Assembly (NCBI RefSeq): GCF_002117125.1
Contig: NZ_CP019344.1
Span: forward strand, 1,488,001-1,552,000
DNA from: Nonlabens spongiae
Lineage (GTDB): Bacteria; Bacteroidota; Bacteroidia; Flavobacteriales; Flavobacteriaceae
Direction: 5' to 3'
Length of the DNA stretch: 64,000 nt
Program-made: the position numbers and the translations under genes
In this document: one piece after another, positions 1-64,000 of the stretch
How positions within the stretch are numbered: position 1 is the stretch's first letter
How the letters are laid out: each line of letters begins with the position of its first letter
The notes under the pieces: model-generated
Databases searched by the model: none
Told to the model about the DNA's origin: nothing
What the model saw: the letters and a program-made list of their open reading frames with translations, nothing else

Positions 1-519
1 CTAAAATCTATGCTTCAAGGCAATGAATCTGAAGTGTTAATAGAGTATAATGAAAGTAATGCGAGATTCTCTTTTGATGATACTGCGGTAGTTTGCCGAC
101 TTATAGATGGGAAATACCCTAACTATGAGGCGGTAATCCCTAAGGAAAACCCTAACAAATTGGTCATATCCAGAACCCAGTTTCTAAACTCAGTAAGAAG
201 GGTAAGTATTTTCTCAAATAAAACAACTCATCAAATACGTCTAAGAATGGCGGGCGCAGAACTGAACATAAGCGCAGAGGATCTGGATTATAGCAATAAA
301 GCAGATGAAAGGCTAACCTGTGACTATCAAGGTGATGATATGCAAATAGGCTTCAATAGTCGCTTCCTTATTGAAATGCTGAATAACTTAAACTGCGATG
401 AAGTGTCTTTGGAGATGTCACTACCTAATCGTGCTGGAATACTTACGCCCATAGATGGATTAGATGAAGGAGAAAGAGTAACCATGCTAGTAATGCCTGT
501 AATGCTCAGCCAGTCATAG
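1..519 (+). CDS. dnaN: DNA polymerase III beta subunit (sliding clamp), 3' part
   Basis: This is the C-terminal part of the beta clamp, the ring that tethers the replicative polymerase to DNA. The frame is open from the first base of the window, so the true start lies upstream; about 172 codons of a protein usually near 370 residues are visible. Family signatures are LIDGKYPNYEAVIP, which begins the third clamp domain, GFNSRFL, and the C-terminal stretch PNRAGILTP followed by TMLVMPVML, the strand that binds clamp partners. The frame ends at TAG and is followed 21 bases later by a strong hairpin terminator. Identification is firm; only the 5' boundary is unknown. Confidence 0.97.
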   Translation, partial: LKSMLQGNESEVLIEYNESNARFSFDDTAVVCRLIDGKYPNYEAVIPKENPNKLVISRTQFLNSVRRVSIFSNKTTHQIRLRMAGAELNISAEDLDYSNKADERLTCDYQGDDMQIGFNSRFLIEMLNNLNCDEVSLEMSLPNRAGILTPIDGLDEGERVTMLVMPVMLSQS

Positions 520-540
520 TTTTAAGACCCAGAAACACAA

Positions 541-575
541 AACCCCCAAACCTTAATCAGTTTGGGGGTTTTTAT
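541..575 (+). terminator. Rho-independent terminator after dnaN
   Basis: An 11-bp perfect stem pairs 541-551 (AACCCCCAAAC) with 560-570 (GTTTGGGGGTT) around an 8-nt loop, followed by TTTTATTTA. It lies between the dnaN stop and the end of the convergent lipoprotein gene. The other strand has only a weak T tract (TTTTGTGTTT), so use in both directions is possible but less clear. Confidence 0.9.
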
Positions 576-594
576 TTATAATATGAATTGAAGC

Positions 595-1287
595 TTATTG
601 TTTCTCAGCTTCCTTTCTCGCATCCTCTCGCATTTCTTCTCCTGCAACTATTCCTATTTCCACTCTTCTATTTTCAGCTCGACCTTCTGGAGTTTCATTA
701 GTTGATCGAGGATCAGCCTCACCACTATAAGTCATTGTAATCCGATCCCTTGAAATATTGTGCGTTGCCAGATAATCAACTACACTCTGAGCTCGTCTTT
801 TGGATAAATCCATGTTATATTCAGCAGCACCTTGATCGTCAGTATGACCAGCTACCAAAACTTCTGTTCCTGGATATTTAGTCATAATGTTAGTAAGCTT
901 ATCTAACGTAGCTTTTGAGCTCGTATTCAAAGTTGCCTGATTAGTAGCAAAACGTACACCACTACCCTCATCAAAAGTCACCACAATACCTTCACCCACA
1001 CGTTCTACCTCAGCTCCCGGTAATTCCTGAGATATTTCTTGAGCCTGTTTATCCATTCTCCGACCTATAATATTACCAGCAACTCCTCCTACTACAGCTC
1101 CTATAACTGCACCTTCTGTCTGGTTGTCACCGTCACCTACATTGTTTCCTATGATTAAGCCCAGTATAGTTCCTCCAGCAGCACCTATTGCGGTACCTCG
1201 CTGTTGATTATTGCTGTTTTTAACAGCTCCACAAGACGCAATGAATATGGCTAACAGAGCTATGGTTATATATTTTAAATTTCTCAT
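595..1287 (-). CDS. OmpA-family outer membrane lipoprotein with glycine zipper
   Basis: Predicted lipoprotein of 230 residues that links the outer membrane to peptidoglycan, similar in plan to YiaD. A signal peptide with lipobox FIASC puts the acylated cysteine at residue 19. Residues of about 30-80 form a glycine-zipper region (GAAGGTILGLIIG, GAVIGAVVGGVAG). The OmpA C-terminal domain covers about 110-215, with the peptidoglycan-binding signature VAGHTDDQGAAEYN and the later LSKRRAQSV and GRAENRRVEI. It is separated by 3 nt from the lipoprotein gene upstream of it, so the two are probably co-transcribed. Family assignment is firm; the specific physiological role is not known. Confidence 0.92.
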   Translation of the reverse strand: MRNLKYITIALLAIFIASCGAVKNSNNQQRGTAIGAAGGTILGLIIGNNVGDGDNQTEGAVIGAVVGGVAGNIIGRRMDKQAQEISQELPGAEVERVGEGIVVTFDEGSGVRFATNQATLNTSSKATLDKLTNIMTKYPGTEVLVAGHTDDQGAAEYNMDLSKRRAQSVVDYLATHNISRDRITMTYSGEADPRSTNETPEGRAENRRVEIGIVAGEEMREDARKEAEKQ

Positions 1288-1290
1288 TTC

Positions 1291-1779
1291 TTATTGATTT
1301 AAAGTTGTTCTTATTAATTTCAATTCCATGTTTACGGGACCACCATCTATAGTCAAACGCTGTCCCAAAATAATCTGATTCTCACTAACTGATTTTATAT
1401 TCAATGTGTAGCCTAAATCATCTACTGAGTTATAATCTTCATCAGTAGGCTTAAGTTTGAAAGTTCTACTGGCTGAGTCGAGTACCCATATAAAATACCG
1501 TTTTCCCGTCTCACATGAATTACTTGTTATCTCGTAACTCCCCTTGTTATTATTTGAAACAAAGTTCCAATCACTAACTAGAAAACAATCTGTATCCGTA
1601 TCGTTGAATAGGGTAACGTTATATTTTCTGTAGCCATCAAAATCCACAGATGCAAGTGTCCAGTTGCCTTTAAACTCTTTTTTATCAATTTCACGGCCCG
1701 CAATGCTTACCGTGCTTTGTTTAGACCCACACGATATCAACAGCATGGACATGATAATAAATCCTAAAACTCGATTCAT
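1291..1779 (-). CDS. Lipocalin-like lipoprotein
   Basis: A 162-residue lipoprotein with signal peptide and lipobox LISC (cysteine 17). The GNWTLASVDFDGY segment, the spaced tryptophans, and the alternating-strand C-terminal part resemble the lipocalin-like domain proteins common in Flavobacteriaceae, which are thought to bind small hydrophobic ligands at the outer membrane. The ligand cannot be read from the sequence. It is first in a two-gene unit with the OmpA-family lipoprotein (gap 3 nt). No clear TAnnTTTG box is visible upstream. Confidence 0.7.
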   Translation of the reverse strand: MNRVLGFIIMSMLLISCGSKQSTVSIAGREIDKKEFKGNWTLASVDFDGYRKYNVTLFNDTDTDCFLVSDWNFVSNNNKGSYEITSNSCETGKRYFIWVLDSASRTFKLKPTDEDYNSVDDLGYTLNIKSVSENQIILGQRLTIDGGPVNMELKLIRTTLNQ

Positions 1780-1920
1780 AAAAATTTTTGAGGAAATGTA
1801 TAATTAATCGACAGTAGCGATAAACAAATTAACCATAATTAACGCAGTTTAGTTAATATGATGAAAAATCCCTTCATCATTAACGACGACCTTGTACTTC
1901 TAGCAGTATCTACGATTTTA

Positions 1921-1953
1921 AAACAAAAAAACCATAGCTCTCAAGCCATGGTT
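1921..1953 (-). terminator. Rho-independent terminator after the helicase gene
   Basis: Read on the minus strand, AACCATGGC (1953-1945) and GCTATGGTT (1938-1930) form a 9-bp stem with one mismatch around a 6-nt loop. It is followed by TTTTTTGTTTT (1929-1919). It lies about 60 nt beyond the stop of the SF2 helicase gene. Confidence 0.75.
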
Positions 1954-1977
1954 CTTTCTGTATCGTTTGTATCTGTC

Positions 1978-1993
1978 TCGCTTTCGCGAAAGC
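1978..1993. repeat. Palindromic 16-mer CGCTTTCGCGAAAGCG (intergenic)
   Basis: Perfect copy of the window-wide palindrome, extended by TCT and AGA flanks so that the whole 22-nt span 1976-1997 is self-complementary. It lies just beyond the stop of the helicase gene and before its terminator. Confidence 0.95.
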
Positions 1994-2012
1994 GAGATAA
2001 TTCACATCACCA

Positions 2013-3560
2013 TCAGGAATCTACACCCGCAAATTCTTGTTGAATCGCGAGACGCAACCTGCGATAGTAGTCTTCTTCTAACCACTCTCTGTAGTTGTTT
2101 GTATTATTGATAATACAGTAAGAATATCTCCTCACTCTATCTGAAATATCCTCTTTAAGCATTTTTGCTAGTATGCGAGCATCAAACACATCCTCGCTGT
2201 TCTCAACACACCACTGAACGTGTTGAGCGATGGATTCATCAAGAACTAATTTTGACTTTTTGCCCTCTTTAGTGATGCGATCATAAGCTCCCTTGATGTC
2301 AAACGTAAAATCCTTAGTATTTGGAAATTCTGCTCTGATCTTTTCTGGCATTTTGTAAACAAAGTTGCGCTCGATCTCCTCATCAGAAACTATGTTCTCC
2401 ACATAAAAATCTGGAGATCTGAAAACTTGTTGCCAGTCCACAGGTTCATTCCATAAACCGAAGCGAGCCACATTATTTCCTAAATCAATGATCTGGAACT
2501 TCTTTTTAGTATCTAAGATACGCGACCCTCTACCGATCATCTGGTAGTATAGTGTCAAAGACTTAGTCGCTCTATTCAAGATGATATTTTCAACTGATGG
2601 TTCATCAAAACCAGTGGTAAGAATACTTACAGAAGTCAATACGGCATCATCCTTTTTACGGAACCACCTTAAAATCTCCTTACGCTCTTCTTTAGTATTT
2701 GTATTGTCTAGATGTCTGATCTCGATCCCAGCTCTTCGGAAAGTATCTTCTACTTCCAGACTTGTACGTATACCATTATTAAAAATCAATGTCTTTTTAC
2801 CCTTGCACACCTCATTGTAAGCTTGAAGGAGGCGGTTTTGCATGGTGATGTCTGTGTAGACCTTTTCACTGGATTTAACCGTGTAATCTCCATTCATACC
2901 TATAGTCAGGCCGCTCAATCCTACATCATAAGTATGGGTAACAGCCTGAGCTAAAAATCCTTTCTCAACAAGACTAGAGATACTATCTCCCACGATCAGC
3001 TCCCTATAATTGTCCTTCATAGGCAGTTTGAAGTTAGAACTCAGTGGTGTTGCCGTTACTCCTAGCATAAAGCAGTGCTCAAAATATTTGAACAATTTTC
3101 TGAAACTGTTGTAATGCGCCTCATCCACAATGACAAGACCTATGTCTTCCAGGTCTAATTTATCATCCTGAATCCTATTATTAAGTGTCTCTACCATGGC
3201 GACAAAACACTCAAATTCATTCTGGTCATCAAGCTCCTTTACCTTAGAATTGATCACCTTGTTCTTTACATTAAATTGAGCAAGCATTTTTGAAGTTTGC
3301 TTGCACAACTCGATACGGTGAGTAAGGATTACAACCTTTTTATTTTTCTCCTTAAGATAACGTCTTACGATCTCACTAAAAATGACAGTTTTGCCTCCTC
3401 CAGTAGGTAACTGGTACAGCAAATTGTAGTCATCTGATTTATTGTTGATACGGTCAAAGATTTCCTTGAGATCTCGCTCTTGATAGTCATACAAGGTTTT
3501 GAACTCAGTGGGTTTTTCAGCAACTTTTTCAGGCAAAATTTTAATTTTTGGGATTTGCAA
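2013..3560 (-). CDS. SF2 DEAH-box helicase (RadD / type III restriction subunit-like)
   Basis: A 515-residue superfamily 2 DNA helicase or translocase. Motif I (Walker A) is QLPTGGGKT at about 50-58, motif Ia region VVILTHRIELCKQ, motif II DEAH at 146-149, motif III GVTATP at 167-172, and motif VI YQMIGRGSR near 340. Overall architecture, with a Q-type YQERDL just before motif I and a C-terminal tail of about 160 residues, resembles RadD/YejH-like and Res-subunit helicases. There is no methylase or specificity gene nearby, so a restriction role is not supported; repair is more plausible. The longest frame starts at TTG 3560, but a TTG at 3536 is an alternative because a promoter-like box overlaps the first start. 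Confidence 0.85.
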   Translation of the reverse strand: MQIPKIKILPEKVAEKPTEFKTLYDYQERDLKEIFDRINNKSDDYNLLYQLPTGGGKTVIFSEIVRRYLKEKNKKVVILTHRIELCKQTSKMLAQFNVKNKVINSKVKELDDQNEFECFVAMVETLNNRIQDDKLDLEDIGLVIVDEAHYNSFRKLFKYFEHCFMLGVTATPLSSNFKLPMKDNYRELIVGDSISSLVEKGFLAQAVTHTYDVGLSGLTIGMNGDYTVKSSEKVYTDITMQNRLLQAYNEVCKGKKTLIFNNGIRTSLEVEDTFRRAGIEIRHLDNTNTKEERKEILRWFRKKDDAVLTSVSILTTGFDEPSVENIILNRATKSLTLYYQMIGRGSRILDTKKKFQIIDLGNNVARFGLWNEPVDWQQVFRSPDFYVENIVSDEEIERNFVYKMPEKIRAEFPNTKDFTFDIKGAYDRITKEGKKSKLVLDESIAQHVQWCVENSEDVFDARILAKMLKEDISDRVRRYSYCIINNTNNYREWLEEDYYRRLRLAIQQEFAGVDS

Positions 3561-3565
3561 AAGTA
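3558..3565 (-). promoter_or_regulatory. Candidate Bacteroidetes -7 box TACTTTTG
   Basis: Matches TAnnTTTG on the minus strand and overlaps the first possible TTG start of the helicase gene. If it is used, the transcript starts inside the annotated 5' end and the next in-frame TTG, at 3536, would be the real start. No convincing -33 element was found. Confidence 0.35.
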
Positions 3566-3668
3566 CGTCCTTAAAAAGGTTCTAAAAAGAAATGAGCCGC
3601 TAAACATTTGAAAACGGCATTCCAATTATTATTATTCAGTTTTTAACAGTAGAACACTGATGAAATAT

Positions 3669-3676
3669 TAATTTTG
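3669..3676 (+). promoter_or_regulatory. Candidate -7 box TAATTTTG for the DedA-like gene
   Basis: Matches TAnnTTTG, 22 nt ahead of the TTG start at 3699. The expected -33 region is T-rich (TTTTAACAG) but lacks a clean TTTG. Confidence 0.45.
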
Positions 3677-3698
3677 CAAATCCGAGAAAAAAACAAAT

Positions 3699-4322
3699 TT
3701 GAGCGATCCTATCAAACATAGAAAAAAACCATGGTTCCAGCCGGAACGCGCCCATAAATACTATAAAATCACTGGGTTTTACAATTTTGTAGTGGACAGC
3801 ATTAAAAAATCCATGCCGCCCGTCATAATTGTAGTTGCGCTACTTGTTTTGTTTCATTTTTTTGTAATGCCTATAAATGAGGCTTTACAACTAGCTGTTG
3901 ATGAACTACCAGATGCTGGAGTCTTGGCATTCTTTTACCTTTCTGAAACTGCCCTAGGACTCATACCACCAGAACTTTTTATCGCATGGGCTGGAGAAAC
4001 AGCTACACCCATTCTCAATTTGAGTTTGATTGCTTTGTTCTCTTACTTAGGTGGATTTACTGCCTACTGGATAGGTCGTAGGGCGTTAAAAATCCCGAGC
4101 CTTCATAACTATCTTGAGGTAAAAATGGCTAAGCAACTCGTCATGGCTCGTAAATGGGGAGGTATTCTCATCGCTGTGGGAGCCATGCTACCCTTACCTT
4201 TTGCCATGGCCAGCCTCGTCGCTGGTATGCTCAAATATCCAGTTAAGAGCTGGGCAGTCGTAGGCCTTTTACGCTTCGTACGTTTTGCGATCTACGGCGC
4301 AGCTATTTTCTCAGTGGTGTGA
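3699..4322 (+). CDS. DedA/YqaA-like (VTT domain) membrane protein
   Basis: A 207-residue polytopic inner-membrane protein starting at TTG. Hydrophobic segments lie at about 40-60, 80-100, 108-130, 155-175 and 185-207. The segment GGFTAYWIGRRALKIP and the following GAMLPLPFAMASLVAGML resemble the conserved glycine- and proline-rich re-entrant region of the DedA/VTT family. Members of that family act as lipid transporters or scramblases and affect envelope integrity; substrate specificity is not deducible here. The divergent helicase gene lies upstream. A palindromic repeat follows the stop by 7 nt. Confidence 0.65.
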   Translation: MSDPIKHRKKPWFQPERAHKYYKITGFYNFVVDSIKKSMPPVIIVVALLVLFHFFVMPINEALQLAVDELPDAGVLAFFYLSETALGLIPPELFIAWAGETATPILNLSLIALFSYLGGFTAYWIGRRALKIPSLHNYLEVKMAKQLVMARKWGGILIAVGAMLPLPFAMASLVAGMLKYPVKSWAVVGLLRFVRFAIYGAAIFSVV

Positions 4323-4329
4323 TAGTTTC

Positions 4330-4345
4330 CGCTTTCGCGAAAGCG
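4330..4345. repeat. Palindromic 16-mer CGCTTTCGCGAAAGCG (intergenic)
   Basis: Perfect copy immediately downstream of the DedA-like gene stop codon. It is not followed by a T tract, so it is not a standard terminator. Confidence 0.95.
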
Positions 4346-4794
4346 AGACAGTTTTCACGAAATATATCTAAAAAACTTTTCTTCTTATACACTAAGGATT
4401 CTAGACTGAATTAAGCTCTAGGATAGTTTTAGCGTCGTTTAAATCTTACGGAATGGGGATAACTAAACTACACATTTAGAATATGTATCGTACTCAGAGA
4501 AAAACTCCTCAGTTATCGTATTACCACCTTCATAGTTGTGGAGCTTAAATTCATACTTCTAAAGACTCCTCTCGAGAAGTTTCAATTCTCGCATTTGAAT
4601 AAAGAATAATATAAATAATATGGGATCATGAAGTGCAATCAAGCTATCATCATCACTCTCGTTATGTAAATTTATTATCTCTGACTGTGAGGAACAATTA
4701 GACCTGTCTTCAACCAGCAAACTCTATTAGAAATCACTTGAGTTAAAACTTCCACTGAATAAGCAAATCTATGGTTCTTAGTTTTCATCAACAT

Positions 4795-4819
4795 AAATGC
4801 CCGCTAAAAGCGGGCATTT
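4795..4819 (-). terminator. Hairpin terminator after the OmpA-family gene
   Basis: An 11-bp perfect stem pairs 4795-4805 (AAATGCCCGCT) with 4809-4819 (AGCGGGCATTT) around a 3-nt loop, 29 nt beyond the stop at 4848. The minus-strand tail ATTTATGTTG is only moderately T-rich. Confidence 0.7.
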
Positions 4820-4847
4820 CATTAATTGTCTCTATAACTGGAAGAAC

Positions 4848-5732
4848 TTAGTTCTTCATTTGAGTTTCTTTCTTGGCATTCTCTTTAGCCTGCTCCATTC
4901 CTTTTTCCACCATATCAAAGAATTGGTCAAGTTTAGGTAACACGATAATTCTTGTACGTCTGTTCTTAGCGCGACCTTCTGCTGTATCGTTGCTCGCAAC
5001 AGGCATGTAATAAGATCTACCAGCTGCAGTCATTCTCGTAGGATCTACTTTGAACTCTTCTTGAAGGACTCTTGCAACAGCCGTTGCACGAGCTGTACTG
5101 AGCGCCCAGTTATCAGGAAATTTTGAAGACGAAATAGGCTGATTGTCAGTGTGACCCTCAATCAAAATATCAATCTCTGGCTTGTCATTAACTACTTTAG
5201 CCACTTTACCTAATACCGACTTAGCCTCTTGTTGTACATTATCACTTCCACTGCGGAATAACAACTTGTCGCTGATTGAGATGTAAACCACACCTTTCTC
5301 CACGTTTACACTTATGTCCTCGTCATTGAGATTACCCAAAGAACTTTTTAGGCTTGTTACAAGAGCTAGTGTAACACTATCCTTCTTGGTTATAGCGTCG
5401 TTCAAACTCTTGATTTGCATGTCTTTCTCACGCAGACTTTCTAAGGAACGCTCTAGGTTTTTACCTCCTTGTTTAGTCAATGTTATAAAGTCCTCTTGAG
5501 ACTCATATAAGGCATCCTTTTCTTTCTTGAGGTCATTAACTCTTTCTTCAAGCACATTTACACGTGCTTTTGCCACCTCAAGATCCTTCTCAGCTGCATT
5601 TAGCTTAACCGTTGCTGTATCCAGCATTTCTTGGGTTTGTTTTTGTTTTTCTTGAGCTGCTTCCAGCTCCTTTTTAGAGGCACAGGAAACCATAATTCCA
5701 GCTGCCATCAATCCTACAAATAACTTCTTCAT
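4848..5732 (-). CDS. OmpA-family lipoprotein with coiled-coil stalk
   Basis: The frame is open to 5798, but MKKLFVGLMAAGIMVSC at 5732 gives a classic lipoprotein signal with cysteine 17, so I place the start there, giving 294 residues. After the lipobox a long heptad-rich, charged coiled coil (about residues 20-110) precedes an OmpA C-terminal domain (about 150-270) with IEGHTDNQPI, LSTARATAVARVL and GRAKNRRTRI. The predicted role is a periplasmic peptidoglycan tether with an extended stalk. The glycosyltransferase gene ends just upstream (5804), so the two are likely co-transcribed. Confidence 0.9.
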   Translation of the reverse strand: MKKLFVGLMAAGIMVSCASKKELEAAQEKQKQTQEMLDTATVKLNAAEKDLEVAKARVNVLEERVNDLKKEKDALYESQEDFITLTKQGGKNLERSLESLREKDMQIKSLNDAITKKDSVTLALVTSLKSSLGNLNDEDISVNVEKGVVYISISDKLLFRSGSDNVQQEAKSVLGKVAKVVNDKPEIDILIEGHTDNQPISSSKFPDNWALSTARATAVARVLQEEFKVDPTRMTAAGRSYYMPVASNDTAEGRAKNRRTRIIVLPKLDQFFDMVEKGMEQAKENAKKETQMKN

Positions 5733-5803
5733 TGTGATGTTAGTTTTCATAAATTCAAAAATAAGAAACGGTAGTAGTCCACCCCATATTGTTAACATGC
5801 TTT

Positions 5804-6814
5804 TTAACTAGTGCCACTGGTTTTATGAAAAGTTCGTCGATTTAAGACAAAGTATTGATATATAATCGAAAAAACCCTCTGGTTATTTTGATAAATTATT
5901 TTAGAACGTGAATTTCTTTTAGGCCAGATAATACTCAGATTTGAGTAGAAGCTTATATGCGCTTTAATTACGGCTATGAAATGTGAACCATTACCCTCGA
6001 TTAAAAACTTTAGCGCCGCAACGCCATCCAGCACCATCCTCAAAAGTAGTATTGCCAGCATCAGGTTACTTTCATCGTTCTTGACTATATTATAAAGACT
6101 ATTTCTAAAGTTATAGAAGGTTTTTTTAGGGTTATGATTTTTGAGTGTGCCTCCTCCTAGATGCAATATTGAAGATTTGGGCTCGTATCCTACCCTATAC
6201 CCTATTTTTCTGACCCTCCAACAAAGGTCTATTTCTTCCTGATGAGCAAAATAATCTACATCAAAACCCCTTAACTCATCAAAGACTGTCTTCCTTATAA
6301 AAAAACAGGCCCCACTGGCCCAGTCTAAATCTATAGCATCATCGTACTGCCCTTGATCCTTCTCTAGCGTAGTAAAAATGCGCCCCCTACAATAGGGATA
6401 AGCAAGTCTATCCAAGAAACCACCCGCAGCGCCAGCATATTCAAAATACTCTGGTCTTTTGAGATCCAATAATTTAGGCTGCAATACAGCTAGTTTCAGT
6501 TCACCCTGAAATCTTTTAACGATGGGAGTAAGCCACTCTGGTGTTACCTCAACATCTGAATTCAATAAACAAACTACCTCATTTTTAACGTGCTTTAAAG
6601 CTTCATTATAACCGCCGGCATAACCTCGATTCTTATTCATGGCAATTATCTGTACTGTTGGATAATGATCTTGAATCCACTTTCTGGAAGAGTCTGTAGA
6701 AGCATTATCTGCAACATATATGTCATGACCAGAGCTACACTCGACCACGCTGGGTAAAAATCGGTTGAGCAAATCCACACCATTCCAGTTGAGTATAACT
6801 ATACCTATTTTCAT
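5804..6814 (-). CDS. Glycosyltransferase family 2 (rhamnosyltransferase-like)
   Basis: A 336-residue GT-A fold glycosyltransferase. It opens with IGIVILNWNG, has VADNASTD for nucleotide binding at about 34-41, GYAGGYNEAL near 64-73, and the metal-binding LLNSDVEVTPEW near 84-95. The acceptor-side motif DWASGACFFIR and the FAHQEEIDLCWR signature are typical of the rhamnosyltransferase-like GT2 subgroup. The C-terminal 80 residues include a hydrophobic membrane-associating segment. It overlaps the upstream nuclease-like gene by 4 nt. Donor and acceptor are unknown; it lies outside the large polysaccharide locus. Confidence 0.85.
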   Translation of the reverse strand: MKIGIVILNWNGVDLLNRFLPSVVECSSGHDIYVADNASTDSSRKWIQDHYPTVQIIAMNKNRGYAGGYNEALKHVKNEVVCLLNSDVEVTPEWLTPIVKRFQGELKLAVLQPKLLDLKRPEYFEYAGAAGGFLDRLAYPYCRGRIFTTLEKDQGQYDDAIDLDWASGACFFIRKTVFDELRGFDVDYFAHQEEIDLCWRVRKIGYRVGYEPKSSILHLGGGTLKNHNPKKTFYNFRNSLYNIVKNDESNLMLAILLLRMVLDGVAALKFLIEGNGSHFIAVIKAHISFYSNLSIIWPKRNSRSKIIYQNNQRVFSIIYQYFVLNRRTFHKTSGTS

Positions 6815-7257
6815 AATTGATAATCTGGCAGTTCCTCTATGAAATTGTAGGATTTATGTTCATAATCCATAATACAATAGTAATGAGATAAACCATTAGT
6901 GACCATAAGGTAATCTGCATCGAGAGCTAAATTATATCGAGCAATCTGATCAAATACGTTTTGATCAATTTTCACTTTGGGCGCTTTGCATTCCACCGCT
7001 AGAAAAATAGAACCATCTTTATTATATACGAGAATGTCATAGCGCTTTTTTGTTCCGGCAACGTTGAGCTCCTTTTCAATGTTCATAAGATTTTGAGGGG
7101 TACGCTTTCGCGAAAGCAACATAAAAACAACGTGCTGCCTCACCCATTCTTCGGGTGTCAAATGGACAAACTTTTTACGGATGGGGTCAAAGATCGACTG
7201 TCCTTTTTCCGTATTTTTGATCCTAAATGTGGCTGGTGGCAGTCGCAATGGTATCAT
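6811..7257 (-). CDS. Solitary HsdR N-terminal-like (PD-(D/E)XK) protein
   Basis: The frame opens at 7290, but the methionine at 7257 (MIPLRLPPATFRIK) gives the length usual for Flavobacteriaceae homologues, 148 residues. It resembles the type I restriction R-subunit N-terminal domain, with a nuclease-like core in RYDILVYNKDG...FLAVECKAPK, where D and ExK are the expected catalytic residues. No HsdM or HsdS genes, nor any helicase domain fused to it, are present. It lies divergent to holA with only about 31 nt between starts and overlaps the GT2 gene by 4 nt. A palindromic repeat sits in frame and encodes part of LLSRKRTP. A role in DNA processing is inferred, not shown. Confidence 0.7.
   Translation of the reverse strand: MIPLRLPPATFRIKNTEKGQSIFDPIRKKFVHLTPEEWVRQHVVFMLLSRKRTPQNLMNIEKELNVAGTKKRYDILVYNKDGSIFLAVECKAPKVKIDQNVFDQIARYNLALDADYLMVTNGLSHYYCIMDYEHKSYNFIEELPDYQL
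7104..7117. repeat. Palindromic core GCTTTCGCGAAAGC inside a gene
   Basis: A 14-nt perfect palindrome inside the HsdR N-terminal-like gene. It is translated as LSRKR in this frame, near residue 50 of the protein. Confidence 0.95.
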
Positions 7258-7288
7258 AGTACAATAATACAAAACCGCACTGCACTGC

Positions 7289-8296
7289 ATGGGCGATTAT
7301 CGACAGATTCTCACAGATCTCAAAAACAAAAAATATGCTCCGGTTTACTTTCTCTGTGGACAGGAGCCTTACTTCATCGATAAGATTTGTGACCACATAG
7401 AAAAAAACGCTCTCAATGAAGCCGAACAAGGCTTTAACCAGATGATTCTCTATGGTAAGGATACCACCATTGAAGAAATTTTAGAAAATGCTAAGCGTTT
7501 TCCCATGATGGCTGAGCACCAAGTAATAATTGTCAAAGAGGCACAGCATCTAGTAAAACAGTTACCAAAGCTGGAAAATTACCTCGAGCAGCCCCAAAAC
7601 ACTACAGTTCTAGTATTTGCCTATAAATATAAAGTGCCAGACGGACGGAGCAAGGTCACTAAATTGCTAAAGAAAAAAGCAGTCTATTTTGAATCAAAAC
7701 CACTTTATGAAAATAAGGTAGGGCCTTTTATAGGTGAGACGCTCAAGGAAAAAGGATTTCAAATAAGTCCAGAGGCTAACAGATTACTTGTGGATTATTT
7801 AGGTACTGATTTAGGTAAAATAAATAATGAGTTGTCTAAATTAACCCTTGTTCATGATTCTGCTCTTCCTATAACTCCTCAAGTAATAGAGGAAAACATA
7901 GGTATTTCCAAAGATTTCAACGTCTTTGAACTGCGCAAGGCTATAGGGATGCGTGACAATCTCAAAGTCCACCGTATAGCTAATTATTTTGCCGAAAACC
8001 CAAAGGAAAACCCGATTGTTTTAACTACAGCTCAATTATTTTCATTTTTTACCCAATTGCTTAAAGTACATGGGTTAAGAGACAGATCGCCCCAAGCGGT
8101 AGCAAGAGCAGCTGGAGTTAACCCTTATTTTGTTCAAGAGATACTTACAGCGGTAAAAAATTACCCTATGAAATATTGCAGTCGTGCCATTAAACTCATC
8201 AGAGAAACAGATGTGCAGTCTAAGGGTGTAGGGACCGTACAAGCTGATCAGGGCTACTTATTAAAAGAACTACTTGTAAATATTATGTCCAGATAA
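7289..8296 (+). CDS. holA: DNA polymerase III delta subunit
   Basis: A 335-residue clamp-loader subunit, which opens the beta clamp during loading. The N-terminal segment PVYFLCGQEPYFIDKI is the degenerate P-loop region of delta; the middle contains LVDYLGTDLGKINNELSKL and the downstream FELRKAIG segment seen in HolA. Length matches the family (about 330-350). It overlaps menA by one base (TAATG) and is probably translationally coupled to it. Its start is divergent from the HsdR N-terminal-like gene. Confidence 0.93.
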   Translation: MGDYRQILTDLKNKKYAPVYFLCGQEPYFIDKICDHIEKNALNEAEQGFNQMILYGKDTTIEEILENAKRFPMMAEHQVIIVKEAQHLVKQLPKLENYLEQPQNTTVLVFAYKYKVPDGRSKVTKLLKKKAVYFESKPLYENKVGPFIGETLKEKGFQISPEANRLLVDYLGTDLGKINNELSKLTLVHDSALPITPQVIEENIGISKDFNVFELRKAIGMRDNLKVHRIANYFAENPKENPIVLTTAQLFSFFTQLLKVHGLRDRSPQAVARAAGVNPYFVQEILTAVKNYPMKYCSRAIKLIRETDVQSKGVGTVQADQGYLLKELLVNIMSR

Positions 8297-9285
8297 TGGG
8301 AGCACCGTTAAAAGCTTGGATCTCTGCTGCACGATTGCGTACACTTCCATTAAGTATTAGTGGAATTTTAATGGGCATATCCTGTGCCTATTTCATGGGA
8401 AACATCCCCAAAATACAAAGTGGCTTGAATCCAGCTTACTTTGATCCCTATTTTGAAATTAGATTATGGAAAATAGCCGCATTAGGGTTGATTACCACAT
8501 TACTTTTTCAAATTCTATCAAATTTTGCAAACGATTATGGTGATGGTACTAAAGGTACTGATAACGATAAACGCATCGGACCCATACGAGCCATTCAGAG
8601 CGGCCTGATCAGACCTTCTCAAATGAAGAGAGCTGTTATTATTACTTCCATCTTATCATTCATCAGCGCTGTTGCTTTAATATCAGTAAGCTTAGGTTTC
8701 AAGCAATTACTTATCGCGCTGTTTTTTTTAGTTCTAGGAGTTGCAGCTATTTGGGCAGCGATAAAATATACAGTTGGTGATGATGCTTATGGCTATTCTG
8801 GTTTGGGCGATCTTTTCGTTTTCATATTTTTTGGACCGGTAAGTGTAATGGGGATTTACTATCTGGTACTTCAACAATTCAATATCTTCTTGATTTTACC
8901 TTCTCTTACCATAGGATTATTAAGTGTTGCGGTTCTGAATCTTAATAATATGCGAGACATTGAAAACGATCAAGTCTCTGGAAAAAATACAGTGGTTGTC
9001 AAAATAGGCCTCGCTAAGGCAAAAGTTTTCCATTTGAGTCTTATAGCAGTAGCATTTGTATCCTTGATATATTATCTACTCCATTTGAAATCACTTTATT
9101 CAGAGTCTACAATATTGATTTTCTTCCCATTGGTAGCTTTCACTCCTTTAATTGCACACTGTATCAAAGTCCTTAAAAACGATGTGCCAGCTCTTTTTGA
9201 TCCGGAGCTCAAAAAAGTAGCCTTGTCGACCTTTCTATTGAGTTTGATTACTCTAATTGTATTGATCTCAATTACAATCAACTAA
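8296..9285 (+). CDS. menA: 1,4-dihydroxy-2-naphthoate prenyltransferase
   Basis: A 329-residue integral membrane prenyltransferase of the UbiA superfamily that attaches the isoprenoid tail to dihydroxynaphthoate in menaquinone synthesis. It begins with APLKAWISAARLRTLPLS, then the first Asp-rich motif NDYGDGTKGTDND near residues 78-90 and a second NNMRDIENDQVSGK near 218-231. Eight or nine hydrophobic segments fit the family. It is coupled to holA. Menaquinone is the usual respiratory quinone of Flavobacteriia, in agreement with the lineage. Confidence 0.95.
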   Translation: MGAPLKAWISAARLRTLPLSISGILMGISCAYFMGNIPKIQSGLNPAYFDPYFEIRLWKIAALGLITTLLFQILSNFANDYGDGTKGTDNDKRIGPIRAIQSGLIRPSQMKRAVIITSILSFISAVALISVSLGFKQLLIALFFLVLGVAAIWAAIKYTVGDDAYGYSGLGDLFVFIFFGPVSVMGIYYLVLQQFNIFLILPSLTIGLLSVAVLNLNNMRDIENDQVSGKNTVVVKIGLAKAKVFHLSLIAVAFVSLIYYLLHLKSLYSESTILIFFPLVAFTPLIAHCIKVLKNDVPALFDPELKKVALSTFLLSLITLIVLISITIN

Positions 9286-9460
9286 CAGTAGTTTTACTAT
9301 TAGTTTTTTACTAAATTGATCAATTAATAACAGAAAATTACACATACTGGCATATATTTTTAACAAATGCTAGTCAATGCATAACATTATTTTTTATATA
9401 TTTAACTGTTCAAAAAGGCTGTTTATTGACTGAAAACTACTCTAACTAAAATTATTATTC

Positions 9461-9658
9461 ATGGCACGAGCAATGTTTGAATACACTAAAACTATCCTTG
9501 AGAAGGTAAGTTTTGACGCCCTGCTTTTTTGTAAAGAATTGGAAAAAGCAGTCAAATGTCTCCTCCCCTATGAGATTAAAGAATTGCAGATTTGGGTAAG
9601 ACAGTTAATCACAAGAAATCCAGAATTAGCCTCCTGCATCAATTTACTACCCAAGTAA
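9461..9658 (+). CDS. Small conserved hypothetical protein (65 aa)
   Basis: A short basic, largely helical protein starting MARAMFEYTK and containing CKELEKAVKCLLPYEIKELQ. From memory, near-identical short proteins occur widely in Flavobacteriaceae, but I know of no assigned function. There is no signal peptide or membrane segment. A 10-bp-stem terminator follows the stop, and a 175-nt upstream gap separates it from menA, so it is probably its own transcription unit. Two cysteines in the N-terminal half and one near the C-terminus do not form an obvious metal motif. Confidence 0.75.
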   Translation: MARAMFEYTKTILEKVSFDALLFCKELEKAVKCLLPYEIKELQIWVRQLITRNPELASCINLLPK

Positions 9659-9685
9659 TTAATTTTAAGTGATTATTCTAAGAGG

Positions 9686-9720
9686 TGTCCCTAAGGTTAT
9701 AAAATCTTAGGGACATTTTT
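9686..9720 (+). terminator. Rho-independent terminator after the 65-aa gene
   Basis: A perfect 10-bp stem pairs TGTCCCTAAG (9686-9695) with CTTAGGGACA (9706-9715), followed by TTTTT. It overlaps the last codon of the convergent oxyR gene. Confidence 0.9.
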
Positions 9721-10657
9721 ATTTCTGAGAAACCGGACTGATGATATTTACATTATGAAATGCTATAGCGCCCTTAACAACACCAGTTATGATTTGATGT
9801 AGGGCTTCTATAATTTGCATTTTCAACTCACTTCTATGATAGATTAAACTCACCTCTCTTGCAGGAGTGGGCTCCTTGAAATATCTTAGATTGGCTTTTT
9901 TACGATCATGTAACTCCTCAGTATTCAGGTAGGGTAACAGGGTCATACCCAGACCTTCATCTGCTAATTTGATAAGCGTTTCAAAGCTACCACTCATTAA
10001 AGAGAACCGTTCTTCTTGTGTATCACGTGAATTGCGACACAAATTTAAGACGCTATCCTTGAAGCAGTGACCATCTTCAAGGAGTAATAATTTATCTGGA
10101 TCAATATCTTCTACATCAACCTTCTCTGAAGATGGTTTACCACTAGAAGGATTATAGATCACAAATGGCTCGTAGTACAAAACCTTCTTCTTGATAAGTG
10201 TATCCTCTAACGGTGTAGCTGCGATGGCCGCATCCAGACTTCCGTCGTTGAGGCGTTCAAGAATGTTTTCTGTAGTAAGTTCCTCTAATCGCAACTTTAC
10301 TTTAGAATATCGGTTAATGAAGTTGTTCAGAAACATAGGTAACAGTGTGGGCATCACGGTAGGAATTATGCCCAGTCTGAACTCGCCACCTATAAAACCT
10401 TTTTCCTGGTCTACTATATCTTGTATGCGGTCACTCTCATTGACAATGTTGCGAGCCTGAGTAACAATCTTTTTACCCGTTTCAGTTAGCTCTATAGGTT
10501 TTTTAGAGCGATCAAAAATCTGTACATCAAGTTCATCTTCTAGCTTTTGTATTTGCATACTCAATGTAGGTTGAGTCACAAAGACCTTCTCTGCAGCTTT
10601 GGTAAAATTCTGGAATTGCGCTACAGCGAGAACGTATTTCAGCTGTGTTATAGTCAT
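9719..10657 (-). CDS. oxyR: Hydrogen peroxide-sensing LysR-type regulator
   Basis: A 312-residue LysR-family regulator. Residues 1-60 hold the winged helix-turn-helix (FTKAAEKVFVTQPTLSMQIQKLE). In the sensor domain LLLEDGHCFKDSVLNLC places cysteines at 198 and 207, the same spacing as the redox pair C199/C208 of Escherichia coli OxyR, so this is assigned to OxyR rather than to a generic LysR protein. It would activate peroxide defence genes on disulfide formation. A tpx peroxidase gene lies about 2.2 kb away. It is divergent from the sugar dehydrogenase gene with a 112-nt shared upstream region. Confidence 0.92.
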   Translation of the reverse strand: MTITQLKYVLAVAQFQNFTKAAEKVFVTQPTLSMQIQKLEDELDVQIFDRSKKPIELTETGKKIVTQARNIVNESDRIQDIVDQEKGFIGGEFRLGIIPTVMPTLLPMFLNNFINRYSKVKLRLEELTTENILERLNDGSLDAAIAATPLEDTLIKKKVLYYEPFVIYNPSSGKPSSEKVDVEDIDPDKLLLLEDGHCFKDSVLNLCRNSRDTQEERFSLMSGSFETLIKLADEGLGMTLLPYLNTEELHDRKKANLRYFKEPTPAREVSLIYHRSELKMQIIEALHQIITGVVKGAIAFHNVNIISPVSQK

Positions 10658-10673
10658 AACTGATATTTGAATA

Positions 10674-10681
10674 CAAAAATA
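10674..10681 (-). promoter_or_regulatory. Candidate -7 box TATTTTTG for oxyR
   Basis: Matches TAnnTTTG on the minus strand, 17 nt ahead of the oxyR start. No clear -33 TTG was seen at the expected distance. Confidence 0.4.
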
Positions 10682-10769
10682 ATCAATTAAAACTATGATT
10701 GTTTATGATCTATGTTAGAATACTCCTAACACCAGCGCTTATCTTTATGTCATTGAAAATGAATTTGCT

Positions 10770-12164
10770 ATGAAGAAATTATTTTACTTTGTGATAGCTC
10801 TATTAGTATCGATGGCTTCACATCAAAAGCTAAGCGCCCAATCCATAGACTTAGCTCCCATAGCCAGTGGTTTAAACGCTCCCGTTGATATTAAAAGTGC
10901 AGGAGATGAGCGATTGTTTATTGTAGAGCAAGTTGGCTTAATTAAGATTATTGACCTCACTACAAACTCTATTTCACCTAATGCGTTTCTCGACATCAGC
11001 TCATTGATTTCCACCGGTGGAGAACGAGGATTACTGAGTATGGCTTTCCCTGCCGACTACAATATCTCTGGCAAATTTTATATTTATTATACCGACACCA
11101 CGGGTTCAAGTGTCATTTCTCAGTACAGTGTTTCAAATCAGGATCCTAATCAAGCTGATCCAAATGGATCTGTAATCCTAACCTACACGCAACCCTTTGC
11201 AAACCATAATGCTGGATGCATGCAATTCGGTCCAGATGGATTTCTTTATATCGCCTCTGGGGATGGGGGTAGCGGTGGGGATCCCGGTAATAGAGCTCAA
11301 GACAATAATACCTTGTTAGGCAAAATGCTACGCTTAGATGTTACGGGCAGCAGTAACGGCAACCCCTACTCCATTCCAGCTTCAAACCCTTTTGCATCAA
11401 GTGCAGGAGCCGATGAAATTTTCTCTACTGGACTTCGTAATCCCTGGAAATTTTCCTTTGACTCAAACAATATATGGATCGCAGATGTGGGACAGAATGC
11501 CACAGAAGAAATCAATAGACAATCTGTCTCAAACAACATAGCAAATTACGGCTGGCGTTGTTATGAGGGCAGCAATAATTTTAATGTTCAAGCGAGCTGT
11601 CCACCGGTCGCAGATCTTGTCTTCCCCCTTGCTGAGTACAACCACACCGGTAGTGGACTCAATAAGTGCAGTATCACGGGTGGCTATGTATATCGCGGTA
11701 ATGATTTCCCCAACCTTCAGGGCACCTATTTTTTTGCAGATTTTTGCAGTAACGAGATAGGAATGCTAGACGCTTCGCAGAGTAATCCTGTCATCCGTTA
11801 CACATCGCCTTATACGGGAGCAGGATTTTCGTCGTTTGGAGTAGATCAAAATAATGAGTTGTACGTAGCACATCGCAACACAGGAACCATTTCCAGAATT
11901 GTCGATACAACAGCAAGTTTTGAAACACCGTCTTTTCTAGCTCTTAAGCTATATCCTAATCCTGCAGACAGCTCAATCACTATTCAAACAGACGATAATT
12001 CTGTTAAAACTTATAAGATTTTTGATGCCAGAGGAAAAGTGGTTTCAAAAGGTACTTTATCAGCTACTAAGACTATTGACATTTCAATAGTCAAATCAGG
12101 TATTTATTTCGTGAATTGTAAAGGAATGAGCACACAATACTCGAAGAGATTTATAGTAAGGTAA
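10770..12164 (+). CDS. Secreted PQQ-type sugar dehydrogenase with T9SS sorting tail
   Basis: A 464-residue exported protein of the glucose/sorbosone dehydrogenase (six-bladed propeller) family. The signal peptide ends near KLSAQS (about residue 24). Family motifs include GGERGLLSMAFP, FANHNAGCMQFGPDGFLYIASGDGG split across two blades, GLRNPWKFSFD and the calcium/PQQ-side IWIADVGQN. The last 70 residues form a type IX secretion tail with LKLYPNPADSSITIQ, GIYFVN and a terminal FIVR. It would oxidise a sugar or polyol outside the cell or on its surface. The cytochrome c encoded next could accept electrons. Substrate and actual PQQ use are inferred. Confidence 0.88.
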   Translation: MKKLFYFVIALLVSMASHQKLSAQSIDLAPIASGLNAPVDIKSAGDERLFIVEQVGLIKIIDLTTNSISPNAFLDISSLISTGGERGLLSMAFPADYNISGKFYIYYTDTTGSSVISQYSVSNQDPNQADPNGSVILTYTQPFANHNAGCMQFGPDGFLYIASGDGGSGGDPGNRAQDNNTLLGKMLRLDVTGSSNGNPYSIPASNPFASSAGADEIFSTGLRNPWKFSFDSNNIWIADVGQNATEEINRQSVSNNIANYGWRCYEGSNNFNVQASCPPVADLVFPLAEYNHTGSGLNKCSITGGYVYRGNDFPNLQGTYFFADFCSNEIGMLDASQSNPVIRYTSPYTGAGFSSFGVDQNNELYVAHRNTGTISRIVDTTASFETPSFLALKLYPNPADSSITIQTDDNSVKTYKIFDARGKVVSKGTLSATKTIDISIVKSGIYFVNCKGMSTQYSKRFIVR

Positions 12165-12223
12165 ATGACTCAAAAACTACTAAATAACAGCAATTCAACC
12201 TATAGAGTTTGCTAGTGGTTTAT

Positions 12224-12239
12224 CGCTTTCGCGAAAGCG
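12224..12239. repeat. Palindromic 16-mer CGCTTTCGCGAAAGCG (intergenic)
   Basis: Perfect copy between the sugar dehydrogenase and cytochrome c genes, which run in the same direction. Flanked by T and A to give an 18-nt palindrome (12223-12240). No T tract follows. Confidence 0.95.
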
Positions 12240-12289
12240 AGATCATCACGCACACTTAGACGAGTTCAATCATTTCAAATCGTTAAAAA

Positions 12290-12739
12290 ATGTTTCAGCC
12301 ACTTGCAAAAATTACAGGCTATCTTTTTGGGTTTCTGATCGCCACTGTACTAGTAGTTTTTACCACAGCCTATCTTATTATCAACACACAGCCTATCAAT
12401 TTGGCTCAGGCACAAGCAACTATAGAACCTCCTGCTCCACCGGTAGAACTTACTGAGGTACAAAAAGAGGGCAAAAGCTTGTTTAATACAAACTGTGCGT
12501 CCTGCCACAAACTCTATAAAAAGGCGGTAGGACCCGCACTGGCTGGTGTGGCAGACAAATATGAGCGTGAATGGCTCTATAAATGGATTAAAAACAGTGC
12601 AGCCCTTATCGCATCAGGTAACGCTCAAGCTGTAGCGGTTTATAACGAGTACGGCCAGGCAAACATGAATGCGTTCCCACAGCTCAGTAATGAGGATATT
12701 GATAAAATTTTGGAGTACACTTCGGTACCGAAATCTTAA
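12290..12739 (+). CDS. Membrane-anchored cytochrome c
   Basis: A 149-residue class I c-type cytochrome. An N-terminal transmembrane anchor (about residues 8-32) precedes a short proline-rich linker (PPAPPVE). The haem site is CASCH at 69-73 and the probable axial methionine is M126 in ANMNAFP; the C-terminal LSNEDIDKILEY helix is typical. It faces the periplasm and probably shuttles electrons to a terminal oxidase. It lies just after the secreted sugar dehydrogenase, but a palindromic repeat separates them and cotranscription is uncertain. Confidence 0.9.
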   Translation: MFQPLAKITGYLFGFLIATVLVVFTTAYLIINTQPINLAQAQATIEPPAPPVELTEVQKEGKSLFNTNCASCHKLYKKAVGPALAGVADKYEREWLYKWIKNSAALIASGNAQAVAVYNEYGQANMNAFPQLSNEDIDKILEYTSVPKS

Positions 12740-12748
12740 AGATTGATA

Positions 12749-12764
12749 CGCTTTCGCGAAAGCG
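12749..12764. repeat. Palindromic 16-mer CGCTTTCGCGAAAGCG (intergenic)
   Basis: Perfect copy 10 nt after the cytochrome c stop and 525 nt from the previous copy, the closest pair in the window. Confidence 0.95.
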
Positions 12765-12874
12765 AGATTCAATCAGACACCCTATTTATAGTGAATCTTA
12801 TAATCGCCAAGATTAACATAGCATTTACCCTTTGAGGAAATGGGTGGTTTAATTTTACGCTAAAACAAAATAAA

Positions 12875-13375
12875 ATGGCAACAATAACTTTAGGAGGAAA
12901 CGAGATTCAAACGGTAGGAGAACTACCTGAAGTAGGTACAAAAGCTCCCAATTTTTCATTAAAAAAAGGCGATCTAAGTGAAGCCTCTCTTGATGATTTT
13001 AAAGGGAAGAAAGTGGTGATGAATATTTTTCCAAGTATTGATACAGATGTTTGTTCTACTTCAGTAAAAAACTTCAACGAGCGTGCGACCGAGCTGGATA
13101 ACACCGTGGTTCTTTGCATCTCTAGAGATACCCCTTTTGCAATGAAACGTTTTGCAGACGACGAGGGAACAGATAATGTGACCAACCTTAGTGATGTGAT
13201 CGACGGAAAATTTGGCGATGATTACGGTCTAACAATGAAAACTGGCGGCATGGCTGGCTTTCATTCTAGGGTGGTTATCGTTCTTGATGAAGAAGGAAAA
13301 GTAATTTATAATCAACAAGTACCGGAAATAGGAGAAGAACCTAATTATCTTGCGGCGCTTAAAGCTGTATTATAA
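12875..13375 (+). CDS. tpx: Thiol peroxidase, atypical (no canonical resolving cysteine)
   Basis: A 166-residue peroxiredoxin of the Tpx group. The peroxidatic cysteine is C60 in FPSIDTDVCSTS and the conserved arginine lies in CISRDTPFA. In E. coli Tpx the resolving cysteine is C95 in RFCGAEG; the aligned segment here is RFADDEG, so that cysteine is replaced by alanine. C81 (VLCIS) is present, as in E. coli C82, but is not the known resolving residue. The enzyme may therefore work as a 1-Cys peroxidase or use another thiol. The stop abuts the TTG start of dgkA, so the two are one unit. Confidence 0.92.
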   Translation: MATITLGGNEIQTVGELPEVGTKAPNFSLKKGDLSEASLDDFKGKKVVMNIFPSIDTDVCSTSVKNFNERATELDNTVVLCISRDTPFAMKRFADDEGTDNVTNLSDVIDGKFGDDYGLTMKTGGMAGFHSRVVIVLDEEGKVIYNQQVPEIGEEPNYLAALKAVL

Positions 13376-13753
13376 TTGGCCTTCAGAAAATTTTTATACG
13401 GTAGATGGATCGGTGCAGGATACGCTATAAAAGGCGCCTGGATCCTCCTCAAAACCGAACCCAGTATTCAAGTCCAAGCGGTCATAGGAGTTATTATGAC
13501 CGCTGCTGGCATTTTGTTTGATATTACGCAAACGGAATGGTTGTTTCAAATTGTAGCCATAGGCATGATTATGAGCCTTGAAGGTCTCAATACAGCAATT
13601 GAAGCCATAGCCGATTTTGTACATCCTGATTTTCACGTTAAAATAGGCCTTATTAAAGACGTTGCAGCGGGAGCTGTTTTTATTACAGCTGTGACCGCTA
13701 TCATTATAGGGCTTATTATCTACGTTCCCTATATAATGGATTTACTGGACTGA
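13376..13753 (+). CDS. dgkA: Diacylglycerol/undecaprenol kinase family protein
   Basis: A 125-residue small membrane kinase with a TTG start directly after the tpx stop. The signatures SLEGLNTAIEAIADF and KDVAAGAVFI are those of the DgkA family, with three transmembrane helices. It phosphorylates a membrane lipid alcohol (diacylglycerol in proteobacteria, undecaprenol in Gram-positive relatives); which one is used here cannot be told. Linkage to tpx is positional and probably reflects operon structure, not a shared pathway. Confidence 0.9.
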   Translation: MAFRKFLYGRWIGAGYAIKGAWILLKTEPSIQVQAVIGVIMTAAGILFDITQTEWLFQIVAIGMIMSLEGLNTAIEAIADFVHPDFHVKIGLIKDVAAGAVFITAVTAIIIGLIIYVPYIMDLLD

Positions 13754-13846
13754 GCCTAACTTGAGCCTGCTCCCATTGCTCAAAACCTCGTGAATAAATA
13801 GTAGTATATATATCTACTCGATTCAAGAATAGGTGTGTGATATTGT

Positions 13847-13854
13847 TATTTTTG
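13847..13854 (+). promoter_or_regulatory. Candidate -7 box TATTTTTG for ftsK
   Basis: Matches TAnnTTTG, 17 nt ahead of the ftsK ATG. A -33 TTG is not evident at the usual distance. Confidence 0.45.
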
Positions 13855-13871
13855 CTAGTTGTATCTAACTG

Positions 13872-16337
13872 ATGGCAAAGAAAAAAACGACAGCAAAAAA
13901 AACTCGCAAAAAATTTAAGATTCCTTCCTTCAAATTAACCCGTCTTCAAGAGGTTATTCTAGGGAGTGCCTTAATGGTATTTGGAATACTTCTTTTCTTT
14001 TCCTTTTTGTCATTCATATTTACCTGGAGAGCTGATCAAAGTGCTATAAGTGAACTGGGGTCCAGAGAAGTTGTTACCCAAAACTGGGTCAGTCAGGTAG
14101 GTGCTGGGCTGGGACATTTCTTTGTTTATGAAGGTTTTGGGCTAGCTGCATTTTCAATATCTGTACTAACATTCATTACAGGGATTTTTCTATTTGCTGC
14201 AAGCCGTAATCTTTTCAGGTTGTCTAACAGCAAGTTGTTTACATTATGGGCGTGGGGATTAATGTTGATGCTTTGGTTGTCTGTGAGCTTGGGATTCTTT
14301 CACGAGCAAAACTCCATGCTAGGCGGTAAAGTAGGTTTTGAACTCAACGATTACTTACAGGACTATTTGGGGTTACTGGGAGCTATTTTAGTAATGGCAT
14401 TTTTTGCTGTGGTATACCTAGTTCTAAGGTTGAAAATCACCCCAGAAAAGGTGAGCTCTTACTTCTCAAGACAAGCAAAAGAGGTGCAAGAAAGTTTTGA
14501 TGCAGAAGTTAATGAGCATCAAACTTCTGAAAACTTGGTCAAAGAATCTGCTCCTCTAACTTCTAACCTAGAGTCTGAAGTTACACAACTTGAAGAAGAA
14601 AAATCCGAGGGAAACAAAATAGACCTCTCAAGCAAACCTATTAATTCCGACACTTCCAATGAGCTTGACAGTAATGCAAAATCAACCGAGGTCAAAGAAA
14701 CCGCGCCCATAAAAAGAACTGTTGCCCCTAAAGATGACAATGACATAGGCATGGATATCGAGCAGGCTCCAGAGGAAGAAGAGGTGATCGATACTAAAGC
14801 CACAAAATTGGTGGAAGACTTCGGTGAGTTTGATCCTACCTTAGAGCTAAGCAATTTCCAGTTCCCTCCTATTGAACTACTCAAGGATTATTCTCAAGGG
14901 AAAACGCTCACAATTAATGAAGAAGAGCTTCAAGCCAACAAGGATAGGATTGTCGAGACCCTAAACAATTATAAAATCGGGATTGCCAAAATCTCAGCGA
15001 CTATAGGTCCTACGGTAACACTTTACGAGATTGTTCCTGAGGCGGGCGTGCGTATCTCAAAAATCAAGAATCTGGAAGATGATATTGCTCTATCGCTTTC
15101 GGCTCTTGGAATTAGAATTATTGCACCTATTCCAGGAAAGGGAACTATAGGTATAGAGGTGCCTAACCAGAATCCTTCTGTGGTAAGCATGCGATCAGTT
15201 ATCGCATCGCCAAAATTCCAGCAAGCTGAAAAGGAACTGCCTATAGCTTTCGGAAAAACGATCAGCAATGAAACCTTTGTGGTAGACCTTGCCAAAATGC
15301 CTCACATGCTTATGGCAGGTGCTACGGGTCAAGGTAAATCGGTAGGATTGAATGCGGTCCTGACATCTTTATTATACTCCAAACATCCCGCCGAGGTAAA
15401 ATTTGTACTCGTTGACCCCAAGAAAGTAGAACTTACTTTATTCAATAAGATTGAGCGCCATTATCTCGCAAAACTGCCCGATAGTGAAGATGCAATTATC
15501 ACAGATAACTCTAAGGTAATCAACACCTTGAATAGCCTTTGTATCGAGATGGATGAGCGTTACGAGATCCTCAAAGAAGCGATGTGTCGTAACATTAAGG
15601 AGTACAACGCAAAATTCAAAGCACGCAAACTGAATCCAGCAAATGGCCATCGTTTCCTTCCCTACATCGTTTTGGTTGTGGATGAGTTTGCAGACCTCAT
15701 CATGACCGCAGGGAAAGAAGTAGAGACTCCTATCGCGCGTCTTGCTCAGCTTGCACGTGCCATAGGAATTCACTTGATCATTGCTACCCAGCGACCGTCG
15801 GTAAATGTGATTACCGGTATGATCAAAGCCAACTTCCCGGCGAGGGTTTCCTTCCGTGTTCAGCAAAAGGTTGATTCACGCACCATTTTGGATAGCGGTG
15901 GTGCTGACCAGCTCATAGGTCGTGGAGATATGCTTTATACTGCCGGTAACGAGATTATCAGGATTCAATGTGCCTTTGTAGACACTCCAGAAGTTGAAAA
16001 AATCACCGAGTTCATCGGTAGTCAAAAGGCTTATCCTGATGCCTATATCTTGCCTGAATACGTAGGTGAAGAGGGTGGCACAGCTCTTGATGACAACATA
16101 GATGAGAGGGATGCAAAATTTCGCGAGGCCGCAGAAATCATAGTGGTAGCCCAGCAAGGAAGCGCATCATTGTTGCAACGCAAACTCAAACTGGGTTACA
16201 ATCGCGCCGGTAGGATCATTGATCAGCTGGAAGCTGCGGGAATCGTAGGTGGTTTTGAAGGCAGTAAGGCACGTCAAGTATTGATTCCAGATCTTGCCAG
16301 CCTCGAAGTGTTTTTTAATGAAGAAGAAAATAAATAG
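13872..16337 (+). CDS. ftsK: DNA translocase FtsK
   Basis: An 821-residue hexameric DNA pump that helps resolve and segregate chromosome termini at the division septum. A lysine-rich N-terminus is followed by four hydrophobic segments (about 25-190), an acidic low-complexity linker (about 205-320), then the motor: Walker A AGATGQGKS near 480-488, Walker B VLVVDEFADLI near 597, IATQRPSVNVITG, and a C-terminal gamma winged-helix domain (about 755-821; LLQRKLKLGYNRAGRI) that reads KOPS-type signals. The stop is followed immediately by the lolA ATG, indicating one operon. Confidence 0.97.
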   Translation: MAKKKTTAKKTRKKFKIPSFKLTRLQEVILGSALMVFGILLFFSFLSFIFTWRADQSAISELGSREVVTQNWVSQVGAGLGHFFVYEGFGLAAFSISVLTFITGIFLFAASRNLFRLSNSKLFTLWAWGLMLMLWLSVSLGFFHEQNSMLGGKVGFELNDYLQDYLGLLGAILVMAFFAVVYLVLRLKITPEKVSSYFSRQAKEVQESFDAEVNEHQTSENLVKESAPLTSNLESEVTQLEEEKSEGNKIDLSSKPINSDTSNELDSNAKSTEVKETAPIKRTVAPKDDNDIGMDIEQAPEEEEVIDTKATKLVEDFGEFDPTLELSNFQFPPIELLKDYSQGKTLTINEEELQANKDRIVETLNNYKIGIAKISATIGPTVTLYEIVPEAGVRISKIKNLEDDIALSLSALGIRIIAPIPGKGTIGIEVPNQNPSVVSMRSVIASPKFQQAEKELPIAFGKTISNETFVVDLAKMPHMLMAGATGQGKSVGLNAVLTSLLYSKHPAEVKFVLVDPKKVELTLFNKIERHYLAKLPDSEDAIITDNSKVINTLNSLCIEMDERYEILKEAMCRNIKEYNAKFKARKLNPANGHRFLPYIVLVVDEFADLIMTAGKEVETPIARLAQLARAIGIHLIIATQRPSVNVITGMIKANFPARVSFRVQQKVDSRTILDSGGADQLIGRGDMLYTAGNEIIRIQCAFVDTPEVEKITEFIGSQKAYPDAYILPEYVGEEGGTALDDNIDERDAKFREAAEIIVVAQQGSASLLQRKLKLGYNRAGRIIDQLEAAGIVGGFEGSKARQVLIPDLASLEVFFNEEENK

Positions 16338-16997
16338 ATGAGAAATATGAAATATCTACTATTGAGCATTGTTTTTGTTCTCGCTTTCGCGAAAGCGGGA
16401 TCAGCACAAAGTAATTCTGACCAAAAGGCAGAAGAACTGCTCAAGAAAGTGGCTCAAAAATTCAAGAGCTACGACAACTTGTACTTCACCTACAAAGGAA
16501 ACTTTAAAAATGTTAAGAACAGTATCAACACGGACATTCAAGGAGATGCTACCTTAAGCGGTCAGAAATATAATGTGAATTATATGGGAACCACGTTTCT
16601 CTTTGATGGTAATAGACAGTATGTAATCAACCGTGAAGATGAGCAGGTTACAATTTCTAAACCCGCAAGTGAGGATGATGGTATCACTCCGTCAAACATC
16701 TTGTCATTTTACGAGAAGGGTTATACTAAGAAATGGGACATCCTTCAAGATGTAAAAGGTCGTAAAATTCAATACGTGAAATTGATTCCCATAAAATCTG
16801 ATACAGATTATAAGAACGTGCTGCTGGGTATAGACAAGCAATCTAACCATATTTATAACGTAATCATAACTGAAAAGTCTGGTACCGTGGTCACGTTTAC
16901 ACTCAAATCTCTCAAAGTGAACGAGCCGCTGGCAAAAAACACTTTCAGGTTTGACGAGTCTGACTATCCTGATTTTGATATAGAGCAGCTGGACTAG
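16338..16997 (+). CDS. lolA: LolA-like outer membrane lipoprotein carrier
   Basis: A 219-residue periplasmic protein of the LolA family, which ferries lipoproteins from the inner to the outer membrane. The signal peptide (about residues 1-23, cleaved near AGSAQS) is followed by FKSYDNLYFTYKGNF, the repeated beta strands of the open barrel, and a C-terminal FRFDESDYPDFDI. The start directly abuts the ftsK stop. A copy of the palindromic repeat encodes LAFAKAG within the signal peptide hydrophobic/c-region, an unusual case of a repeat supplying part of an export signal. Confidence 0.85.
   Translation: MRNMKYLLLSIVFVLAFAKAGSAQSNSDQKAEELLKKVAQKFKSYDNLYFTYKGNFKNVKNSINTDIQGDATLSGQKYNVNYMGTTFLFDGNRQYVINREDEQVTISKPASEDDGITPSNILSFYEKGYTKKWDILQDVKGRKIQYVKLIPIKSDTDYKNVLLGIDKQSNHIYNVIITEKSGTVVTFTLKSLKVNEPLAKNTFRFDESDYPDFDIEQLD
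16382..16397. repeat. Palindromic 16-mer inside lolA signal peptide
   Basis: Perfect CGCTTTCGCGAAAGCG copy translated as AFAKA within the LolA-like signal peptide. Confidence 0.95.
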
Positions 16998-16998
16998 C

Positions 16999-18453
16999 GT
17001 GAAGATTCTCGATCGTTACATACTGGTCCAGTACGTAAAAACCTTTTTGAGCGTTTTTACAGTACTCATGTTTATTCTTGTATTGCAGGCCATATGGCTG
17101 TATATCAAAGAACTGGCAGGGAAGGATCTGGATGTAGTCACGATCGTAAAATTTCTTTATTACAGCATGCCCGTTGCCGTGCCTATTGCATTGCCGTTAA
17201 GCGTTTTGCTAGCGGCAATTTTGGTATTTGGTAATATGGCTGAGAACTATGAGTTTGCCGCAATGAAATCAAACGGTATTTCATTGCAGCGCGCCATGAG
17301 ATCTCTGACCATCGTTATCTTGGGAATAGGTTTCACCTCATTCTTTTTTGCTAATTCTGTGATTCCATGGGGATACCTCAAACAGCGTAACCTACGTCAA
17401 AATATTGCCAAGGTGAAACCGGCAATGGTTATTACTGAGGGAGTTTTCAATCAAGTAGGCGACATCAACATTAGGGTAGAAGAAAAATCTGGTGATCGTG
17501 GTCAGTTTCTGGAAGACGTGATCATTCATAAACGAAACCCAAAAAAAACAGGCAATTTTACAGTAATAAAGAGTGAGCGAGGTGAGCTAAAAAGTTCGCT
17601 CAACTCAAATGTGATTCAACTGGTTCTGTACAACGGTAATTATTACGATGACTTACAACTCAAAGATCCTGTCAAGCAGAGAAACCTGCCTTTTGTTAGA
17701 AGTTATTTTGAAGAATACACCATCAATGTAGATGTCTCCAGCCTCAACGACGTTGACATGGATGAAGAAGCGATTACAGATAATCACCGCATGCTCAAGA
17801 TGAATGAGCTTATGATAAGATTAGATTCCTTTGACCGTGATTTGAAAACGGGCATGAAGACGTATCGTGAAAACCAGCACGCAAAATGGAAGCCTGAGTA
17901 TTTCAATCGTGCCGTCGCTTCTGATCTTGACACCATTACCACTTTTTCAAATACAAAAAACTTTTTTGCTGATTTAAATAATACCGATCAAAGCCGGGCC
18001 ATTAATGCAGCTGTCAACAAAATACGCAATCAAAAAGCAACAGTCAAAAATCGACTGGAACAAATGAAGCGCGAAGAAAAAAGGCTGGCTACTCACAAGA
18101 TTGAAATCCACAAGAAGTTTGTACTAGGTTCAGCGTGTGTAATCTTATTCTTTATAGGCGCACCACTGGGCGCGATCATAAGAAAGGGAGGAATGGGACT
18201 TCCACTTGTAGTAGCAACTATCTTTTTCTTAGCCTATCACTTCATAAACATTTTTGCAGAAAAATCTGCTCAGCAAGGTGCAATGCCAGCATGGCTAGGA
18301 GCTTGGATGGGAACGCTTATTATCTTCCCACTAGGAATCATCTTGACATACCGGGCAACTACAGATCAAGGATTTTTTGATCTGTCTGGTACGATTAAGG
18401 GCTGGTTTGTAGCTAAAAAAGCCTCAAAAGCAAAGACTGCCCCATCTCAATAG
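16999..18453 (+). CDS. LptF/LptG-family permease
   Basis: A 484-residue inner-membrane protein of the YjgP/YjgQ (LptF/LptG) family, part of the lipopolysaccharide export ABC transporter. It starts at GTG two bases after the lolA-like stop. Three N-terminal transmembrane helices (within 1-110) flank MKSNGISLQRAMR, the coupling-helix region, then a large periplasmic beta domain (about 130-370) and three C-terminal helices (about 375-465). Bacteroidetes versions have a longer periplasmic insert, as here. With the OstA-like protein further on it suggests a set of LPS transport genes nearby. Confidence 0.9.
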   Translation: MKILDRYILVQYVKTFLSVFTVLMFILVLQAIWLYIKELAGKDLDVVTIVKFLYYSMPVAVPIALPLSVLLAAILVFGNMAENYEFAAMKSNGISLQRAMRSLTIVILGIGFTSFFFANSVIPWGYLKQRNLRQNIAKVKPAMVITEGVFNQVGDINIRVEEKSGDRGQFLEDVIIHKRNPKKTGNFTVIKSERGELKSSLNSNVIQLVLYNGNYYDDLQLKDPVKQRNLPFVRSYFEEYTINVDVSSLNDVDMDEEAITDNHRMLKMNELMIRLDSFDRDLKTGMKTYRENQHAKWKPEYFNRAVASDLDTITTFSNTKNFFADLNNTDQSRAINAAVNKIRNQKATVKNRLEQMKREEKRLATHKIEIHKKFVLGSACVILFFIGAPLGAIIRKGGMGLPLVVATIFFLAYHFINIFAEKSAQQGAMPAWLGAWMGTLIIFPLGIILTYRATTDQGFFDLSGTIKGWFVAKKASKAKTAPSQ

Positions 18454-18454
18454 T

Positions 18455-18462
18455 TATCTTTG
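18455..18462 (+). promoter_or_regulatory. Candidate -7 box TATCTTTG for ribB
   Basis: Canonical TAnnTTTG form placed directly after the permease stop, 20 nt before the ribB ATG. It suggests ribB can be transcribed independently of the ftsK operon. Confidence 0.5.
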
Positions 18463-18482
18463 TTGAAATCGAGAATTCATTC

Positions 18483-19631
18483 ATGATTACGACAGAAAAA
18501 GCTCCCCAAACCATCAAATTGGACCGCATTGAAGATGCCATTGAAGATGTAAAAAATGGAAAAGTCATCATCGTTGTAGATGATGAAAATCGTGAAAACG
18601 AGGGTGATTTTCTCGCCAGTGCCGAAGCAGTCACTCCAGAGATGATCAACTTTATGGCGACTCATGGTCGTGGCTTGATATGTTGTCCCATCACTGCCTC
18701 AAGGGTCAAAGAGCTCGATCTATCCATGATGGTAAATAATAATTCTGATCCCATGGAAACTGCGTTTACCGTTTCCGTAGATCTACGTGGACATGGTGTA
18801 ACTACGGGCATCAGTGCTTCTGATCGTGCGAAAACAATCAAAGCTATCATTGATCCCGATACGCAGTCACATGATTTGAGCAAGCCAGGTCATATATTTC
18901 CGCTCAAGGCAAAAGACGGTGGCGTATTGCGCCGCACGGGTCATACTGAGGCTGCAGTAGATTTTGCAAGACTTGCAGGTCACAAACCTGCCGGTGTGAT
19001 CGTAGAAATCATGAATGAAGACGGAACCATGGCGAGATTGCCCCAACTGGTTGAAGTGGCAAAGAAACATGACCTCAAACTGGTAAGTATTGAAGATCTG
19101 GTGGCTTACCGCATGAAACATGACAGCTTGATCGTGAAGAAGGAAGATTTCAACCTGACCACACGTTTTGGTGAATACAGGTTGAGAGCCTATCAACAAA
19201 CTACAAACGATCAAATTCACATCGCGCTGACTTTGGGAAGTTGGGAAGATGGCGAGACCGTGCTAACCAGAATGAACAGTACCCAAGTCAATAACGACCT
19301 CTTCTCTACCCTCACCAGCGATGCAGATCGCAAGATCGACGCGATGTTTGATCAATTAAATGAAGAAGGCCGCGGTGCGATTGTCTTCATCAATCAGCAG
19401 TTTGAGCCAGAAAATATGCTCGGCCGACTGGAGCAGCTGAAGAAATTGCAAAAGAACGGTGAGCATAAAGCTCCTCGACGCAATCTTGATAATAAGGACT
19501 ACGGTATCGGCGCTCAGATTTTACACGACCTGCACATCAGCAAGATCAAATTGATGACTAACTCAGAACAGAGCAAACGCATCGGTATGATAGGTTATGG
19601 CCTTGAGATCGTTGAGACTGTAAGTTATTAG
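18483..19631 (+). CDS. ribB: DHBP synthase with degenerate GTP cyclohydrolase II domain
   Basis: A 382-residue protein with the layout of bifunctional RibBA. The N-terminal half (about 1-205) is an intact 3,4-dihydroxy-2-butanone 4-phosphate synthase: DDENRENEGDFL, HGRGLICCP, GHGVTTGISA and RRTGHTEAAVD. The C-terminal half aligns with GTP cyclohydrolase II (TRFGEYRLRAY at its start, YGIGAQILHDL and GYGLEIVE at its end) but has lost the zinc cysteines: the usual HSECLTGD...RCDCG is NSTQVNND...TSDAD, and the RQEGRGIGL arginine motif is gone. So only the ribulose 5-phosphate to DHBP step of riboflavin synthesis is expected from this gene. Confidence 0.93.
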   Translation: MITTEKAPQTIKLDRIEDAIEDVKNGKVIIVVDDENRENEGDFLASAEAVTPEMINFMATHGRGLICCPITASRVKELDLSMMVNNNSDPMETAFTVSVDLRGHGVTTGISASDRAKTIKAIIDPDTQSHDLSKPGHIFPLKAKDGGVLRRTGHTEAAVDFARLAGHKPAGVIVEIMNEDGTMARLPQLVEVAKKHDLKLVSIEDLVAYRMKHDSLIVKKEDFNLTTRFGEYRLRAYQQTTNDQIHIALTLGSWEDGETVLTRMNSTQVNNDLFSTLTSDADRKIDAMFDQLNEEGRGAIVFINQQFEPENMLGRLEQLKKLQKNGEHKAPRRNLDNKDYGIGAQILHDLHISKIKLMTNSEQSKRIGMIGYGLEIVETVSY

Positions 19632-19648
19632 GAGATGTAATGTTATCT

Positions 19649-19664
19649 CGCTTTCGCGAAAGCG
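19649..19664. repeat. Palindromic 16-mer CGCTTTCGCGAAAGCG (intergenic)
   Basis: Perfect copy in the 59-nt gap between ribB and murQ, both on the plus strand. Confidence 0.95.
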
Positions 19665-19690
19665 AAAACCCATAGAATTCACTAATTATC

Positions 19691-20506
19691 ATGGAATTTT
19701 TAAAAACCACAGAGCAAGAAAGTCTTCATAAAGATCTCGAGCAGAAAAATACACTTGAGCTGCTTGAAGCTATTAATGCGGAAGATCAAAAGGTGGCTAT
19801 AGCGGTTCAAAAATGTATTCCAGCTATACAGTCGTTGATTGATGACATCGTTCCAAAAATGAAAGATGGCGGCAGACTTTTTTATATAGGTGCGGGTACG
19901 AGTGGTCGTCTGGGAATTTTAGATGCGAGTGAGTGTCCTCCTACCTTTGGTGTTGCTCCTGACAGAATCTTGGGTCTTATTGCTGGTGGCGATGCTGCTA
20001 TAAGGAATGCGGTAGAAAATGCCGAGGATGATACAGATCAGGCTTTCAAGGACCTTGCAGAATACCATATTAATGAAAACGACGTTGTGATAGGAATTGC
20101 AGCAAGTGGTACAACGCCTTATATATTAGGAGGTTTGAGAGATTGCCAGAAAAATGGAATCTTAACAGGCGGCATCACTTGCAATGTGGATAGCCCGCTG
20201 GATCGACTTGCAGATCATTCAATCGTTCCCGTGGTAGGACCTGAATTTATTACGGGCAGCAGCCGTATGAAAGCAGGTACCGCACAGAAGATGGTATTGA
20301 ACATGATCAGTACTGCAGTGATGGTACAACTGGGGCACGTGAAAGGAAACAAAATGGTTGATATGCAATTAAGTAATGACAAGTTAGTAGATCGTGGTAC
20401 GCGAATGATAATGGAATCTACCGGTTTAGATTATGATAAGGCACGCCTGCTACTTAAAACTCATGGTAGTGTAAGAACCGCATTACAAAAAACAGATGTT
20501 TGTTAA
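19691..20506 (+). CDS. murQ: N-acetylmuramic acid 6-phosphate etherase
   Basis: A 271-residue SIS-domain lyase that cleaves the lactyl ether of MurNAc 6-phosphate to GlcNAc 6-phosphate, for recycling of cell-wall sugars. Signatures are FYIGAGTSGRLGILDASECPP at about 72-92 (two adjacent motifs), GIAASGTTPYI and GSSRMKAGTAQKMVLNM. It is slightly shorter than E. coli MurQ (298), lacking part of the C-terminal UBA-like tail. The following DUF6095-like gene overlaps the stop codon by one base (TAATG), implying coupling. Confidence 0.94.
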   Translation: MEFLKTTEQESLHKDLEQKNTLELLEAINAEDQKVAIAVQKCIPAIQSLIDDIVPKMKDGGRLFYIGAGTSGRLGILDASECPPTFGVAPDRILGLIAGGDAAIRNAVENAEDDTDQAFKDLAEYHINENDVVIGIAASGTTPYILGGLRDCQKNGILTGGITCNVDSPLDRLADHSIVPVVGPEFITGSSRMKAGTAQKMVLNMISTAVMVQLGHVKGNKMVDMQLSNDKLVDRGTRMIMESTGLDYDKARLLLKTHGSVRTALQKTDVC

Positions 20507-20739
20507 TGGAACAGCCTTCTACAGACAGACAAGTATTGACTAAAGGAATCCAGAGGATGGCTTTGAGTTTGTTCTTTATCTTTTCCGGACCTATTTTAGT
20601 TTATATAGGTGCTGGAAGTGATCACCCCATTATTTTCTTAATGCCGGGTATTGCAATTTGTATTCTGGCAGTAGTCTTTATGTTTCAAGGTATCAAACTG
20701 ATATTAGACTCGATGTTTAAAACTGATAAGACTCGGTAA
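20506..20739 (+). CDS. Small two-helix membrane protein (DUF6095-like)
   Basis: A 77-residue protein read from ATG 20506 (an in-frame TTG at 20500 is less likely). It has an N-terminal polar stretch, two hydrophobic helices (about 17-37 and 43-64) and a basic end (KTDKTR). It resembles short Flavobacteriaceae membrane proteins that I recall under DUF6095. It overlaps the murQ stop by one base. No function is known; coupling to murQ hints at an envelope role but does not prove it. Confidence 0.75.
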   Translation: MEQPSTDRQVLTKGIQRMALSLFFIFSGPILVYIGAGSDHPIIFLMPGIAICILAVVFMFQGIKLILDSMFKTDKTR

Positions 20740-20806
20740 ATTATGCATGCTTTTTATGTTAGATTTTGGCTTGTTATTTGATTTCATGAACCGATGATAC
20801 AGTAGT

Positions 20807-22522
20807 ATGAAGAATATCTCTAATTTTCTTTTTTTCGCTATTATCCTAGTAACAGTTGTTGCCACGGCTCAAGAAAGACCTGCTGACTCTTTGATAAAAG
20901 TTAAGGGTAGTAGTTCGTTTATTGACGAAATCAATATTCCTGACGCCGTAGTTTACTCTAAAACCAATAATAAACAAGTCTATATCGAGCACCGAGGCAT
21001 CAAGATGTGGTGTGATCAAGCGCTCTTCTATACAAAAGATAATTTTGTTCGAGCCATAGGAAATGTGCGCATGAATCAGGGAGATAGCTTAAAAATGCAA
21101 TCCCGATTTGCTCAATATGATGGAAATTCAAAATTAGCCTTTGCAAACGGCAATGTGGTCATGACTAATCCTGACACGACACTTAAAACGGACTCTCTTT
21201 TCTTTGATCGAGTAAAACAAGAAGCTTATTACCGTAGTGGCGGGACAGTAAGAGACACCGCAAGCACTTTAACTAGCCGGATAGGTCGTTTCTTTGTAAA
21301 AGAAAGTAGGTATCAGTTCCTGGATGATGTGGTGGTCAAGAACAAGGAATACACGATCAATAGTCCTCACCTGAATTATTATACGGAGACGGGTCATGCA
21401 TTTCTATATGGACCTTCTACGATTACCAGTTCCACGAGCAAAGTCTACTGCGAGCGCGGTTTTTATGATACTCGAGCAGATACTGGATACTTTGTAAAAA
21501 ACTCAAAAATCGATTACAACAATCGCACGATCTGGGGCGATAGTTTGTACTTTGATCGGAATCGGGCATTTGCTAGTGCGACAAACAACATTATTGTTCT
21601 CGACACTATTAACAACTCGATCATTAACGGTCACTACGCCGAGGTCTTCAGGGAAAAAGACAGTGTTTTTATTACCAAACGTGCTGTTGCCATAAGCACT
21701 GAAAATCAAGACAGTATTTACATTCACGCCGATACGCTTATGGTAACTGGCCCAGAAAATGATCGCGTGATAAGAGGTTTCCATGATGCTCGTTTGTTCA
21801 AAAGCGATTTAAGCGGTAAATCTGACAGTATCATAAGTATACAAAAGGAGGGCATTACCAAAATGCTTACTCGACCAATACTATGGAACAATAACAGCCA
21901 GATAACTGGTGATAGCATTTTCATTTATGGGAATACAGAAACAGAAAAGCTAGATTCACTGCTAGTGACTGAAAACGCTTTTATGATCGATCAAGATTCC
22001 AGTGGTGGGTTCAGTCAAGTGAAAGGAAAGCAATTAGTAGGTTATTTCAATGATAACAATGAAATGCGAGAAGTCCACATTAATAAAAATGTGGAAAATT
22101 TGATTTACACGAGAGATGAATTTGGCAAGCTGATCGGGATCAATAAAGGAACTAGCGGAAGAATGATTGTTGAATTTGAGGAAAAGGCAATCGTAATGAT
22201 CACCACCCTTGATAATCCAGATGATAAGACTTACCCTCCTGATCAACTTGAAGAAAATGCACGTAAGATGCGTGGTTTCAAGTGGCGCGGAGATGAACAG
22301 TTGCTTACAAGAAATGATTTATTTAAGGGTAAGCTCGCTCCTGTGCTACCCATTATAAGAGGTATACCACCGCCAGCGGTTGAAGAAGATTTTTTCAAGA
22401 GTCTTGAAGACATCAAGCTTAATGAAAATTCTAGGGTTAAGAAAAAAGACCTCAAGACGCGTAAGAAAGATCAGATCGCAGTCCCCTTAAGTCAAAGCGC
22501 AGTAAAAACGTCTGAAAATTGA
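20807..22522 (+). CDS. OstA/LptA-like periplasmic protein
   Basis: A 571-residue exported protein with signal peptide (cleavage near TAQE, about residue 22) and repeated OstA-type beta strands through residues 30-470, for example MWCDQALFYTKDNFVRAIGN, DSLKMQSRFAQYDG and TTLKTDSLFFD. Such proteins in Bacteroidetes correspond to the LptA/OstA_2 group and are assumed to carry LPS across the periplasm. The C-terminal 90 residues are basic and proline-rich (IRGIPPPAVEED). Its stop overlaps the TTG start of the aminotransferase gene by 4 nt. Confidence 0.85.
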   Translation: MKNISNFLFFAIILVTVVATAQERPADSLIKVKGSSSFIDEINIPDAVVYSKTNNKQVYIEHRGIKMWCDQALFYTKDNFVRAIGNVRMNQGDSLKMQSRFAQYDGNSKLAFANGNVVMTNPDTTLKTDSLFFDRVKQEAYYRSGGTVRDTASTLTSRIGRFFVKESRYQFLDDVVVKNKEYTINSPHLNYYTETGHAFLYGPSTITSSTSKVYCERGFYDTRADTGYFVKNSKIDYNNRTIWGDSLYFDRNRAFASATNNIIVLDTINNSIINGHYAEVFREKDSVFITKRAVAISTENQDSIYIHADTLMVTGPENDRVIRGFHDARLFKSDLSGKSDSIISIQKEGITKMLTRPILWNNNSQITGDSIFIYGNTETEKLDSLLVTENAFMIDQDSSGGFSQVKGKQLVGYFNDNNEMREVHINKNVENLIYTRDEFGKLIGINKGTSGRMIVEFEEKAIVMITTLDNPDDKTYPPDQLEENARKMRGFKWRGDEQLLTRNDLFKGKLAPVLPIIRGIPPPAVEEDFFKSLEDIKLNENSRVKKKDLKTRKKDQIAVPLSQSAVKTSEN

Positions 22523-23703
22523 GCAAAAACGATTTTTTCAAATATCAGGCGCCCACTACTCCATTTGCTCCTGGAATTGAGATAGAAAAAGCTGAAGGCT
22601 GCACCATAATAGATAAGGATGGTAATGAATATCTAGATCTAGTTGCCGGTGTCAGTGCCTTACCTCTAGGCCATAGGCATCCTGAAGTAGTGAAGGCCAT
22701 GAAAGATCAGATAGATAAGTATCTGCATGTAATGGTTTACGGTGAGTTTTCTCAGGATCCGGCTGTTCAACTCTGTAAAAAACTCGCTGACTTATTGCCA
22801 GAGCCACTCGACATGACCTATTTAGTCAATAGTGGAACTGAGGCGATTGAAGCCTCTATTAAACTGGCACGACGGGCTACGGGTCGCTCAGAAATCGTAG
22901 CCATGAAAAATTGCTATCATGGCAACACACTTGGCTCACTGAGTTTGAGTGATTATGAAGAGCGCAAGGCTCCTTTCAGACCTCTCTTGCCTGATGTAAA
23001 AAACATCAAGTTTAATTGCTTTGCAGACATAAATCTAATCACACATCATACAGCTGGTGTTATTTTAGAAAGTATACAGGGTGGTGCTGGTTTCATTATA
23101 CCGGACTCAAGATGGTGGAAAGCGTTGTTTGACCGTTGTCGTAAGGTGGGAGCGCTCATCATTTTGGATGAAATCCAGCCAGGTATGGGTCGTACTGGTG
23201 CATTATTTTATTTTCAGAAATTGGGACTTGTCCCTGACATCGTGGTTTCAGGCAAAGGTCTGGGAGGCGGTATGCCTATCAGTTCTTTGACCGCCTCGAG
23301 TGAGCACCTTAAACTTTTTGCATCAAATCCCATGTTAGGCCACATTACAACTTTTGGTGGAAATCCAGTGATTGCCGCAGCTGCCCTAGCGACACTTTCG
23401 GTTATAGATCGAGATTTAAAAAGCTTTGATGTTGAGGGTAAAGAATTACGCTTTCGCGAAAGCTTAAACAATCAACACATCGTTGAAATAAGAGGTACCG
23501 GTCTGATGCTTGCTGTCATTTTAAAAGACGATCAACATACCGCAGCCATAGTGGATCGATGCAGGGAAAACGGCGTGCTCTTCTTCTTGCTGCTATTTGA
23601 AAAGCGCGCGGTTCGCATCACGCCGCCACTCACGATAAGCCCGAACGAGATTGATCACGCCTGTGGGGTCCTTCTGGAAGCTATCGATCACTTCTATAAA
23701 TAA
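22519..23703 (+). CDS. Class III (fold I) PLP aminotransferase
   Basis: A 394-residue pyridoxal-phosphate aminotransferase of the acetylornithine/ornithine group, TTG start. Signatures include LVNSGTEAIEASIKLAR, NCYHGNTLGSLSLS, the cofactor-binding LDEIQPGMGRTG and the catalytic lysine in VVSGKGLGGGMP near 250. Substrate cannot be fixed; the family includes ArgD, and no other arginine-synthesis genes are in the window. It overlaps the OstA-like gene by 4 nt. A palindromic core near the 3' end encodes part of LRFRESL. Confidence 0.85.
   Translation: MSKNDFFKYQAPTTPFAPGIEIEKAEGCTIIDKDGNEYLDLVAGVSALPLGHRHPEVVKAMKDQIDKYLHVMVYGEFSQDPAVQLCKKLADLLPEPLDMTYLVNSGTEAIEASIKLARRATGRSEIVAMKNCYHGNTLGSLSLSDYEERKAPFRPLLPDVKNIKFNCFADINLITHHTAGVILESIQGGAGFIIPDSRWWKALFDRCRKVGALIILDEIQPGMGRTGALFYFQKLGLVPDIVVSGKGLGGGMPISSLTASSEHLKLFASNPMLGHITTFGGNPVIAAAALATLSVIDRDLKSFDVEGKELRFRESLNNQHIVEIRGTGLMLAVILKDDQHTAAIVDRCRENGVLFFLLLFEKRAVRITPPLTISPNEIDHACGVLLEAIDHFYK
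23450..23463. repeat. Palindromic core GCTTTCGCGAAAGC inside a gene
   Basis: A 14-nt copy in the aminotransferase gene, translated in the RFRES frame near residue 315. Confidence 0.95.
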
Positions 23704-23805
23704 TTTACATGTTTATAACCTTGTTGACAATGGAAACGGCCAGACAACCGTTGTATGGATATAAATCAGAACTTAGTAAGGTCGTAATGAAAAAAACATT
23801 CCTTT

Positions 23806-25185
23806 ATGAGATTTGAGCTAAATGACGACGGACATCCCAGTATTGTAAAATTTGAATCCATGATGGATTCCAACCAAGTAGGTTTCTTTGATAGCGAGGA
23901 ATTTGAAGAAATAATCGACTACTACATGGAAATGGGTAAAGTGGAAAAAGCACGTAAAGCTATTTCACTAGCTATTTCCCAGCACCCTAGTTCGGTCAAT
24001 TTGCGACTTTTCAAAGCGGAGCTTTTGATTTTTGACAACAAATTTGAACTCGCACACACACTCCTTAACGAGTTGCACTTACTGGAACCCAATAATGCAG
24101 AGATATATATTCAAAAAGCAAATATCTACTCAAAGACTGAAAATCATAATAAAGCTATACGCTTACTAGAACTGGCCGCCGAAGTTACTGAAGATCAATC
24201 AGACGTGTTTAATCTTATAGGAATGGAACAGCTATTCTTAGAGAACTACTCAGACGCTAAGGAAAATTTCATCAAATGCCTTGAACTGGATCGAGAGGAC
24301 TATTCTGCTCTATACAATATCATGTATTGTTTTGATTTCTTGCATGAGGATCAAGAGGCTATCTCTTTTCTAGAGGATTATCTGGATAAAAAACCGTATT
24401 GCGAGGTTGCCTGGCATCAATTAGGAAAGCAGTATTTTAACCTGAAAGATTATGAAAAAGCTTTAACCGCTTATGATTTTGCCATTATTTCAAACGATCG
24501 TTTTATAGGCGCCTACCTTGAGAAGGGAAAAGTGCTGGAAAAATTGAAAAGATATAATGAGGCAATAGAACAATATCAAATGACCTTGGGCTTAGATGAC
24601 CCTACCAGCTTTGCTTATCTACGATTAGGAAAATGTTTCCTTAAACTTAAAAAGGCAGACCAAGCGATCTATAATTTCAACAAATGTGTTGAAGAAGACC
24701 CTTTACTTGATAAAGGATGGCTTGCCATCGTAGATTTTTACTGTGAGCGATTAGAGTTTCAAAAAGCACTAGGCTTCATGAATAAGGCGATAGATATAGA
24801 TCCAGAAAACGCGATGTACTGGACTAAATTTGCTAGGATCAACCTGAAGCTGAATTTTTATGAGGAAGCTGAATATGGGTATCGACGTGCCATGGAGCTG
24901 GGTAATTATGAATTTGATCTGTGGATAGACCGTGCAGATATCTTGATAGAGCTAGGTGAATATAGAGCGCTTATTGTAAATGTAGAGCATGGATTAGAGT
25001 TCTATCCAAACAATCCAGATCTACTTTTAAGGATGGGGGTGATTATGCTTAAGATCGGTAAAGAAACGGAGGGTATTTATCATCTTCAAACTGCACTTAA
25101 GGCTGATCCATCTCTTATCAAAACGATTTTTGACCAATTTTCAGACATTGTTTCTTCCCGACAACTGGCTTACCTGATAGATTGA
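23806..25185 (+). CDS. Tetratricopeptide repeat protein
   Basis: A 459-residue protein made almost entirely of TPR units (roughly ten or more), each about 34 residues, for example KAIRLLELAAEVTEDQ, KALTAYDFAIISNDRFIGAY, EAIEQYQMTLGLDDP and KALGFMNKAIDIDPENAMYW. There is no signal peptide or membrane segment, so it is probably a cytoplasmic scaffold. It ends 1 nt before the CpsB-like gene and is likely co-transcribed with it. Partner proteins are unknown. Confidence 0.9.
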   Translation: MRFELNDDGHPSIVKFESMMDSNQVGFFDSEEFEEIIDYYMEMGKVEKARKAISLAISQHPSSVNLRLFKAELLIFDNKFELAHTLLNELHLLEPNNAEIYIQKANIYSKTENHNKAIRLLELAAEVTEDQSDVFNLIGMEQLFLENYSDAKENFIKCLELDREDYSALYNIMYCFDFLHEDQEAISFLEDYLDKKPYCEVAWHQLGKQYFNLKDYEKALTAYDFAIISNDRFIGAYLEKGKVLEKLKRYNEAIEQYQMTLGLDDPTSFAYLRLGKCFLKLKKADQAIYNFNKCVEEDPLLDKGWLAIVDFYCERLEFQKALGFMNKAIDIDPENAMYWTKFARINLKLNFYEEAEYGYRRAMELGNYEFDLWIDRADILIELGEYRALIVNVEHGLEFYPNNPDLLLRMGVIMLKIGKETEGIYHLQTALKADPSLIKTIFDQFSDIVSSRQLAYLID

Positions 25186-25186
25186 T

Positions 25187-25930
25187 ATGTTTTTTTTTAG
25201 TAAGAAAGAATTTTTAATCGATCAATTCACAGATGGATTAATAGATATTCACAACCACTTATTACCTGGTCTGGATGATGGTTCTACGAGCATGGATACT
25301 ACCGTAGAAATGATCGAGCTCATGAAAGCCTGTAACATAACAAATGCTTATGTCACGCCCCACATCATGGAGGATTTTTATGAACTCAACACTCAGCTTA
25401 TAGGAGATAGGTTTGCTCAAGTTCAAATAGATATTGAAAATAATTATAGTCAACACAAGGGGTTTATGATCGATCATGCGAGTGAATACATGATCGACAG
25501 TCAATTTGAAACCCTCCTGGAGCATCGTGACATCAAGTGCTTATTTAACAATTATTTACTCTGTGAGCTGTCATATTTCCAGAAGCCTATCAACCTAGAA
25601 GATATTCTATTCAAAATGATCAGTTATGGTTACCAACCCATACTCGCTCATCCAGAACGTTATCGGTATTTGAAGGAAGAAGAGTTTATTGAATTACACA
25701 AGAAAGGCTTTAAATTTCAACTGAATCTCCTCTCTTTATCTGGATTTTATGGCAGCGATGCTAGGCAAAAGGCTCTCTATTTATTAGAAAATCAACGGTA
25801 TTCCTTTGTAGGGACAGATGCTCATAAAGCAAAACATTTAATGTCTCTAAAAGATATCCAACTTGTCAAAAAATCAATTAAATTTTTTGAGCCAGTTTTG
25901 GAAGAGCATTTATCAACATTCACGGTTTAG
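25187..25930 (+). CDS. CpsB/YwqE-type PHP-domain tyrosine phosphatase
   Basis: A 247-residue manganese-dependent phosphatase of the PHP superfamily. Metal-binding motifs are GLIDIHNHLLPGLDDG at about 17-32, VTPHIM near 57-62, ILAHPERYRYL near 155-165 and VGTDAHK near 205. CpsB/YwqE enzymes dephosphorylate the tyrosine autokinase that controls capsule and exopolysaccharide export. The gene lies convergent to the Wzc-like kinase gene, 32 nt away, which supports that pairing by position. Confidence 0.9.
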   Translation: MFFFSKKEFLIDQFTDGLIDIHNHLLPGLDDGSTSMDTTVEMIELMKACNITNAYVTPHIMEDFYELNTQLIGDRFAQVQIDIENNYSQHKGFMIDHASEYMIDSQFETLLEHRDIKCLFNNYLLCELSYFQKPINLEDILFKMISYGYQPILAHPERYRYLKEEEFIELHKKGFKFQLNLLSLSGFYGSDARQKALYLLENQRYSFVGTDAHKAKHLMSLKDIQLVKKSIKFFEPVLEEHLSTFTV

Positions 25931-25962
25931 ATTCCTCGCTAACCAGTGAACAAAAGCTAAAC

Positions 25963-28347
25963 CTATTTGGACTTGTTGAAATAAGCCTTGAAATATCCTA
26001 GCAAGCCTTTTTTACTATTCGAATATTCGTAGGTGTATTTGCGTCCGTAACCGAAGTTAGAAACCTTCACGTCGTTCACGACTATCGAAACATTCTCTAA
26101 CTTTTTATCATCTATAGTTTCTTGAAGATAATTTAGAAGCACCTTATCCGTATAATTAGCTCGAGTCACATACATGGTGACATCAGCATATTTATTTATC
26201 AGAAAGGTATCAGTCACTAAGATTGTAGGTGCTGAATCAATAATTATGTAATCATACGAATTTCTAGCATCTTCAATCATATTCTTCACACGATCACTCA
26301 AAAGAAGTTCAGCTGGATTAGGCGGTATTTTTCCAGAATGTACTAAGTCTAGATTAGTATTTTCTGAATGCGTTGTCAGTAGCTCAGATAAGGTCAATTG
26401 ATCATTTATCAAAAAATCTGTCAATCCATTGGATGCCAGATTGGTTTTGCCTACATACCTATGTATCTGAGGATTCCTAATATCTGCACCTATTAAAAGT
26501 ACTTTCTTTCCAGTATAGGCTAAAGTCAAAGCTGTATTATAACTTACAAAAGTTTTTCCCTCACCTTTTACTGTGGATGTAACGAGAACTACCGGACTCT
26601 GATCCTGCTTTTTCAAGCTGGCAATGATATATTGTAAATTGGTCCGAACTATTCTGAACGATTCTGCTAATATGGATCTATCGTTCAAGGTAATGTAATC
26701 GTTCTCATCCTTATCAATTCTTGGAATCTCCCCCAAAATAGTTGCATCTGACAAATGCTCTTCAACTTCCCTCCTGTTTTCGATCTTATTATATAATAGT
26801 TGGCGTAAATAGATTATACCCACAGGGAGCAGTAGACCTACAATTAGAGCTGCTAAATAGATGATATTCTTTCTAGGGTATACCGGAGTAGTGGATGCTA
26901 TAGCAAAGTCTACTACTTTTGCTTTGGGAGTTGCAATTGCTAGTGAGATCGCCGTCGTTTCTCTCTTTTCACTGAGAAGAAGAAAAATGGTTTCAACTAC
27001 TTTACGAGCCCTCTCAATATCACGATTTAAACGTTCGTTTTCTGGCACACTTACCACCTGTTGAAAAGCATTTCCTCGCTCATTGAGCAAGCTGGCCTTC
27101 TGCAATTGTAAGCTATCTAGGTTACTGCTCAAGCTAAGCAATAAAACATCTTTTACACCATCAATTTGTTGCTTGAGCGCGATCACTGAAGGGTTAGCAG
27201 CAGTTGCTGACTCCGTCAAATTCAAATATTGACCTAATAATTCATTATAATTTATGGCTTGTTGACTTATTACTTCAGAATTATTAATTGATAGGTTTGC
27301 CGGTAAAAATTCATAGTTAGTTGACCTCAATTGTTTTTCTACAGATTGAGCAACTTGAATATTCGTATTTAAAATAGCAAGTTCTCTATTAATTTGAGCA
27401 GATGCTTCGAGACCCATTAAGGATTCTGTAGGAAGATCCACTAAACCTTTACTATTCTTAAACTTTTGGATTTTCCTCTCAATACTATCTAGATCGGCTT
27501 GAACTTCAATAAGTCTTTCGTCAATAAATTGAGCAGTATTTTTTGCCGCCGTGTTTTTGTCTTTTATGGCATCTTCGTTATAAACTTCAACTAGCTTATT
27601 CAGAATATCTTTCGCCTTAATGTAATTATCATCAATTATCGCAAGATCTAATACCGAGCTTCTTTTGTCGGTTTTTACAGCGCTAAGTCTAGAGCTAAGA
27701 TTACGTGCTACATACTCTACCGGATAAATATTAACCCGAATTATATCATTTGAATCTATTCCAACCCGATCATTTATTTCTGGATCAAATGATAACACTA
27801 AGGATTGGTTCATGTATTCGAAGCTCTTGCCATATGAAAAAGAATTCCAGGCTTGAGAATCGTTTGTCCTCAATTGAAACGTTGAGGAGTTTATGTGATT
27901 TAAATCAAAGGCAAGTGATAATGTATCCTTCTGAGATTGATTTAAATCCAAAACATTGAGTAAAAAAGGGGAATTTCTGTATAAATCAGCTGATTTAATT
28001 CTACCTTCAATACTATAGGTCGTCTCTAGTCTTAAATCCCTAATCACCATTTCCATCAATCTAATGGAAAGCAGTACTTCAATTTCGTTCTCTACCGTAT
28101 TGAAAGTATTACCTAATACATCCAAGTCACTCAGCGCCCAGGTTTCAGAGATTCCTCCACTCGAGGTATCTTTGATCATAACTTTGGACCTTGCTTGATA
28201 CCTATTAGTACTATATCTGAGGAATGTATAGGCCACACCTAAGGTGATCAAAACTGATAAAATAAACCAAGGCCATCGCTTGAGATACGCGTTTAGTATT
28301 TCGTTGAGATCGGTAGAATCTTTAGTGGTTGTCTTTTTTTCTACCAT
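25963..28347 (-). CDS. Wzc-like polysaccharide co-polymerase and tyrosine autokinase
   Basis: A 794-residue inner-membrane protein. A Wzz-type domain with a first transmembrane helix (about 30-50) and second (about 490-510) encloses a long periplasmic coiled-coil region. The cytoplasmic BY-kinase domain has Walker A STVKGEGKT near 590-600, the A' motif GADIRNP, and Walker B YIIIDSAP. The C-terminal tail carries the tyrosine cluster (YGRKYTYEYSNSKKGLLGYF), the presumed autophosphorylation sites. It controls chain length and export with the Wza-like gene (gap 2 nt). The phosphatase that would reverse its phosphorylation is convergent to it. Confidence 0.94.
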   Translation of the reverse strand: MVEKKTTTKDSTDLNEILNAYLKRWPWFILSVLITLGVAYTFLRYSTNRYQARSKVMIKDTSSGGISETWALSDLDVLGNTFNTVENEIEVLLSIRLMEMVIRDLRLETTYSIEGRIKSADLYRNSPFLLNVLDLNQSQKDTLSLAFDLNHINSSTFQLRTNDSQAWNSFSYGKSFEYMNQSLVLSFDPEINDRVGIDSNDIIRVNIYPVEYVARNLSSRLSAVKTDKRSSVLDLAIIDDNYIKAKDILNKLVEVYNEDAIKDKNTAAKNTAQFIDERLIEVQADLDSIERKIQKFKNSKGLVDLPTESLMGLEASAQINRELAILNTNIQVAQSVEKQLRSTNYEFLPANLSINNSEVISQQAINYNELLGQYLNLTESATAANPSVIALKQQIDGVKDVLLLSLSSNLDSLQLQKASLLNERGNAFQQVVSVPENERLNRDIERARKVVETIFLLLSEKRETTAISLAIATPKAKVVDFAIASTTPVYPRKNIIYLAALIVGLLLPVGIIYLRQLLYNKIENRREVEEHLSDATILGEIPRIDKDENDYITLNDRSILAESFRIVRTNLQYIIASLKKQDQSPVVLVTSTVKGEGKTFVSYNTALTLAYTGKKVLLIGADIRNPQIHRYVGKTNLASNGLTDFLINDQLTLSELLTTHSENTNLDLVHSGKIPPNPAELLLSDRVKNMIEDARNSYDYIIIDSAPTILVTDTFLINKYADVTMYVTRANYTDKVLLNYLQETIDDKKLENVSIVVNDVKVSNFGYGRKYTYEYSNSKKGLLGYFKAYFNKSK

Positions 28348-28349
28348 AA

Positions 28350-29123
28350 TTAACTACGTTCAAGAATCACGATTATAGAGAGCAATAGGGAGGCGATTGA
28401 TACAAAAAGAGGAGCATTCCTATTAAATCCTGCAGATTGTACTTGTGCATTATTAGGATGAACGATGATCACATCATTTTGCTGAAGGAAGTAAAACTCA
28501 CTATTCATAAAATCATCTGATGTGAGATCAATAGAAACTGATTTCTTTTCATTTTTAAACTCTCGAATCACGGTTATATCTTTACGATTTCCATAAATGG
28601 TTAAGTCTCCAGCTATTCCTAGAGCTTGAAGTAATGTGTTCCTATTGCTCTCCATTGTAAACGTTCCAGGCCTGTTAACCTCGCCTAATACTGTAACCTT
28701 GAAATTCAAAATTCGTACATCCACGGAAACTTCATCTCTAACGTAAGTAGATTGAATCTTATCTTTAATTAATTCTGAGATCTCAGATACCGTTTTATTA
28801 TTTAAATCCAGCATGCCAAGTTCTGGAAAATCAATATAACCATTTTCATCGACTAAGTACCCAAACAACTGTTGCTGCCCCATGACCCGAGTTTGATTTT
28901 CAAGTGTGGGGGAAACCATTCTATTAAAAGACGATACTGCATTCATATTTTTGGCAGTAACTAAAATCCTCAACAAATCATCTGGTTTAACTTCAGGTTT
29001 ATATACAGAAATATCTGCGTTTAACCGACCTGTTTTATCCAAATCTTGCAGATAAAGGATTTTCTTTTTCGAAACACAACCAACAACCAAGAAGGTTATT
29101 AATATAAAATACAAATACCGCAT
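28350..29123 (-). CDS. Wza-like polysaccharide export lipoprotein
   Basis: A 257-residue outer-membrane export protein. The signal peptide ends in lipobox VVGC (cysteine 16). It has the Poly_export core KPDDLLRILVTAKN and a SLBB-like repeat, VTVLGEVNRPGTFTME, followed by TLLQALGIAGDLTIYGNRKD. A C-terminal transmembrane helix (about 238-254) is visible, as in Bacteroidetes versions that end in a helix spanning the outer membrane. Together with the Wzc-like protein it forms the export channel of the locus. Confidence 0.92.
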   Translation of the reverse strand: MRYLYFILITFLVVGCVSKKKILYLQDLDKTGRLNADISVYKPEVKPDDLLRILVTAKNMNAVSSFNRMVSPTLENQTRVMGQQQLFGYLVDENGYIDFPELGMLDLNNKTVSEISELIKDKIQSTYVRDEVSVDVRILNFKVTVLGEVNRPGTFTMESNRNTLLQALGIAGDLTIYGNRKDITVIREFKNEKKSVSIDLTSDDFMNSEFYFLQQNDVIIVHPNNAQVQSAGFNRNAPLFVSIASLLLSIIVILERS

Positions 29124-29160
29124 GTACTACTGAAATTGGATGTCAAATATAAAAACAAGC

Positions 29161-31110
29161 TTATCTAACCTGCCTATCTAATGACTCAAATATGCTGTTG
29201 TTGCTTTTAAATTCAGGAATTAACTTCTTAAGACAGGAAACAACCATTTCATTATCATCGTTAGCACCAGCTATGATGACATTGTTTAAATGATCAAGTA
29301 CATAGTTATAAGTATATCCTTTTTGCTTGGCAATGAGAATTTTCTCGTTATGAGTAGGTAAGGTTTCACTATCGTTAGAAAGCAATTCTTCATACAATTT
29401 CTCTCCTGGTCTCAAACCTGTAAACTCTATCTCAATATCTTTATATGGTTCTAGACCAGATAGTCTGATCATTTTTTCTGCCAGATTTAAAATTTTAACA
29501 GGTTTGCCCATATCAAATACAAAGATCTCGCCACCATTACCCATTGTGCCGGCTTGCAACACTAACTGGCACGCTTCAGTAATAGTCATAAAATACCTGA
29601 TAATATCTTTGTGAGTGACTGTTACCGGACCGCCTTTTTCAATCAGTTTTTTGAAATGAGGTATTACAGATCCATTTGAGCCTAACACATTTCCAAATCT
29701 CGTCGTAATAAAATCCGTACGATTACTATGAATCTCTTTTAAGGATTGTACATACAACTCTGCTGCACGTTTTGTAGCACCCATCACATTAGTAGGATTG
29801 ACAGCTTTATCTGTACTGATCATTACAAATCGGTCCACTCCATGCTCAACACAAAGGTCTGCTATATTAATCGTGCCCATAATATTGACATCAACAGCCT
29901 CTTTGGGATTGTTCTCTATCAAGGGGACATGTTTGTACGCAGCTGCGTGATAAACTATCGAGATGCGATTACTTTCAAAGATTTCTGCAACTCGCTTAGA
30001 ATTTCTAATATCCCCCAGTACAAACTGGAAGTCCACCTTAGGATAGCTTTCTATTAATTCTAATGAAATTTCATTTAGAGGAGACTCTGCCTGATCAAAC
30101 ACAATCAATTTATTGGGCTTAAAGGCGGCAATCTGTCTTACAATTTCACTTCCTATTGATCCAGCTCCACCAGTTACAAGAATGTTCTTGCCAGAAAGTG
30201 ACTTTCTAATCAAAGTATCATCGAGGATTATTTGATGACGATCGAGCAAGTCCTCAATTTGAATTTGCCTAATATTACTAACAAGATCAATACTTGTGTC
30301 TTCCCACGCCTCAATTTTTGGTGAACTCAGAATTTTTATTGTGTTTTCTAAACAAAAATCGATCAGTTTTTCTTGAATCGCCTTATTTCCCACTTGGGCA
30401 GGTAAGATTACCGCATCTACTTTTAATGGATTGATCCGCGCATAGAATTGATCATCAAATCGAAAAATTGGTTTACCAAGAATTTTAACTCTAGTATGTT
30501 TTTTCTTAGAAGAAATAAATCCCACTAAATCAAAGACATCTTCATTAGATCCATTTATGGCTTCAGCTAGAGCAATAGTTTCATCACTGACCTCAAAGAT
30601 GAGGACGTTCTTACGCTTTCGATTCACTTTTGAAAAGGACTGGTAAGCCATCTTCACGGTCAACCGAAAAAATAGCATACTTATGAAAGTTATACTAACA
30701 TTAATGATTAAAAAGGGAACTAAGAAAATCTTTTGCCCAGTTGAGAAGTAACTCAGGTAACTTATTCCAGCTAGGACAACTGTACTTATCAAACAGGCAA
30801 TTGCAATTTTTGCCACATCGACAAACGTACTATGTCTTACGACTCCAGAATAAGTACTCAGCAGTAAAAAACTAAGGGAATAGACAAATACTGTAAGAAC
30901 AATCTGCCATTCTATACTCAACAATTCGTAGAATTGGTGTGTTAGCAAATTGATAATGTTATAAGTAATAATTGATGAAACAGATACTAAGAATACATCA
31001 AAAACGAGAACAATCCATCGTGGTAGATACCTGAGATTTCTAAATCTTAATTTAGAATCCCCATTCCATAAAATGAAAATCAGTCTTCTTTTAAAATACT
31101 CCCAAGTCAT
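29161..31110 (-). CDS. CapD/PglF-type membrane nucleotide-sugar 4,6-dehydratase
   Basis: A 649-residue enzyme with four N-terminal transmembrane helices (about 30-150), a CoA/NAD-type Rossmann-like domain (about 165-290), and a C-terminal SDR domain. The NAD site is TGGAGSIGSEIVRQ near 312-325, and the catalytic SxxxTDKAV...MGATKR segment is present. It probably converts UDP-GlcNAc to a 4-keto-6-deoxy sugar, the first step of bacillosamine-type or related sugars. Aminotransferase and acetyltransferase partners are encoded a few genes upstream in the same direction. Product stereochemistry (4,6- versus 5-inverting) cannot be told. Confidence 0.9.
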   Translation of the reverse strand: MTWEYFKRRLIFILWNGDSKLRFRNLRYLPRWIVLVFDVFLVSVSSIITYNIINLLTHQFYELLSIEWQIVLTVFVYSLSFLLLSTYSGVVRHSTFVDVAKIAIACLISTVVLAGISYLSYFSTGQKIFLVPFLIINVSITFISMLFFRLTVKMAYQSFSKVNRKRKNVLIFEVSDETIALAEAINGSNEDVFDLVGFISSKKKHTRVKILGKPIFRFDDQFYARINPLKVDAVILPAQVGNKAIQEKLIDFCLENTIKILSSPKIEAWEDTSIDLVSNIRQIQIEDLLDRHQIILDDTLIRKSLSGKNILVTGGAGSIGSEIVRQIAAFKPNKLIVFDQAESPLNEISLELIESYPKVDFQFVLGDIRNSKRVAEIFESNRISIVYHAAAYKHVPLIENNPKEAVDVNIMGTINIADLCVEHGVDRFVMISTDKAVNPTNVMGATKRAAELYVQSLKEIHSNRTDFITTRFGNVLGSNGSVIPHFKKLIEKGGPVTVTHKDIIRYFMTITEACQLVLQAGTMGNGGEIFVFDMGKPVKILNLAEKMIRLSGLEPYKDIEIEFTGLRPGEKLYEELLSNDSETLPTHNEKILIAKQKGYTYNYVLDHLNNVIIAGANDDNEMVVSCLKKLIPEFKSNNSIFESLDRQVR

Positions 31111-31145
31111 CGGTAGGCAGTTACAAATTGGTTGATATATTTCTA

Positions 31146-31178
31146 AACAAAAATAGGGACAATGTCACCAAAGTCCCT
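31146..31178 (-). terminator. Candidate terminator after the small exosortase-tail gene
   Basis: On the minus strand a 6-bp GC-rich stem, AGGGAC (31178-31173) and GTCCCT (31160-31155), is followed by ATTTTTGTTTA. The same T tract includes TATTTTTG (31155-31148), which matches a -7 box and could start capD transcription. Confidence 0.55.
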
Positions 31179-31200
31179 TGTAGATATGATTAAGAAAAGA

Positions 31201-31383
31201 TTATTTTTTCTTGAAAGTTTTATATGCTCCTATACCTAGGGCAATTAATGCAGCAGCAGCTAACCCTGGAATCGGAGCAGTTGCATCATCTACGTCTGGA
31301 TCAAATGGAGGTGGGCCTTGTGCGTTTGCAATAACGGAAAATAACAAAGCGAAGGTTAGCAGAAAGTAAGTTTTGAATTTCAT
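31201..31383 (-). CDS. Short exported protein with exosortase-like C-terminal tail
   Basis: The frame is open to 31461, but MKFKTYFLLTFALLFSVIANAQ at 31383 is a full signal peptide (two pieces: MKFKTYFLLTFALLF and SVIANAQ), giving a 60-residue protein. After cleavage only about 38 residues remain: a proline/aspartate-rich linker (GPPPFDPDVDDATAPIPG), a hydrophobic helix (LAAAALIALGIGAY) and a basic end (KTFKKK). This tripartite end looks like the PEP-CTERM or Bacteroidetes PID-CTERM tails that exosortases process, and such proteins often lie by polysaccharide loci. No exosortase gene is visible here. A plain small membrane protein is the alternative. Confidence 0.7.
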   Translation of the reverse strand: MKFKTYFLLTFALLFSVIANAQGPPPFDPDVDDATAPIPGLAAAALIALGIGAYKTFKKK

Positions 31384-31551
31384 ATACGTAATTATTTTTC
31401 CTCTTATATTATCGAAAGATACTTTATTTTTTGTAATCACTGCATTCAAAGGTTCTTCCAAGACGATTTTGGAGAGTTTTTGTAGGATTTTTAACTATAA
31501 ATACGATTTTAGACTGGAAATTTTAAGAAACTTACCTTTCATTAGTTTTTG

Positions 31552-32694
31552 TTACCTGAAGTTAGTTAACACAGATTTAATCCTTTCCCTATTAGAAAAA
31601 TTAAGATTGGAACCAGATGGCAGACAAAGACCTTTTTCAAACAATTTCTCTGCCACCATATCACCATAGAAAGGGCTAGATGTGTAAAGCGGCTGCAAGT
31701 GCATGGGCTTCCAGAGTGGCCTGGATTCTATATTTTGATCATTTAGACCAGCCCTTAAATCCTCTCGAGTAAACCCTGCTTTTTCAGGATCAATTAAAAC
31801 AGCGGTCAACCAGAAATTACTAAAAACCTCATTGTCGAATTCGCTTTGAATAGTCACTCCCGGCATTTCATCGAAAATTTCAGCGTAAAACTCGTTCATC
31901 TCCCTTCTTTTTCCAATATGAAGGTCTAAAACCTGCATTTGACCTCTACCTATACCAGCAGAAACATTACTCAACCTATAATTGTACCCTAAAGCACTAT
32001 GTTGATAATGGGGCGCTTCATCCCGCGCTTGAGTCGCTAAAAAAACAGCTTTTTGCTTATCTAAGGTATTATTACACACGAGTGCTCCTCCACCACTAGT
32101 AGTTATAATTTTATTTCCGTTAAAACTCAAGATTCCGAAGTCTCCAAAAGTTCCACATTTCTGGCTTTTGTATGTACTGCCCAGAGACTCTGCACTGTCT
32201 TCAATGACTTTTATGTCATACGCTTTCGCGAAAGCGTGAATCTCATCCACCTTATACGGCATGCCATAAAGATGTACAGCAATAATAGCTTTGGGTTTCT
32301 TTCCTTTCTTAATACGATCCTTGATTGCCTCTTCCAAAGCATTAGGACATATATTCCAAGAATCTGGCTCGCTATCCACAAAAACTGGTGTAGCTCCTAG
32401 ATAAAGGATGGGATTTGCACTCCCACAAAAGGTAAAACTTTGGCAAATCACTTCATCGCCAGCCTCCACACCTGCCATAATAAGTGCTAGATGGATAGCT
32501 GCCGTACCGCTGCTCAAACAGGCTACAGCATGTTGATTCCCCAGATAGCTTTCTAAATCTTTCTCAAAACCATTAACGTTAGGCCCTAACGGTGCAATCC
32601 AATTGGTTTCAAAAGCCTCATTAACAAATTGCTGTTCTGCACCTCCCATATGTGGTGATGAGAGCCAAATCTTTTCTGGTTGTTCTTGTTTCAT
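31552..32694 (-). CDS. DegT/DnrJ/EryC1/StrS sugar aminotransferase
   Basis: A 380-residue PLP enzyme that aminates a keto sugar nucleotide. Signatures are SSGTAAIHLALIMAGVEAGDEVI, split over residues 61-83, VHLYGMP, VIEDSAESLGS and the catalytic lysine in NGNKIITTSGGG. With the CapD-like dehydratase and PglD-like acetyltransferase it fits the PglE step (4-keto to 4-amino). A palindromic repeat lies in frame, encoding HAFAKAYD. It is separated by 20 nt from the upstream phosphoglycosyl transferase gene. Confidence 0.9.
   Translation of the reverse strand: MKQEQPEKIWLSSPHMGGAEQQFVNEAFETNWIAPLGPNVNGFEKDLESYLGNQHAVACLSSGTAAIHLALIMAGVEAGDEVICQSFTFCGSANPILYLGATPVFVDSEPDSWNICPNALEEAIKDRIKKGKKPKAIIAVHLYGMPYKVDEIHAFAKAYDIKVIEDSAESLGSTYKSQKCGTFGDFGILSFNGNKIITTSGGGALVCNNTLDKQKAVFLATQARDEAPHYQHSALGYNYRLSNVSAGIGRGQMQVLDLHIGKRREMNEFYAEIFDEMPGVTIQSEFDNEVFSNFWLTAVLIDPEKAGFTREDLRAGLNDQNIESRPLWKPMHLQPLYTSSPFYGDMVAEKLFEKGLCLPSGSNLNFSNRERIKSVLTNFR
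32221..32236. repeat. Palindromic 16-mer inside the DegT aminotransferase gene
   Basis: Perfect CGCTTTCGCGAAAGCG copy read in the AFAKA frame (HAFAKAYD), 8.8 kb from the previous copy. Confidence 0.95.
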
Positions 32695-32714
32695 AATTGC
32701 TTAAATTCTAAAAC

Positions 32715-33281
32715 TTATTGATTTATAGCCGTTCCGTAAGCATCTCGGTTAAAAAGTGTGTTCCAAATTACTATGAGATCATATGTGAAACTACGCTGCT
32801 CTAGATATTCTAGGTTCATAGCCACCTTATCTGGAAAAATGACCTCATCATTGAATTTTTTAGGATTAGGCTGTTTGTTTAATAATTGCTCCTCATTGCG
32901 ATATTTCAACGCCGCGGGACTGGTAAGGCCTGGTCGTAATTGAAGGAGCTTGCGAGCCTCGTCGGTCAACTTATCGTAGTAACCCGGTACATCAGGTCGT
33001 GGTCCTACAAAAGACATATCACCATTAACGATATTGATGAGTTGTGGCAGTTCATCAATTTTCCAGCGCCGTAGCCATTTTCCTGAGGTCGTGACGATAC
33101 CTTCTTTCATTGTCCTTAGTTTCCATATTTTAAAAGGTTTGCCATACCTGCCGATTCTTTCCTGCAGAAACAAGCCACTGGACTGAGTAGAAACTGCACA
33201 AACAACAAAAGCCACTACGAGAATGGGAAGCAACAGCAGTTTTGCTATTAAGGCAAGGGGAAGTTCAATAACTCTAGGCAT
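32715..33281 (-). CDS. Small phosphoglycosyl transferase (PglC/sugar transferase) 1
   Basis: A 188-residue monotopic enzyme that loads a sugar phosphate onto undecaprenyl phosphate. It has one N-terminal re-entrant hydrophobic helix (about 5-30), the basic KIWKLRTM motif, the catalytic DE dyad in KIDELPQLIN, and [10 protein letters not shown]. It overlaps the acetyltransferase gene by 8 nt. It lies near a second enzyme of the same class (33873-34478), so the locus has two candidate initiating transferases; this one has a shorter central segment and a distinct PAALKYRNEEQ end. Confidence 0.88.
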   Translation of the reverse strand: MPRVIELPLALIAKLLLLPILVVAFVVCAVSTQSSGLFLQERIGRYGKPFKIWKLRTMKEGIVTTSGKWLRRWKIDELPQLINIVNGDMSFVGPRPDVPGYYDKLTDEARKLLQLRPGLTSPAALKYRNEEQLLNKQPNPKKFNDEVIFPDKVAMNLEYLEQRSFTYDLIVIWNTLFNRDAYGTAINQ

Positions 33282-33876
33282 CTGTTGTTCCCACTATTTT
33301 TCCGGGCACGCCTATGACTTTGCTGTGGTCTGGAATATTTCTCGTCACTACCGCACCAGCGGCGATAATACACCATTTACCAATTTTGAGATTGGGCAAG
33401 ACCACCGCACCAGCACCTATTTGGGTTCCTTCACCTACCTCAACGGTTCCACACAACGTAGCATTAGGAGAAATGTGGACAAAATTTTCAATATCACAAT
33501 CGTGCTCAACAGTTGCCTTGGTATTTATTATCACATGTTTTCCAATCTTTACATCTGGATTGATTACACTACCCGCAAAGACTACTGTTCCCTCACCTAT
33601 TTCAACATCTACACCCAGTACACTTGATGGATGTATGATAGCTTTCTCAAAATCAAGCGTGACTTGAGAAACTAATTTCTGCCTGATCCTATTATCCCCT
33701 ACCGCTACGACCACACTGCCATCTTTAGGTAGTTCATGAGTGATTCTTTGATTAAGAATACTTTTTTTCTTCACGTCATCATCGTAGAAGATGACATCAT
33801 GTTTGTCAGATTTCAGTGCGGCATCATAAACAACCTTACCGTGACCGCTGGCGCCGTAGATAATAAGATCATTCAT
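33274..33876 (-). CDS. PglD-like sugar O/N-acetyltransferase
   Basis: A 200-residue left-handed beta-helix acetyltransferase. The N-terminal Rossmann-like part begins [17 protein letters not shown], then hexapeptide repeats run from about 90 to 195 ([20 protein letters not shown] in adjacent units, [22 protein letters not shown] in adjacent units, ending VIGVPGKIV). The arrangement is that of PglD, which acetylates the 4-amino group of a UDP-linked amino sugar, the step after the PglE-type aminotransferase. It overlaps both neighbours (8 and 4 nt). Confidence 0.88.
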
Positions 33877-34478
33877 AATTCACCAGTGAATTTAGTAGTC
33901 GTGACGTTTGTGCCATCGGTTATTCCTTCAGATTTGAAAACCTTAAATATGGTTTTCCAAATGATCTTCAAATCTAACCAAAACGACTGATTTTCTACAT
34001 AGAAGACATCGTGCTCAAACTTATCTCTCCAGCTTAATGCGTTTCTACCGTTGACTTGTGCCCATCCCGTGATGCCTGGTTTTACCTCATGGCGCCGCGC
34101 ATGTCTTTTAGAATATAACGGTAAGTATTCAGGCAACAGGGGTCTGGGACCTACAAAACTCATGTCACCTTTGAGTACATTGAGCAATTGAGGTAATTCA
34201 TCTAAGGAAGTCTTGCGTATAAAGCTTCCTAAACGGGTTAAACGCTGGACATCCGGTAATAATTCTCCATTCTCATCTTTAGTATCCAGCATGGTTTTAA
34301 ACTTGACAACTTTGAATAGCTTCCCGTTAAGCCCAGGTCTAGTTTGTGTAAAAAAAGCTCCGTTCTCCATTTTAAATCTAAGCAGTAATCCAACCAATAT
34401 GAACAAAGGTGATGCTAAAACCAATAAAATTAGAGCCAGCAAATAATCAGCGAGAGGTTTGAAGAATTTACGATACAC
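33873..34478 (-). CDS. Small phosphoglycosyl transferase (PglC-like) 2
   Basis: A 201-residue monotopic phosphoglycosyl transferase. The re-entrant helix (about 8-33) is followed by VVKFKTM, the catalytic DE in [28 protein letters not shown] and [13 protein letters not shown], the full PglC signature. It fits the transfer of phospho-diacetamido-trideoxyhexose to undecaprenyl phosphate. It overlaps the acetyltransferase by 4 nt and the upstream glycosyltransferase by 11 nt, so translation is tightly coupled. Confidence 0.9.
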
Positions 34479-35715
34479 TAGTTATAATTTTCTTGAGCTC
34501 TAGGGTGTAGTTATCTGCCAGTTTGTTTCTATCGAAGTGCTTTCTAGCATATTCATAACCTCTGAGCCCCATTTGATCCAGCTCATTTTGATGATCCCTC
34601 ATTTTTCTAGCAGCCGCAACAATTTGATCAATATTCTCTGGTTCAGCATATATACCACAGCCCGCAGTCTCTACCAATTCCCTACTTACTCCGTCGATCA
34701 GCAGAAAAACAGGTTTTTTACATGACATGTAGTCAAATGTCTTGTTTGAATAAATAGTCTTAAAAGTATCCACCTTTTTCAAGACTGATGCCCCCATATC
34801 TGATGCTAGGATATACTTGAAAACCTCGGTTTTAGGAACTGGATCTCTAAAAACTACATTTTTCAAATTGTGTTTTTCAGCATAATCGACTAGCATCTCT
34901 TTTTGCATTCCAGTTCCAATCAATTGAAAAATGACGTTGGTATCCTTCAATCTTTCCGCAGCTTGTAGCAATTGGATCAAATGGTTTGCGACACCATGAG
35001 CGCCTACATAAGTGATAATAAACTTATTGGTAAAACCTAGTTGCTTTCTAAATTCATCAGTATTGAAAGAGGTTTGAAGTTCTTCAGCGAGTGTAAAGTC
35101 AGCAGCGTTTGGAATAAAAGTTATTTTATCCGCCGGCACCCCTTTTTCAACAAGTTTTGTTTTGAAAGCCGGAGTCAGCACATTGATTACAGCTGCCTTT
35201 CTATACATGAATGCTTCAAACTTGTAGGCTAATTTGATGATCATTTTGTTTTTCAAAACCCCTGTATCGACAGCACTCTCAGGCCATAGGTCTCGTACTT
35301 CAAAAACAAAGGGAATCCGGTACCATTTACTCAAAAGGTAAGCCGTAATACCAACAAACAAAGGTGGCGAGGTCACAAGTATAACATCATGTTTCTTCCG
35401 CAATTTGAAGATTCCCGCATAAAGACTGCTAAAAACAAATGAGAAATAACCCCAGAGCCTACCTAAAAAATTGGTGTTATAACTCTCTGAAACATGGCTG
35501 CGCACCACATCTACTTTAGGGTAAAAATCCAGATCCATATAAAAGTAACGTCCTTTGTATCTATCGATTTTTTTTCCGGTATTGTAATGCACCATTCCAG
35601 CAAGCACGCTCATTTCATGACCCTGCTGCGACCACCTGCGTGTCATCTCGTTAAAGCGAGAACCACCACCGTCATTTTTCTCCAGAAAATATTGATGGAT
35701 CAGTAAAATGTTCAT
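34468..35715 (-). CDS. Glycosyltransferase family 4 (WbuB-like)
   Basis: A 415-residue GT-B glycosyltransferase. The N-terminus has [18 protein letters not shown], typical of the WbuB subgroup that moves N-acetyl-fucosamine-type sugars, then the [12 protein letters not shown]-like segment ([12 protein letters not shown]), [14 protein letters not shown], and a C-terminal nucleotide-binding half with [15 protein letters not shown]. The expected ExxE-like segment near the C-terminus is present in weakened form. It overlaps the PglC-like gene by 11 nt and the heparinase-like gene by 4 nt. Confidence 0.87.
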
Positions 35716-37640
35716 GATAGGATTTTGATCTGGGTCGTAATATGATCCGTATTGGAGGCAAAAGTAAGTTTTATGGATTTTTCCTTCGTACCATAATAAC
35801 CGCTATACCACTTTTCGCCCTTTTCAGCGATCAGTTCTTTTCCGTTTGCGTCTGTTGCTTTGATGTTTAACGCTTTCCCTTCGACTCCGCTCAGGGACCG
35901 CGCGAAAGCCTGCCTGTCGTGCCTTGGCAGGCAGGCGGGATTCAACTGAAAATGTTGCTGAAGATCCAGTCCTCTACGATCATGTACTTTATCAATTACT
36001 GTCCAGATATCTTCATTTTTGAATTTGATAGCCTTACGCTGCATCTTGATACCGCCTAAATTACGATAAGCCACCTGACTAAGATCCCATTCAACACGAT
36101 CATCAAACTCTTGAATCTTCCCTCGAGCTTCTTTAATCCAATAAAACCAAACAAAACGACGGCCTCTTACCATGTGGTCACGACCTGCTACCGTGGCCGT
36201 ATTGTGGCCGGCGCTTCCTTGAAAATGATCGTGATATACCTTTTCAGTATTGTATTTATAAGTCCCACAATCCCAGAGGTAATTCACGCCATCTTTCCAA
36301 ATATCCAGATGAAAATTATCAGCTTGGAAGGGTCTGTGTTTGTAGGCTCCACATTTTAAAAATGTTTTTGTGTCGCCCGAATTATGAACAAAATAGCCTC
36401 CCTCTTCAAAAGCATGAATCCCTGAAATATCGATATCTACTTCTTCCACCTGATCAAGTCCATACCAGTTAAGCTCCTCTGACTTTTTAGTGACGGTGCG
36501 GGTAAGTGTAGCTCGTAGAGCATCAAGCTGACTCGTATAGTCACGATAATCGGCATCTGAAAATTTGAAAAAGAGAGCACCGTCATTGTTTCCGTAGTTA
36601 GGCAAAAAACCTGTTTTGGAATCCCGACAAACGTCCAAGAACCTAAGAGACTTTTTAGCTTTTTGATAGACCACATCAGAAAAACGATCATCGTGCAATT
36701 CACTCAAATTGACCGCCCATGTCAATAGTTGAATTACAACACGATGGTAGTTCATGCTGTGCTGCAAGAACGTGCCATCATCATAAATCTGATAGGCGAT
36801 TTCTTCTTCAAACCACTTTTTTCCTTGCGCTGACCACCTTTTACTTTCAGGAAAGAATGGAAACAGCAAACCACTCAAATAGAGCATCAAAGTTTCCGTT
36901 ATCGCATGATTGTTACGCACTGCAATACGAGAAAAATCTATATGTTCCCAAACATGTTGCAACTGGTAATAAATGGCGCTCATGATTTTCTCAAAACGCT
37001 GATCAGTCAGTTGCTCGCTATTTTTATAATAGTACAGCGCATAAGTCCAGTTCAAAATGCGCAAACTTATTTCTTGGCTGCATTTGTACTGTGGTCCAAG
37101 ATTGATAGGATTGCGATCGATAAAATCCTCGATTTCTACCAGCACGGTTTCATCTTGCGCTTGCTGACTGTGGTAGTCATAACGTAAGTAATCGTAAACG
37201 TGGCTGAATCGCGCCCGTTCCCACACATATTTTATATCACCAGCCTCAGCAGACAGGTCTTGGATTTCTGACCAGTGCTTATTCATATCGTAGCGATATC
37301 CCGTACTGGGGTTGACCGACCATTTATCTTCATCTTTAACCTCTAACTTGAGATTATTGAAGAAGGTGTATGTTTTGTTCTCGCTTTCGCGAAAGCGGGA
37401 AATCAAATCATCACTTAGAGATCTAGGAAAATCCAGCGATTCTCTAGACTCGATAAAAAAGGGAATCCCTGCGGCACGCCATTCTTTGAGAGAAATGAAA
37501 CTGCGTTGTGGCATTCCCGTAGGAAAGCGTTTCTTGTACCATCCTAATTTGCTTCTAATCGCGTGCTTCAGACGGTAGGAAACGTAGCGGCTCCCCATGT
37601 TTAAAGACAGGTCGCGTATTTGCTTGAATTTCTCAAACAT
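35712..37640 (-). CDS. Heparinase II/III-like (alginate lyase superfamily) protein
   Basis: The frame is open to 37679, but MFEKFKQIRDLSL at 37640 is the better start because the upstream gene stops at 37633; this gives 642 residues. An alpha/alpha toroid region (about 100-380) precedes the Hepar_II_III beta-sandwich with FQADNFHLDIWKDG and GSAGHNTATVAG. There is no signal peptide, which fits homologues found in polysaccharide loci with bi-domain oxidoreductases rather than secreted lyases. It carries one palindromic repeat (37382) and a second copy split by two in-frame insertions (35871-35940) that add 17 residues. Catalytic role in polymer modification is inferred. Confidence 0.85.
   Translation of the reverse strand: MFEKFKQIRDLSLNMGSRYVSYRLKHAIRSKLGWYKKRFPTGMPQRSFISLKEWRAAGIPFFIESRESLDFPRSLSDDLISRFRESENKTYTFFNNLKLEVKDEDKWSVNPSTGYRYDMNKHWSEIQDLSAEAGDIKYVWERARFSHVYDYLRYDYHSQQAQDETVLVEIEDFIDRNPINLGPQYKCSQEISLRILNWTYALYYYKNSEQLTDQRFEKIMSAIYYQLQHVWEHIDFSRIAVRNNHAITETLMLYLSGLLFPFFPESKRWSAQGKKWFEEEIAYQIYDDGTFLQHSMNYHRVVIQLLTWAVNLSELHDDRFSDVVYQKAKKSLRFLDVCRDSKTGFLPNYGNNDGALFFKFSDADYRDYTSQLDALRATLTRTVTKKSEELNWYGLDQVEEVDIDISGIHAFEEGGYFVHNSGDTKTFLKCGAYKHRPFQADNFHLDIWKDGVNYLWDCGTYKYNTEKVYHDHFQGSAGHNTATVAGRDHMVRGRRFVWFYWIKEARGKIQEFDDRVEWDLSQVAYRNLGGIKMQRKAIKFKNEDIWTVIDKVHDRRGLDLQQHFQLNPACLPRHDRQAFARSLSGVEGKALNIKATDANGKELIAEKGEKWYSGYYGTKEKSIKLTFASNTDHITTQIKILS
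35871..35940. repeat. Palindromic repeat split by two hairpin-forming in-frame inserts
   Basis: Pieces of the palindrome are CGCTTT (35871-35876), CGCGAAAGC (35901-35909) and GGGA (35937-35940). Between them sit a 24-nt insert (35877-35900) with CCCT/AGGG ends and a 27-nt insert (35910-35936) that forms most of a 9-bp stem (35908-35916 with 35928-35936). Removing both restores the uninterrupted repeat seen at 16382 and 37382. Both lengths are multiples of three. Confidence 0.9.
37382..37397. repeat. Palindromic 16-mer inside the heparinase-like gene
   Basis: Perfect CGCTTTCGCGAAAGCG copy read in the RFRES frame (LISRFRESEN), near residue 82 of the protein. Confidence 0.95.
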
Positions 37641-39747
37641 GCTCCCAGCCTCCGTTCTTGAGACTCTCCAGCGCGGCAAATGACGCTAGCGTCGTATTGA
37701 TTAATGAATCCATTTCGATCAATGGTGCTCCACCGCTTTTAATTTGATCAGCAAGCTTTTGAAATTGAGCGCTATGCCCTTTATCCATTTTGTTTTTACT
37801 GCCATTGAATCCCTTGAAACCGTATGCCTTGAGCTTACGCCAGTTGTCTAGAATAAATGTGCGCTCCTTGCTATATACCTCGACACGTTCCTTTGAGTAC
37901 GATTTGCTACCGTTTGAGAAATAGTTTATCACCGCATTTGACCCATCAGCGTACTTGAGCAGAATGGTGGCATTATCAGTATTTTGCTCTGGGTGTTTGC
38001 CCAATGCATTCATACAAACTTCAGTAACCTTACTGCCCGTTAGGTACGAAATCAAGTCTATAAAGTGACAAGCCTCACCTACGATACGGCCACCACCTAT
38101 CTTGAGATCGTGTACCCAAACATCTGCTGGGATATGACCTGCATTCATGGTTGCTGTGATGTTTATGGGCCCACTGCCTAAATGCTTTTTCATTTGTACG
38201 GCTTGAGGCGCAAATCGACGATTGAAACCTACTGTCAGGCTCGCATCAGTTGATTGGTACACCTCGAGTATTTGATCGAGCTCCTCACGGTTGAGTGCTA
38301 ATGGTTTCTCTACAAAAACATTTTTACCAGCTTTAAGCGCAGCGATGACCATACTGGCGTGCAGATTATGACGCGTGGTAATGGCTACGGTATTCACCGC
38401 TGGATCGTTGAGAGCAATCTGCATATCAGTTACACTCTTCTCGATCGAAAACTTTTTTGCCAAAGTCGTTCCTGACAATCCACCAGAGCTTACAATATAT
38501 TTAAGAGGCAAATCAGTTTTCTTGAGTGCTGGCAGCATGGTCATTTTAGTAAAGTTTCCAGCACCTATGATGGCTAGACCTCCACTTTTTTGAGCAACAC
38601 CTTGATTAGTTGAAACGACTACTTCATTAGTATAGGGCTCAGATTGAGAGTAATCTAAAATGGATGCTATACTTTTTGAACTGCCTATATTACCGTAGAT
38701 TTTTTGATAATCAGCGAGGTCGATGACTTCAGTGATTAACGGCTCTACGTCGATATAATTTTTTGAGATAGAGTTGAGGATCGTCTCAAAATTGCGTTTC
38801 TCCGTCCAGCGCACAAATGGTAAAGGGTAATCTTGACCCTTGTTTTCATAGTCATCATCGTAACGTCCTGGCCCGTAAGAACAAGAAACCTGAAAAGTCA
38901 ATTCCTTTTGGTAGAATTCAGCACGGCTGAGCTCCAAACCTATCACACCCACTAAAATAATGCGCCCGCGCTGGCGGCTCATTTGAGCAGCTTGCGAGAT
39001 AACCTCGTTTGATTTTGTGGATGCGGTGATGATAACGCCGTCTGCTCCTACTCCATCAGTCATTTGCATGATGGTCTTAACGGGATCCTGACCAGCACTC
39101 GGGTTGATCGTTTGTACTCCCCATTCTTGAGCCAATTTCAGTTTAGTCTCATCAAAATCGATCCCGAGCACGTTGCAGCCATTAGCTTTCAACAACTGCG
39201 CGGTGATCAATCCTATGAGGCCTAGACCTGTCACAACGATGGTTTCTCCCAGTGTAGGTTCTAAAAGCCTGACTCCCTGAAGGCCGATACTGCCTATAAC
39301 TGTAAATGCTGCTTGCTCGTCAGAAACATTATCTGGAATGGCTGCCACAAGATTTTTAGGAACGCAAACATATTCTGCATGGCTACCATTAGAAGCTACG
39401 CGATCCCCTTTTTTAAATTCAGAAACTCCCTGTCCTACCTCGATGACCTCACCTACATTACAATAACCCAAGGGAAGTGGCTCGCCCAGTTTATTAAAAA
39501 CTGTTTCAAGAGTAGGCAACAGCCCATCAGTCTTGATCTTGTCGAGTACCATCTTCACCTTATCAGGCTGCTGTCTGGCTTTTGAAATAAGATTAGACTT
39601 CCCAAACTCCACCAGCATACGCTCGGTTCCCAAAGAAACCAATGATTTTGTGGTCTTGATAAGCACATGACCAGATTTCACTTTGGGAGCTGGTAGCTCC
39701 TCAAGAATGGTTTCTCCGGTTTTGAATGATTGGATGATTTGTTTCAT
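37633..39747 (-). CDS. Bi-domain oxidoreductase (alcohol dehydrogenase-like + Gfo/Idh/MocA)
   Basis: A 704-residue fusion. The N-terminal half (about 1-350) is a medium-chain, zinc-type dehydrogenase: GEPLPLGYCNVGEVIEVG, GDRVASNGSHAEY and the NAD fold VTGLGLIGLITAQL. The C-terminal half (about 385-700) is a Gfo/Idh/MocA oxidoreductase: LAIIGAGNFTKMTMLP, VFVEKPLALNREEL and GGGRIVGEACHFIDL. The same fusion occurs next to heparinase II/III-like genes in several capsule loci. It overlaps the heparinase start by 8 nt and follows the PaaK-like gene directly. The sugar substrate is unknown. Confidence 0.92.
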   Translation of the reverse strand: MKQIIQSFKTGETILEELPAPKVKSGHVLIKTTKSLVSLGTERMLVEFGKSNLISKARQQPDKVKMVLDKIKTDGLLPTLETVFNKLGEPLPLGYCNVGEVIEVGQGVSEFKKGDRVASNGSHAEYVCVPKNLVAAIPDNVSDEQAAFTVIGSIGLQGVRLLEPTLGETIVVTGLGLIGLITAQLLKANGCNVLGIDFDETKLKLAQEWGVQTINPSAGQDPVKTIMQMTDGVGADGVIITASTKSNEVISQAAQMSRQRGRIILVGVIGLELSRAEFYQKELTFQVSCSYGPGRYDDDYENKGQDYPLPFVRWTEKRNFETILNSISKNYIDVEPLITEVIDLADYQKIYGNIGSSKSIASILDYSQSEPYTNEVVVSTNQGVAQKSGGLAIIGAGNFTKMTMLPALKKTDLPLKYIVSSGGLSGTTLAKKFSIEKSVTDMQIALNDPAVNTVAITTRHNLHASMVIAALKAGKNVFVEKPLALNREELDQILEVYQSTDASLTVGFNRRFAPQAVQMKKHLGSGPINITATMNAGHIPADVWVHDLKIGGGRIVGEACHFIDLISYLTGSKVTEVCMNALGKHPEQNTDNATILLKYADGSNAVINYFSNGSKSYSKERVEVYSKERTFILDNWRKLKAYGFKGFNGSKNKMDKGHSAQFQKLADQIKSGGAPLIEMDSLINTTLASFAALESLKNGGWEHV

Positions 39748-41121
39748 TTACTTAACTAACAAATTAATTTTGCCCGATGTCGTTCTAATAGGCTCTTCGA
39801 CCCTTGTAAAACTGAATGACATGTTAATGTTTGAGGTGTCAAACAGATTTCTAGCGTCTTGTTCCAATACCTTTTTTGAGGTGTAGATTATTGTAAGTTG
39901 ACCAGGAACTGATTGTTTTACCTGAATGAATTCAGAATGATCAAATATTTGATGATGCCGCCCGAAGATAAGGGCAGTAAGATTAACTTTATTACCGTCA
40001 CCGTCAATTACAAACTGACCTGATCTACCTTGAGTGATTTTAAAAGAATCTAAAATCCCAGATTCTACAATAGGTTCTTCAATCAAATCTTCTGTATCAT
40101 AACGTATTAATGGAGTAGCATAATTATAATAGCTTGTGGCGACAAGAGATGTTTTTTGTTTAAACGTTGCGATAGCCTCAGCAAAACCGTAAGTGAGGAA
40201 AGGTTTGTAGGTAAAAGGATTCCCAACTTCTTCATGCGCTAGAACAGCTCGTTCTGTATGTCCGTACCAAGAAATTGTAGGTATTTCAAACACTTCTTCA
40301 ATAGCTTTACGATATCTGCTATGAGGATATTCAGAACCGAGAAAAGCACCTTTCAAATTTTTACGAAGCTCATCTACCAGCTTTGGGTCATTATTTTTAC
40401 AGTAACGAGCAAACTCATAAATGGATGAAGGATAACCATGTAAGTACTCAATGGGATGTTTTTTGACTATACCGTACAGTTTGTGAGCTACACTGGCCCA
40501 ACCAGCATAAATATCTACATTGAAACTATTACGCACTACATCATAGTCAACAAAGTCTTTTACATCACTCCTACCCCCAAAACACAGTTTAAAGCTAGCA
40601 GGATTATAATTAAGTCTAGACCAGATGTTATGCATATGAGCCCATTCATGCCCCATGGAATCGGGTTCGATGTAGAGACTTAATGGCTTGCCACTAGATC
40701 CGCCAGTGTTAACTATGTATCTATTTTTTCTCTCTGAGCTTCTATATTCGATGGAATGCTGCTGTAGAATTGATTTATTGATAATAGGAATTCTTTCTAT
40801 ATCTTCAAATCGATTCAAATTAGACAGGGAGAAATGCTGATCTTTATAGAAGCTTCTATAAAATGGTACATGAGCAATTGCATAAGAAACTAATTCAAAA
40901 ATTCTTTCATAAACAAATTGCTGTTTTTGCTTAATAGTCAGTGCACTTAGCCTATCAATTTCAAGAATTCTTTTTTTATAAACTTTGGAAAGTCCTGGTC
41001 TGTAGGAGAAAGGAACCTTGTTAATCAGTTTTCCTATGCCAGGAGGTATTCCAGCTAAATTCTCCTTTAAAACAACTGCAGGATTCATAAAGTTACGGCT
41101 TGACTGGTAAGATTTCTTCAA
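39748..41121 (-). CDS. PaaK/CapK-like adenylate-forming enzyme
   Basis: A 457-residue member of the phenylacetate-CoA ligase / coenzyme F390 synthetase family, often called CapK in capsule loci. The nucleotide site is NTGGSSGKPLSLYI near 130-143 and downstream there are SWYGHTERAVLAHE and TPLIRYDTEDLIEE. In polysaccharide clusters such enzymes are thought to activate acyl or amino acid groups that decorate the polymer, but none of that can be read here. It overlaps the upstream glycosyltransferase by 29 nt and is directly followed by the bi-domain oxidoreductase. Confidence 0.85.
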   Translation of the reverse strand: MKKSYQSSRNFMNPAVVLKENLAGIPPGIGKLINKVPFSYRPGLSKVYKKRILEIDRLSALTIKQKQQFVYERIFELVSYAIAHVPFYRSFYKDQHFSLSNLNRFEDIERIPIINKSILQQHSIEYRSSERKNRYIVNTGGSSGKPLSLYIEPDSMGHEWAHMHNIWSRLNYNPASFKLCFGGRSDVKDFVDYDVVRNSFNVDIYAGWASVAHKLYGIVKKHPIEYLHGYPSSIYEFARYCKNNDPKLVDELRKNLKGAFLGSEYPHSRYRKAIEEVFEIPTISWYGHTERAVLAHEEVGNPFTYKPFLTYGFAEAIATFKQKTSLVATSYYNYATPLIRYDTEDLIEEPIVESGILDSFKITQGRSGQFVIDGDGNKVNLTALIFGRHHQIFDHSEFIQVKQSVPGQLTIIYTSKKVLEQDARNLFDTSNINMSFSFTRVEEPIRTTSGKINLLVK

Positions 41122-42106
41122 CCAGCAAATCTAAGGAATTATGAACTTGCAAATGGGATTTAGGGAGATCTGAATAAGTAGCTCGTAATAAAGAATCTCT
41201 AATACTTTCCACGTTCAAAGGATCAAAACTGTCACTAGGTTCAACAACTTGGTATAGATAAGGTAAGTCTGAGCCTAAAACTTTGCAATTACAATGCGTA
41301 GCTTCAATAAGAGGAAGGCCAAAACTTTCTTTTAAGGAAGGGTATATGAGGTATTCAGCCGAATGATACAAATCCCAAATTTTTTCAATTTCTAAATGAC
41401 CATGATTGACAATATTTAATCCTTTGGATATGAGATTGTTAATCTTATTTGACAAATTCTGAAATTCAGGGCCAACAGTCAAATGCAAAGTGTAGCTGGA
41501 ATTTTCACGTTCAAACTCCTGCCATGCATCGAGCAGTCTATGATGATTTTTATGAGGTGCTCCTGAACTCACATAAACAAACATTTTTCCTTGCTTATTA
41601 CTTGAAATCACTCGCGGAATACGATAGAAGGGTCTGACCTTGATTTTTCCTTCATTGATACTGGATCGATTGATAAGCAAATCTTTTACAACATCTGTTT
41701 GAACCATCCATACATCAGAATTTTCTGATTGCATTTTGAACAGTCTTTTTCTTAGCCAAACCTTCGTCTTCAGAACAATATTCGAGTACTTCCCAAGATC
41801 TAAAATCAAAACATTATGAAAGTACGTAGTTACGTGAGCATCTAATTTTATAGGTGGTGCAAAATTCCCCAAACAAAATACAGAAGTGATTTTATCTTTG
41901 AGTTTACGATAAACCGCTAGCCGAGCAAAATAACTACCTCGCACTCGTATGACACCGTATGGAGTATTTTTATATTCAGAAGATTCACATCTTTGGTCCA
42001 GCAGTAGTGTAAAATCTGTTGATTTAGACACCAGCCCTTCGATTAAGGTGTCTAGTAGAACTTTACCTCCTCCAGAATTGATAAAGGTGCCGTCTATGAG
42101 AAGCAT
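41093..42106 (-). CDS. Glycosyltransferase, GT-B fold (family 1/4-like)
   Basis: A 337-residue glycosyltransferase starting MLLIDGTFINSGGGKVLLD. The C-terminal half has YVSSGAPHKNHHRLLDAW and the donor-site region YPSLKESFGLPLIEA, where the glutamates match the ExxxxxxxE motif. Upstream and downstream genes suggest it adds one sugar to the repeat unit. It has a -7-like box 18 nt upstream (42131-42124) and a 207-nt gap before the next upstream gene, so a new transcript may start here. Confidence 0.82.
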   Translation of the reverse strand: MLLIDGTFINSGGGKVLLDTLIEGLVSKSTDFTLLLDQRCESSEYKNTPYGVIRVRGSYFARLAVYRKLKDKITSVFCLGNFAPPIKLDAHVTTYFHNVLILDLGKYSNIVLKTKVWLRKRLFKMQSENSDVWMVQTDVVKDLLINRSSINEGKIKVRPFYRIPRVISSNKQGKMFVYVSSGAPHKNHHRLLDAWQEFERENSSYTLHLTVGPEFQNLSNKINNLISKGLNIVNHGHLEIEKIWDLYHSAEYLIYPSLKESFGLPLIEATHCNCKVLGSDLPYLYQVVEPSDSFDPLNVESIRDSLLRATYSDLPKSHLQVHNSLDLLVEEILPVKP

Positions 42107-42313
42107 AATTTCTTATTGAGAGGCAAAGGTAAGAGCAGGTGGTCAAGTTTTCACGTTCAGGAACTATTTTTATGAGTAGTACTTAAGTTGTGTACGCTTT
42201 CGCGAAAGCGAAATAATCAAAAATTAACTTGTTTATTTGAAACCCCTGCAATTAATGCTATCATTACTACCTAAGATCAAATTCTTCCATAGTACCTCAA
42301 AATTAGTCATGTT
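42107..42313. promoter_or_regulatory. Intergenic gap with candidate -7 box TACCTTTG and palindromic repeat
   Basis: The longest gap in the polysaccharide locus. TACCTTTG on the minus strand (42131-42124) matches TAnnTTTG, but the only nearby -33 TTG is too close (12 nt). The palindromic repeat lies further upstream at 42195-42210. An internal promoter for 41093-42106 and following genes is plausible. Confidence 0.35.
42195..42210. repeat. Palindromic 16-mer CGCTTTCGCGAAAGCG (intergenic)
   Basis: Perfect copy in the 207-nt gap between two glycosyltransferase genes. It is the last copy before a 5.8-kb AT-rich segment with none. Confidence 0.95.
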
Positions 42314-43456
42314 TTATTGGCTCAAGGCTTCAATAGCGGAATTAAGAACAATATTGGGATCATAGCTCTCAATGGCAAGATCCCTGCTTGATCTTCCCAT
42401 TTTCAAAAGCTCTGCTGAAGACTTTGATCTAATCTCGTTTAAAAAATGATTGATTTGCTTGCTATTCGTTGGGTCAAAAGTATAACCGTTTACACCATGC
42501 CGTATAAGCTCAGGGTGATTCCCGCATCTTTCAGAGACCAGTAGTGGCAAACCAGCAATTGCTGCCTCTACCACGCTCAAAGGACTTTGATCATGGTAGG
42601 ATGGAAGAATAAATAAATGTGATGCTGTTAATTGCTCAATAAGCTCTGGAACATCTAATTCACCAAGAAAAATAACTTTATCCTCTAAACCTTTTTCAGC
42701 TACAAAATCCTGATATCTTTTTGTGTCATCACCTACTCCAGCCAGTTTTATTCTTATTTCATCAAAACTATCAATGCGCGACAAAAAATTCAAAATACCT
42801 TTGGAGCTTTCCATGTGTCGTGCTACGATAATCATTTCGAGGTCTGGCTGTTTGCGGAAAAGATTTTTACTCTGATCAATATTGTAAAATTCTTCTGATA
42901 CTAGATTTGGAAACTTTATGACTGGTCGCATTTCAATTCCCCATTTTTCAAATAGCGTAATTCTGCTTGTTTCACCTGGTATAAAAAAATAACCATCACA
43001 AGTATTGAGCACCCATCTTCTAAGCGCCTTTTTTATGGATGAATCTGGTTTTGATGTTTTATAAATCGAGTTGTAGTTTGCTTCTGTCCAGAAACTTACT
43101 GTATTCTTTATTAGTTTCAGCCTTTTTAAAACACAAACGCTTAAAATATTAAAATCATTCCAGCTACTACCCAAAATCAGGTGAGCGCCTTTATATCTGT
43201 AAATCGTTCTATACAAGCGTGGATTAAACCTTATATGAAAATTCTTAAAATTGAAATAGAATCCATCATCATCTATTATATGGGAAAAGGAAAGATCATC
43301 TTCTTTCAAATACCAGCTCCTGCCTTTCTCGTTTCGATTAAAAACAAAAACCCTGAACGTGAAATTATCGCGCTTGACAGCAATACTTTCAAGCTTGTTG
43401 AACAGATTAATTCGATATGGCGGTAAAATATTCTTTATGAAAAGATGCTCAGTCAT
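42314..43456 (-). CDS. Glycosyltransferase, GT-B fold (family 4)
   Basis: A 380-residue glycosyltransferase starting MTEHLFIKNILPPYRINLFN, a common opening for GT4 enzymes. The C-terminal half has MIIVARHMESSKGILNFL, VIFLGELDVPELIEQL and the donor motif PSYHDQSPLSVVEAAIAGLP with the two glutamate-region residues. It overlaps the upstream glycosyltransferase gene by 8 nt. Acceptor and donor are not identifiable. Confidence 0.85.
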   Translation of the reverse strand: MTEHLFIKNILPPYRINLFNKLESIAVKRDNFTFRVFVFNRNEKGRSWYLKEDDLSFSHIIDDDGFYFNFKNFHIRFNPRLYRTIYRYKGAHLILGSSWNDFNILSVCVLKRLKLIKNTVSFWTEANYNSIYKTSKPDSSIKKALRRWVLNTCDGYFFIPGETSRITLFEKWGIEMRPVIKFPNLVSEEFYNIDQSKNLFRKQPDLEMIIVARHMESSKGILNFLSRIDSFDEIRIKLAGVGDDTKRYQDFVAEKGLEDKVIFLGELDVPELIEQLTASHLFILPSYHDQSPLSVVEAAIAGLPLLVSERCGNHPELIRHGVNGYTFDPTNSKQINHFLNEIRSKSSAELLKMGRSSRDLAIESYDPNIVLNSAIEALSQ

Positions 43457-44555
43457 TGACCTGTATTTTTTGAATTAGAGCTTTTACCTTGATTCTCCAG
43501 CTGTTTAATTTTTTATACTTATAAACTTTATCAACTTGTTCTTTATAAAAACCTGAATTTTGAAGGTTTGAAATGTGTAACTTTAACGATTCAGCATCAG
43601 TGTATTCTAACAGAACCGCTCGTATGGATGGTGATAAGCCTGCAGAAAATGTGGAGATAACAGGTTTCTTTAAAGCAATATAGGTCAATAGTTTCGATGG
43701 AAAGTTGTATTTAGTATTTTCCAAACTTGTATTTCTTGGGTTGATCAAGACATCTGCTCCCCTCATTGCTGTCATCAATACCGAATCAGACACGAAGCCT
43801 TTGTAAACTACATTTTTGATAGATTTTGATTCAATTAGACTCAACATCCTATCCTCTTCGCCTTTTCCGTAAATTTCAAGATTGACGCATGGTGCATCAA
43901 TCTTATTGAAGTCTTCCACGAGCTGAAATATACCCGTCCAATCATTAATCGCTCCCGAATAAACCACCTTGAAATTATTAGATTTTCTATCAATAGGTTG
44001 CATACAATCTATATCCAACTGCTCAATTCCTCCATCTAGAAAAAGTTTAGAACGAAAATCCGAATCTCTAAAATAACCATGGGATAAGTATAAGTCTATA
44101 TCTGGATTTCCTTTACGTTGATCATCTGCAACTACGCTTATCCATTTCAACTTGAAGAATAATTTAATCATCTTTGCAAAATAAAGATGTCGTTTTAAAG
44201 GATTGTATGTAAAAAATATTGTTGAACTAGAACGTAAGTCGGCCGAAATTACGGTTTTGAAAAATAAGGATGCTGAAATCCAATATTCCCTTATAAATGG
44301 AACGTTCAAATAGCCTGTACTAAGCTGTTTAAATCCTTCACCAAAAACAACTTTCTTATGGCTGTGTATCCATAATGCCCCTCTAGGCCATAATGGACAC
44401 GGTTGATATGAAAGATTTATTACTTCTATTTTATTATCTAAAAGTCCATGAATGAAACTTGATTGCCACTTGTTTGCCGCTGGGCTTACCGCTTTTTGAG
44501 TAAATAAATGACTGTTTACAACGGGACCCAGCCAGATTACCTTTCGTACTTTCAT
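43449..44555 (-). CDS. Putative glycosyltransferase (GT-B fold)
   Basis: A 368-residue protein. The C-terminal half carries VVYSGAINDWTGIFQLV, EIYGKGEEDRML, VVYKGFVSDSVLMTAM and a stretch around INPRNTSLENTKYNFPSKLLTYIA that corresponds to the donor-binding region. The N-terminal half is poorly conserved, as is usual for acceptor-binding halves. It overlaps both neighbours (8 and 4 nt), in line with a compact variable core between wzy and the conserved part of the locus. Confidence 0.75.
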   Translation of the reverse strand: MKVRKVIWLGPVVNSHLFTQKAVSPAANKWQSSFIHGLLDNKIEVINLSYQPCPLWPRGALWIHSHKKVVFGEGFKQLSTGYLNVPFIREYWISASLFFKTVISADLRSSSTIFFTYNPLKRHLYFAKMIKLFFKLKWISVVADDQRKGNPDIDLYLSHGYFRDSDFRSKLFLDGGIEQLDIDCMQPIDRKSNNFKVVYSGAINDWTGIFQLVEDFNKIDAPCVNLEIYGKGEEDRMLSLIESKSIKNVVYKGFVSDSVLMTAMRGADVLINPRNTSLENTKYNFPSKLLTYIALKKPVISTFSAGLSPSIRAVLLEYTDAESLKLHISNLQNSGFYKEQVDKVYKYKKLNSWRIKVKALIQKIQVND

Positions 44556-45715
44556 CTACCGTTTTTTAGTTGAGGTTGTAAATACATGGAGAGTATCATG
44601 AAAGTTAAAATGCTGAATCTAAAATTGATGATTAAGGTAGCTCCAATTGATATTAAGAAAATAAAATAAATATATCTATTTTGTTTGGGCGTTTTTCTAA
44701 ATATGGAAATGATGAATAAAAAAATAGATGTTAGTCCTAAAAAACCAAACATTTGTAAAATATATCCTAGATCAAAATCAAATTGATCAACGATGACACC
44801 ACTACCAAAGATAAATAGTAAGGTGTTTTCTAGTGACCCATTTAGTATTTCAGCCAACCATTCAATAAAAATTTCTAATTTCACAGTACCTGAACTCAAT
44901 TTTTCTCCATAAAGATTTCCAAGATTGAACGATCTAAAATTTTGAAACAAATTTGTAATGTCTTCAAAATAAAACATCAACGCAAATAAAATGAATACAA
45001 AAATAAAGGCAATTGAACGTCTATTTAAATACTTTTTAAAATGAAAGAAGGAGATGATTAGAAACGCTACTATTGCAGTCCTACTTCCTGAAAGTAAAAT
45101 AGAGATAACAAATGGTAAAGCCCAAAGTAGTCTACTTAACAAACTTAAATTAGAAATGTATCGTAGTACTATAACAAATAAAAGTACCATGGACTGTCCC
45201 ATAATATTTGGATTATAATAAATCCCTCCAAAACGACTGTCCCGGAGTCCAGACAACTCTGTCACATCTGAGTATTGCCAAACATTATCTTCTATAGGGT
45301 AAAAACTATCTCTAAAAACGGTCAGGAAGTTAAGGCTTAATAAAGGAGCCAATTGAATTACAAAAAGGTAAGCAACCACAATAAATAAGAGATATCGCAT
45401 ATACTTAACCGAATATAGTTGCAACGGGAAGCATAGAAATAGGATTGCTAACTGTAGAATTCTTGAATATTCGGCTGAATTTTGAAAGTACATTCCACCA
45501 ACCAAAATTGAAAATACTAAAGCAAGGCAGACTAAATACTTTACAGTAATGAAACGTTTCAGGTTATGTCTATTAAAATAGAAGTTGAAGGACAGCAGCA
45601 ATAAAATGATCACATTGGAAATAAATGTAGAGTTCAAAACAAACAAAGCTGCTATCAAACAGGCGTTTGTAATCATCCCTATCCTAAAGAAGTATTCTGT
45701 TTGATAAGTATTCAT
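44552..45715 (-). CDS. O-antigen ligase/polymerase-like membrane protein (Wzy candidate)
   Basis: A 387-residue polytopic protein with about ten hydrophobic helices and a large loop near 150-190. The ILLSGSRTAIVAFLI segment (about 210-225) is like the conserved loop of the O-antigen ligase/Wzy_C family. With a flippase three positions upstream, the most likely job is polymerising lipid-linked repeat units in the periplasm. Sequence identity in Wzy proteins is low, so the call rests on topology and context. It overlaps the following gene by 4 nt. Confidence 0.78.
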   Translation of the reverse strand: MNTYQTEYFFRIGMITNACLIAALFVLNSTFISNVIILLLLSFNFYFNRHNLKRFITVKYLVCLALVFSILVGGMYFQNSAEYSRILQLAILFLCFPLQLYSVKYMRYLLFIVVAYLFVIQLAPLLSLNFLTVFRDSFYPIEDNVWQYSDVTELSGLRDSRFGGIYYNPNIMGQSMVLLFVIVLRYISNLSLLSRLLWALPFVISILLSGSRTAIVAFLIISFFHFKKYLNRRSIAFIFVFILFALMFYFEDITNLFQNFRSFNLGNLYGEKLSSGTVKLEIFIEWLAEILNGSLENTLLFIFGSGVIVDQFDFDLGYILQMFGFLGLTSIFLFIISIFRKTPKQNRYIYFIFLISIGATLIINFRFSILTFMILSMYLQPQLKNGR

Positions 45716-45741
45716 TACGAAAAGACTCTTCTCTTGACATT

Positions 45742-46440
45742 TTAAATACCTAGAATAAAAAAATCTTCGGCTTGATCAGTCAAATCGATAAGTTTGGCAT
45801 AGGTTGCTTTGATATTAGACCTCAAATTTAAATCTTTCTGCTCTTTTGAGTTCCGTTCACGATAGGCAGGTAGTTTCAAATCAATCCCTAAAAAATCGGA
45901 TATTTCCTTCTGCTTGCTCCACATAGTCTCATACCTGATAAAGGCGGTTGGTATTTTATTTTGTTCTAACCAAGATTTGAAATGATTCTCCAATCCTAAA
46001 ATATCCTCATTAATAATGTCTAAAAAATCAAAATAAGCTTCAGCCTTCAAATTGCTGAAATGTTTGCTCATCCATATATCACCTCTTGATTCGTATAATC
46101 TGATGAGTGAAATAATTACTTCAACTGGATCACCAAAAGTATATAACATCCTAGTAGATCGATTTCGCAATTCTGCATAACTTGAATGCCTCTGTGGTGG
46201 TAAATCGTGTGTTTTGTAAAGTAAACCTTTCTTTAAATTTGAACTTGTGATGTCCCAGGCATTGTGCAGAGCACTCCACAAGGCTAACCTTTTGATGTAA
46301 TCATTATCCAGTATTACAGAACTAGATACAATGCTATTTGCCAGAACTGTAGAACCACTCCTACCATAACTATTAACAAGTAGAGGGTATTTAAATTTTG
46401 TTAGACTCTGACCAACTAACATGCGAACTGAATCATTCAT
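45742..46440 (-). CDS. Sulfotransferase-like P-loop protein
   Basis: A 232-residue protein with the PAPS-binding 5' phosphosulfate loop YGRSGSTVLANSI near residues 24-36, and a 3' phosphate-binding segment TFGDPVEVIISLIRLYESRG near 104-123. These fit carbohydrate sulfotransferases. It sits between the flippase and polymerase genes, so a sulfate group could be added to the repeat unit. Sulfated exopolysaccharides are known from marine bacteria. No PAPS synthesis genes are in the window. Assignment by motif only. Confidence 0.7.
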   Translation of the reverse strand: MNDSVRMLVGQSLTKFKYPLLVNSYGRSGSTVLANSIVSSSVILDNDYIKRLALWSALHNAWDITSSNLKKGLLYKTHDLPPQRHSSYAELRNRSTRMLYTFGDPVEVIISLIRLYESRGDIWMSKHFSNLKAEAYFDFLDIINEDILGLENHFKSWLEQNKIPTAFIRYETMWSKQKEISDFLGIDLKLPAYRERNSKEQKDLNLRSNIKATYAKLIDLTDQAEDFFILGI

Positions 46441-46478
46441 AAATATCAGTAGTTTTCTTTTATTTATTAAAGGTAGAT

Positions 46479-47861
46479 TTATTTAGCCCAGACACCCGTC
46501 GCGGTATTAGATATAATTTTTCGGTATTGAATACTTCTAAAGAAGATATATATTAAAATGCAACAGTTGGTAGCCATAATTACACCCGCGGTTCCTAAAC
46601 CAAAATATTTTGCAAAAAGAATTGAAAGAGGTATGTTGATAAAGATCGTGATTATACCCGTAAGCATTTGAATCCTTAGAATTCCTACGCCATTCAAGAA
46701 CAAGGTATAAATGTTGTTTAAACTCTGTAAAATCACAAATAAGGCAAATTGTGCAGAAAGGAGTAGTGAAACTTGTACTTCACCACTTGTCCAAATTTTT
46801 AGTACTGGATCAAATAGGGCTAACATTATCAATACTAAAAAGAAGAGTATCCCCCATACGATATGCAACTTCCTAATGGTTTTTTTTATCCAATCATATT
46901 CTTTTTTGTGGTAAGCATCTGTAGTAGCACTCCAAAAAGGTGAAATAATAATTGTAAATATGACAAGACAAATTGCAAAATACTTGTTTGTCACTTGATA
47001 GGGAACTACCTCGGCAGGATTAAAAAGTTGCACAATTATGAAATTATCTGACAGAAAAAGTACAGCTGCACCTAATTGTATCACGAAGAAGGTTATTCCA
47101 AGTCCCATAATGTCTGAAGTCACACCTTTATCTATTAATCTTATTGCAGGTGCATAAGACTTATATCTAGTATTATAAAAAAAGAAAGTGAGTAGCAAGA
47201 GAATTAGAATAGGACTTAAACTATAAATTAGGGCAAATGATATTAATTCATCGCTCTCAGCATCAATAAATATTATTGCCGATATTAAGATTAAGATCAA
47301 AAACTTTGACAAAGAATTTGACAATGTTACAAGAAAGGGCTGTTGGACAGCAAGAAAGATTGCAGTTATAATCTTAAGGGTTAGAATAATACCAAAACTA
47401 GTTGAAATGATGAACAATACCGTCTTCAACTGCTGGTCGCTTTTTAATTCAGTATTAAACAACGAATTCCAATCTACAAAAGGGATTAGAATACTTCCTA
47501 ACAAGATAATTCCCAAACTTATTAGAAATATCATGAGATAACCTGTACTTATGTATTTACGAACAAGATCAATATCCCCATCTGCGATTGCCTTAGCGAC
47601 TTTATTTCGGACTCCATGGGATATGCCCACATCGAAATAATTTAACCAGGAAACAAGAGAAATGATTGTGAGCCACAATCCATAAATAGGCTGAGACAGA
47701 AATGCAAGGCTCAAAGGAACCAAAGCAAAATCGACCAAAGAATCTAGAATCTTTAAGGTGAAAGAACCGAGAATGTTTTTTTTAGCCTTTATAGACCTGC
47801 CATCACCTCTCAAGACTAGCGACCTGAAGTAATTAACGAAATTCATATTTCTCGATTTCAA
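46479..47861 (-). CDS. Wzx-type polysaccharide flippase
   Basis: A 460-residue polytopic protein of the MATE/MOP superfamily with about twelve to fourteen hydrophobic helices. The N-terminal SFTLKILDSLVDFALVPLSL and YFDVGISHGVRNKVAKAIADGD (adjacent to the second helix) are typical of PST-type oligosaccharide flippases. It would flip the lipid-linked repeat unit to the periplasm. The locus therefore works by the Wzx/Wzy route, consistent with the Wza/Wzc export genes. Confidence 0.87.
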   Translation of the reverse strand: MKSRNMNFVNYFRSLVLRGDGRSIKAKKNILGSFTLKILDSLVDFALVPLSLAFLSQPIYGLWLTIISLVSWLNYFDVGISHGVRNKVAKAIADGDIDLVRKYISTGYLMIFLISLGIILLGSILIPFVDWNSLFNTELKSDQQLKTVLFIISTSFGIILTLKIITAIFLAVQQPFLVTLSNSLSKFLILILISAIIFIDAESDELISFALIYSLSPILILLLLTFFFYNTRYKSYAPAIRLIDKGVTSDIMGLGITFFVIQLGAAVLFLSDNFIIVQLFNPAEVVPYQVTNKYFAICLVIFTIIISPFWSATTDAYHKKEYDWIKKTIRKLHIVWGILFFLVLIMLALFDPVLKIWTSGEVQVSLLLSAQFALFVILQSLNNIYTLFLNGVGILRIQMLTGIITIFINIPLSILFAKYFGLGTAGVIMATNCCILIYIFFRSIQYRKIISNTATGVWAK

Positions 47862-47907
47862 CTATGATTAGAAAGCCAGTGAAATGATGACTAGTAATCG
47901 ACCTAGT

Positions 47908-49128
47908 TTACCGGTTCTCAAATACCCCACAAAAATCCAGTACCACTTTGTCAGTCACTTTTGGCAATGATTTAAACTCATTATGCGCAACAAGATAGAC
48001 TACTATGTCTGCTTTCGCGAAAGCGGTTTTATAATCCGTCAATTTAAACACATTGTGGGATTCAATATTAGGCTCTACTATAAAGTATTCTTCATCTTGT
48101 GAATCTTGCAATACTTTCTGCGCGATGTATTTTGCTGGGGATTCTCTCAAATCATCGATATTCGGTTTAAAGGCGAGTCCCATGATCGCAATGCTGGGCT
48201 GGCGACCGTGCTTGAGCCTAAATTCCAGTTTGGCACTTTTTACTTTCTCCGCACACCAAAATGATTTGTAATTATTGATCTCTCGAGCTTTCCCGATGAT
48301 CTGGGATTCCATGGGAAAATCTGCCGTGATGAAGTAAGGATCTACCGCTATGCAATGACCTCCCACTCCACACCCGGGCTGTAGAATATTCACGCGTGGA
48401 TGCTTATTTGCCAAATGGATCAATTCCCAGACATTGATGCCGGCCTTATCACAGATAAGCGATAGCTCATTGGCAAATGCGATTTGAACGTCTCGAGATG
48501 AGTTCTCGACCAGCTTACACATCTCAGCGGTGCGTGCATTAGTAGGGTGCAACTCACCTTTTACGTACTTTGCGTAAAAACCAAGGGCTTTTTGAGTGCT
48601 TTTCTCGTCTACTCCACCTATCACGCGGTCGTTGTGCACCAATTCATGCATGACATTCCCAGGTAAAACCCTTTCTGGACAGTAAGCAATATGCAATTTG
48701 TCTTTAAGCTCTGCACGCTCAGAATAGATCAGTTCCATCATTTTTTCAGTAGTTCCTACCGGGCTGGTTGATTCAATGATGTAAAGATCTCCCTCTTTGA
48801 GAAGTGGTAATATTCCTTTTGTGGCTGCTTCTACAAAAGAAATGTCCGGTTCGTTCTTATCCTTGAACGGCGTGGGAACCACCACTAAATAGGTGTTTGC
48901 CTCGACTGCTTTTGTCGCAGCTTTCAAGAAACCATTCTCAACGGCTTTAGCCACAGCGTCTCCTAAGTCTGGCTCAACGATGTGGATCTTTCCTTGATTG
49001 ATTGTATCTACAACGCTTTGATTGATGTCCACTCCATGAACATGAACATTTTGAGAGGCTATTAGTGCTGCAGTAGGTAGGCCTATGTAGCCCAATCCTA
49101 TCATTACTACTTCTGGTTGACGTTCCAT
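47908..49128 (-). CDS. wecC: UDP-N-acetyl-D-mannosamine dehydrogenase
   Basis: A 406-residue UDP-glucose/GDP-mannose dehydrogenase family enzyme. The NAD site is MIGLGYIGLPTAALIAS near 9-25; the catalytic cysteine lies in LQPGCGVGGHCIAVDPYF near 252-270; ESTSPVGTT and AYCPERVLPGNVMHEL are typical of WecC. It oxidises UDP-ManNAc to UDP-ManNAcA, and is adjacent to wecB, which makes its substrate. A palindromic core lies in frame and encodes TAFAKADI near the C-terminus. The wecB stop is directly upstream. Confidence 0.92.
   Translation of the reverse strand: MERQPEVVMIGLGYIGLPTAALIASQNVHVHGVDINQSVVDTINQGKIHIVEPDLGDAVAKAVENGFLKAATKAVEANTYLVVVPTPFKDKNEPDISFVEAATKGILPLLKEGDLYIIESTSPVGTTEKMMELIYSERAELKDKLHIAYCPERVLPGNVMHELVHNDRVIGGVDEKSTQKALGFYAKYVKGELHPTNARTAEMCKLVENSSRDVQIAFANELSLICDKAGINVWELIHLANKHPRVNILQPGCGVGGHCIAVDPYFITADFPMESQIIGKAREINNYKSFWCAEKVKSAKLEFRLKHGRQPSIAIMGLAFKPNIDDLRESPAKYIAQKVLQDSQDEEYFIVEPNIESHNVFKLTDYKTAFAKADIVVYLVAHNEFKSLPKVTDKVVLDFCGVFENR
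48011..48024. repeat. Palindromic core GCTTTCGCGAAAGC inside wecC
   Basis: A 14-nt copy read in the AFAKA frame (YKTAFAKADIVVY), near residue 370. Confidence 0.95.
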
Positions 49129-50247
49129 TTATTTTATTGCTTCGACGATTCTGGCACAAGCTTTTCCATCTCCATAAGGGTTATGGAGCTCACTCATGCG
49201 GTTGAACCTTTCTTTGTTTGTTAATAGATCAATGGTTTCACTAACGATTTTATCGACATCAGTCCCTACTAAGATTACGGTACCCGCGTCTACAGCTTCT
49301 GGGCGTTCAGTCGTGTCCCGCATTACCAATACTGGCTTGCCTAAACTGGGTGCTTCTTCCTGCACTCCTCCGCTATCTGTGATAATCAACTTTGAACGAT
49401 TCATCATCCAGATAAAATCTTGATACGCAAGAGGATCGATCAAAATAATATTTTTTTGATCTGATAAGATACGGTTTACCGGTTCTTGAACTTTAGGATT
49501 CAAATGTACAGGATATACTATAATGCATTCAGGGTGGTCCACTGCAATGGTTTTCAGAGCTTGGCATATGTTCTCAAAACCCTGACCGTGGTTTTCTCGA
49601 CGGTGACCGGTGACTAAAATCATTTCGGCTTTACCCAAGCGCTCTTTCATTTCTTGGACAAAAGTAGAAGGATTCACATCAACCTTTTCAACACTATCGA
49701 GCAAGGCATCGATCACCGTGTTACCGGTAACCACAATCTGGTCGGCAGGTACATTTTCTGCCAGCAAATTATCTCTGGAGGTAGTGGTAGGCGCAAAATG
49801 AAAGTCTGCAATTCTTCCCGCCACTTGTCTGTTGATCTCTTCGGGAAAGGGTGACCATTTATTGTGTGTACGCAATCCTGCCTCCACATGACACACCTTG
49901 CTTTGGTTATAAAATGCCGCAATACTCGACGCCATGGTGGTCGTAGTGTCTCCATGAACGAAAACATAATCTGGATCAAAAGCTTCCATCACAGGTTTCA
50001 TTTCTGTGATGATTCGGGCAGTGAGTGTGTACAAGTTCTGACCCGGTTGCATAAGGTCGAGATCATAATCTGGTTTGATCTCAAAGAACTCAAGCACTTG
50101 ATCCAGCATCTCGCGGTGCTGCGCGGTAACGCAAACTCGTGTCTCAAATAGATCGTCATTTTTCTGAAACTCTTTGACCAGTGGCGCCATCTTTATAGCT
50201 TCAGGACGAGTTCCAAAAACGATTAGAATTTTCTTTTTAGCTGGCAT
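49129..50247 (-). CDS. wecB: UDP-N-acetylglucosamine 2-epimerase (non-hydrolysing)
   Basis: A 372-residue enzyme interconverting UDP-GlcNAc and UDP-ManNAc. I place the start at [19 protein letters not shown] (50247); the longer frame from 50286 adds 13 residues that come from a palindromic repeat ([10 protein letters not shown]). Signatures are [40 protein letters not shown] and [16 protein letters not shown]. It feeds wecC directly. The C-terminus abuts the wecC start with no gap. Confidence 0.93.
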
Positions 50248-50262
50248 AGTTTTTTTTGATTC

Positions 50263-50278
50263 CGCTTTCGCGAAAGCG
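50263..50278. repeat. Palindromic 16-mer in the wecB leader
   Basis: Perfect copy in the 49-nt gap between the rmlA end and the preferred wecB start. It would be inside the coding sequence only if the upstream ATG (50286) were used. Confidence 0.9.
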
Positions 50279-50296
50279 AGATTCATATCAATCTCT

Positions 50297-51166
50297 CTAC
50301 TTTAAATTCATTAAGTATTCTCCATAACCACTCTTAATAAGAGGTGTGGCGAGTTTTTCTAATTGTTTGCGATCGATGTACCCCATGCGGTAAGCGATTT
50401 CCTCTATACAAGAGATTTTGAGAGAAGTACGTTTTTCAATGACTTTCACAAACTCTGTAGCTTCAGTCAATGCCTCATGGGTACCAGTGTCGAGCCAGGC
50501 ATAACCACGACTCATCACTTGCAGTTTGAGTTGCTTTTTATTCAGATACTCCTCATTTACCGAGGTAATCTCTAATTCTCCACGAGCAGAGGGCTTGATA
50601 CCTTTAGCAATTTTAACCACACTATTCGGATAATAATAGAGGCCTACCACTGCATAATTGCTTCTAGGATTTGTAGGTTTTTCCTCGATGCTAGTAACAT
50701 TATCATCGTTGTCAAAGTCGGCCACACCGTAGCGTTCTGGATCGTCTACGTAATAACCAAAAACGACAGCTTTCTCTTCATCTTTGACCGTTTGAACACT
50801 ATTCTGAAGCATTTTAGGCAAGCCGGCGCCGTAAAAGATATTGTCACCCAGCACCAGACAAACATCTTCATCTCCAATGAATTCTTCACCTAGTATAAAA
50901 GCTTGTGCCAATCCATCAGGTGAAGGCTGCACCTTATAGTTGATCGATAATCCTAAGTGCTCACCATCACCAAATAAGCGTTCAAAATTAGGCAAGTCAT
51001 GAGGAGTAGATATTATCAAAATCTCTGTAATCCCAGAAAGCATCAAAACTGATAAAGGATAGTAGATCATGGGTTTATCGTATACGGGTAAAAGCTGCTT
51101 AGATACCACTTGAGTAAGTGGATGCAGTCGTGTACCTGACCCTCCGGCTAGTATTATACCTTTCAT
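50297..51166 (-). CDS. rmlA: Glucose-1-phosphate thymidylyltransferase
   Basis: A 289-residue nucleotidyltransferase that makes dTDP-glucose. The N-terminus [16 protein letters not shown] is the nucleotide site; [29 protein letters not shown] and [11 protein letters not shown] are RmlA signatures. Its start overlaps the rmlC stop by 4 nt. The dTDP product goes to rmlB and rmlC products in the same run. Confidence 0.96.
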
Positions 51167-51711
51167 TTAGTGATTATTTGATTAAATAATGGTAAGTTTT
51201 TATCCTTATCTGACAAAATGCGTTTTTCTACTGGGATTAACCAGTCTATATCAAATTCTGGGTCATCATGAGCTATACCATAATCAGCATCACGATCGTA
51301 GAACTCATCACACTTATAGAAAAAAGTAACGTCCTTACTAAGTACCGCAAAACCGTGAAAACAGCCTTTAGGGACAAAAAGCTGCTGTTTATTTACACCA
51401 TCTAACTTTCTTGCAACCACTTTTTTGAATGTAGGAGAGTCTTTTCTAGCGTCTACCACCACATCCAGCACCTCTCCCTTAATCACACTGACTAATTTTG
51501 CCTGGGCGCTCTTTCCGCGCTGTGCGTGCAATCCCCTGATCACTCCGTAAGAAGATTGGGAAATATTATCCTGAACAAAAGAAATATGTAAACCGGTCCC
51601 CTTTTCAAATTTTTTCTGACTGTAAGATTCCATAAAGAAGCCACGATCATCTTTGAAAACTTGTGGTTCGATCAAGTAGCAATCTTCTATTTCAGTACTA
51701 TGTATTTGCAT
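51163..51711 (-). CDS. rmlC: dTDP-4-dehydrorhamnose 3,5-epimerase
   Basis: A 182-residue cupin epimerase. It has [31 protein letters not shown] with the catalytic histidine, [14 protein letters not shown] and [14 protein letters not shown]. The usual LHYQ motif is LHAQ here, as in many Bacteroidetes members. It starts immediately after the rmlB stop and overlaps rmlA by 4 nt. Confidence 0.94.
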
Positions 51712-52761
51712 CTAAGAGTACATTTTTTTGTAATAGTCTTGATAGGCGCCACTGGTCACTGCGCTCAACCAGTCATTATTCTCCAGATACCAGTCGATTG
51801 TTTGAGAGAGTCCCTCTTCAAAAGTGACGCTGGGTTCCCACCCTAATTCTTTATTGATTTTACTGGCATCAATAGCATATCTCAAATCGTGACCTGGCCT
51901 ATCTTTCACGTAAGTGATCAACTTTTCAGAGGTTCCCTTCACACGATTCAGTTTCTCGTCCATCAGTTTACAAAGTACTTTAACCAGATCAATATTTTTC
52001 CATTCATTAAACCCACCTATATTGTAAGTCTCAGCATTATCTCCTTGATGAAATGCAAGATCTATAGCTCTAGCATGATCAACAACATATAACCAGTCTC
52101 GGGTATAATTTCCGTCACCATAAACCGGTAAAGGTTTATTATTGATGATATTATTGATAAAAAGAGGAATCAGTTTTTCTGGAAAATGGTTGGGGCCATA
52201 ATTATTAGAGCAATTAGAAATAACATAAGGTAAACCGTATGTCTCTCCATAGGCTCTGACAAAATGGTCAGAACTCGCTTTTGAGGCAGAATAAGGTGAA
52301 TTAGGATCATATGAAGTAGTCTCCGTAAACAACCCAGTCTCACCTAAAGTTCCATACACTTCATCTGTACTTACATGATAAAACCGCTTGCCGTCATAAT
52401 TGTTTGACCAAAGTGTTTTAAATGCATTCAGAAGGTTGACAGTCCCTATGATGTTTGTTGTGACAAAGCTTAAAGGGTCTTCAATACTTCTATCCACATG
52501 GGATTCTGCGGCTAAGTGAATGACACCATCAAATTGATGTTTCTGGAATAAGTCATTTACAAAATCAGCCTCATTAATGTTTCCTTTTATAAAGGTATAA
52601 TTATCAGCACCTTGAACATCTTTCAAGTTTTCAAGATTCCCTGCATATGTAAGCGCGTCCAGATTGACAATTTTGTAGTCAGAATAGTTGTTGACAAAGC
52701 GCCTGACAACGTGAGACCCTATAAATCCAGCTCCTCCAGTGATTAATATTGTTTTACTCAT
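51712..52761 (-). CDS. rmlB: dTDP-glucose 4,6-dehydratase
   Basis: A 349-residue SDR enzyme. NAD site [15 protein letters not shown], catalytic [23 protein letters not shown] and [15 protein letters not shown], all RmlB marks. It converts dTDP-glucose to the 4-keto-6-deoxy product. No rmlD (4-dehydrorhamnose reductase) is in the window, so the final sugar is unclear: rhamnose with rmlD elsewhere, or another 6-deoxy sugar. It overlaps the TviB-like gene by 4 nt. Confidence 0.96.
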
Positions 52762-54035
52762 AATTTCTTATCTGCTTTGTCGCCTAAGAAGCCTTTGACA
52801 TCATAAATCGCAACTGTATCCTTAGAGATTGATGCTAAATCTAGATCAGCAAACTCCTGATGGGATACTGTCAAAATGATGGCATCGTACTTCTTTTTCG
52901 GAACCGTCATCGTTGAAGACAAGCCGTACTCATGCATCACCTCATCGGGTTTTGCCAGTGGATCATGAATATCTACCTTGATACCGTAGTCCTCAAGGTT
53001 TCTTACCACATCCACAACCTTAGTATTGCGCACATCCGGACAGTTTTCCTTAAAGGTTATACCTAAAACAAGAATCTCACTATTCTTTACGGCTATATCT
53101 TTGGATAGCATGAGCTTTACGATCTCGCTAGCTACATAAGTCCCCATGCCGTCATTCATACGTCTACCTGCTAGGATAATTTCTGGATGATACCCTACCT
53201 CTTGAGCTTTTTGTGCCAGATAATATGGATCTACTCCTATACAATGTCCACCTACAAGTCCAGGTTTGAAGGGAAGAAAATTCCATTTAGTACCAGCTGC
53301 TTCAAGTACAGCAGCAGTATCAATACCCAACTTATTGAAAATCTTTGCGAGCTCGTTGACAAACGCAATATTGATATCGCGTTGTGAATTTTCAATCACT
53401 TTTGCCGCTTCGGCCACTTTAATGCTAGGTGCCAAATGCGTTCCCGCTTCAATAACGCTTTTATAGAGATCATCAACAATTTTTCCAGTTTGTGGTGTAC
53501 TTCCTGAAGTGACTTTCAAGATCTTCTCCACAGTATGCTTCTTGTCACCCGGATTAATGCGCTCAGGGGAATACCCTACATAAAAATCTCTATTGAAAAT
53601 CAGACCACTGTATTTTTCGAGCACTGGCACACAATCATCTTCCGTAGCCCCTGGATATACCGTTGATTCATATACTACAATATCATCTTTTTTCAAGACG
53701 CTCCCTACCGCTTCACTTGATTTATACAGCGGAGTGAGGATAGGCCTGTTGTTTTTATCTACAGGCGTGGGTACTGTAATGATGAAAATAGTAGCATCTA
53801 TTGCATCATTGATGTCAGTAGTACAGTACAGTCCTTTCTGAGAATTGTTTTCGGTTTTCAAGACCGCTTTGAGGACATGATCCTCAACCTCCAGGGTACT
53901 ATCCGTTCCGGACCTAAGCTCTTCAACTCGATTTTGATTGATATCAACTCCCACAACATCATACTTGGTTGCAAACAACCTCGCTAATGGAAGTCCTACG
54001 TATCCGAGTCCTATGATTGCTATTTTTTGGTTCAT
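52758..54035 (-). CDS. TviB/WbpO-like UDP-N-acetylhexosamine 6-dehydrogenase
   Basis: A 425-residue nucleotide-sugar dehydrogenase, read from [20 protein letters not shown] (54035); the longer frame from 54107 adds 24 residues derived from a palindromic repeat. Signatures are [28 protein letters not shown], and the catalytic cysteine in [17 protein letters not shown]. The group acts on UDP-GlcNAc or UDP-GalNAc to give the uronic acids, and pairs with a C4 epimerase as in TviB/TviC; that epimerase gene lies directly upstream. Confidence 0.88.
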
Positions 54036-54051
54036 TAGTTTAAAGTTATCA

Positions 54052-54067
54052 CGCTTTCGCGAAAGCG
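54052..54067. repeat. Palindromic 16-mer between the epimerase and dehydrogenase genes
   Basis: Perfect copy in the 37-nt gap between the TviC-like stop (54073) and the preferred TviB-like start (54035). Confidence 0.93.
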
Positions 54068-54072
54068 TAATG

Positions 54073-55047
54073 TCACAAATTATTTCTATACCAGAGAGTT
54101 GCCTCATCCAGTCCAGCGTTTATATCATATTCAGGATCGTACCCCAACAATTTTCTCGCTTTATCGATTGAAGCTAGAGAATGTGGTATATCACCTGCTC
54201 TATTAGGACCAAAGATAGGTTCAACTTGAGCTATATCTTGATCAAATCGCGCTAAAGCATTTTTTAATTTATCTACCAGCTGAATCAAGGTTGTGCGTTC
54301 TCCTCTAGCGACATTGAATATTTGATTACTCGCTTCAGGATTTTGAGCTAACATGGCTTTTTCGTTTGCCTCAATCACATTATCAATGTAGGTGAAATCT
54401 CGAGAAAATGACCCGTCGCCATTAATTACCGGTGATTCTTTCTTCATCAAGGTTTTAGTAAATAATGGGATGACCGCTGCGTAAGCTCCATTAGGATCTT
54501 GTCTTCTCCCAAATACATTAAAGTATCTAAGACCTATGGTGTCTAGTCCATAAGTTTTATAAAACACGTCTGCATAGAGTTCATTCACATATTTAGTAAT
54601 TGCATACGGTGACAAGGGTTTCCCAATGACTTCTTCAACTTTAGGCATTTTTTCTGAATCGCCATAAGTCGAAGAACTTGCGGCATAAACCATTCTTTTT
54701 ACGCCTTCGTCTTTACAGGCTACCAGCATGTTAAGAAAGCCACTCACATTGACCTCATTAGAAGTGATAGGATCTTTTATAGAGCGCGGCACGCTCCCCA
54801 GTGCCGCCTGATGCAGCACATAAGCGCAACCTCTTACCGCCTCTTTACAAGTATCTAGATCTCTAATATCACCCTCTATGAATTTAAAGTTGGTATGATC
54901 TTGAAAAGATTCTATGTTTCTAAGGTGTCCTGTAGAAAGATTGTCTAATGCCACTACGTGATAACCTTTTGCAAGGAAGTGCTCACAGAGATTACTTCCT
55001 ATAAAGCCAGCGGCTCCTGTTATGAGGATATGTGCTTTTGAGCTCAT
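54073..55047 (-). CDS. TviC/WbpP-like UDP-N-acetylhexosamine C4 epimerase
   Basis: A 324-residue SDR epimerase. I use [14 protein letters not shown] (55047) as start; an ATG two codons upstream is also possible. Marks are [39 protein letters not shown] with catalytic serine, and the YxxxK motif in [14 protein letters not shown]. With the adjacent dehydrogenase it would make UDP-GalNAcA-type sugars, as TviB/TviC do in the Vi antigen. Direct overlap with the neighbouring ugd is absent; the gap is a few bases. Confidence 0.9.
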
Positions 55048-55053
55048 GAGCAT

Positions 55054-56445
55054 TTAACCTTTTCCGAGGGTATACATTTGAAAACCTATACCCGTCATCT
55101 CATCATGATTCAAAAGCATGCGGCCATCAAAAAGAAATGCAGGTTTAAACATCTCATCGTAGACATGCTTCCAATCAAGCTCTTTAAACTCATCCCATTC
55201 CGTCATTATAGCTACTGCATGAGCCTGATTTGCACAACTCAAAGCGTCTTCATATGTAAAGACTCGTTCCTCTAACTCTTCTTTTGAAAAGTTTCCTAAA
55301 ACAAGTAGATCACTGATGATCTGATCACGTTTAACTTTAGGATCATAAACATGAACCTCTGCGTGTTCATTCAAAAGGTAATCTGACACATAAATCGCTG
55401 CTGACTCTCTGGTATCGTTAGTATCCTTTTTAAAAGCCCAGCCTAGGAGACATATCTTCTTGCCACTTACTGTATTGAAAAGTCTGGTTACGATTTTTTT
55501 TGCAAAACGACGTTTTTGATGATCATTCATGATGATGACCTGCTCCCAGTAATCAGCGACCTCATGCAAACCATAAGATTTTGCTATATAAACTAGGTTC
55601 AGAATATCCTTTTGGAAACAAGACCCTCCAAATCCTACAGAGGCATTCAAGAATTTAGGACCGATACGTGAATCTGTCCCGATCGCACGTGCTACCTCTT
55701 TCACATCTGCCTCAGTTACTTCGCAAAGTTCACTCAAAGCATTAATGGAACTCACTCTTTGTGCTAGAAAGGCATTTGCAGTTAGCTTAGACAATTCTGA
55801 AGACCATACATTAGTAGTCAGAATACGATCTTCTGGCACCCAATGGGCATACACCTCAACCAGAGCTTTTTGCGCTGCCAGGCCACGTTCACTACTCTCA
55901 CCTCCTATAAGAACTCTATCGGGAGTAAGCAAATCATCTACCGCAGTTCCCTCGGCAAGAAATTCTGGATTAGATAGAATATCAAACTTTACTCCATTTC
56001 CCGTATTATCTAAGATTGCTTTCAAAGATTCTGCTGTACGTACTGGCAAGGTCGATTTTTCTACAATGATCTTGTCGTTTGTAGCAACTGATGCAATTTG
56101 ACGGGCACAGAGTTCGATATATTTTAGATCAGCTGCCATACCCTTACCAACACCATAGGTTTTAGTAGGTGTGTTTACAGATATGAAAATCATGTCAGCA
56201 TCTGAGATGGCCTGCTCAACATTTGTGGAGAAAAATAGGTTTTTATCACGACACTCTTTAACTATATCAGATAATCCCGGTTCATAAATCGGGATGTTAT
56301 CCACATTCTCGTCGTTCCATTTTTTTATCCTATCCTCATTTAAGTCAACCACATTGACTCTAATTTCAGGACATTTAGATGCTATGACAGACATCGTGGG
56401 ACCTCCTACATAGCCTGCCCCAATACAGCATATATTTTTAATCAT
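55054..56445 (-). CDS. ugd: UDP-glucose 6-dehydrogenase
   Basis: A 463-residue enzyme of the longer, animal-like type. NAD site [17 protein letters not shown] near 5-21; [30 protein letters not shown]; and the catalytic cysteine in [17 protein letters not shown] near 270-286. It makes UDP-glucuronic acid. It is the first gene of the minus-strand locus and has its own promoter-like elements upstream. It is the third nucleotide-sugar dehydrogenase of the locus. Confidence 0.95.
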
Positions 56446-56476
56446 CAGAGTTTCCTAATTCTTAGTTCCAGATTGG

Positions 56477-56511
56477 CAAATATATGATCTTATAATGACC
56501 TACACCTACAA
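56477..56511 (-). promoter_or_regulatory. Candidate promoter for the polysaccharide locus (ugd)
   Basis: On the minus strand TATATTTG (56484-56477) matches the -7 box TAnnTTTG, with TTG at 56511-56509 as -33 element and a 24-nt spacer. It lies 32 nt ahead of the ugd ATG, the most 5' gene of the run. Confidence 0.55.
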
Positions 56512-56601
56512 TATAAAACGGTCTATTGATTATCCAAGCAGCTATAGTTCATATTAAATGTTTATTAAATTGAAGCTGTTTCATGTAGTATTATCATACT
56601 C

Positions 56602-56635
56602 TTGTACTGATGAATAATTAAACTTTATATATTTG
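56602..56635 (+). promoter_or_regulatory. Candidate promoter for the OmpA/TSP3 gene
   Basis: TTG (56602-56604) and TATATTTG (56628-56635) form a -33/-7 pair with a 23-nt spacer, 28 nt before the ATG. One of the best promoter matches in the window. Confidence 0.6.
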
Positions 56636-56663
56636 CCTATTAATTAGGACTAATCATCAAACT

Positions 56664-57974
56664 ATGAAAAATATCTTTACCCTAAGCCTTTTATGCATTT
56701 CAGGCTTATTATTTGCTCAAGAAGAAATGACTATGGAAATGGATTCTTCAGCTTCTATTCCAGTCACCCAGAAATACAACCATTGGTCAATTGACTTAGG
56801 TGCTGGGGTTCAAAAACCTACAAGACCCTTTACCGAAGGAGCCTTCATGAACACTCCATCACTCACTCAAGCAGATCTTGGCATTAGATATATGATCAAC
56901 AATAAGTTCGGTCTTAATTTGGATTTGGGATTCAATTATATGGAGTCTGATGATGATAGTGATTTAGAATTTCAGAGTAATTATTATCGTGCAACCATTG
57001 AGGGTGTTGCCAATCTCGGTGAAGTCTTCGGGTTTAGAGAATGGACAAATGGTGTAAATTTATTATTTCACACAGGTTTTGGATTTTCTGGACTTAGAAC
57101 TCAAGAGCCGATCGATGGAGAGGACACTGACTGGATGATGAATTTTCAAGCTGGTTTGACTCCTCAAGTTCGATTAAGCGATAAGTGGGCTGTATTTGGA
57201 GACCTTTCCGCAATTGGACACGTGAGACAAACCATTACCTGGGACGGCCTTTCTTTGGCCAATGAGAATAGAGGATTCAATTCTCTTTTAGTTAATGCCT
57301 CAGTAGGTGTGACTTATTATTTTGGGAATAAGCAACAGCATGCTGACTGGTATTCTGAAAATGTGATGCAAAAACTATCAGACCTTGAAATGGAAATGGA
57401 TAAAATGATCTCCGATTTAGGTGATGACGATCAAGATGGAGTTCCAAACTATTTAGACCGTGACAACACAACCGAAAGTGGTGTAAGAGTAGACAGCAAA
57501 GGTCGCGCAATCGACCAAAATCAGAACGGTATTCCAGATGATATGGAAAGTGCTCTGAAAGCTCAATATGCGAGCAAGACTGATGTTGATAATGCCATGA
57601 ATGATAATTCAAGTACTGCAGGTACTACTATGAAAAAGTTGATCAACAGTGGTTATATCAATGTTTATTTCGAGTTTAATAGTGCTAAACCTACAACCTA
57701 CTCACTTGGTGCTATCAATACAATCATCACATACATGCAGGAAAATTCTAGCGCTAATGCGACTCTTACTGGATATGCTGATGAGTTAGGAAATGAGCAG
57801 TACAATACAGAGCTTTCTGAGCGTAGAGCTAAGATGGTTAGAGATGTAATGGTTGCAGCTGGAATCGATGAATCAAGATTGACTCTTGAAGCAGGTGGAG
57901 AAGATACTTCAGTTGATAAATCAAGTGGTAATGCAAGACAACTTGTACGACGTGTGACATTTAGCGTAGACTAA
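56664..57974 (+). CDS. OmpA-family porin-like protein with TSP3 linker
   Basis: A 436-residue outer-membrane protein. Signal peptide ends near LLFAQEE (about residue 19). Residues 40-220 form an eight-strand-like beta barrel, with WSIDLGAGVQKPTRP and final VNASVGVTYYFG. A calcium-binding thrombospondin-3-like linker, DDDQDGVPNYLDRDN and DQNQNGIPDDM, precedes the OmpA C-terminal domain (about 320-436; LTGYADELGNEQYN, LSERRAKMVRD). It is of the abundant flavobacterial OmpA class that anchors the outer membrane to peptidoglycan. Confidence 0.94.
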   Translation: MKNIFTLSLLCISGLLFAQEEMTMEMDSSASIPVTQKYNHWSIDLGAGVQKPTRPFTEGAFMNTPSLTQADLGIRYMINNKFGLNLDLGFNYMESDDDSDLEFQSNYYRATIEGVANLGEVFGFREWTNGVNLLFHTGFGFSGLRTQEPIDGEDTDWMMNFQAGLTPQVRLSDKWAVFGDLSAIGHVRQTITWDGLSLANENRGFNSLLVNASVGVTYYFGNKQQHADWYSENVMQKLSDLEMEMDKMISDLGDDDQDGVPNYLDRDNTTESGVRVDSKGRAIDQNQNGIPDDMESALKAQYASKTDVDNAMNDNSSTAGTTMKKLINSGYINVYFEFNSAKPTTYSLGAINTIITYMQENSSANATLTGYADELGNEQYNTELSERRAKMVRDVMVAAGIDESRLTLEAGGEDTSVDKSSGNARQLVRRVTFSVD

Positions 57975-58000
57975 TTAAATTCACTCAAATAATAATCTTA

Positions 58001-58030
58001 AGCGGCTTCCATACGAAGCCGCTTTTTTTT
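58001..58030 (+). terminator. Rho-independent terminator after the OmpA/TSP3 gene
   Basis: A perfect 9-bp stem pairs AGCGGCTTC (58001-58009) with GAAGCCGCT (58015-58023) around a 5-nt loop and is followed by TTTTTTT. Confidence 0.93.
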
Positions 58031-58292
58031 ATTTCAATATAAAGGCACAAATGCATGACCTATAGTTGATGGATTGTAATGATCACAGATTTCGGTTTTT
58101 GTTTGCTTGGTTAAGATTTTAATACATCGTTACTTCATAAATAATGATAAAGCAGTTTCAAGCACCCTTATCTTCTAAAGACAATTGAGGAATAAATTTG
58201 ACTTTAAATAATCTTTTAAACTCAATATTCCTACTGCTCAAACATCGAACAACTCAGGCTCCTATCAAATTAAGAAGGAGTACTAAGGAATT

Positions 58293-58327
58293 AAAAAAAA
58301 GCCACTTCATAAAGTTTGAAACGACTT
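58293..58327 (-). terminator. Terminator after the decayed beta-barrel gene
   Basis: On the minus strand AAGTCGTTTC (58327-58318) can pair with GAAGTGGCTT (58308-58299), using three G-T pairs, and is followed by TTTTTT. It has survived although the gene has decayed. The 58031-58292 stretch holds nothing else I can see. Confidence 0.65.
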
Positions 58328-58350
58328 TAAAAGAATTCTAGACACTAATT

Positions 58351-59252
58351 CTATAGTCCTAAACGATAAAAGATATCAAATCCAAAGAAAAACGCACTAT
58401 CAAATTCACTATTCAATCGCGTTCTATCATCACCGCTCAATTGAAAGGTTAATATTTGCGCCCCTACTACATCACCTTGTTCATATAATCCGTAATCTGT
58501 TGTATCAAAACCTACCTTTGCTCTAAGTTGCAAGGTTTCGTTCAGTATTGCATATGAAAGATATAATCCTGCTCTGATCGACTCTTCCTGAACATACAAA
58601 TCATCTACAGACTGTTGATATCGGCCAAGATTATAACTTTTAACAGAAGTTCTCAAATCGGCACCCAAACTAAATTGATTAGTTAAAGAGTAGTTCGCAT
58701 CCATCCTTAACGGTAGTGCAGCGTCTATATAGAACTAACTGTTTTTTGATACAATAATACTCTCCAACTAAAGGAGTTATTATTGTACCGAAATTCTCAG
58801 AAGATGAATAAAGACCAAATTTCCCTCATTTTCGATTTCGGAACCGGTATTCCATTAGCGCAATGGCACCAAACCGAAAATTGTCTCCACCTTCAGCGTC
58901 AAAGCTTGAAACTACTTTAGGCAATAGAAGATAAGTCCCTGTCCATTTTTTATTATGAGACCATTTTACCCCTACAGATAATCGAGCCATTATGAGGTTT
59001 TTGGTATTTCATCTAGTTTCTTAACTCTAATCTTGTGTTTTCTGCGGTAAAGCCAGTAATTAGGACAATATCATTACTGAGCGCGATGGGATATAGAACT
59101 TCCAGATTAAGATTTGTATCATTTCTATTAAAGGTTTGATCTAAATCTTCCATGTTGGTTTGAGAAATGTTCAAACTAGCAATATCGAGGTAGTCTTGCG
59201 CGAACGTAAGTCCACTTACCATCGGAAATAAGAATAGTAAAGTTTTCTTCGT
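58351..59252 (-). pseudogene. Decayed outer-membrane beta-barrel gene (DUF6268-like)
   Basis: Fragments in three successive frames join to one protein. The 5' end reads KKTLLFLFPMVSGLTFAQD, a signal peptide, but the expected start is ACG (59252-59250), not ATG. That frame stops at TAG (59013-59015). A second frame continues LSVGVKWSHNKKWTGTYLLL and DNFRFGAIALMEYRF, then meets TGA and goes on as KFGLYSSSENFG. A further shift leads to MDANYSLTNQFSLGADLRTS and a C-terminal FFFGFDIFYRLGL. The whole resembles the flavobacterial DUF6268 family. So at least a lost start, two nonsense codons and two frameshifts are present. Confidence 0.85.
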
Positions 59253-59340
59253 CTGATGAAAATTTTAAGTCAATTATCGTTTTGTTAAATCTAGTACGTT
59301 TTATAATGAGCTTCATAAAAAAATCAACCTCTTGATAATA

Positions 59341-59368
59341 CAAAAAAGTCCCCATGAAGGGGACTTTT
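59341..59368 (-). terminator. Terminator after the serine palmitoyltransferase-like gene
   Basis: A perfect 10-bp stem pairs AAAAGTCCCC (59344-59353) with GGGGACTTTT (59359-59368); the minus-strand tail is TTTTTTG. It lies 25 nt beyond the stop at 59393. Confidence 0.9.
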
Positions 59369-59392
59369 GAATATTATAAATTGTGTAATTTA

Positions 59393-60649
59393 CTAAGCCA
59401 TAGCTGCTTCTACACCTGCACTTAGTCTCTTATAGACACCACTTTGAAGTCGCTCTCTGATACCTTCAAAAGCTTCAAGTGTTTCATTAATATCGTCCAT
59501 CGTATGGGTTGCTGTAGGTATTAATCTTAGTAAGATCAACCCTTTAGGGATTACTGGATAAACAACGATGGAACAAAATACTCCAAAATTCTCACGAAGA
59601 TCTTTAACCAAAGCCATAGCCTCAGGAATACTTCCCTTTAAATAAACAGGAGTTACGCAACTTTGGGTTGTACCTATATCAAAACCTCGCTGTTTCAAAC
59701 CGTTTTGAAGTGCGTTTACATTCTCCCAAAGCTTTTCTTTCAATTCTGGCATGTTTCTCAACATATCCAGTCTCTTCAAAGCACCCTTTACCAGTTGCAT
59801 TTGAAGCGATTTCGCAAACATTTGTGAACGCAGATTGTATTTTAGATAATCAATGATCTCTTGATCTGCAGCGATGAACGCCCCTGTACTGGCAAGAGAC
59901 TTCGCAAAAGTGGCAAAATACACGTCTATTTGATCTTGTACTCCTTGCTCCTCACCAGCTCCGGCTCCTGTTGCGCCCAGTGTTCCAAAACCGTGTGCGT
60001 CATCAACAAATAATCTAAAGTTATATTTTTCCTTGAGAGCAACAATCTCTTTAAGCCTTCCCTGCTCTCCTCTCATCCCAAAAACACCTTCTGAAATCAC
60101 TAAAATTCCACCGCCGGTTTGCTCAGCTATTTTAGTGGCTCTTTGAAGATTTTTTTCGATACTTTCAATATCGTTATGCTTATAAGTAAAGCGTTTACCA
60201 TGATGCAATCTAACTCCATCAATAATACAGGCATGAGCATCGACATCATACACGATGACATCATCTTTAGAAACAAGAGCGTCTACCGTTGATACCATTC
60301 CCTGATACCCAAAATTCAAAAGATAAGCTGCTTCCTTTTGCACAAATTCTGCTAGCTCAGTTTGAAGTTGTTCATGCATGTCAGTATGACCACTCATCAT
60401 ACGTGCTCCCATTGGGTAAGCACTGCCATATTCAGCAGCAGCCTCTGCATCTACTTTTCTAACTTCTGGATGATTTGCTAGGCCTAAGTAGTCATTTACA
60501 CTCCAGGTAATAACTTCCTTGCCTTGAAATTTCATTCTGTTGGCAATAGGTCCCTCGAGTTTGGGAAAAACAAAATATCCTTCTGCTACACTTGCCCATT
60601 TACCGAGCGGCCCCTTGTCTTTATATATCTTGTCAAATAAATCTTTCAT
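59393..60649 (-). CDS. Serine palmitoyltransferase-like alpha-oxoamine synthase
   Basis: A 418-residue PLP enzyme of the alpha-oxoamine synthase family. Marks are NDYLGLANHPEV, GSAYPMGARMMSGHTDMHEQ split over residues 75-95, DVDAHACIIDGVRLHHG, FVDDAHGFGTLG and the catalytic lysine in FATFAKSLASTGAF near 240. The AYPMGARMMSG and the long C-terminal end match flavobacterial enzymes thought to condense serine with an acyl-CoA in sphingolipid or sulfonolipid synthesis. KBL (glycine C-acetyltransferase) is a related alternative. It is monocistronic with its own terminator. Confidence 0.85.
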   Translation of the reverse strand: MKDLFDKIYKDKGPLGKWASVAEGYFVFPKLEGPIANRMKFQGKEVITWSVNDYLGLANHPEVRKVDAEAAAEYGSAYPMGARMMSGHTDMHEQLQTELAEFVQKEAAYLLNFGYQGMVSTVDALVSKDDVIVYDVDAHACIIDGVRLHHGKRFTYKHNDIESIEKNLQRATKIAEQTGGGILVISEGVFGMRGEQGRLKEIVALKEKYNFRLFVDDAHGFGTLGATGAGAGEEQGVQDQIDVYFATFAKSLASTGAFIAADQEIIDYLKYNLRSQMFAKSLQMQLVKGALKRLDMLRNMPELKEKLWENVNALQNGLKQRGFDIGTTQSCVTPVYLKGSIPEAMALVKDLRENFGVFCSIVVYPVIPKGLILLRLIPTATHTMDDINETLEAFEGIRERLQSGVYKRLSAGVEAAMA

Positions 60650-60666
60650 GATCTAATTTAAGTCGA

Positions 60667-60674
60667 CAAAGATA
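60667..60674 (-). promoter_or_regulatory. Candidate -7 box TATCTTTG for the SPT-like gene
   Basis: Canonical TAnnTTTG on the minus strand, 18 nt ahead of the ATG at 60649. No strong -33 element was seen. Confidence 0.5.
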
Positions 60675-60796
60675 CAACATACCTACATCTTAATCTAAGA
60701 TAGATAACCTAAGACCAGTGTTTTAACATGGTTAAATTATTGATAAATAAGACCTTATAAAAACTATATCGTTTGCGGTAAAATGGAGAGGTATTA

Positions 60797-60812
60797 CGCT
60801 TTCGCGAAAGCG
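60797..60812. repeat. Palindromic 16-mer CGCTTTCGCGAAAGCG (intergenic)
   Basis: Perfect copy in the 208-nt gap between the SPT-like gene and the end of the cysteine synthase family gene. TTA and TAA flank it, so the self-complementary span is 22 nt (60794-60815). Confidence 0.95.
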
Positions 60813-60857
60813 TAAATTCATAATTACTAATATAGTTCTAGAAACAAGTAACGTTTA

Positions 60858-61898
60858 TTACTTGATGTACTCAATATGTTGCGTCTCTGAAAGTGATTTA
60901 GCATCATTAAAACCTTGCTCATCCATCCACTTCTCGTTGTAGATCTTGCTCATGTATCGTGAACCATGATCTGGAAAAATCACAACAACTTTAGAGTTTT
61001 CATCAAATGCACCTTTAGCAGCGAGTTGCTTAGTAGCTTGTAAAGCAGCACCACTTGTATAGCCTACAAAAAGTCCTTCAGTTCTAGAAATGAAACGAGC
61101 CATATGGGCAGCATCTTCATCTTTTACTTTGGTAAACGAATCGATGGCTTCAAAATCAGTAGCCGTAGGAATAAGATTTTTTCCCAATCCCTCAATGCGA
61201 TAGGGATAAATCTCATTTTTATCAAACTCTTGAGTCTCGTGGTATTTTTGCAACACGCTACCATAAGCGTCCACTCCTAGAATCTTTATAGCAGGATTTT
61301 GCTCTTTTAAGAAACGTGCCGTACCAGAAATCGTACCTCCCGTACCGCTACAGGCAACGAGGTGAGTAATCTGACCAGCGGTCTGTCTCCATATTTCAGG
61401 ACCCGTAGTCAGATAATGAGCTTCTATGTTAAGTTCATTAAAATACTGATTGATATAGATGCTGTTCTTGATCTCCTCATGCATGCGCTTAGCCACTTGA
61501 TAGTAACTGCGTGGGTCATCTGCACTCACGTGAGCCGGACATACATAGACCTTAGCTCCCATGGATTTGAGCATATCTATTTTATCAGCACTGGATTTAG
61601 AGCTCACAGCAAGAATGCACTCATAACCTTTGATACGGCTCACCATTGCGATACTGAAACCCGTGTTTCCAGACGTTGTTTCGATGATCGTATCTCCAGG
61701 CTTTAAAATACCTTTACGTTCAGCTTCCTCAATGATATGAAGAGCAATTCTGTCTTTAGAAGAGTGTCCTGGATTGAAAGCTTCTACTTTTGCGTAAAAA
61801 TCACCTGGAAAACCGGCAACCGTTTCTGAAAGTTTAATAAGTGGAGTTTCACCTATGAGCTCTAGAACACTATTGTACGCTTTGATTTCACCGTTCAT
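60858..61898 (-). CDS. Cysteine synthase / cystathionine beta-synthase family enzyme
   Basis: A 346-residue fold II PLP enzyme. The catalytic lysine lies in [11 protein letters not shown] near residue 48; [16 protein letters not shown] near 69-84 and [16 protein letters not shown] near 182-197 are the cofactor- and substrate-binding loops. Both O-acetylserine sulfhydrylases and CBS-type enzymes share these. The 3' end lacks the CBS regulatory pair. The function is cysteine synthesis or the transsulfuration step, and cannot be separated here. A -7-like box lies upstream. Confidence 0.87.
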
Positions 61899-61940
61899 AA
61901 AAGGGATTTAAGTCTCACGTTACTTTTCCGCAAAACGTGG

Positions 61941-61948
61941 CAAATTTA
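61941..61948 (-). promoter_or_regulatory. Candidate -7 box TAAATTTG for the cysteine synthase family gene
   Basis: Matches TAnnTTTG on the minus strand, 43 nt ahead of the ATG at 61898 and within 12 nt of the upstream peptidase stop codon. Confidence 0.4.
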
Positions 61949-61959
61949 CACAAAAATTA

Positions 61960-64000
61960 CTAATCGAATTTTTTCTCTAGTGACAGCAGGAAGGCAAAAT
62001 CAAGCGCTACTTCTTTAATAGCATCATATCTACCTGATGCACCACTATGACCGCTATCCATATCAGTTTTGAATAATATCATACCCTCTCCCGTGTTAGA
62101 CTCTCTCAACTTAGCCACCCATTTTGCGGGTTCCCAATATTGAACTTGACTGTCATGATAACCCGTGGTCACAAAAACGTTAGGATAAGCTTGCTTTTTA
62201 ACCTGATCATAGGGAGAGTAGCTCAACATATAATCATAACTTTCCTTCAAGTTAGGATTCCCCCACTCGTCATACTCACCTGTGGTAAGCGGTATGGAAT
62301 CATCTAGCATGGTAGTAACTACGTCCACAAAAGGCACAGCACTCAAAATACCATTATATAATTGCGGAGCCATATTCATAATAGCACCCATGAGCAAACC
62401 TCCAGCTGAACCACCTGATGCGTATAGCTGCTTTGCACTGGTATACCGCTGCTCAATCAAATATTTACTGCATGCGATAAAATCTGTAAACGTATTGCGC
62501 TTAGAAAACATTTTACCGTTTTCATACCATTCCCTCCCCAAATATTCTCCACCTCTCACATGAGCGATGGCAAAAACAAAACCTCGATCCAGCAAACTCA
62601 ATCTAGAAAGTGAGAAATATGGATCTATGGTTGAGCCATAACTTCCATAACCGTAGATGAGCACGGGATTCTCCCCATTTTTTTCCATTCCTTTTTTGTA
62701 GACGAGACTGATCGGAATTTTTTCTCCATCATCAGCGGTTGCCCAGATGCGTTCAGATTCATAATTCTCTGGGGAGAAATCTGGGTCTTCAATGGGCTGC
62801 ATCTTGAGGATCACCTCTTCACGAGTCTCCATGTCAAATTCTACAATTGAAGGAGGAGTTGTGAGAGAATTATAGGTATACCTCAACTTTGTGGTGTCGT
62901 AATTAAAATTGGCATTTGTGTATGCCGTATACGTTTCACTTGAAAAAGGCAGGAAATAATCTACCGTTCCATCCCAAGCCCTGATTCTAATGCGGTTCAA
63001 CCCATTAAAACGGTCTGAAATCACTAGAAATTTTCTAAAAATGTCAATATCTTCAAGCAAAACCTTAGGATCATGTGGAATCAAATCCTCCCAATTTTCC
63101 ATGCCAGGCATGGTTACGGGTGTGGTCATTACCTTAAAATTGTAAGCTCCATCCTTGTTCGTCATTATGTAGAACTTATCCTCATAATGCGATATGCTGT
63201 ATTCCATTTCTGGCTGTCGCACTTGGATAATCTGGAAGTCTTCTTGAGGCTGATCGGCATTGATAAATCTAACTTCGTCAGATAGTGTAGATGAAGACTT
63301 GATCATGATATACCGTTGCGACATGGTTTTGTACACGTAACAATTAAAAGTCTCCTCAGCCTCTTCAAATATCAATTCAGCAGTTTTAGGATCATCTCCC
63401 AGTCTGTATTTAAAGATTTGATTAGCACGAAGTGTCTGTGGATCTTTGCGCGTAAAGAACAAAGTTTTATTATCATTTGCCCATACTGCTGATCCTGTGG
63501 TTAGAGCTATTTCATTCTGAGAAATCTCGTCAGTCTCAAGATTTTTGACGTGAATGGTGTACTCCCTTCTACCCACGGTATCCACTCCGTAAGTAACAAG
63601 CCTATTGTCTGGCGAGACATTGAGCGAGGTGAGCTTGTAGTAATCGTGGCCTTTCGCCATTTTATTAACGTTGAACAAGAGTTCCACATCATCTGTCCCG
63701 TCCTTTCTTCTGTAGAAATAGGGATAGCTCTCTCCTATTTTCATCTTGCTGAAATACCAGTATCCATTTAGTAAATAAGGTACCGACTCATCATCTTCTT
63801 TGATACGCCCTTTGATTTCTTCAAACAGCATTTCTTTGAGATCGTTTGTATCAGCAGTCATTTGCTCGTAATAAGCATTCTCCTGATTCAAGTAGTCAAT
63901 AACCTCTGGCGCATCCCGTTCAGCCATCCATTGATAGTTATCCACACGCTGGTGCCCGTGTTTATCGTGAATAAAGGGTATCTTTTTGGCTACTGGAGGT
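61960..64000 (-). CDS. Oligopeptidase B (S9 family peptidase), 5' end outside window
   Basis: The frame reads through the window edge on the minus strand, with KIPFIHDKHGHQRVDNYQWM visible upstream of an internal GTG, so the start is missing and about 680 codons are seen. The N-terminal part is the beta-propeller; the C-terminal alpha/beta hydrolase has YGYGSYGSTIDPYFS, HVRGGEYLGREWYENG, the nucleophile in ASGGSAGGLLMG and the histidine region SGHSGASGRYD. It cleaves peptides after basic residues. It has no signal peptide in view, but the N-terminus is unseen. Confidence 0.94.
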   Translation of the reverse strand, partial: PPVAKKIPFIHDKHGHQRVDNYQWMAERDAPEVIDYLNQENAYYEQMTADTNDLKEMLFEEIKGRIKEDDESVPYLLNGYWYFSKMKIGESYPYFYRRKDGTDDVELLFNVNKMAKGHDYYKLTSLNVSPDNRLVTYGVDTVGRREYTIHVKNLETDEISQNEIALTTGSAVWANDNKTLFFTRKDPQTLRANQIFKYRLGDDPKTAELIFEEAEETFNCYVYKTMSQRYIMIKSSSTLSDEVRFINADQPQEDFQIIQVRQPEMEYSISHYEDKFYIMTNKDGAYNFKVMTTPVTMPGMENWEDLIPHDPKVLLEDIDIFRKFLVISDRFNGLNRIRIRAWDGTVDYFLPFSSETYTAYTNANFNYDTTKLRYTYNSLTTPPSIVEFDMETREEVILKMQPIEDPDFSPENYESERIWATADDGEKIPISLVYKKGMEKNGENPVLIYGYGSYGSTIDPYFSLSRLSLLDRGFVFAIAHVRGGEYLGREWYENGKMFSKRNTFTDFIACSKYLIEQRYTSAKQLYASGGSAGGLLMGAIMNMAPQLYNGILSAVPFVDVVTTMLDDSIPLTTGEYDEWGNPNLKESYDYMLSYSPYDQVKKQAYPNVFVTTGYHDSQVQYWEPAKWVAKLRESNTGEGMILFKTDMDSGHSGASGRYDAIKEVALDFAFLLSLEKKFD

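Follow-up and report, generated by a model that had tools for sequence, protein, structure and literature searches.

The small dispersed repeat SDR5 was reported to be inserted at a precise point of the highly iterated cyanobacterial palindrome HIP1, with directed cutting suggested as a partial explanation (PMC4390886). REPs located inside palindromes were described from three species, in one of which the target has hundreds of copies, and REPs were found within genes as well; GTAG-23 REPs sit in small palindromes of T. roseum, and CGTC-tagged REPs are known from Bacteroidetes among others (PMC3733652). Rickettsia palindromic elements insert into coding sequences without breaking the frame and thereby lengthen the proteins (PMC10969869, PMC3733652), and recognition of REPs by TnpA(REP) is treated in PMC8266576. 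A literature search found no report on the sequence of the palindrome described below or on highly iterated palindromes in Flavobacteria, and judging from the titles listed, papers on palindromes in the presumed genus deal with other ones.

The window, that is the whole stretch of 64,000 nt analysed here, contains a heparinase-like gene in which a copy of the palindrome CGCTTTCGCGAAAGCG is split by two small repeats. Genomes of the genus are designated by G numbers, the genome of the window being G000, and loci by L numbers. We consider it probable, at roughly 80%, that this palindrome serves as a docking site for very small hairpins, the palindrome coming first, the repeat later and the reading frame being selected.

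The split palindrome and its host gene

The bases at 35871..35940 were re-read, and the CGCTTTCGCGAAAGCG copy was found to be interrupted by two in-frame repeats of 24 nt and 27 nt, with exactly the coordinates and bases given in the original prediction (Table 1). The 24-nt insert sits after CGCTTT and the 27-nt insert on the far side of CGCGAAAGC, and each insert junction can slide by one C. When both inserts are removed, the rejoined pieces and the flank read GCTTTCGCGAAAGCGGGA, identical to the copies at 16382 and 37382, and the proposed restoration was thus recovered. The two inserts amount to 17 codons, in agreement with the proposed in-frame addition of 17 residues. Each insert had also been described as a hairpin, which stands for the 27-mer, predicted to fold strongly (-9.1 kcal/mol, z -3.69) with 11 pairs, including two G-T pairs, and is poorly borne out for the 24-mer, for which weak folding is predicted when it is taken alone (-1 kcal/mol, z +0.84).

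Table 1. Palindrome copies, inserts and host gene in the window (positions of the whole stretch)
Feature	Position	Strand	Remarks
Intact palindrome	1979..1994	.	
Intact palindrome	4330..4345	.	
Palindrome, 1 mismatch	7103..7118	.	outer base
Intact palindrome	12224..12239	.	
Intact palindrome	12749..12764	.	
Intact palindrome	16382..16397	.	GGGA flank as at the heparinase locus
Intact palindrome	19649..19664	.	
Palindrome, 1 mismatch	23449..23464	.	outer base
Intact palindrome	32221..32236	.	
Heparinase II/III-like gene, 655-aa ORF	35712..37679	-	start TTG, first ATG is codon 14
CGCTTT, left arm of split palindrome	35871..35876	.	
24-nt REP-like insert CCCTTCGACTCCGCTCAGGGACCG, TTCG family	35877..35900	+	23 genome matches at <=2 mismatches
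CGCGAAAGC, right arm of split palindrome	35901..35909	.	
27-nt hairpin insert, CCTGCCTG...CAGGCAGG kind	35910..35936	+	2 genome matches; fold z -3.69
GGGA, right flank of palindrome site	35937..35940	.	identical flank at 16382 and 37382
Intact palindrome in heparinase-like gene	37382..37397	.	read as RFRES
Intact palindrome	42195..42210	.	
Palindrome, 1 mismatch	48010..48025	.	outer base
Intact palindrome	50263..50278	.	
Intact palindrome	54052..54067	.	
Intact palindrome	60797..60812	.	

The protein was assigned to the heparinase II/III family by Pfam (PF16889, PF07940), and the 17 extra residues lie at about residues 583-601. Homologues were collected by tblastn with the 655-aa protein, giving 33 loci from named records and four further genomes (three congeners and one of the same order; L105 was excluded from these rows as it does not cover the insert place). 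The segment was present in none of these 37 rows. In the best-aligned homologues (e.g. L067, L068, L069, L101, L102, L103 and L104) precisely 17 residues are missing at this place, and many others align poorly across the insert loop. The reading that the protein family has long possessed the 17 residues, which would then resemble repeats by coincidence, is hardly credible: nothing was found in its favour, the 37 rows speak against it, and both elements recur in other genes. The segment was accordingly rejected as a part of other heparinases, and no palindrome-free homologue with the same 17 residues came to light. As the remaining palindrome-coded residues align with the homologues without gaps, the palindrome itself added no length here. 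Among the heparinase homologues read, none had a bare palindrome at the insert place, so that the order of events in this gene is inferred from other genes. In the predicted structure (mean pLDDT 87.0, alignment of 20 sequences), residues 592-598 have a pLDDT <50 and form a loop between strands 573-579 and 604-610; the added peptide is thus placed by the model in a low-confidence loop.

Apart from the split copy, the palindrome is found whole 15 times in the window, with three copies differing from the 16-mer at one outer base. At <=2 mismatches, CGCTTTCGCGAAAGC gave 30 strand matches (15 sites) against 0.06 expected from shuffles. In G000 the core has 834 forward matches at <=1 mismatch, with 716 exact forward matches of the core 15-mer, and exact forward core matches range from 226 to 784 per genome in 23 same-genus genomes.

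Several further properties of the palindrome were recorded. Intact copies are spaced more evenly than by chance in the G000, G004 and G008 stretches, window included, with a gap CV of 0.51-0.55 (1000 random placements: mean 0.86-0.89, lowest 0.68); the mean gap is about 4 kb, and gaps <1 kb make up 2-3.5% vs about 23% in random placements. This even spacing suggests a function in chromosome upkeep. Over about 15-20 bases the flanks are symmetric, C being scarce to the left and G to the right (198 sites, 852 kb of genome), and a flank-orientation score gave no signal against chromosome position. Two intact copies lie on a second contig (L287, 13,959 bases), and the 16-mer was found in 41 stretches of viral contigs.

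Insert families, junction and reading frame

The arrangement CGCTTT, 24 nt and CGCGAAAGC with exact arms occurs at seven places in the genome, the heparinase locus included. With slightly looser arms, nine 24-nt inserts lie between both arms in G000, and two more have shifted or decayed arms (371328, 1464285). The 24-nt query was taken from inside a palindrome, which biases its 23 matches toward palindrome neighbours. Both matches of the 27-nt element (<=3 mismatches) lie within a palindrome copy, at different arm points. The two inserts therefore recur inside the palindrome elsewhere, which is in line with the original prediction. All 14 matches of a 33-nt family in the genome lie within palindromes, a base of the arm having decayed in two cases, and single inserts of 39 nt and 48 nt occur once each.

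The split form GCTTT^insert^CGCGAAAGC with exact arms was found in eight of 23 same-genus genomes, with several insert families, and gave no match in the other 15. Strand matches numbered 32 in G004, 31 in G008, 20 in G000, 6 in G005, 5 each in G006 and G022, 3 in G019 and 2 in G020, where one G008 place is counted on both strands and one G000 match contains an intact palindrome. The fetched DNA stretches contained 112 split places, of which at least two look like duplicate copies at contig ends (L187 like L168, L147 like L120). Insert lengths in all 112 were 19 nt (1), 20 nt (32), 21 nt (47), 24 nt (16), 33 nt (14), 39 nt (1) and 48 nt (1). In these stretches, which were chosen for holding split copies and hence under-sample free insert copies, the CCTG family (20-21 nt) scored both arms at 70 of 80 matches, one arm at six and neither at four. 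TTCG copies without palindrome arms also exist: they account for 14 of 25 matches within the G000 stretches, though decayed arms are present at a few of these.

The usual insertion point, GCTTT^CGCGAAAGC, is off-centre. The check for target duplications found none in the standard split form, in which no target base is lost or duplicated. Relative to this point, the insert strand is constant in 15/15 inserts of the 24-nt TTCG kind, 14/14 of the 33-nt family and all 28 scorable 21-nt inserts (19 could not be scored). Given three exceptions, the junction is not absolute: the 27-nt element enters the arm behind GCT or G; at 371328 the insertion is displaced by one base and brings two additional bases; and an insert in pbpC of G005 has lost the TTC of the arm.

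Reading frames were called by a crude longest-first rule, and by this rule 25 of the 26 inserts inside ORFs are divisible by three, in agreement with the claim that inserts are tolerated when they keep the frame; the binomial frame figures ignore shared descent. Inserts divisible by three lie inside ORFs in 25/79 cases vs 1/33 of the others (Fisher p 5e-4), or 21/57 vs 1/21 without G008 (p 0.004). Comparing 21-nt with 20-nt inserts, 13/42 vs 1/24 were inside ORFs in G004 and G008 together (p 0.012; G004 alone p 0.054). In the G004 stretches, 76 of 130 intact palindromes are inside ORFs; against these, 20-nt inserts are depleted (1/12, p 0.001) and 21-nt inserts show no significant lack (9/21, p 0.24). 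The sole 20-nt insert inside an ORF (L177) is near a doubtful start, and its G008 orthologue is called at a gene edge. Outside called ORFs lie 75 of the 112 split copies.

Inserts in palindromes are read through as peptides, and the proposed growth of repeat within repeat does yield new protein segments: nine of ten listed ORFs and the heparinase-like protein read through their insert. By family assignment, the genes concerned include DNA ligase, a penicillin-binding protein 1C-like protein, aldehyde dehydrogenase/MaoC, a glycosyltransferase, a DUF3686 ATPase, a sortilin-like and a thioredoxin-like protein, and an enolase-C/MenC-like enzyme with MenC_N below its cut-off; L047, a further insert-bearing ORF, had no Pfam family. 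The motif AFAR.LSG.E.KA occurs in 5/8 proteins read with a 24-nt insert, the heparinase-like protein included.

Orthologous sites and the mode of insertion

Orthologous sites were read in rows covering the insertion point, which were available for 17 of 20 matching genomes in a gene that we take to be monooxygenase-like, for 21/21 in the ligase and for 14 genomes in pbpC; pbpC gave matches in all 23 genomes, many of them solely via a distant paralogue. In pbpC, the palindrome is intact in 10 of the 14 rows; the G006 copy has a different reading frame and is perhaps independent. The G000 gene has a 24-nt insert in the palindrome. A different repeat is present in G005 (net +24 nt vs its sister G010), and G003 has a third insert, which belongs to the TTCG kind and lies on the opposite strand, with a net gain of 24 nt vs G012/G016 and a decayed right arm; G015 has no palindrome. 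A quick ligase tree, in which 3/17 inner branches were starred, pairs G005 with G010 and groups G003 with G012 and G016, so that by this grouping the bare palindrome is the neighbouring state for the G005 and G003 inserts in pbpC. In the monooxygenase-like gene, the palindrome is bare in G020 and G022 and carries a 21-nt insert in G004 and G008, and the remaining 13 of the 17 rows have neither palindrome nor insert; the span measures 73 nt in 12 of these and 70 nt in the other, G009.

Two further sites show independent hits at one place. At the first, a 20-nt CCTG insert in G004/G008 is found in the mirror arm and on the other strand in the G020 orthologue. At the second, a 21-nt CCTG insert in G004/G008 faces a 24-nt TTCG insert in G006; orthology of these palindromes is likely rather than certain, as the flanks do not align until 15-98 bases away. 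The G022 stretch of the MenC-like gene lacks the palindrome and, read by eye, equals that of G000 in length when the 33-nt insert of the latter is discounted. The DNA ligase gene has a split palindrome, with a bare one in none of the 20 other rows, and the order of events is unreadable there. The ligase linker (L230-L256) was also seen to vary in length, its aligned span ranging from 82 to 253 nt in 21 rows with other in-frame repeat-like segments.

Orthologous gene positions thus offer a natural series of no palindrome, bare palindrome and palindrome with hairpin, from which both the succession of events and the filtering by reading frame can be read directly. The claim that small hairpins enter the palindrome is upheld by these empty sites, which record entry into a palindrome already present. 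In the genes with readable orthologues, the alignments demonstrate insertion into an existing palindrome at the usual point together with a frame filter. In pbpC, a cell-wall gene, three different in-frame segments have been placed at the same palindrome within one genus. The idea that the palindrome itself is an inserted repeat was rejected where the orthologues could be read, since lengths there are unchanged and the palindrome arose by substitution.

Under the docking explanation, the palindrome would form first, through constant-length substitutions, and a hairpin repeat would later enter it, usually at GCTTT^CGCGAAAGC. The heparinase locus would have been hit twice, once at the usual point and once in the other arm, giving 17 new loop residues, and the frame rule would reflect purifying selection acting after insertion. 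Because the junction and the strand are fixed and no duplication is seen, a nicking enzyme may have inserted single-stranded hairpin DNA strand-specifically; the likeliest candidates would be Y1/HUH transposases like those of IS200/IS605-TnpA(REP), or some other enzyme cutting the palindrome. Several observations count against parts of the docking explanation, among them the TTCG copies without arms and the exceptions to the usual junction. Insert strand had no clear pattern, judged by eye with the origin not located, against chromosome halves or GC skew at third codon bases, and single-strand transposition on the lagging strand would predict a bias. Several families share one junction, which a REP-specific transposase would not predict. 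It is tentatively conceivable that an enzyme nicks the palindrome at GCTTT^C and that any small single-stranded hairpin is captured there; evenly spaced palindromes would then be distributed docking ports, repeatedly offering in-frame peptides to proteins.

Nine Y1_Tnp matches were found in the genome of the window. At the eight loci read, there was no CCTG hairpin within about 1.5 kb of Y1_Tnp and no Y1_Tnp gene flanked on both sides by CCTG/TTCG hairpins; a TTCG-type repeat lies about 1.2 kb from one of them, the weak partial Y1 match at L116. This missing link between gene and hairpin likewise speaks against a specific REP transposase. The genome also has three nearly identical small Y1 transposase genes (G000:C1 530102, 917683 and 1397943), presumably IS200-like by their size, and several longer Y1 matches.

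The main rival to docking is that a hairpin, inserted into one palindrome in a rare event, spread to the others when their arms recombined or took part in template switching, most split copies then being allele copies and not separate insertions. Such copying would carry junction and strand along at no cost, inserts of one family are nearly identical within a genome, and the CCTG and 33-nt families are almost confined to palindromes. Template switching would also give the arms completed to a perfect long palindrome at G008 L132:10168, which are not completed in the G004 orthologue L185:9915. However, the shared arms measure just 6 and 9 bp, each of several unrelated families and species would need a founder at the same junction, and the same pbpC site was struck by three different inserts; on balance we regard copying as unlikely. 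It could further be supposed that the split form is itself mobile, arms and hairpin moving jointly, and that a bare palindrome is what remains when the hairpin has been lost. Arms and insert are indeed common to the split copies, and two thirds of these (75/112) lie outside called ORFs, but this is very improbable with 716 bare 15-mer matches against 20 split matches in G000 and no split match in 15/23 genomes. Palindromes also appear in genes at unchanged length, and the sister taxa of G005 and G003 carry the bare form. The pbpC and monooxygenase-like orthologues disfavour a mobile split unit.

Comparison with described systems

The proposed docking at the palindrome resembles several known systems in part. 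Like HIP1 of cyanobacteria, the present palindrome is of high copy number within and between genes; it differs from HIP1 in sequence (GCTTTCGCGAAAGC here vs GCGATCGC, which the palindrome of the window does not match), in its spacing of about 4 kb and in belonging to another phylum. The likeness to SDR5 in HIP1 is that a palindrome of very many copies receives its inserts at a single fixed point, here GCTTT^CGCGAAAGC, and the differences are several insert families at one point, empty-site orthologues and in-frame gene inserts. With the GTAG-23 REPs of T. roseum it shares REP-like repeats in a palindrome with hundreds of genome copies, but the sequences are different and the end tag is mostly absent. 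Among the 112 inserts, GTAG was found at some position in three, and CGTC <=6 bases from an end in four. Read on the reverse strand, three of 15 TTCG-type 24-nt inserts begin with CGTC (all in G006) and nine with CGGTC, that of the heparinase locus included. The heparinase-locus insert and the CCTG and 33-nt families, unlike the CGTC-tagged REPs, do not begin with the tag.

Rickettsia elements are likewise in-frame palindromic inserts in unrelated protein genes, but measure about 150 bp vs 19-48 nt here, where the inserts are nested in another palindrome. The REP/TnpA(REP) (RAYT) system is similar in its short dispersed hairpins, the main families here being 20-33 nt in 8/23 genomes, and in the presence of Y1 domains in the genome; it differs in that no transposase gene at the eight loci read is flanked by the tested hairpins and the tag is mostly absent. 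A fixed short target 5' of the insert, a single strand and no target duplication are as in IS200/IS605-type insertion, with the 27-nt element, the 371328 insert and the G005 pbpC insert as exceptions. The present case unites these known features in one genus and adds the series of empty sites. The oddity of SDR5 in HIP1 has a counterpart in another phylum, which provides a second system for testing how palindromes of such high copy number are cut, and by what.
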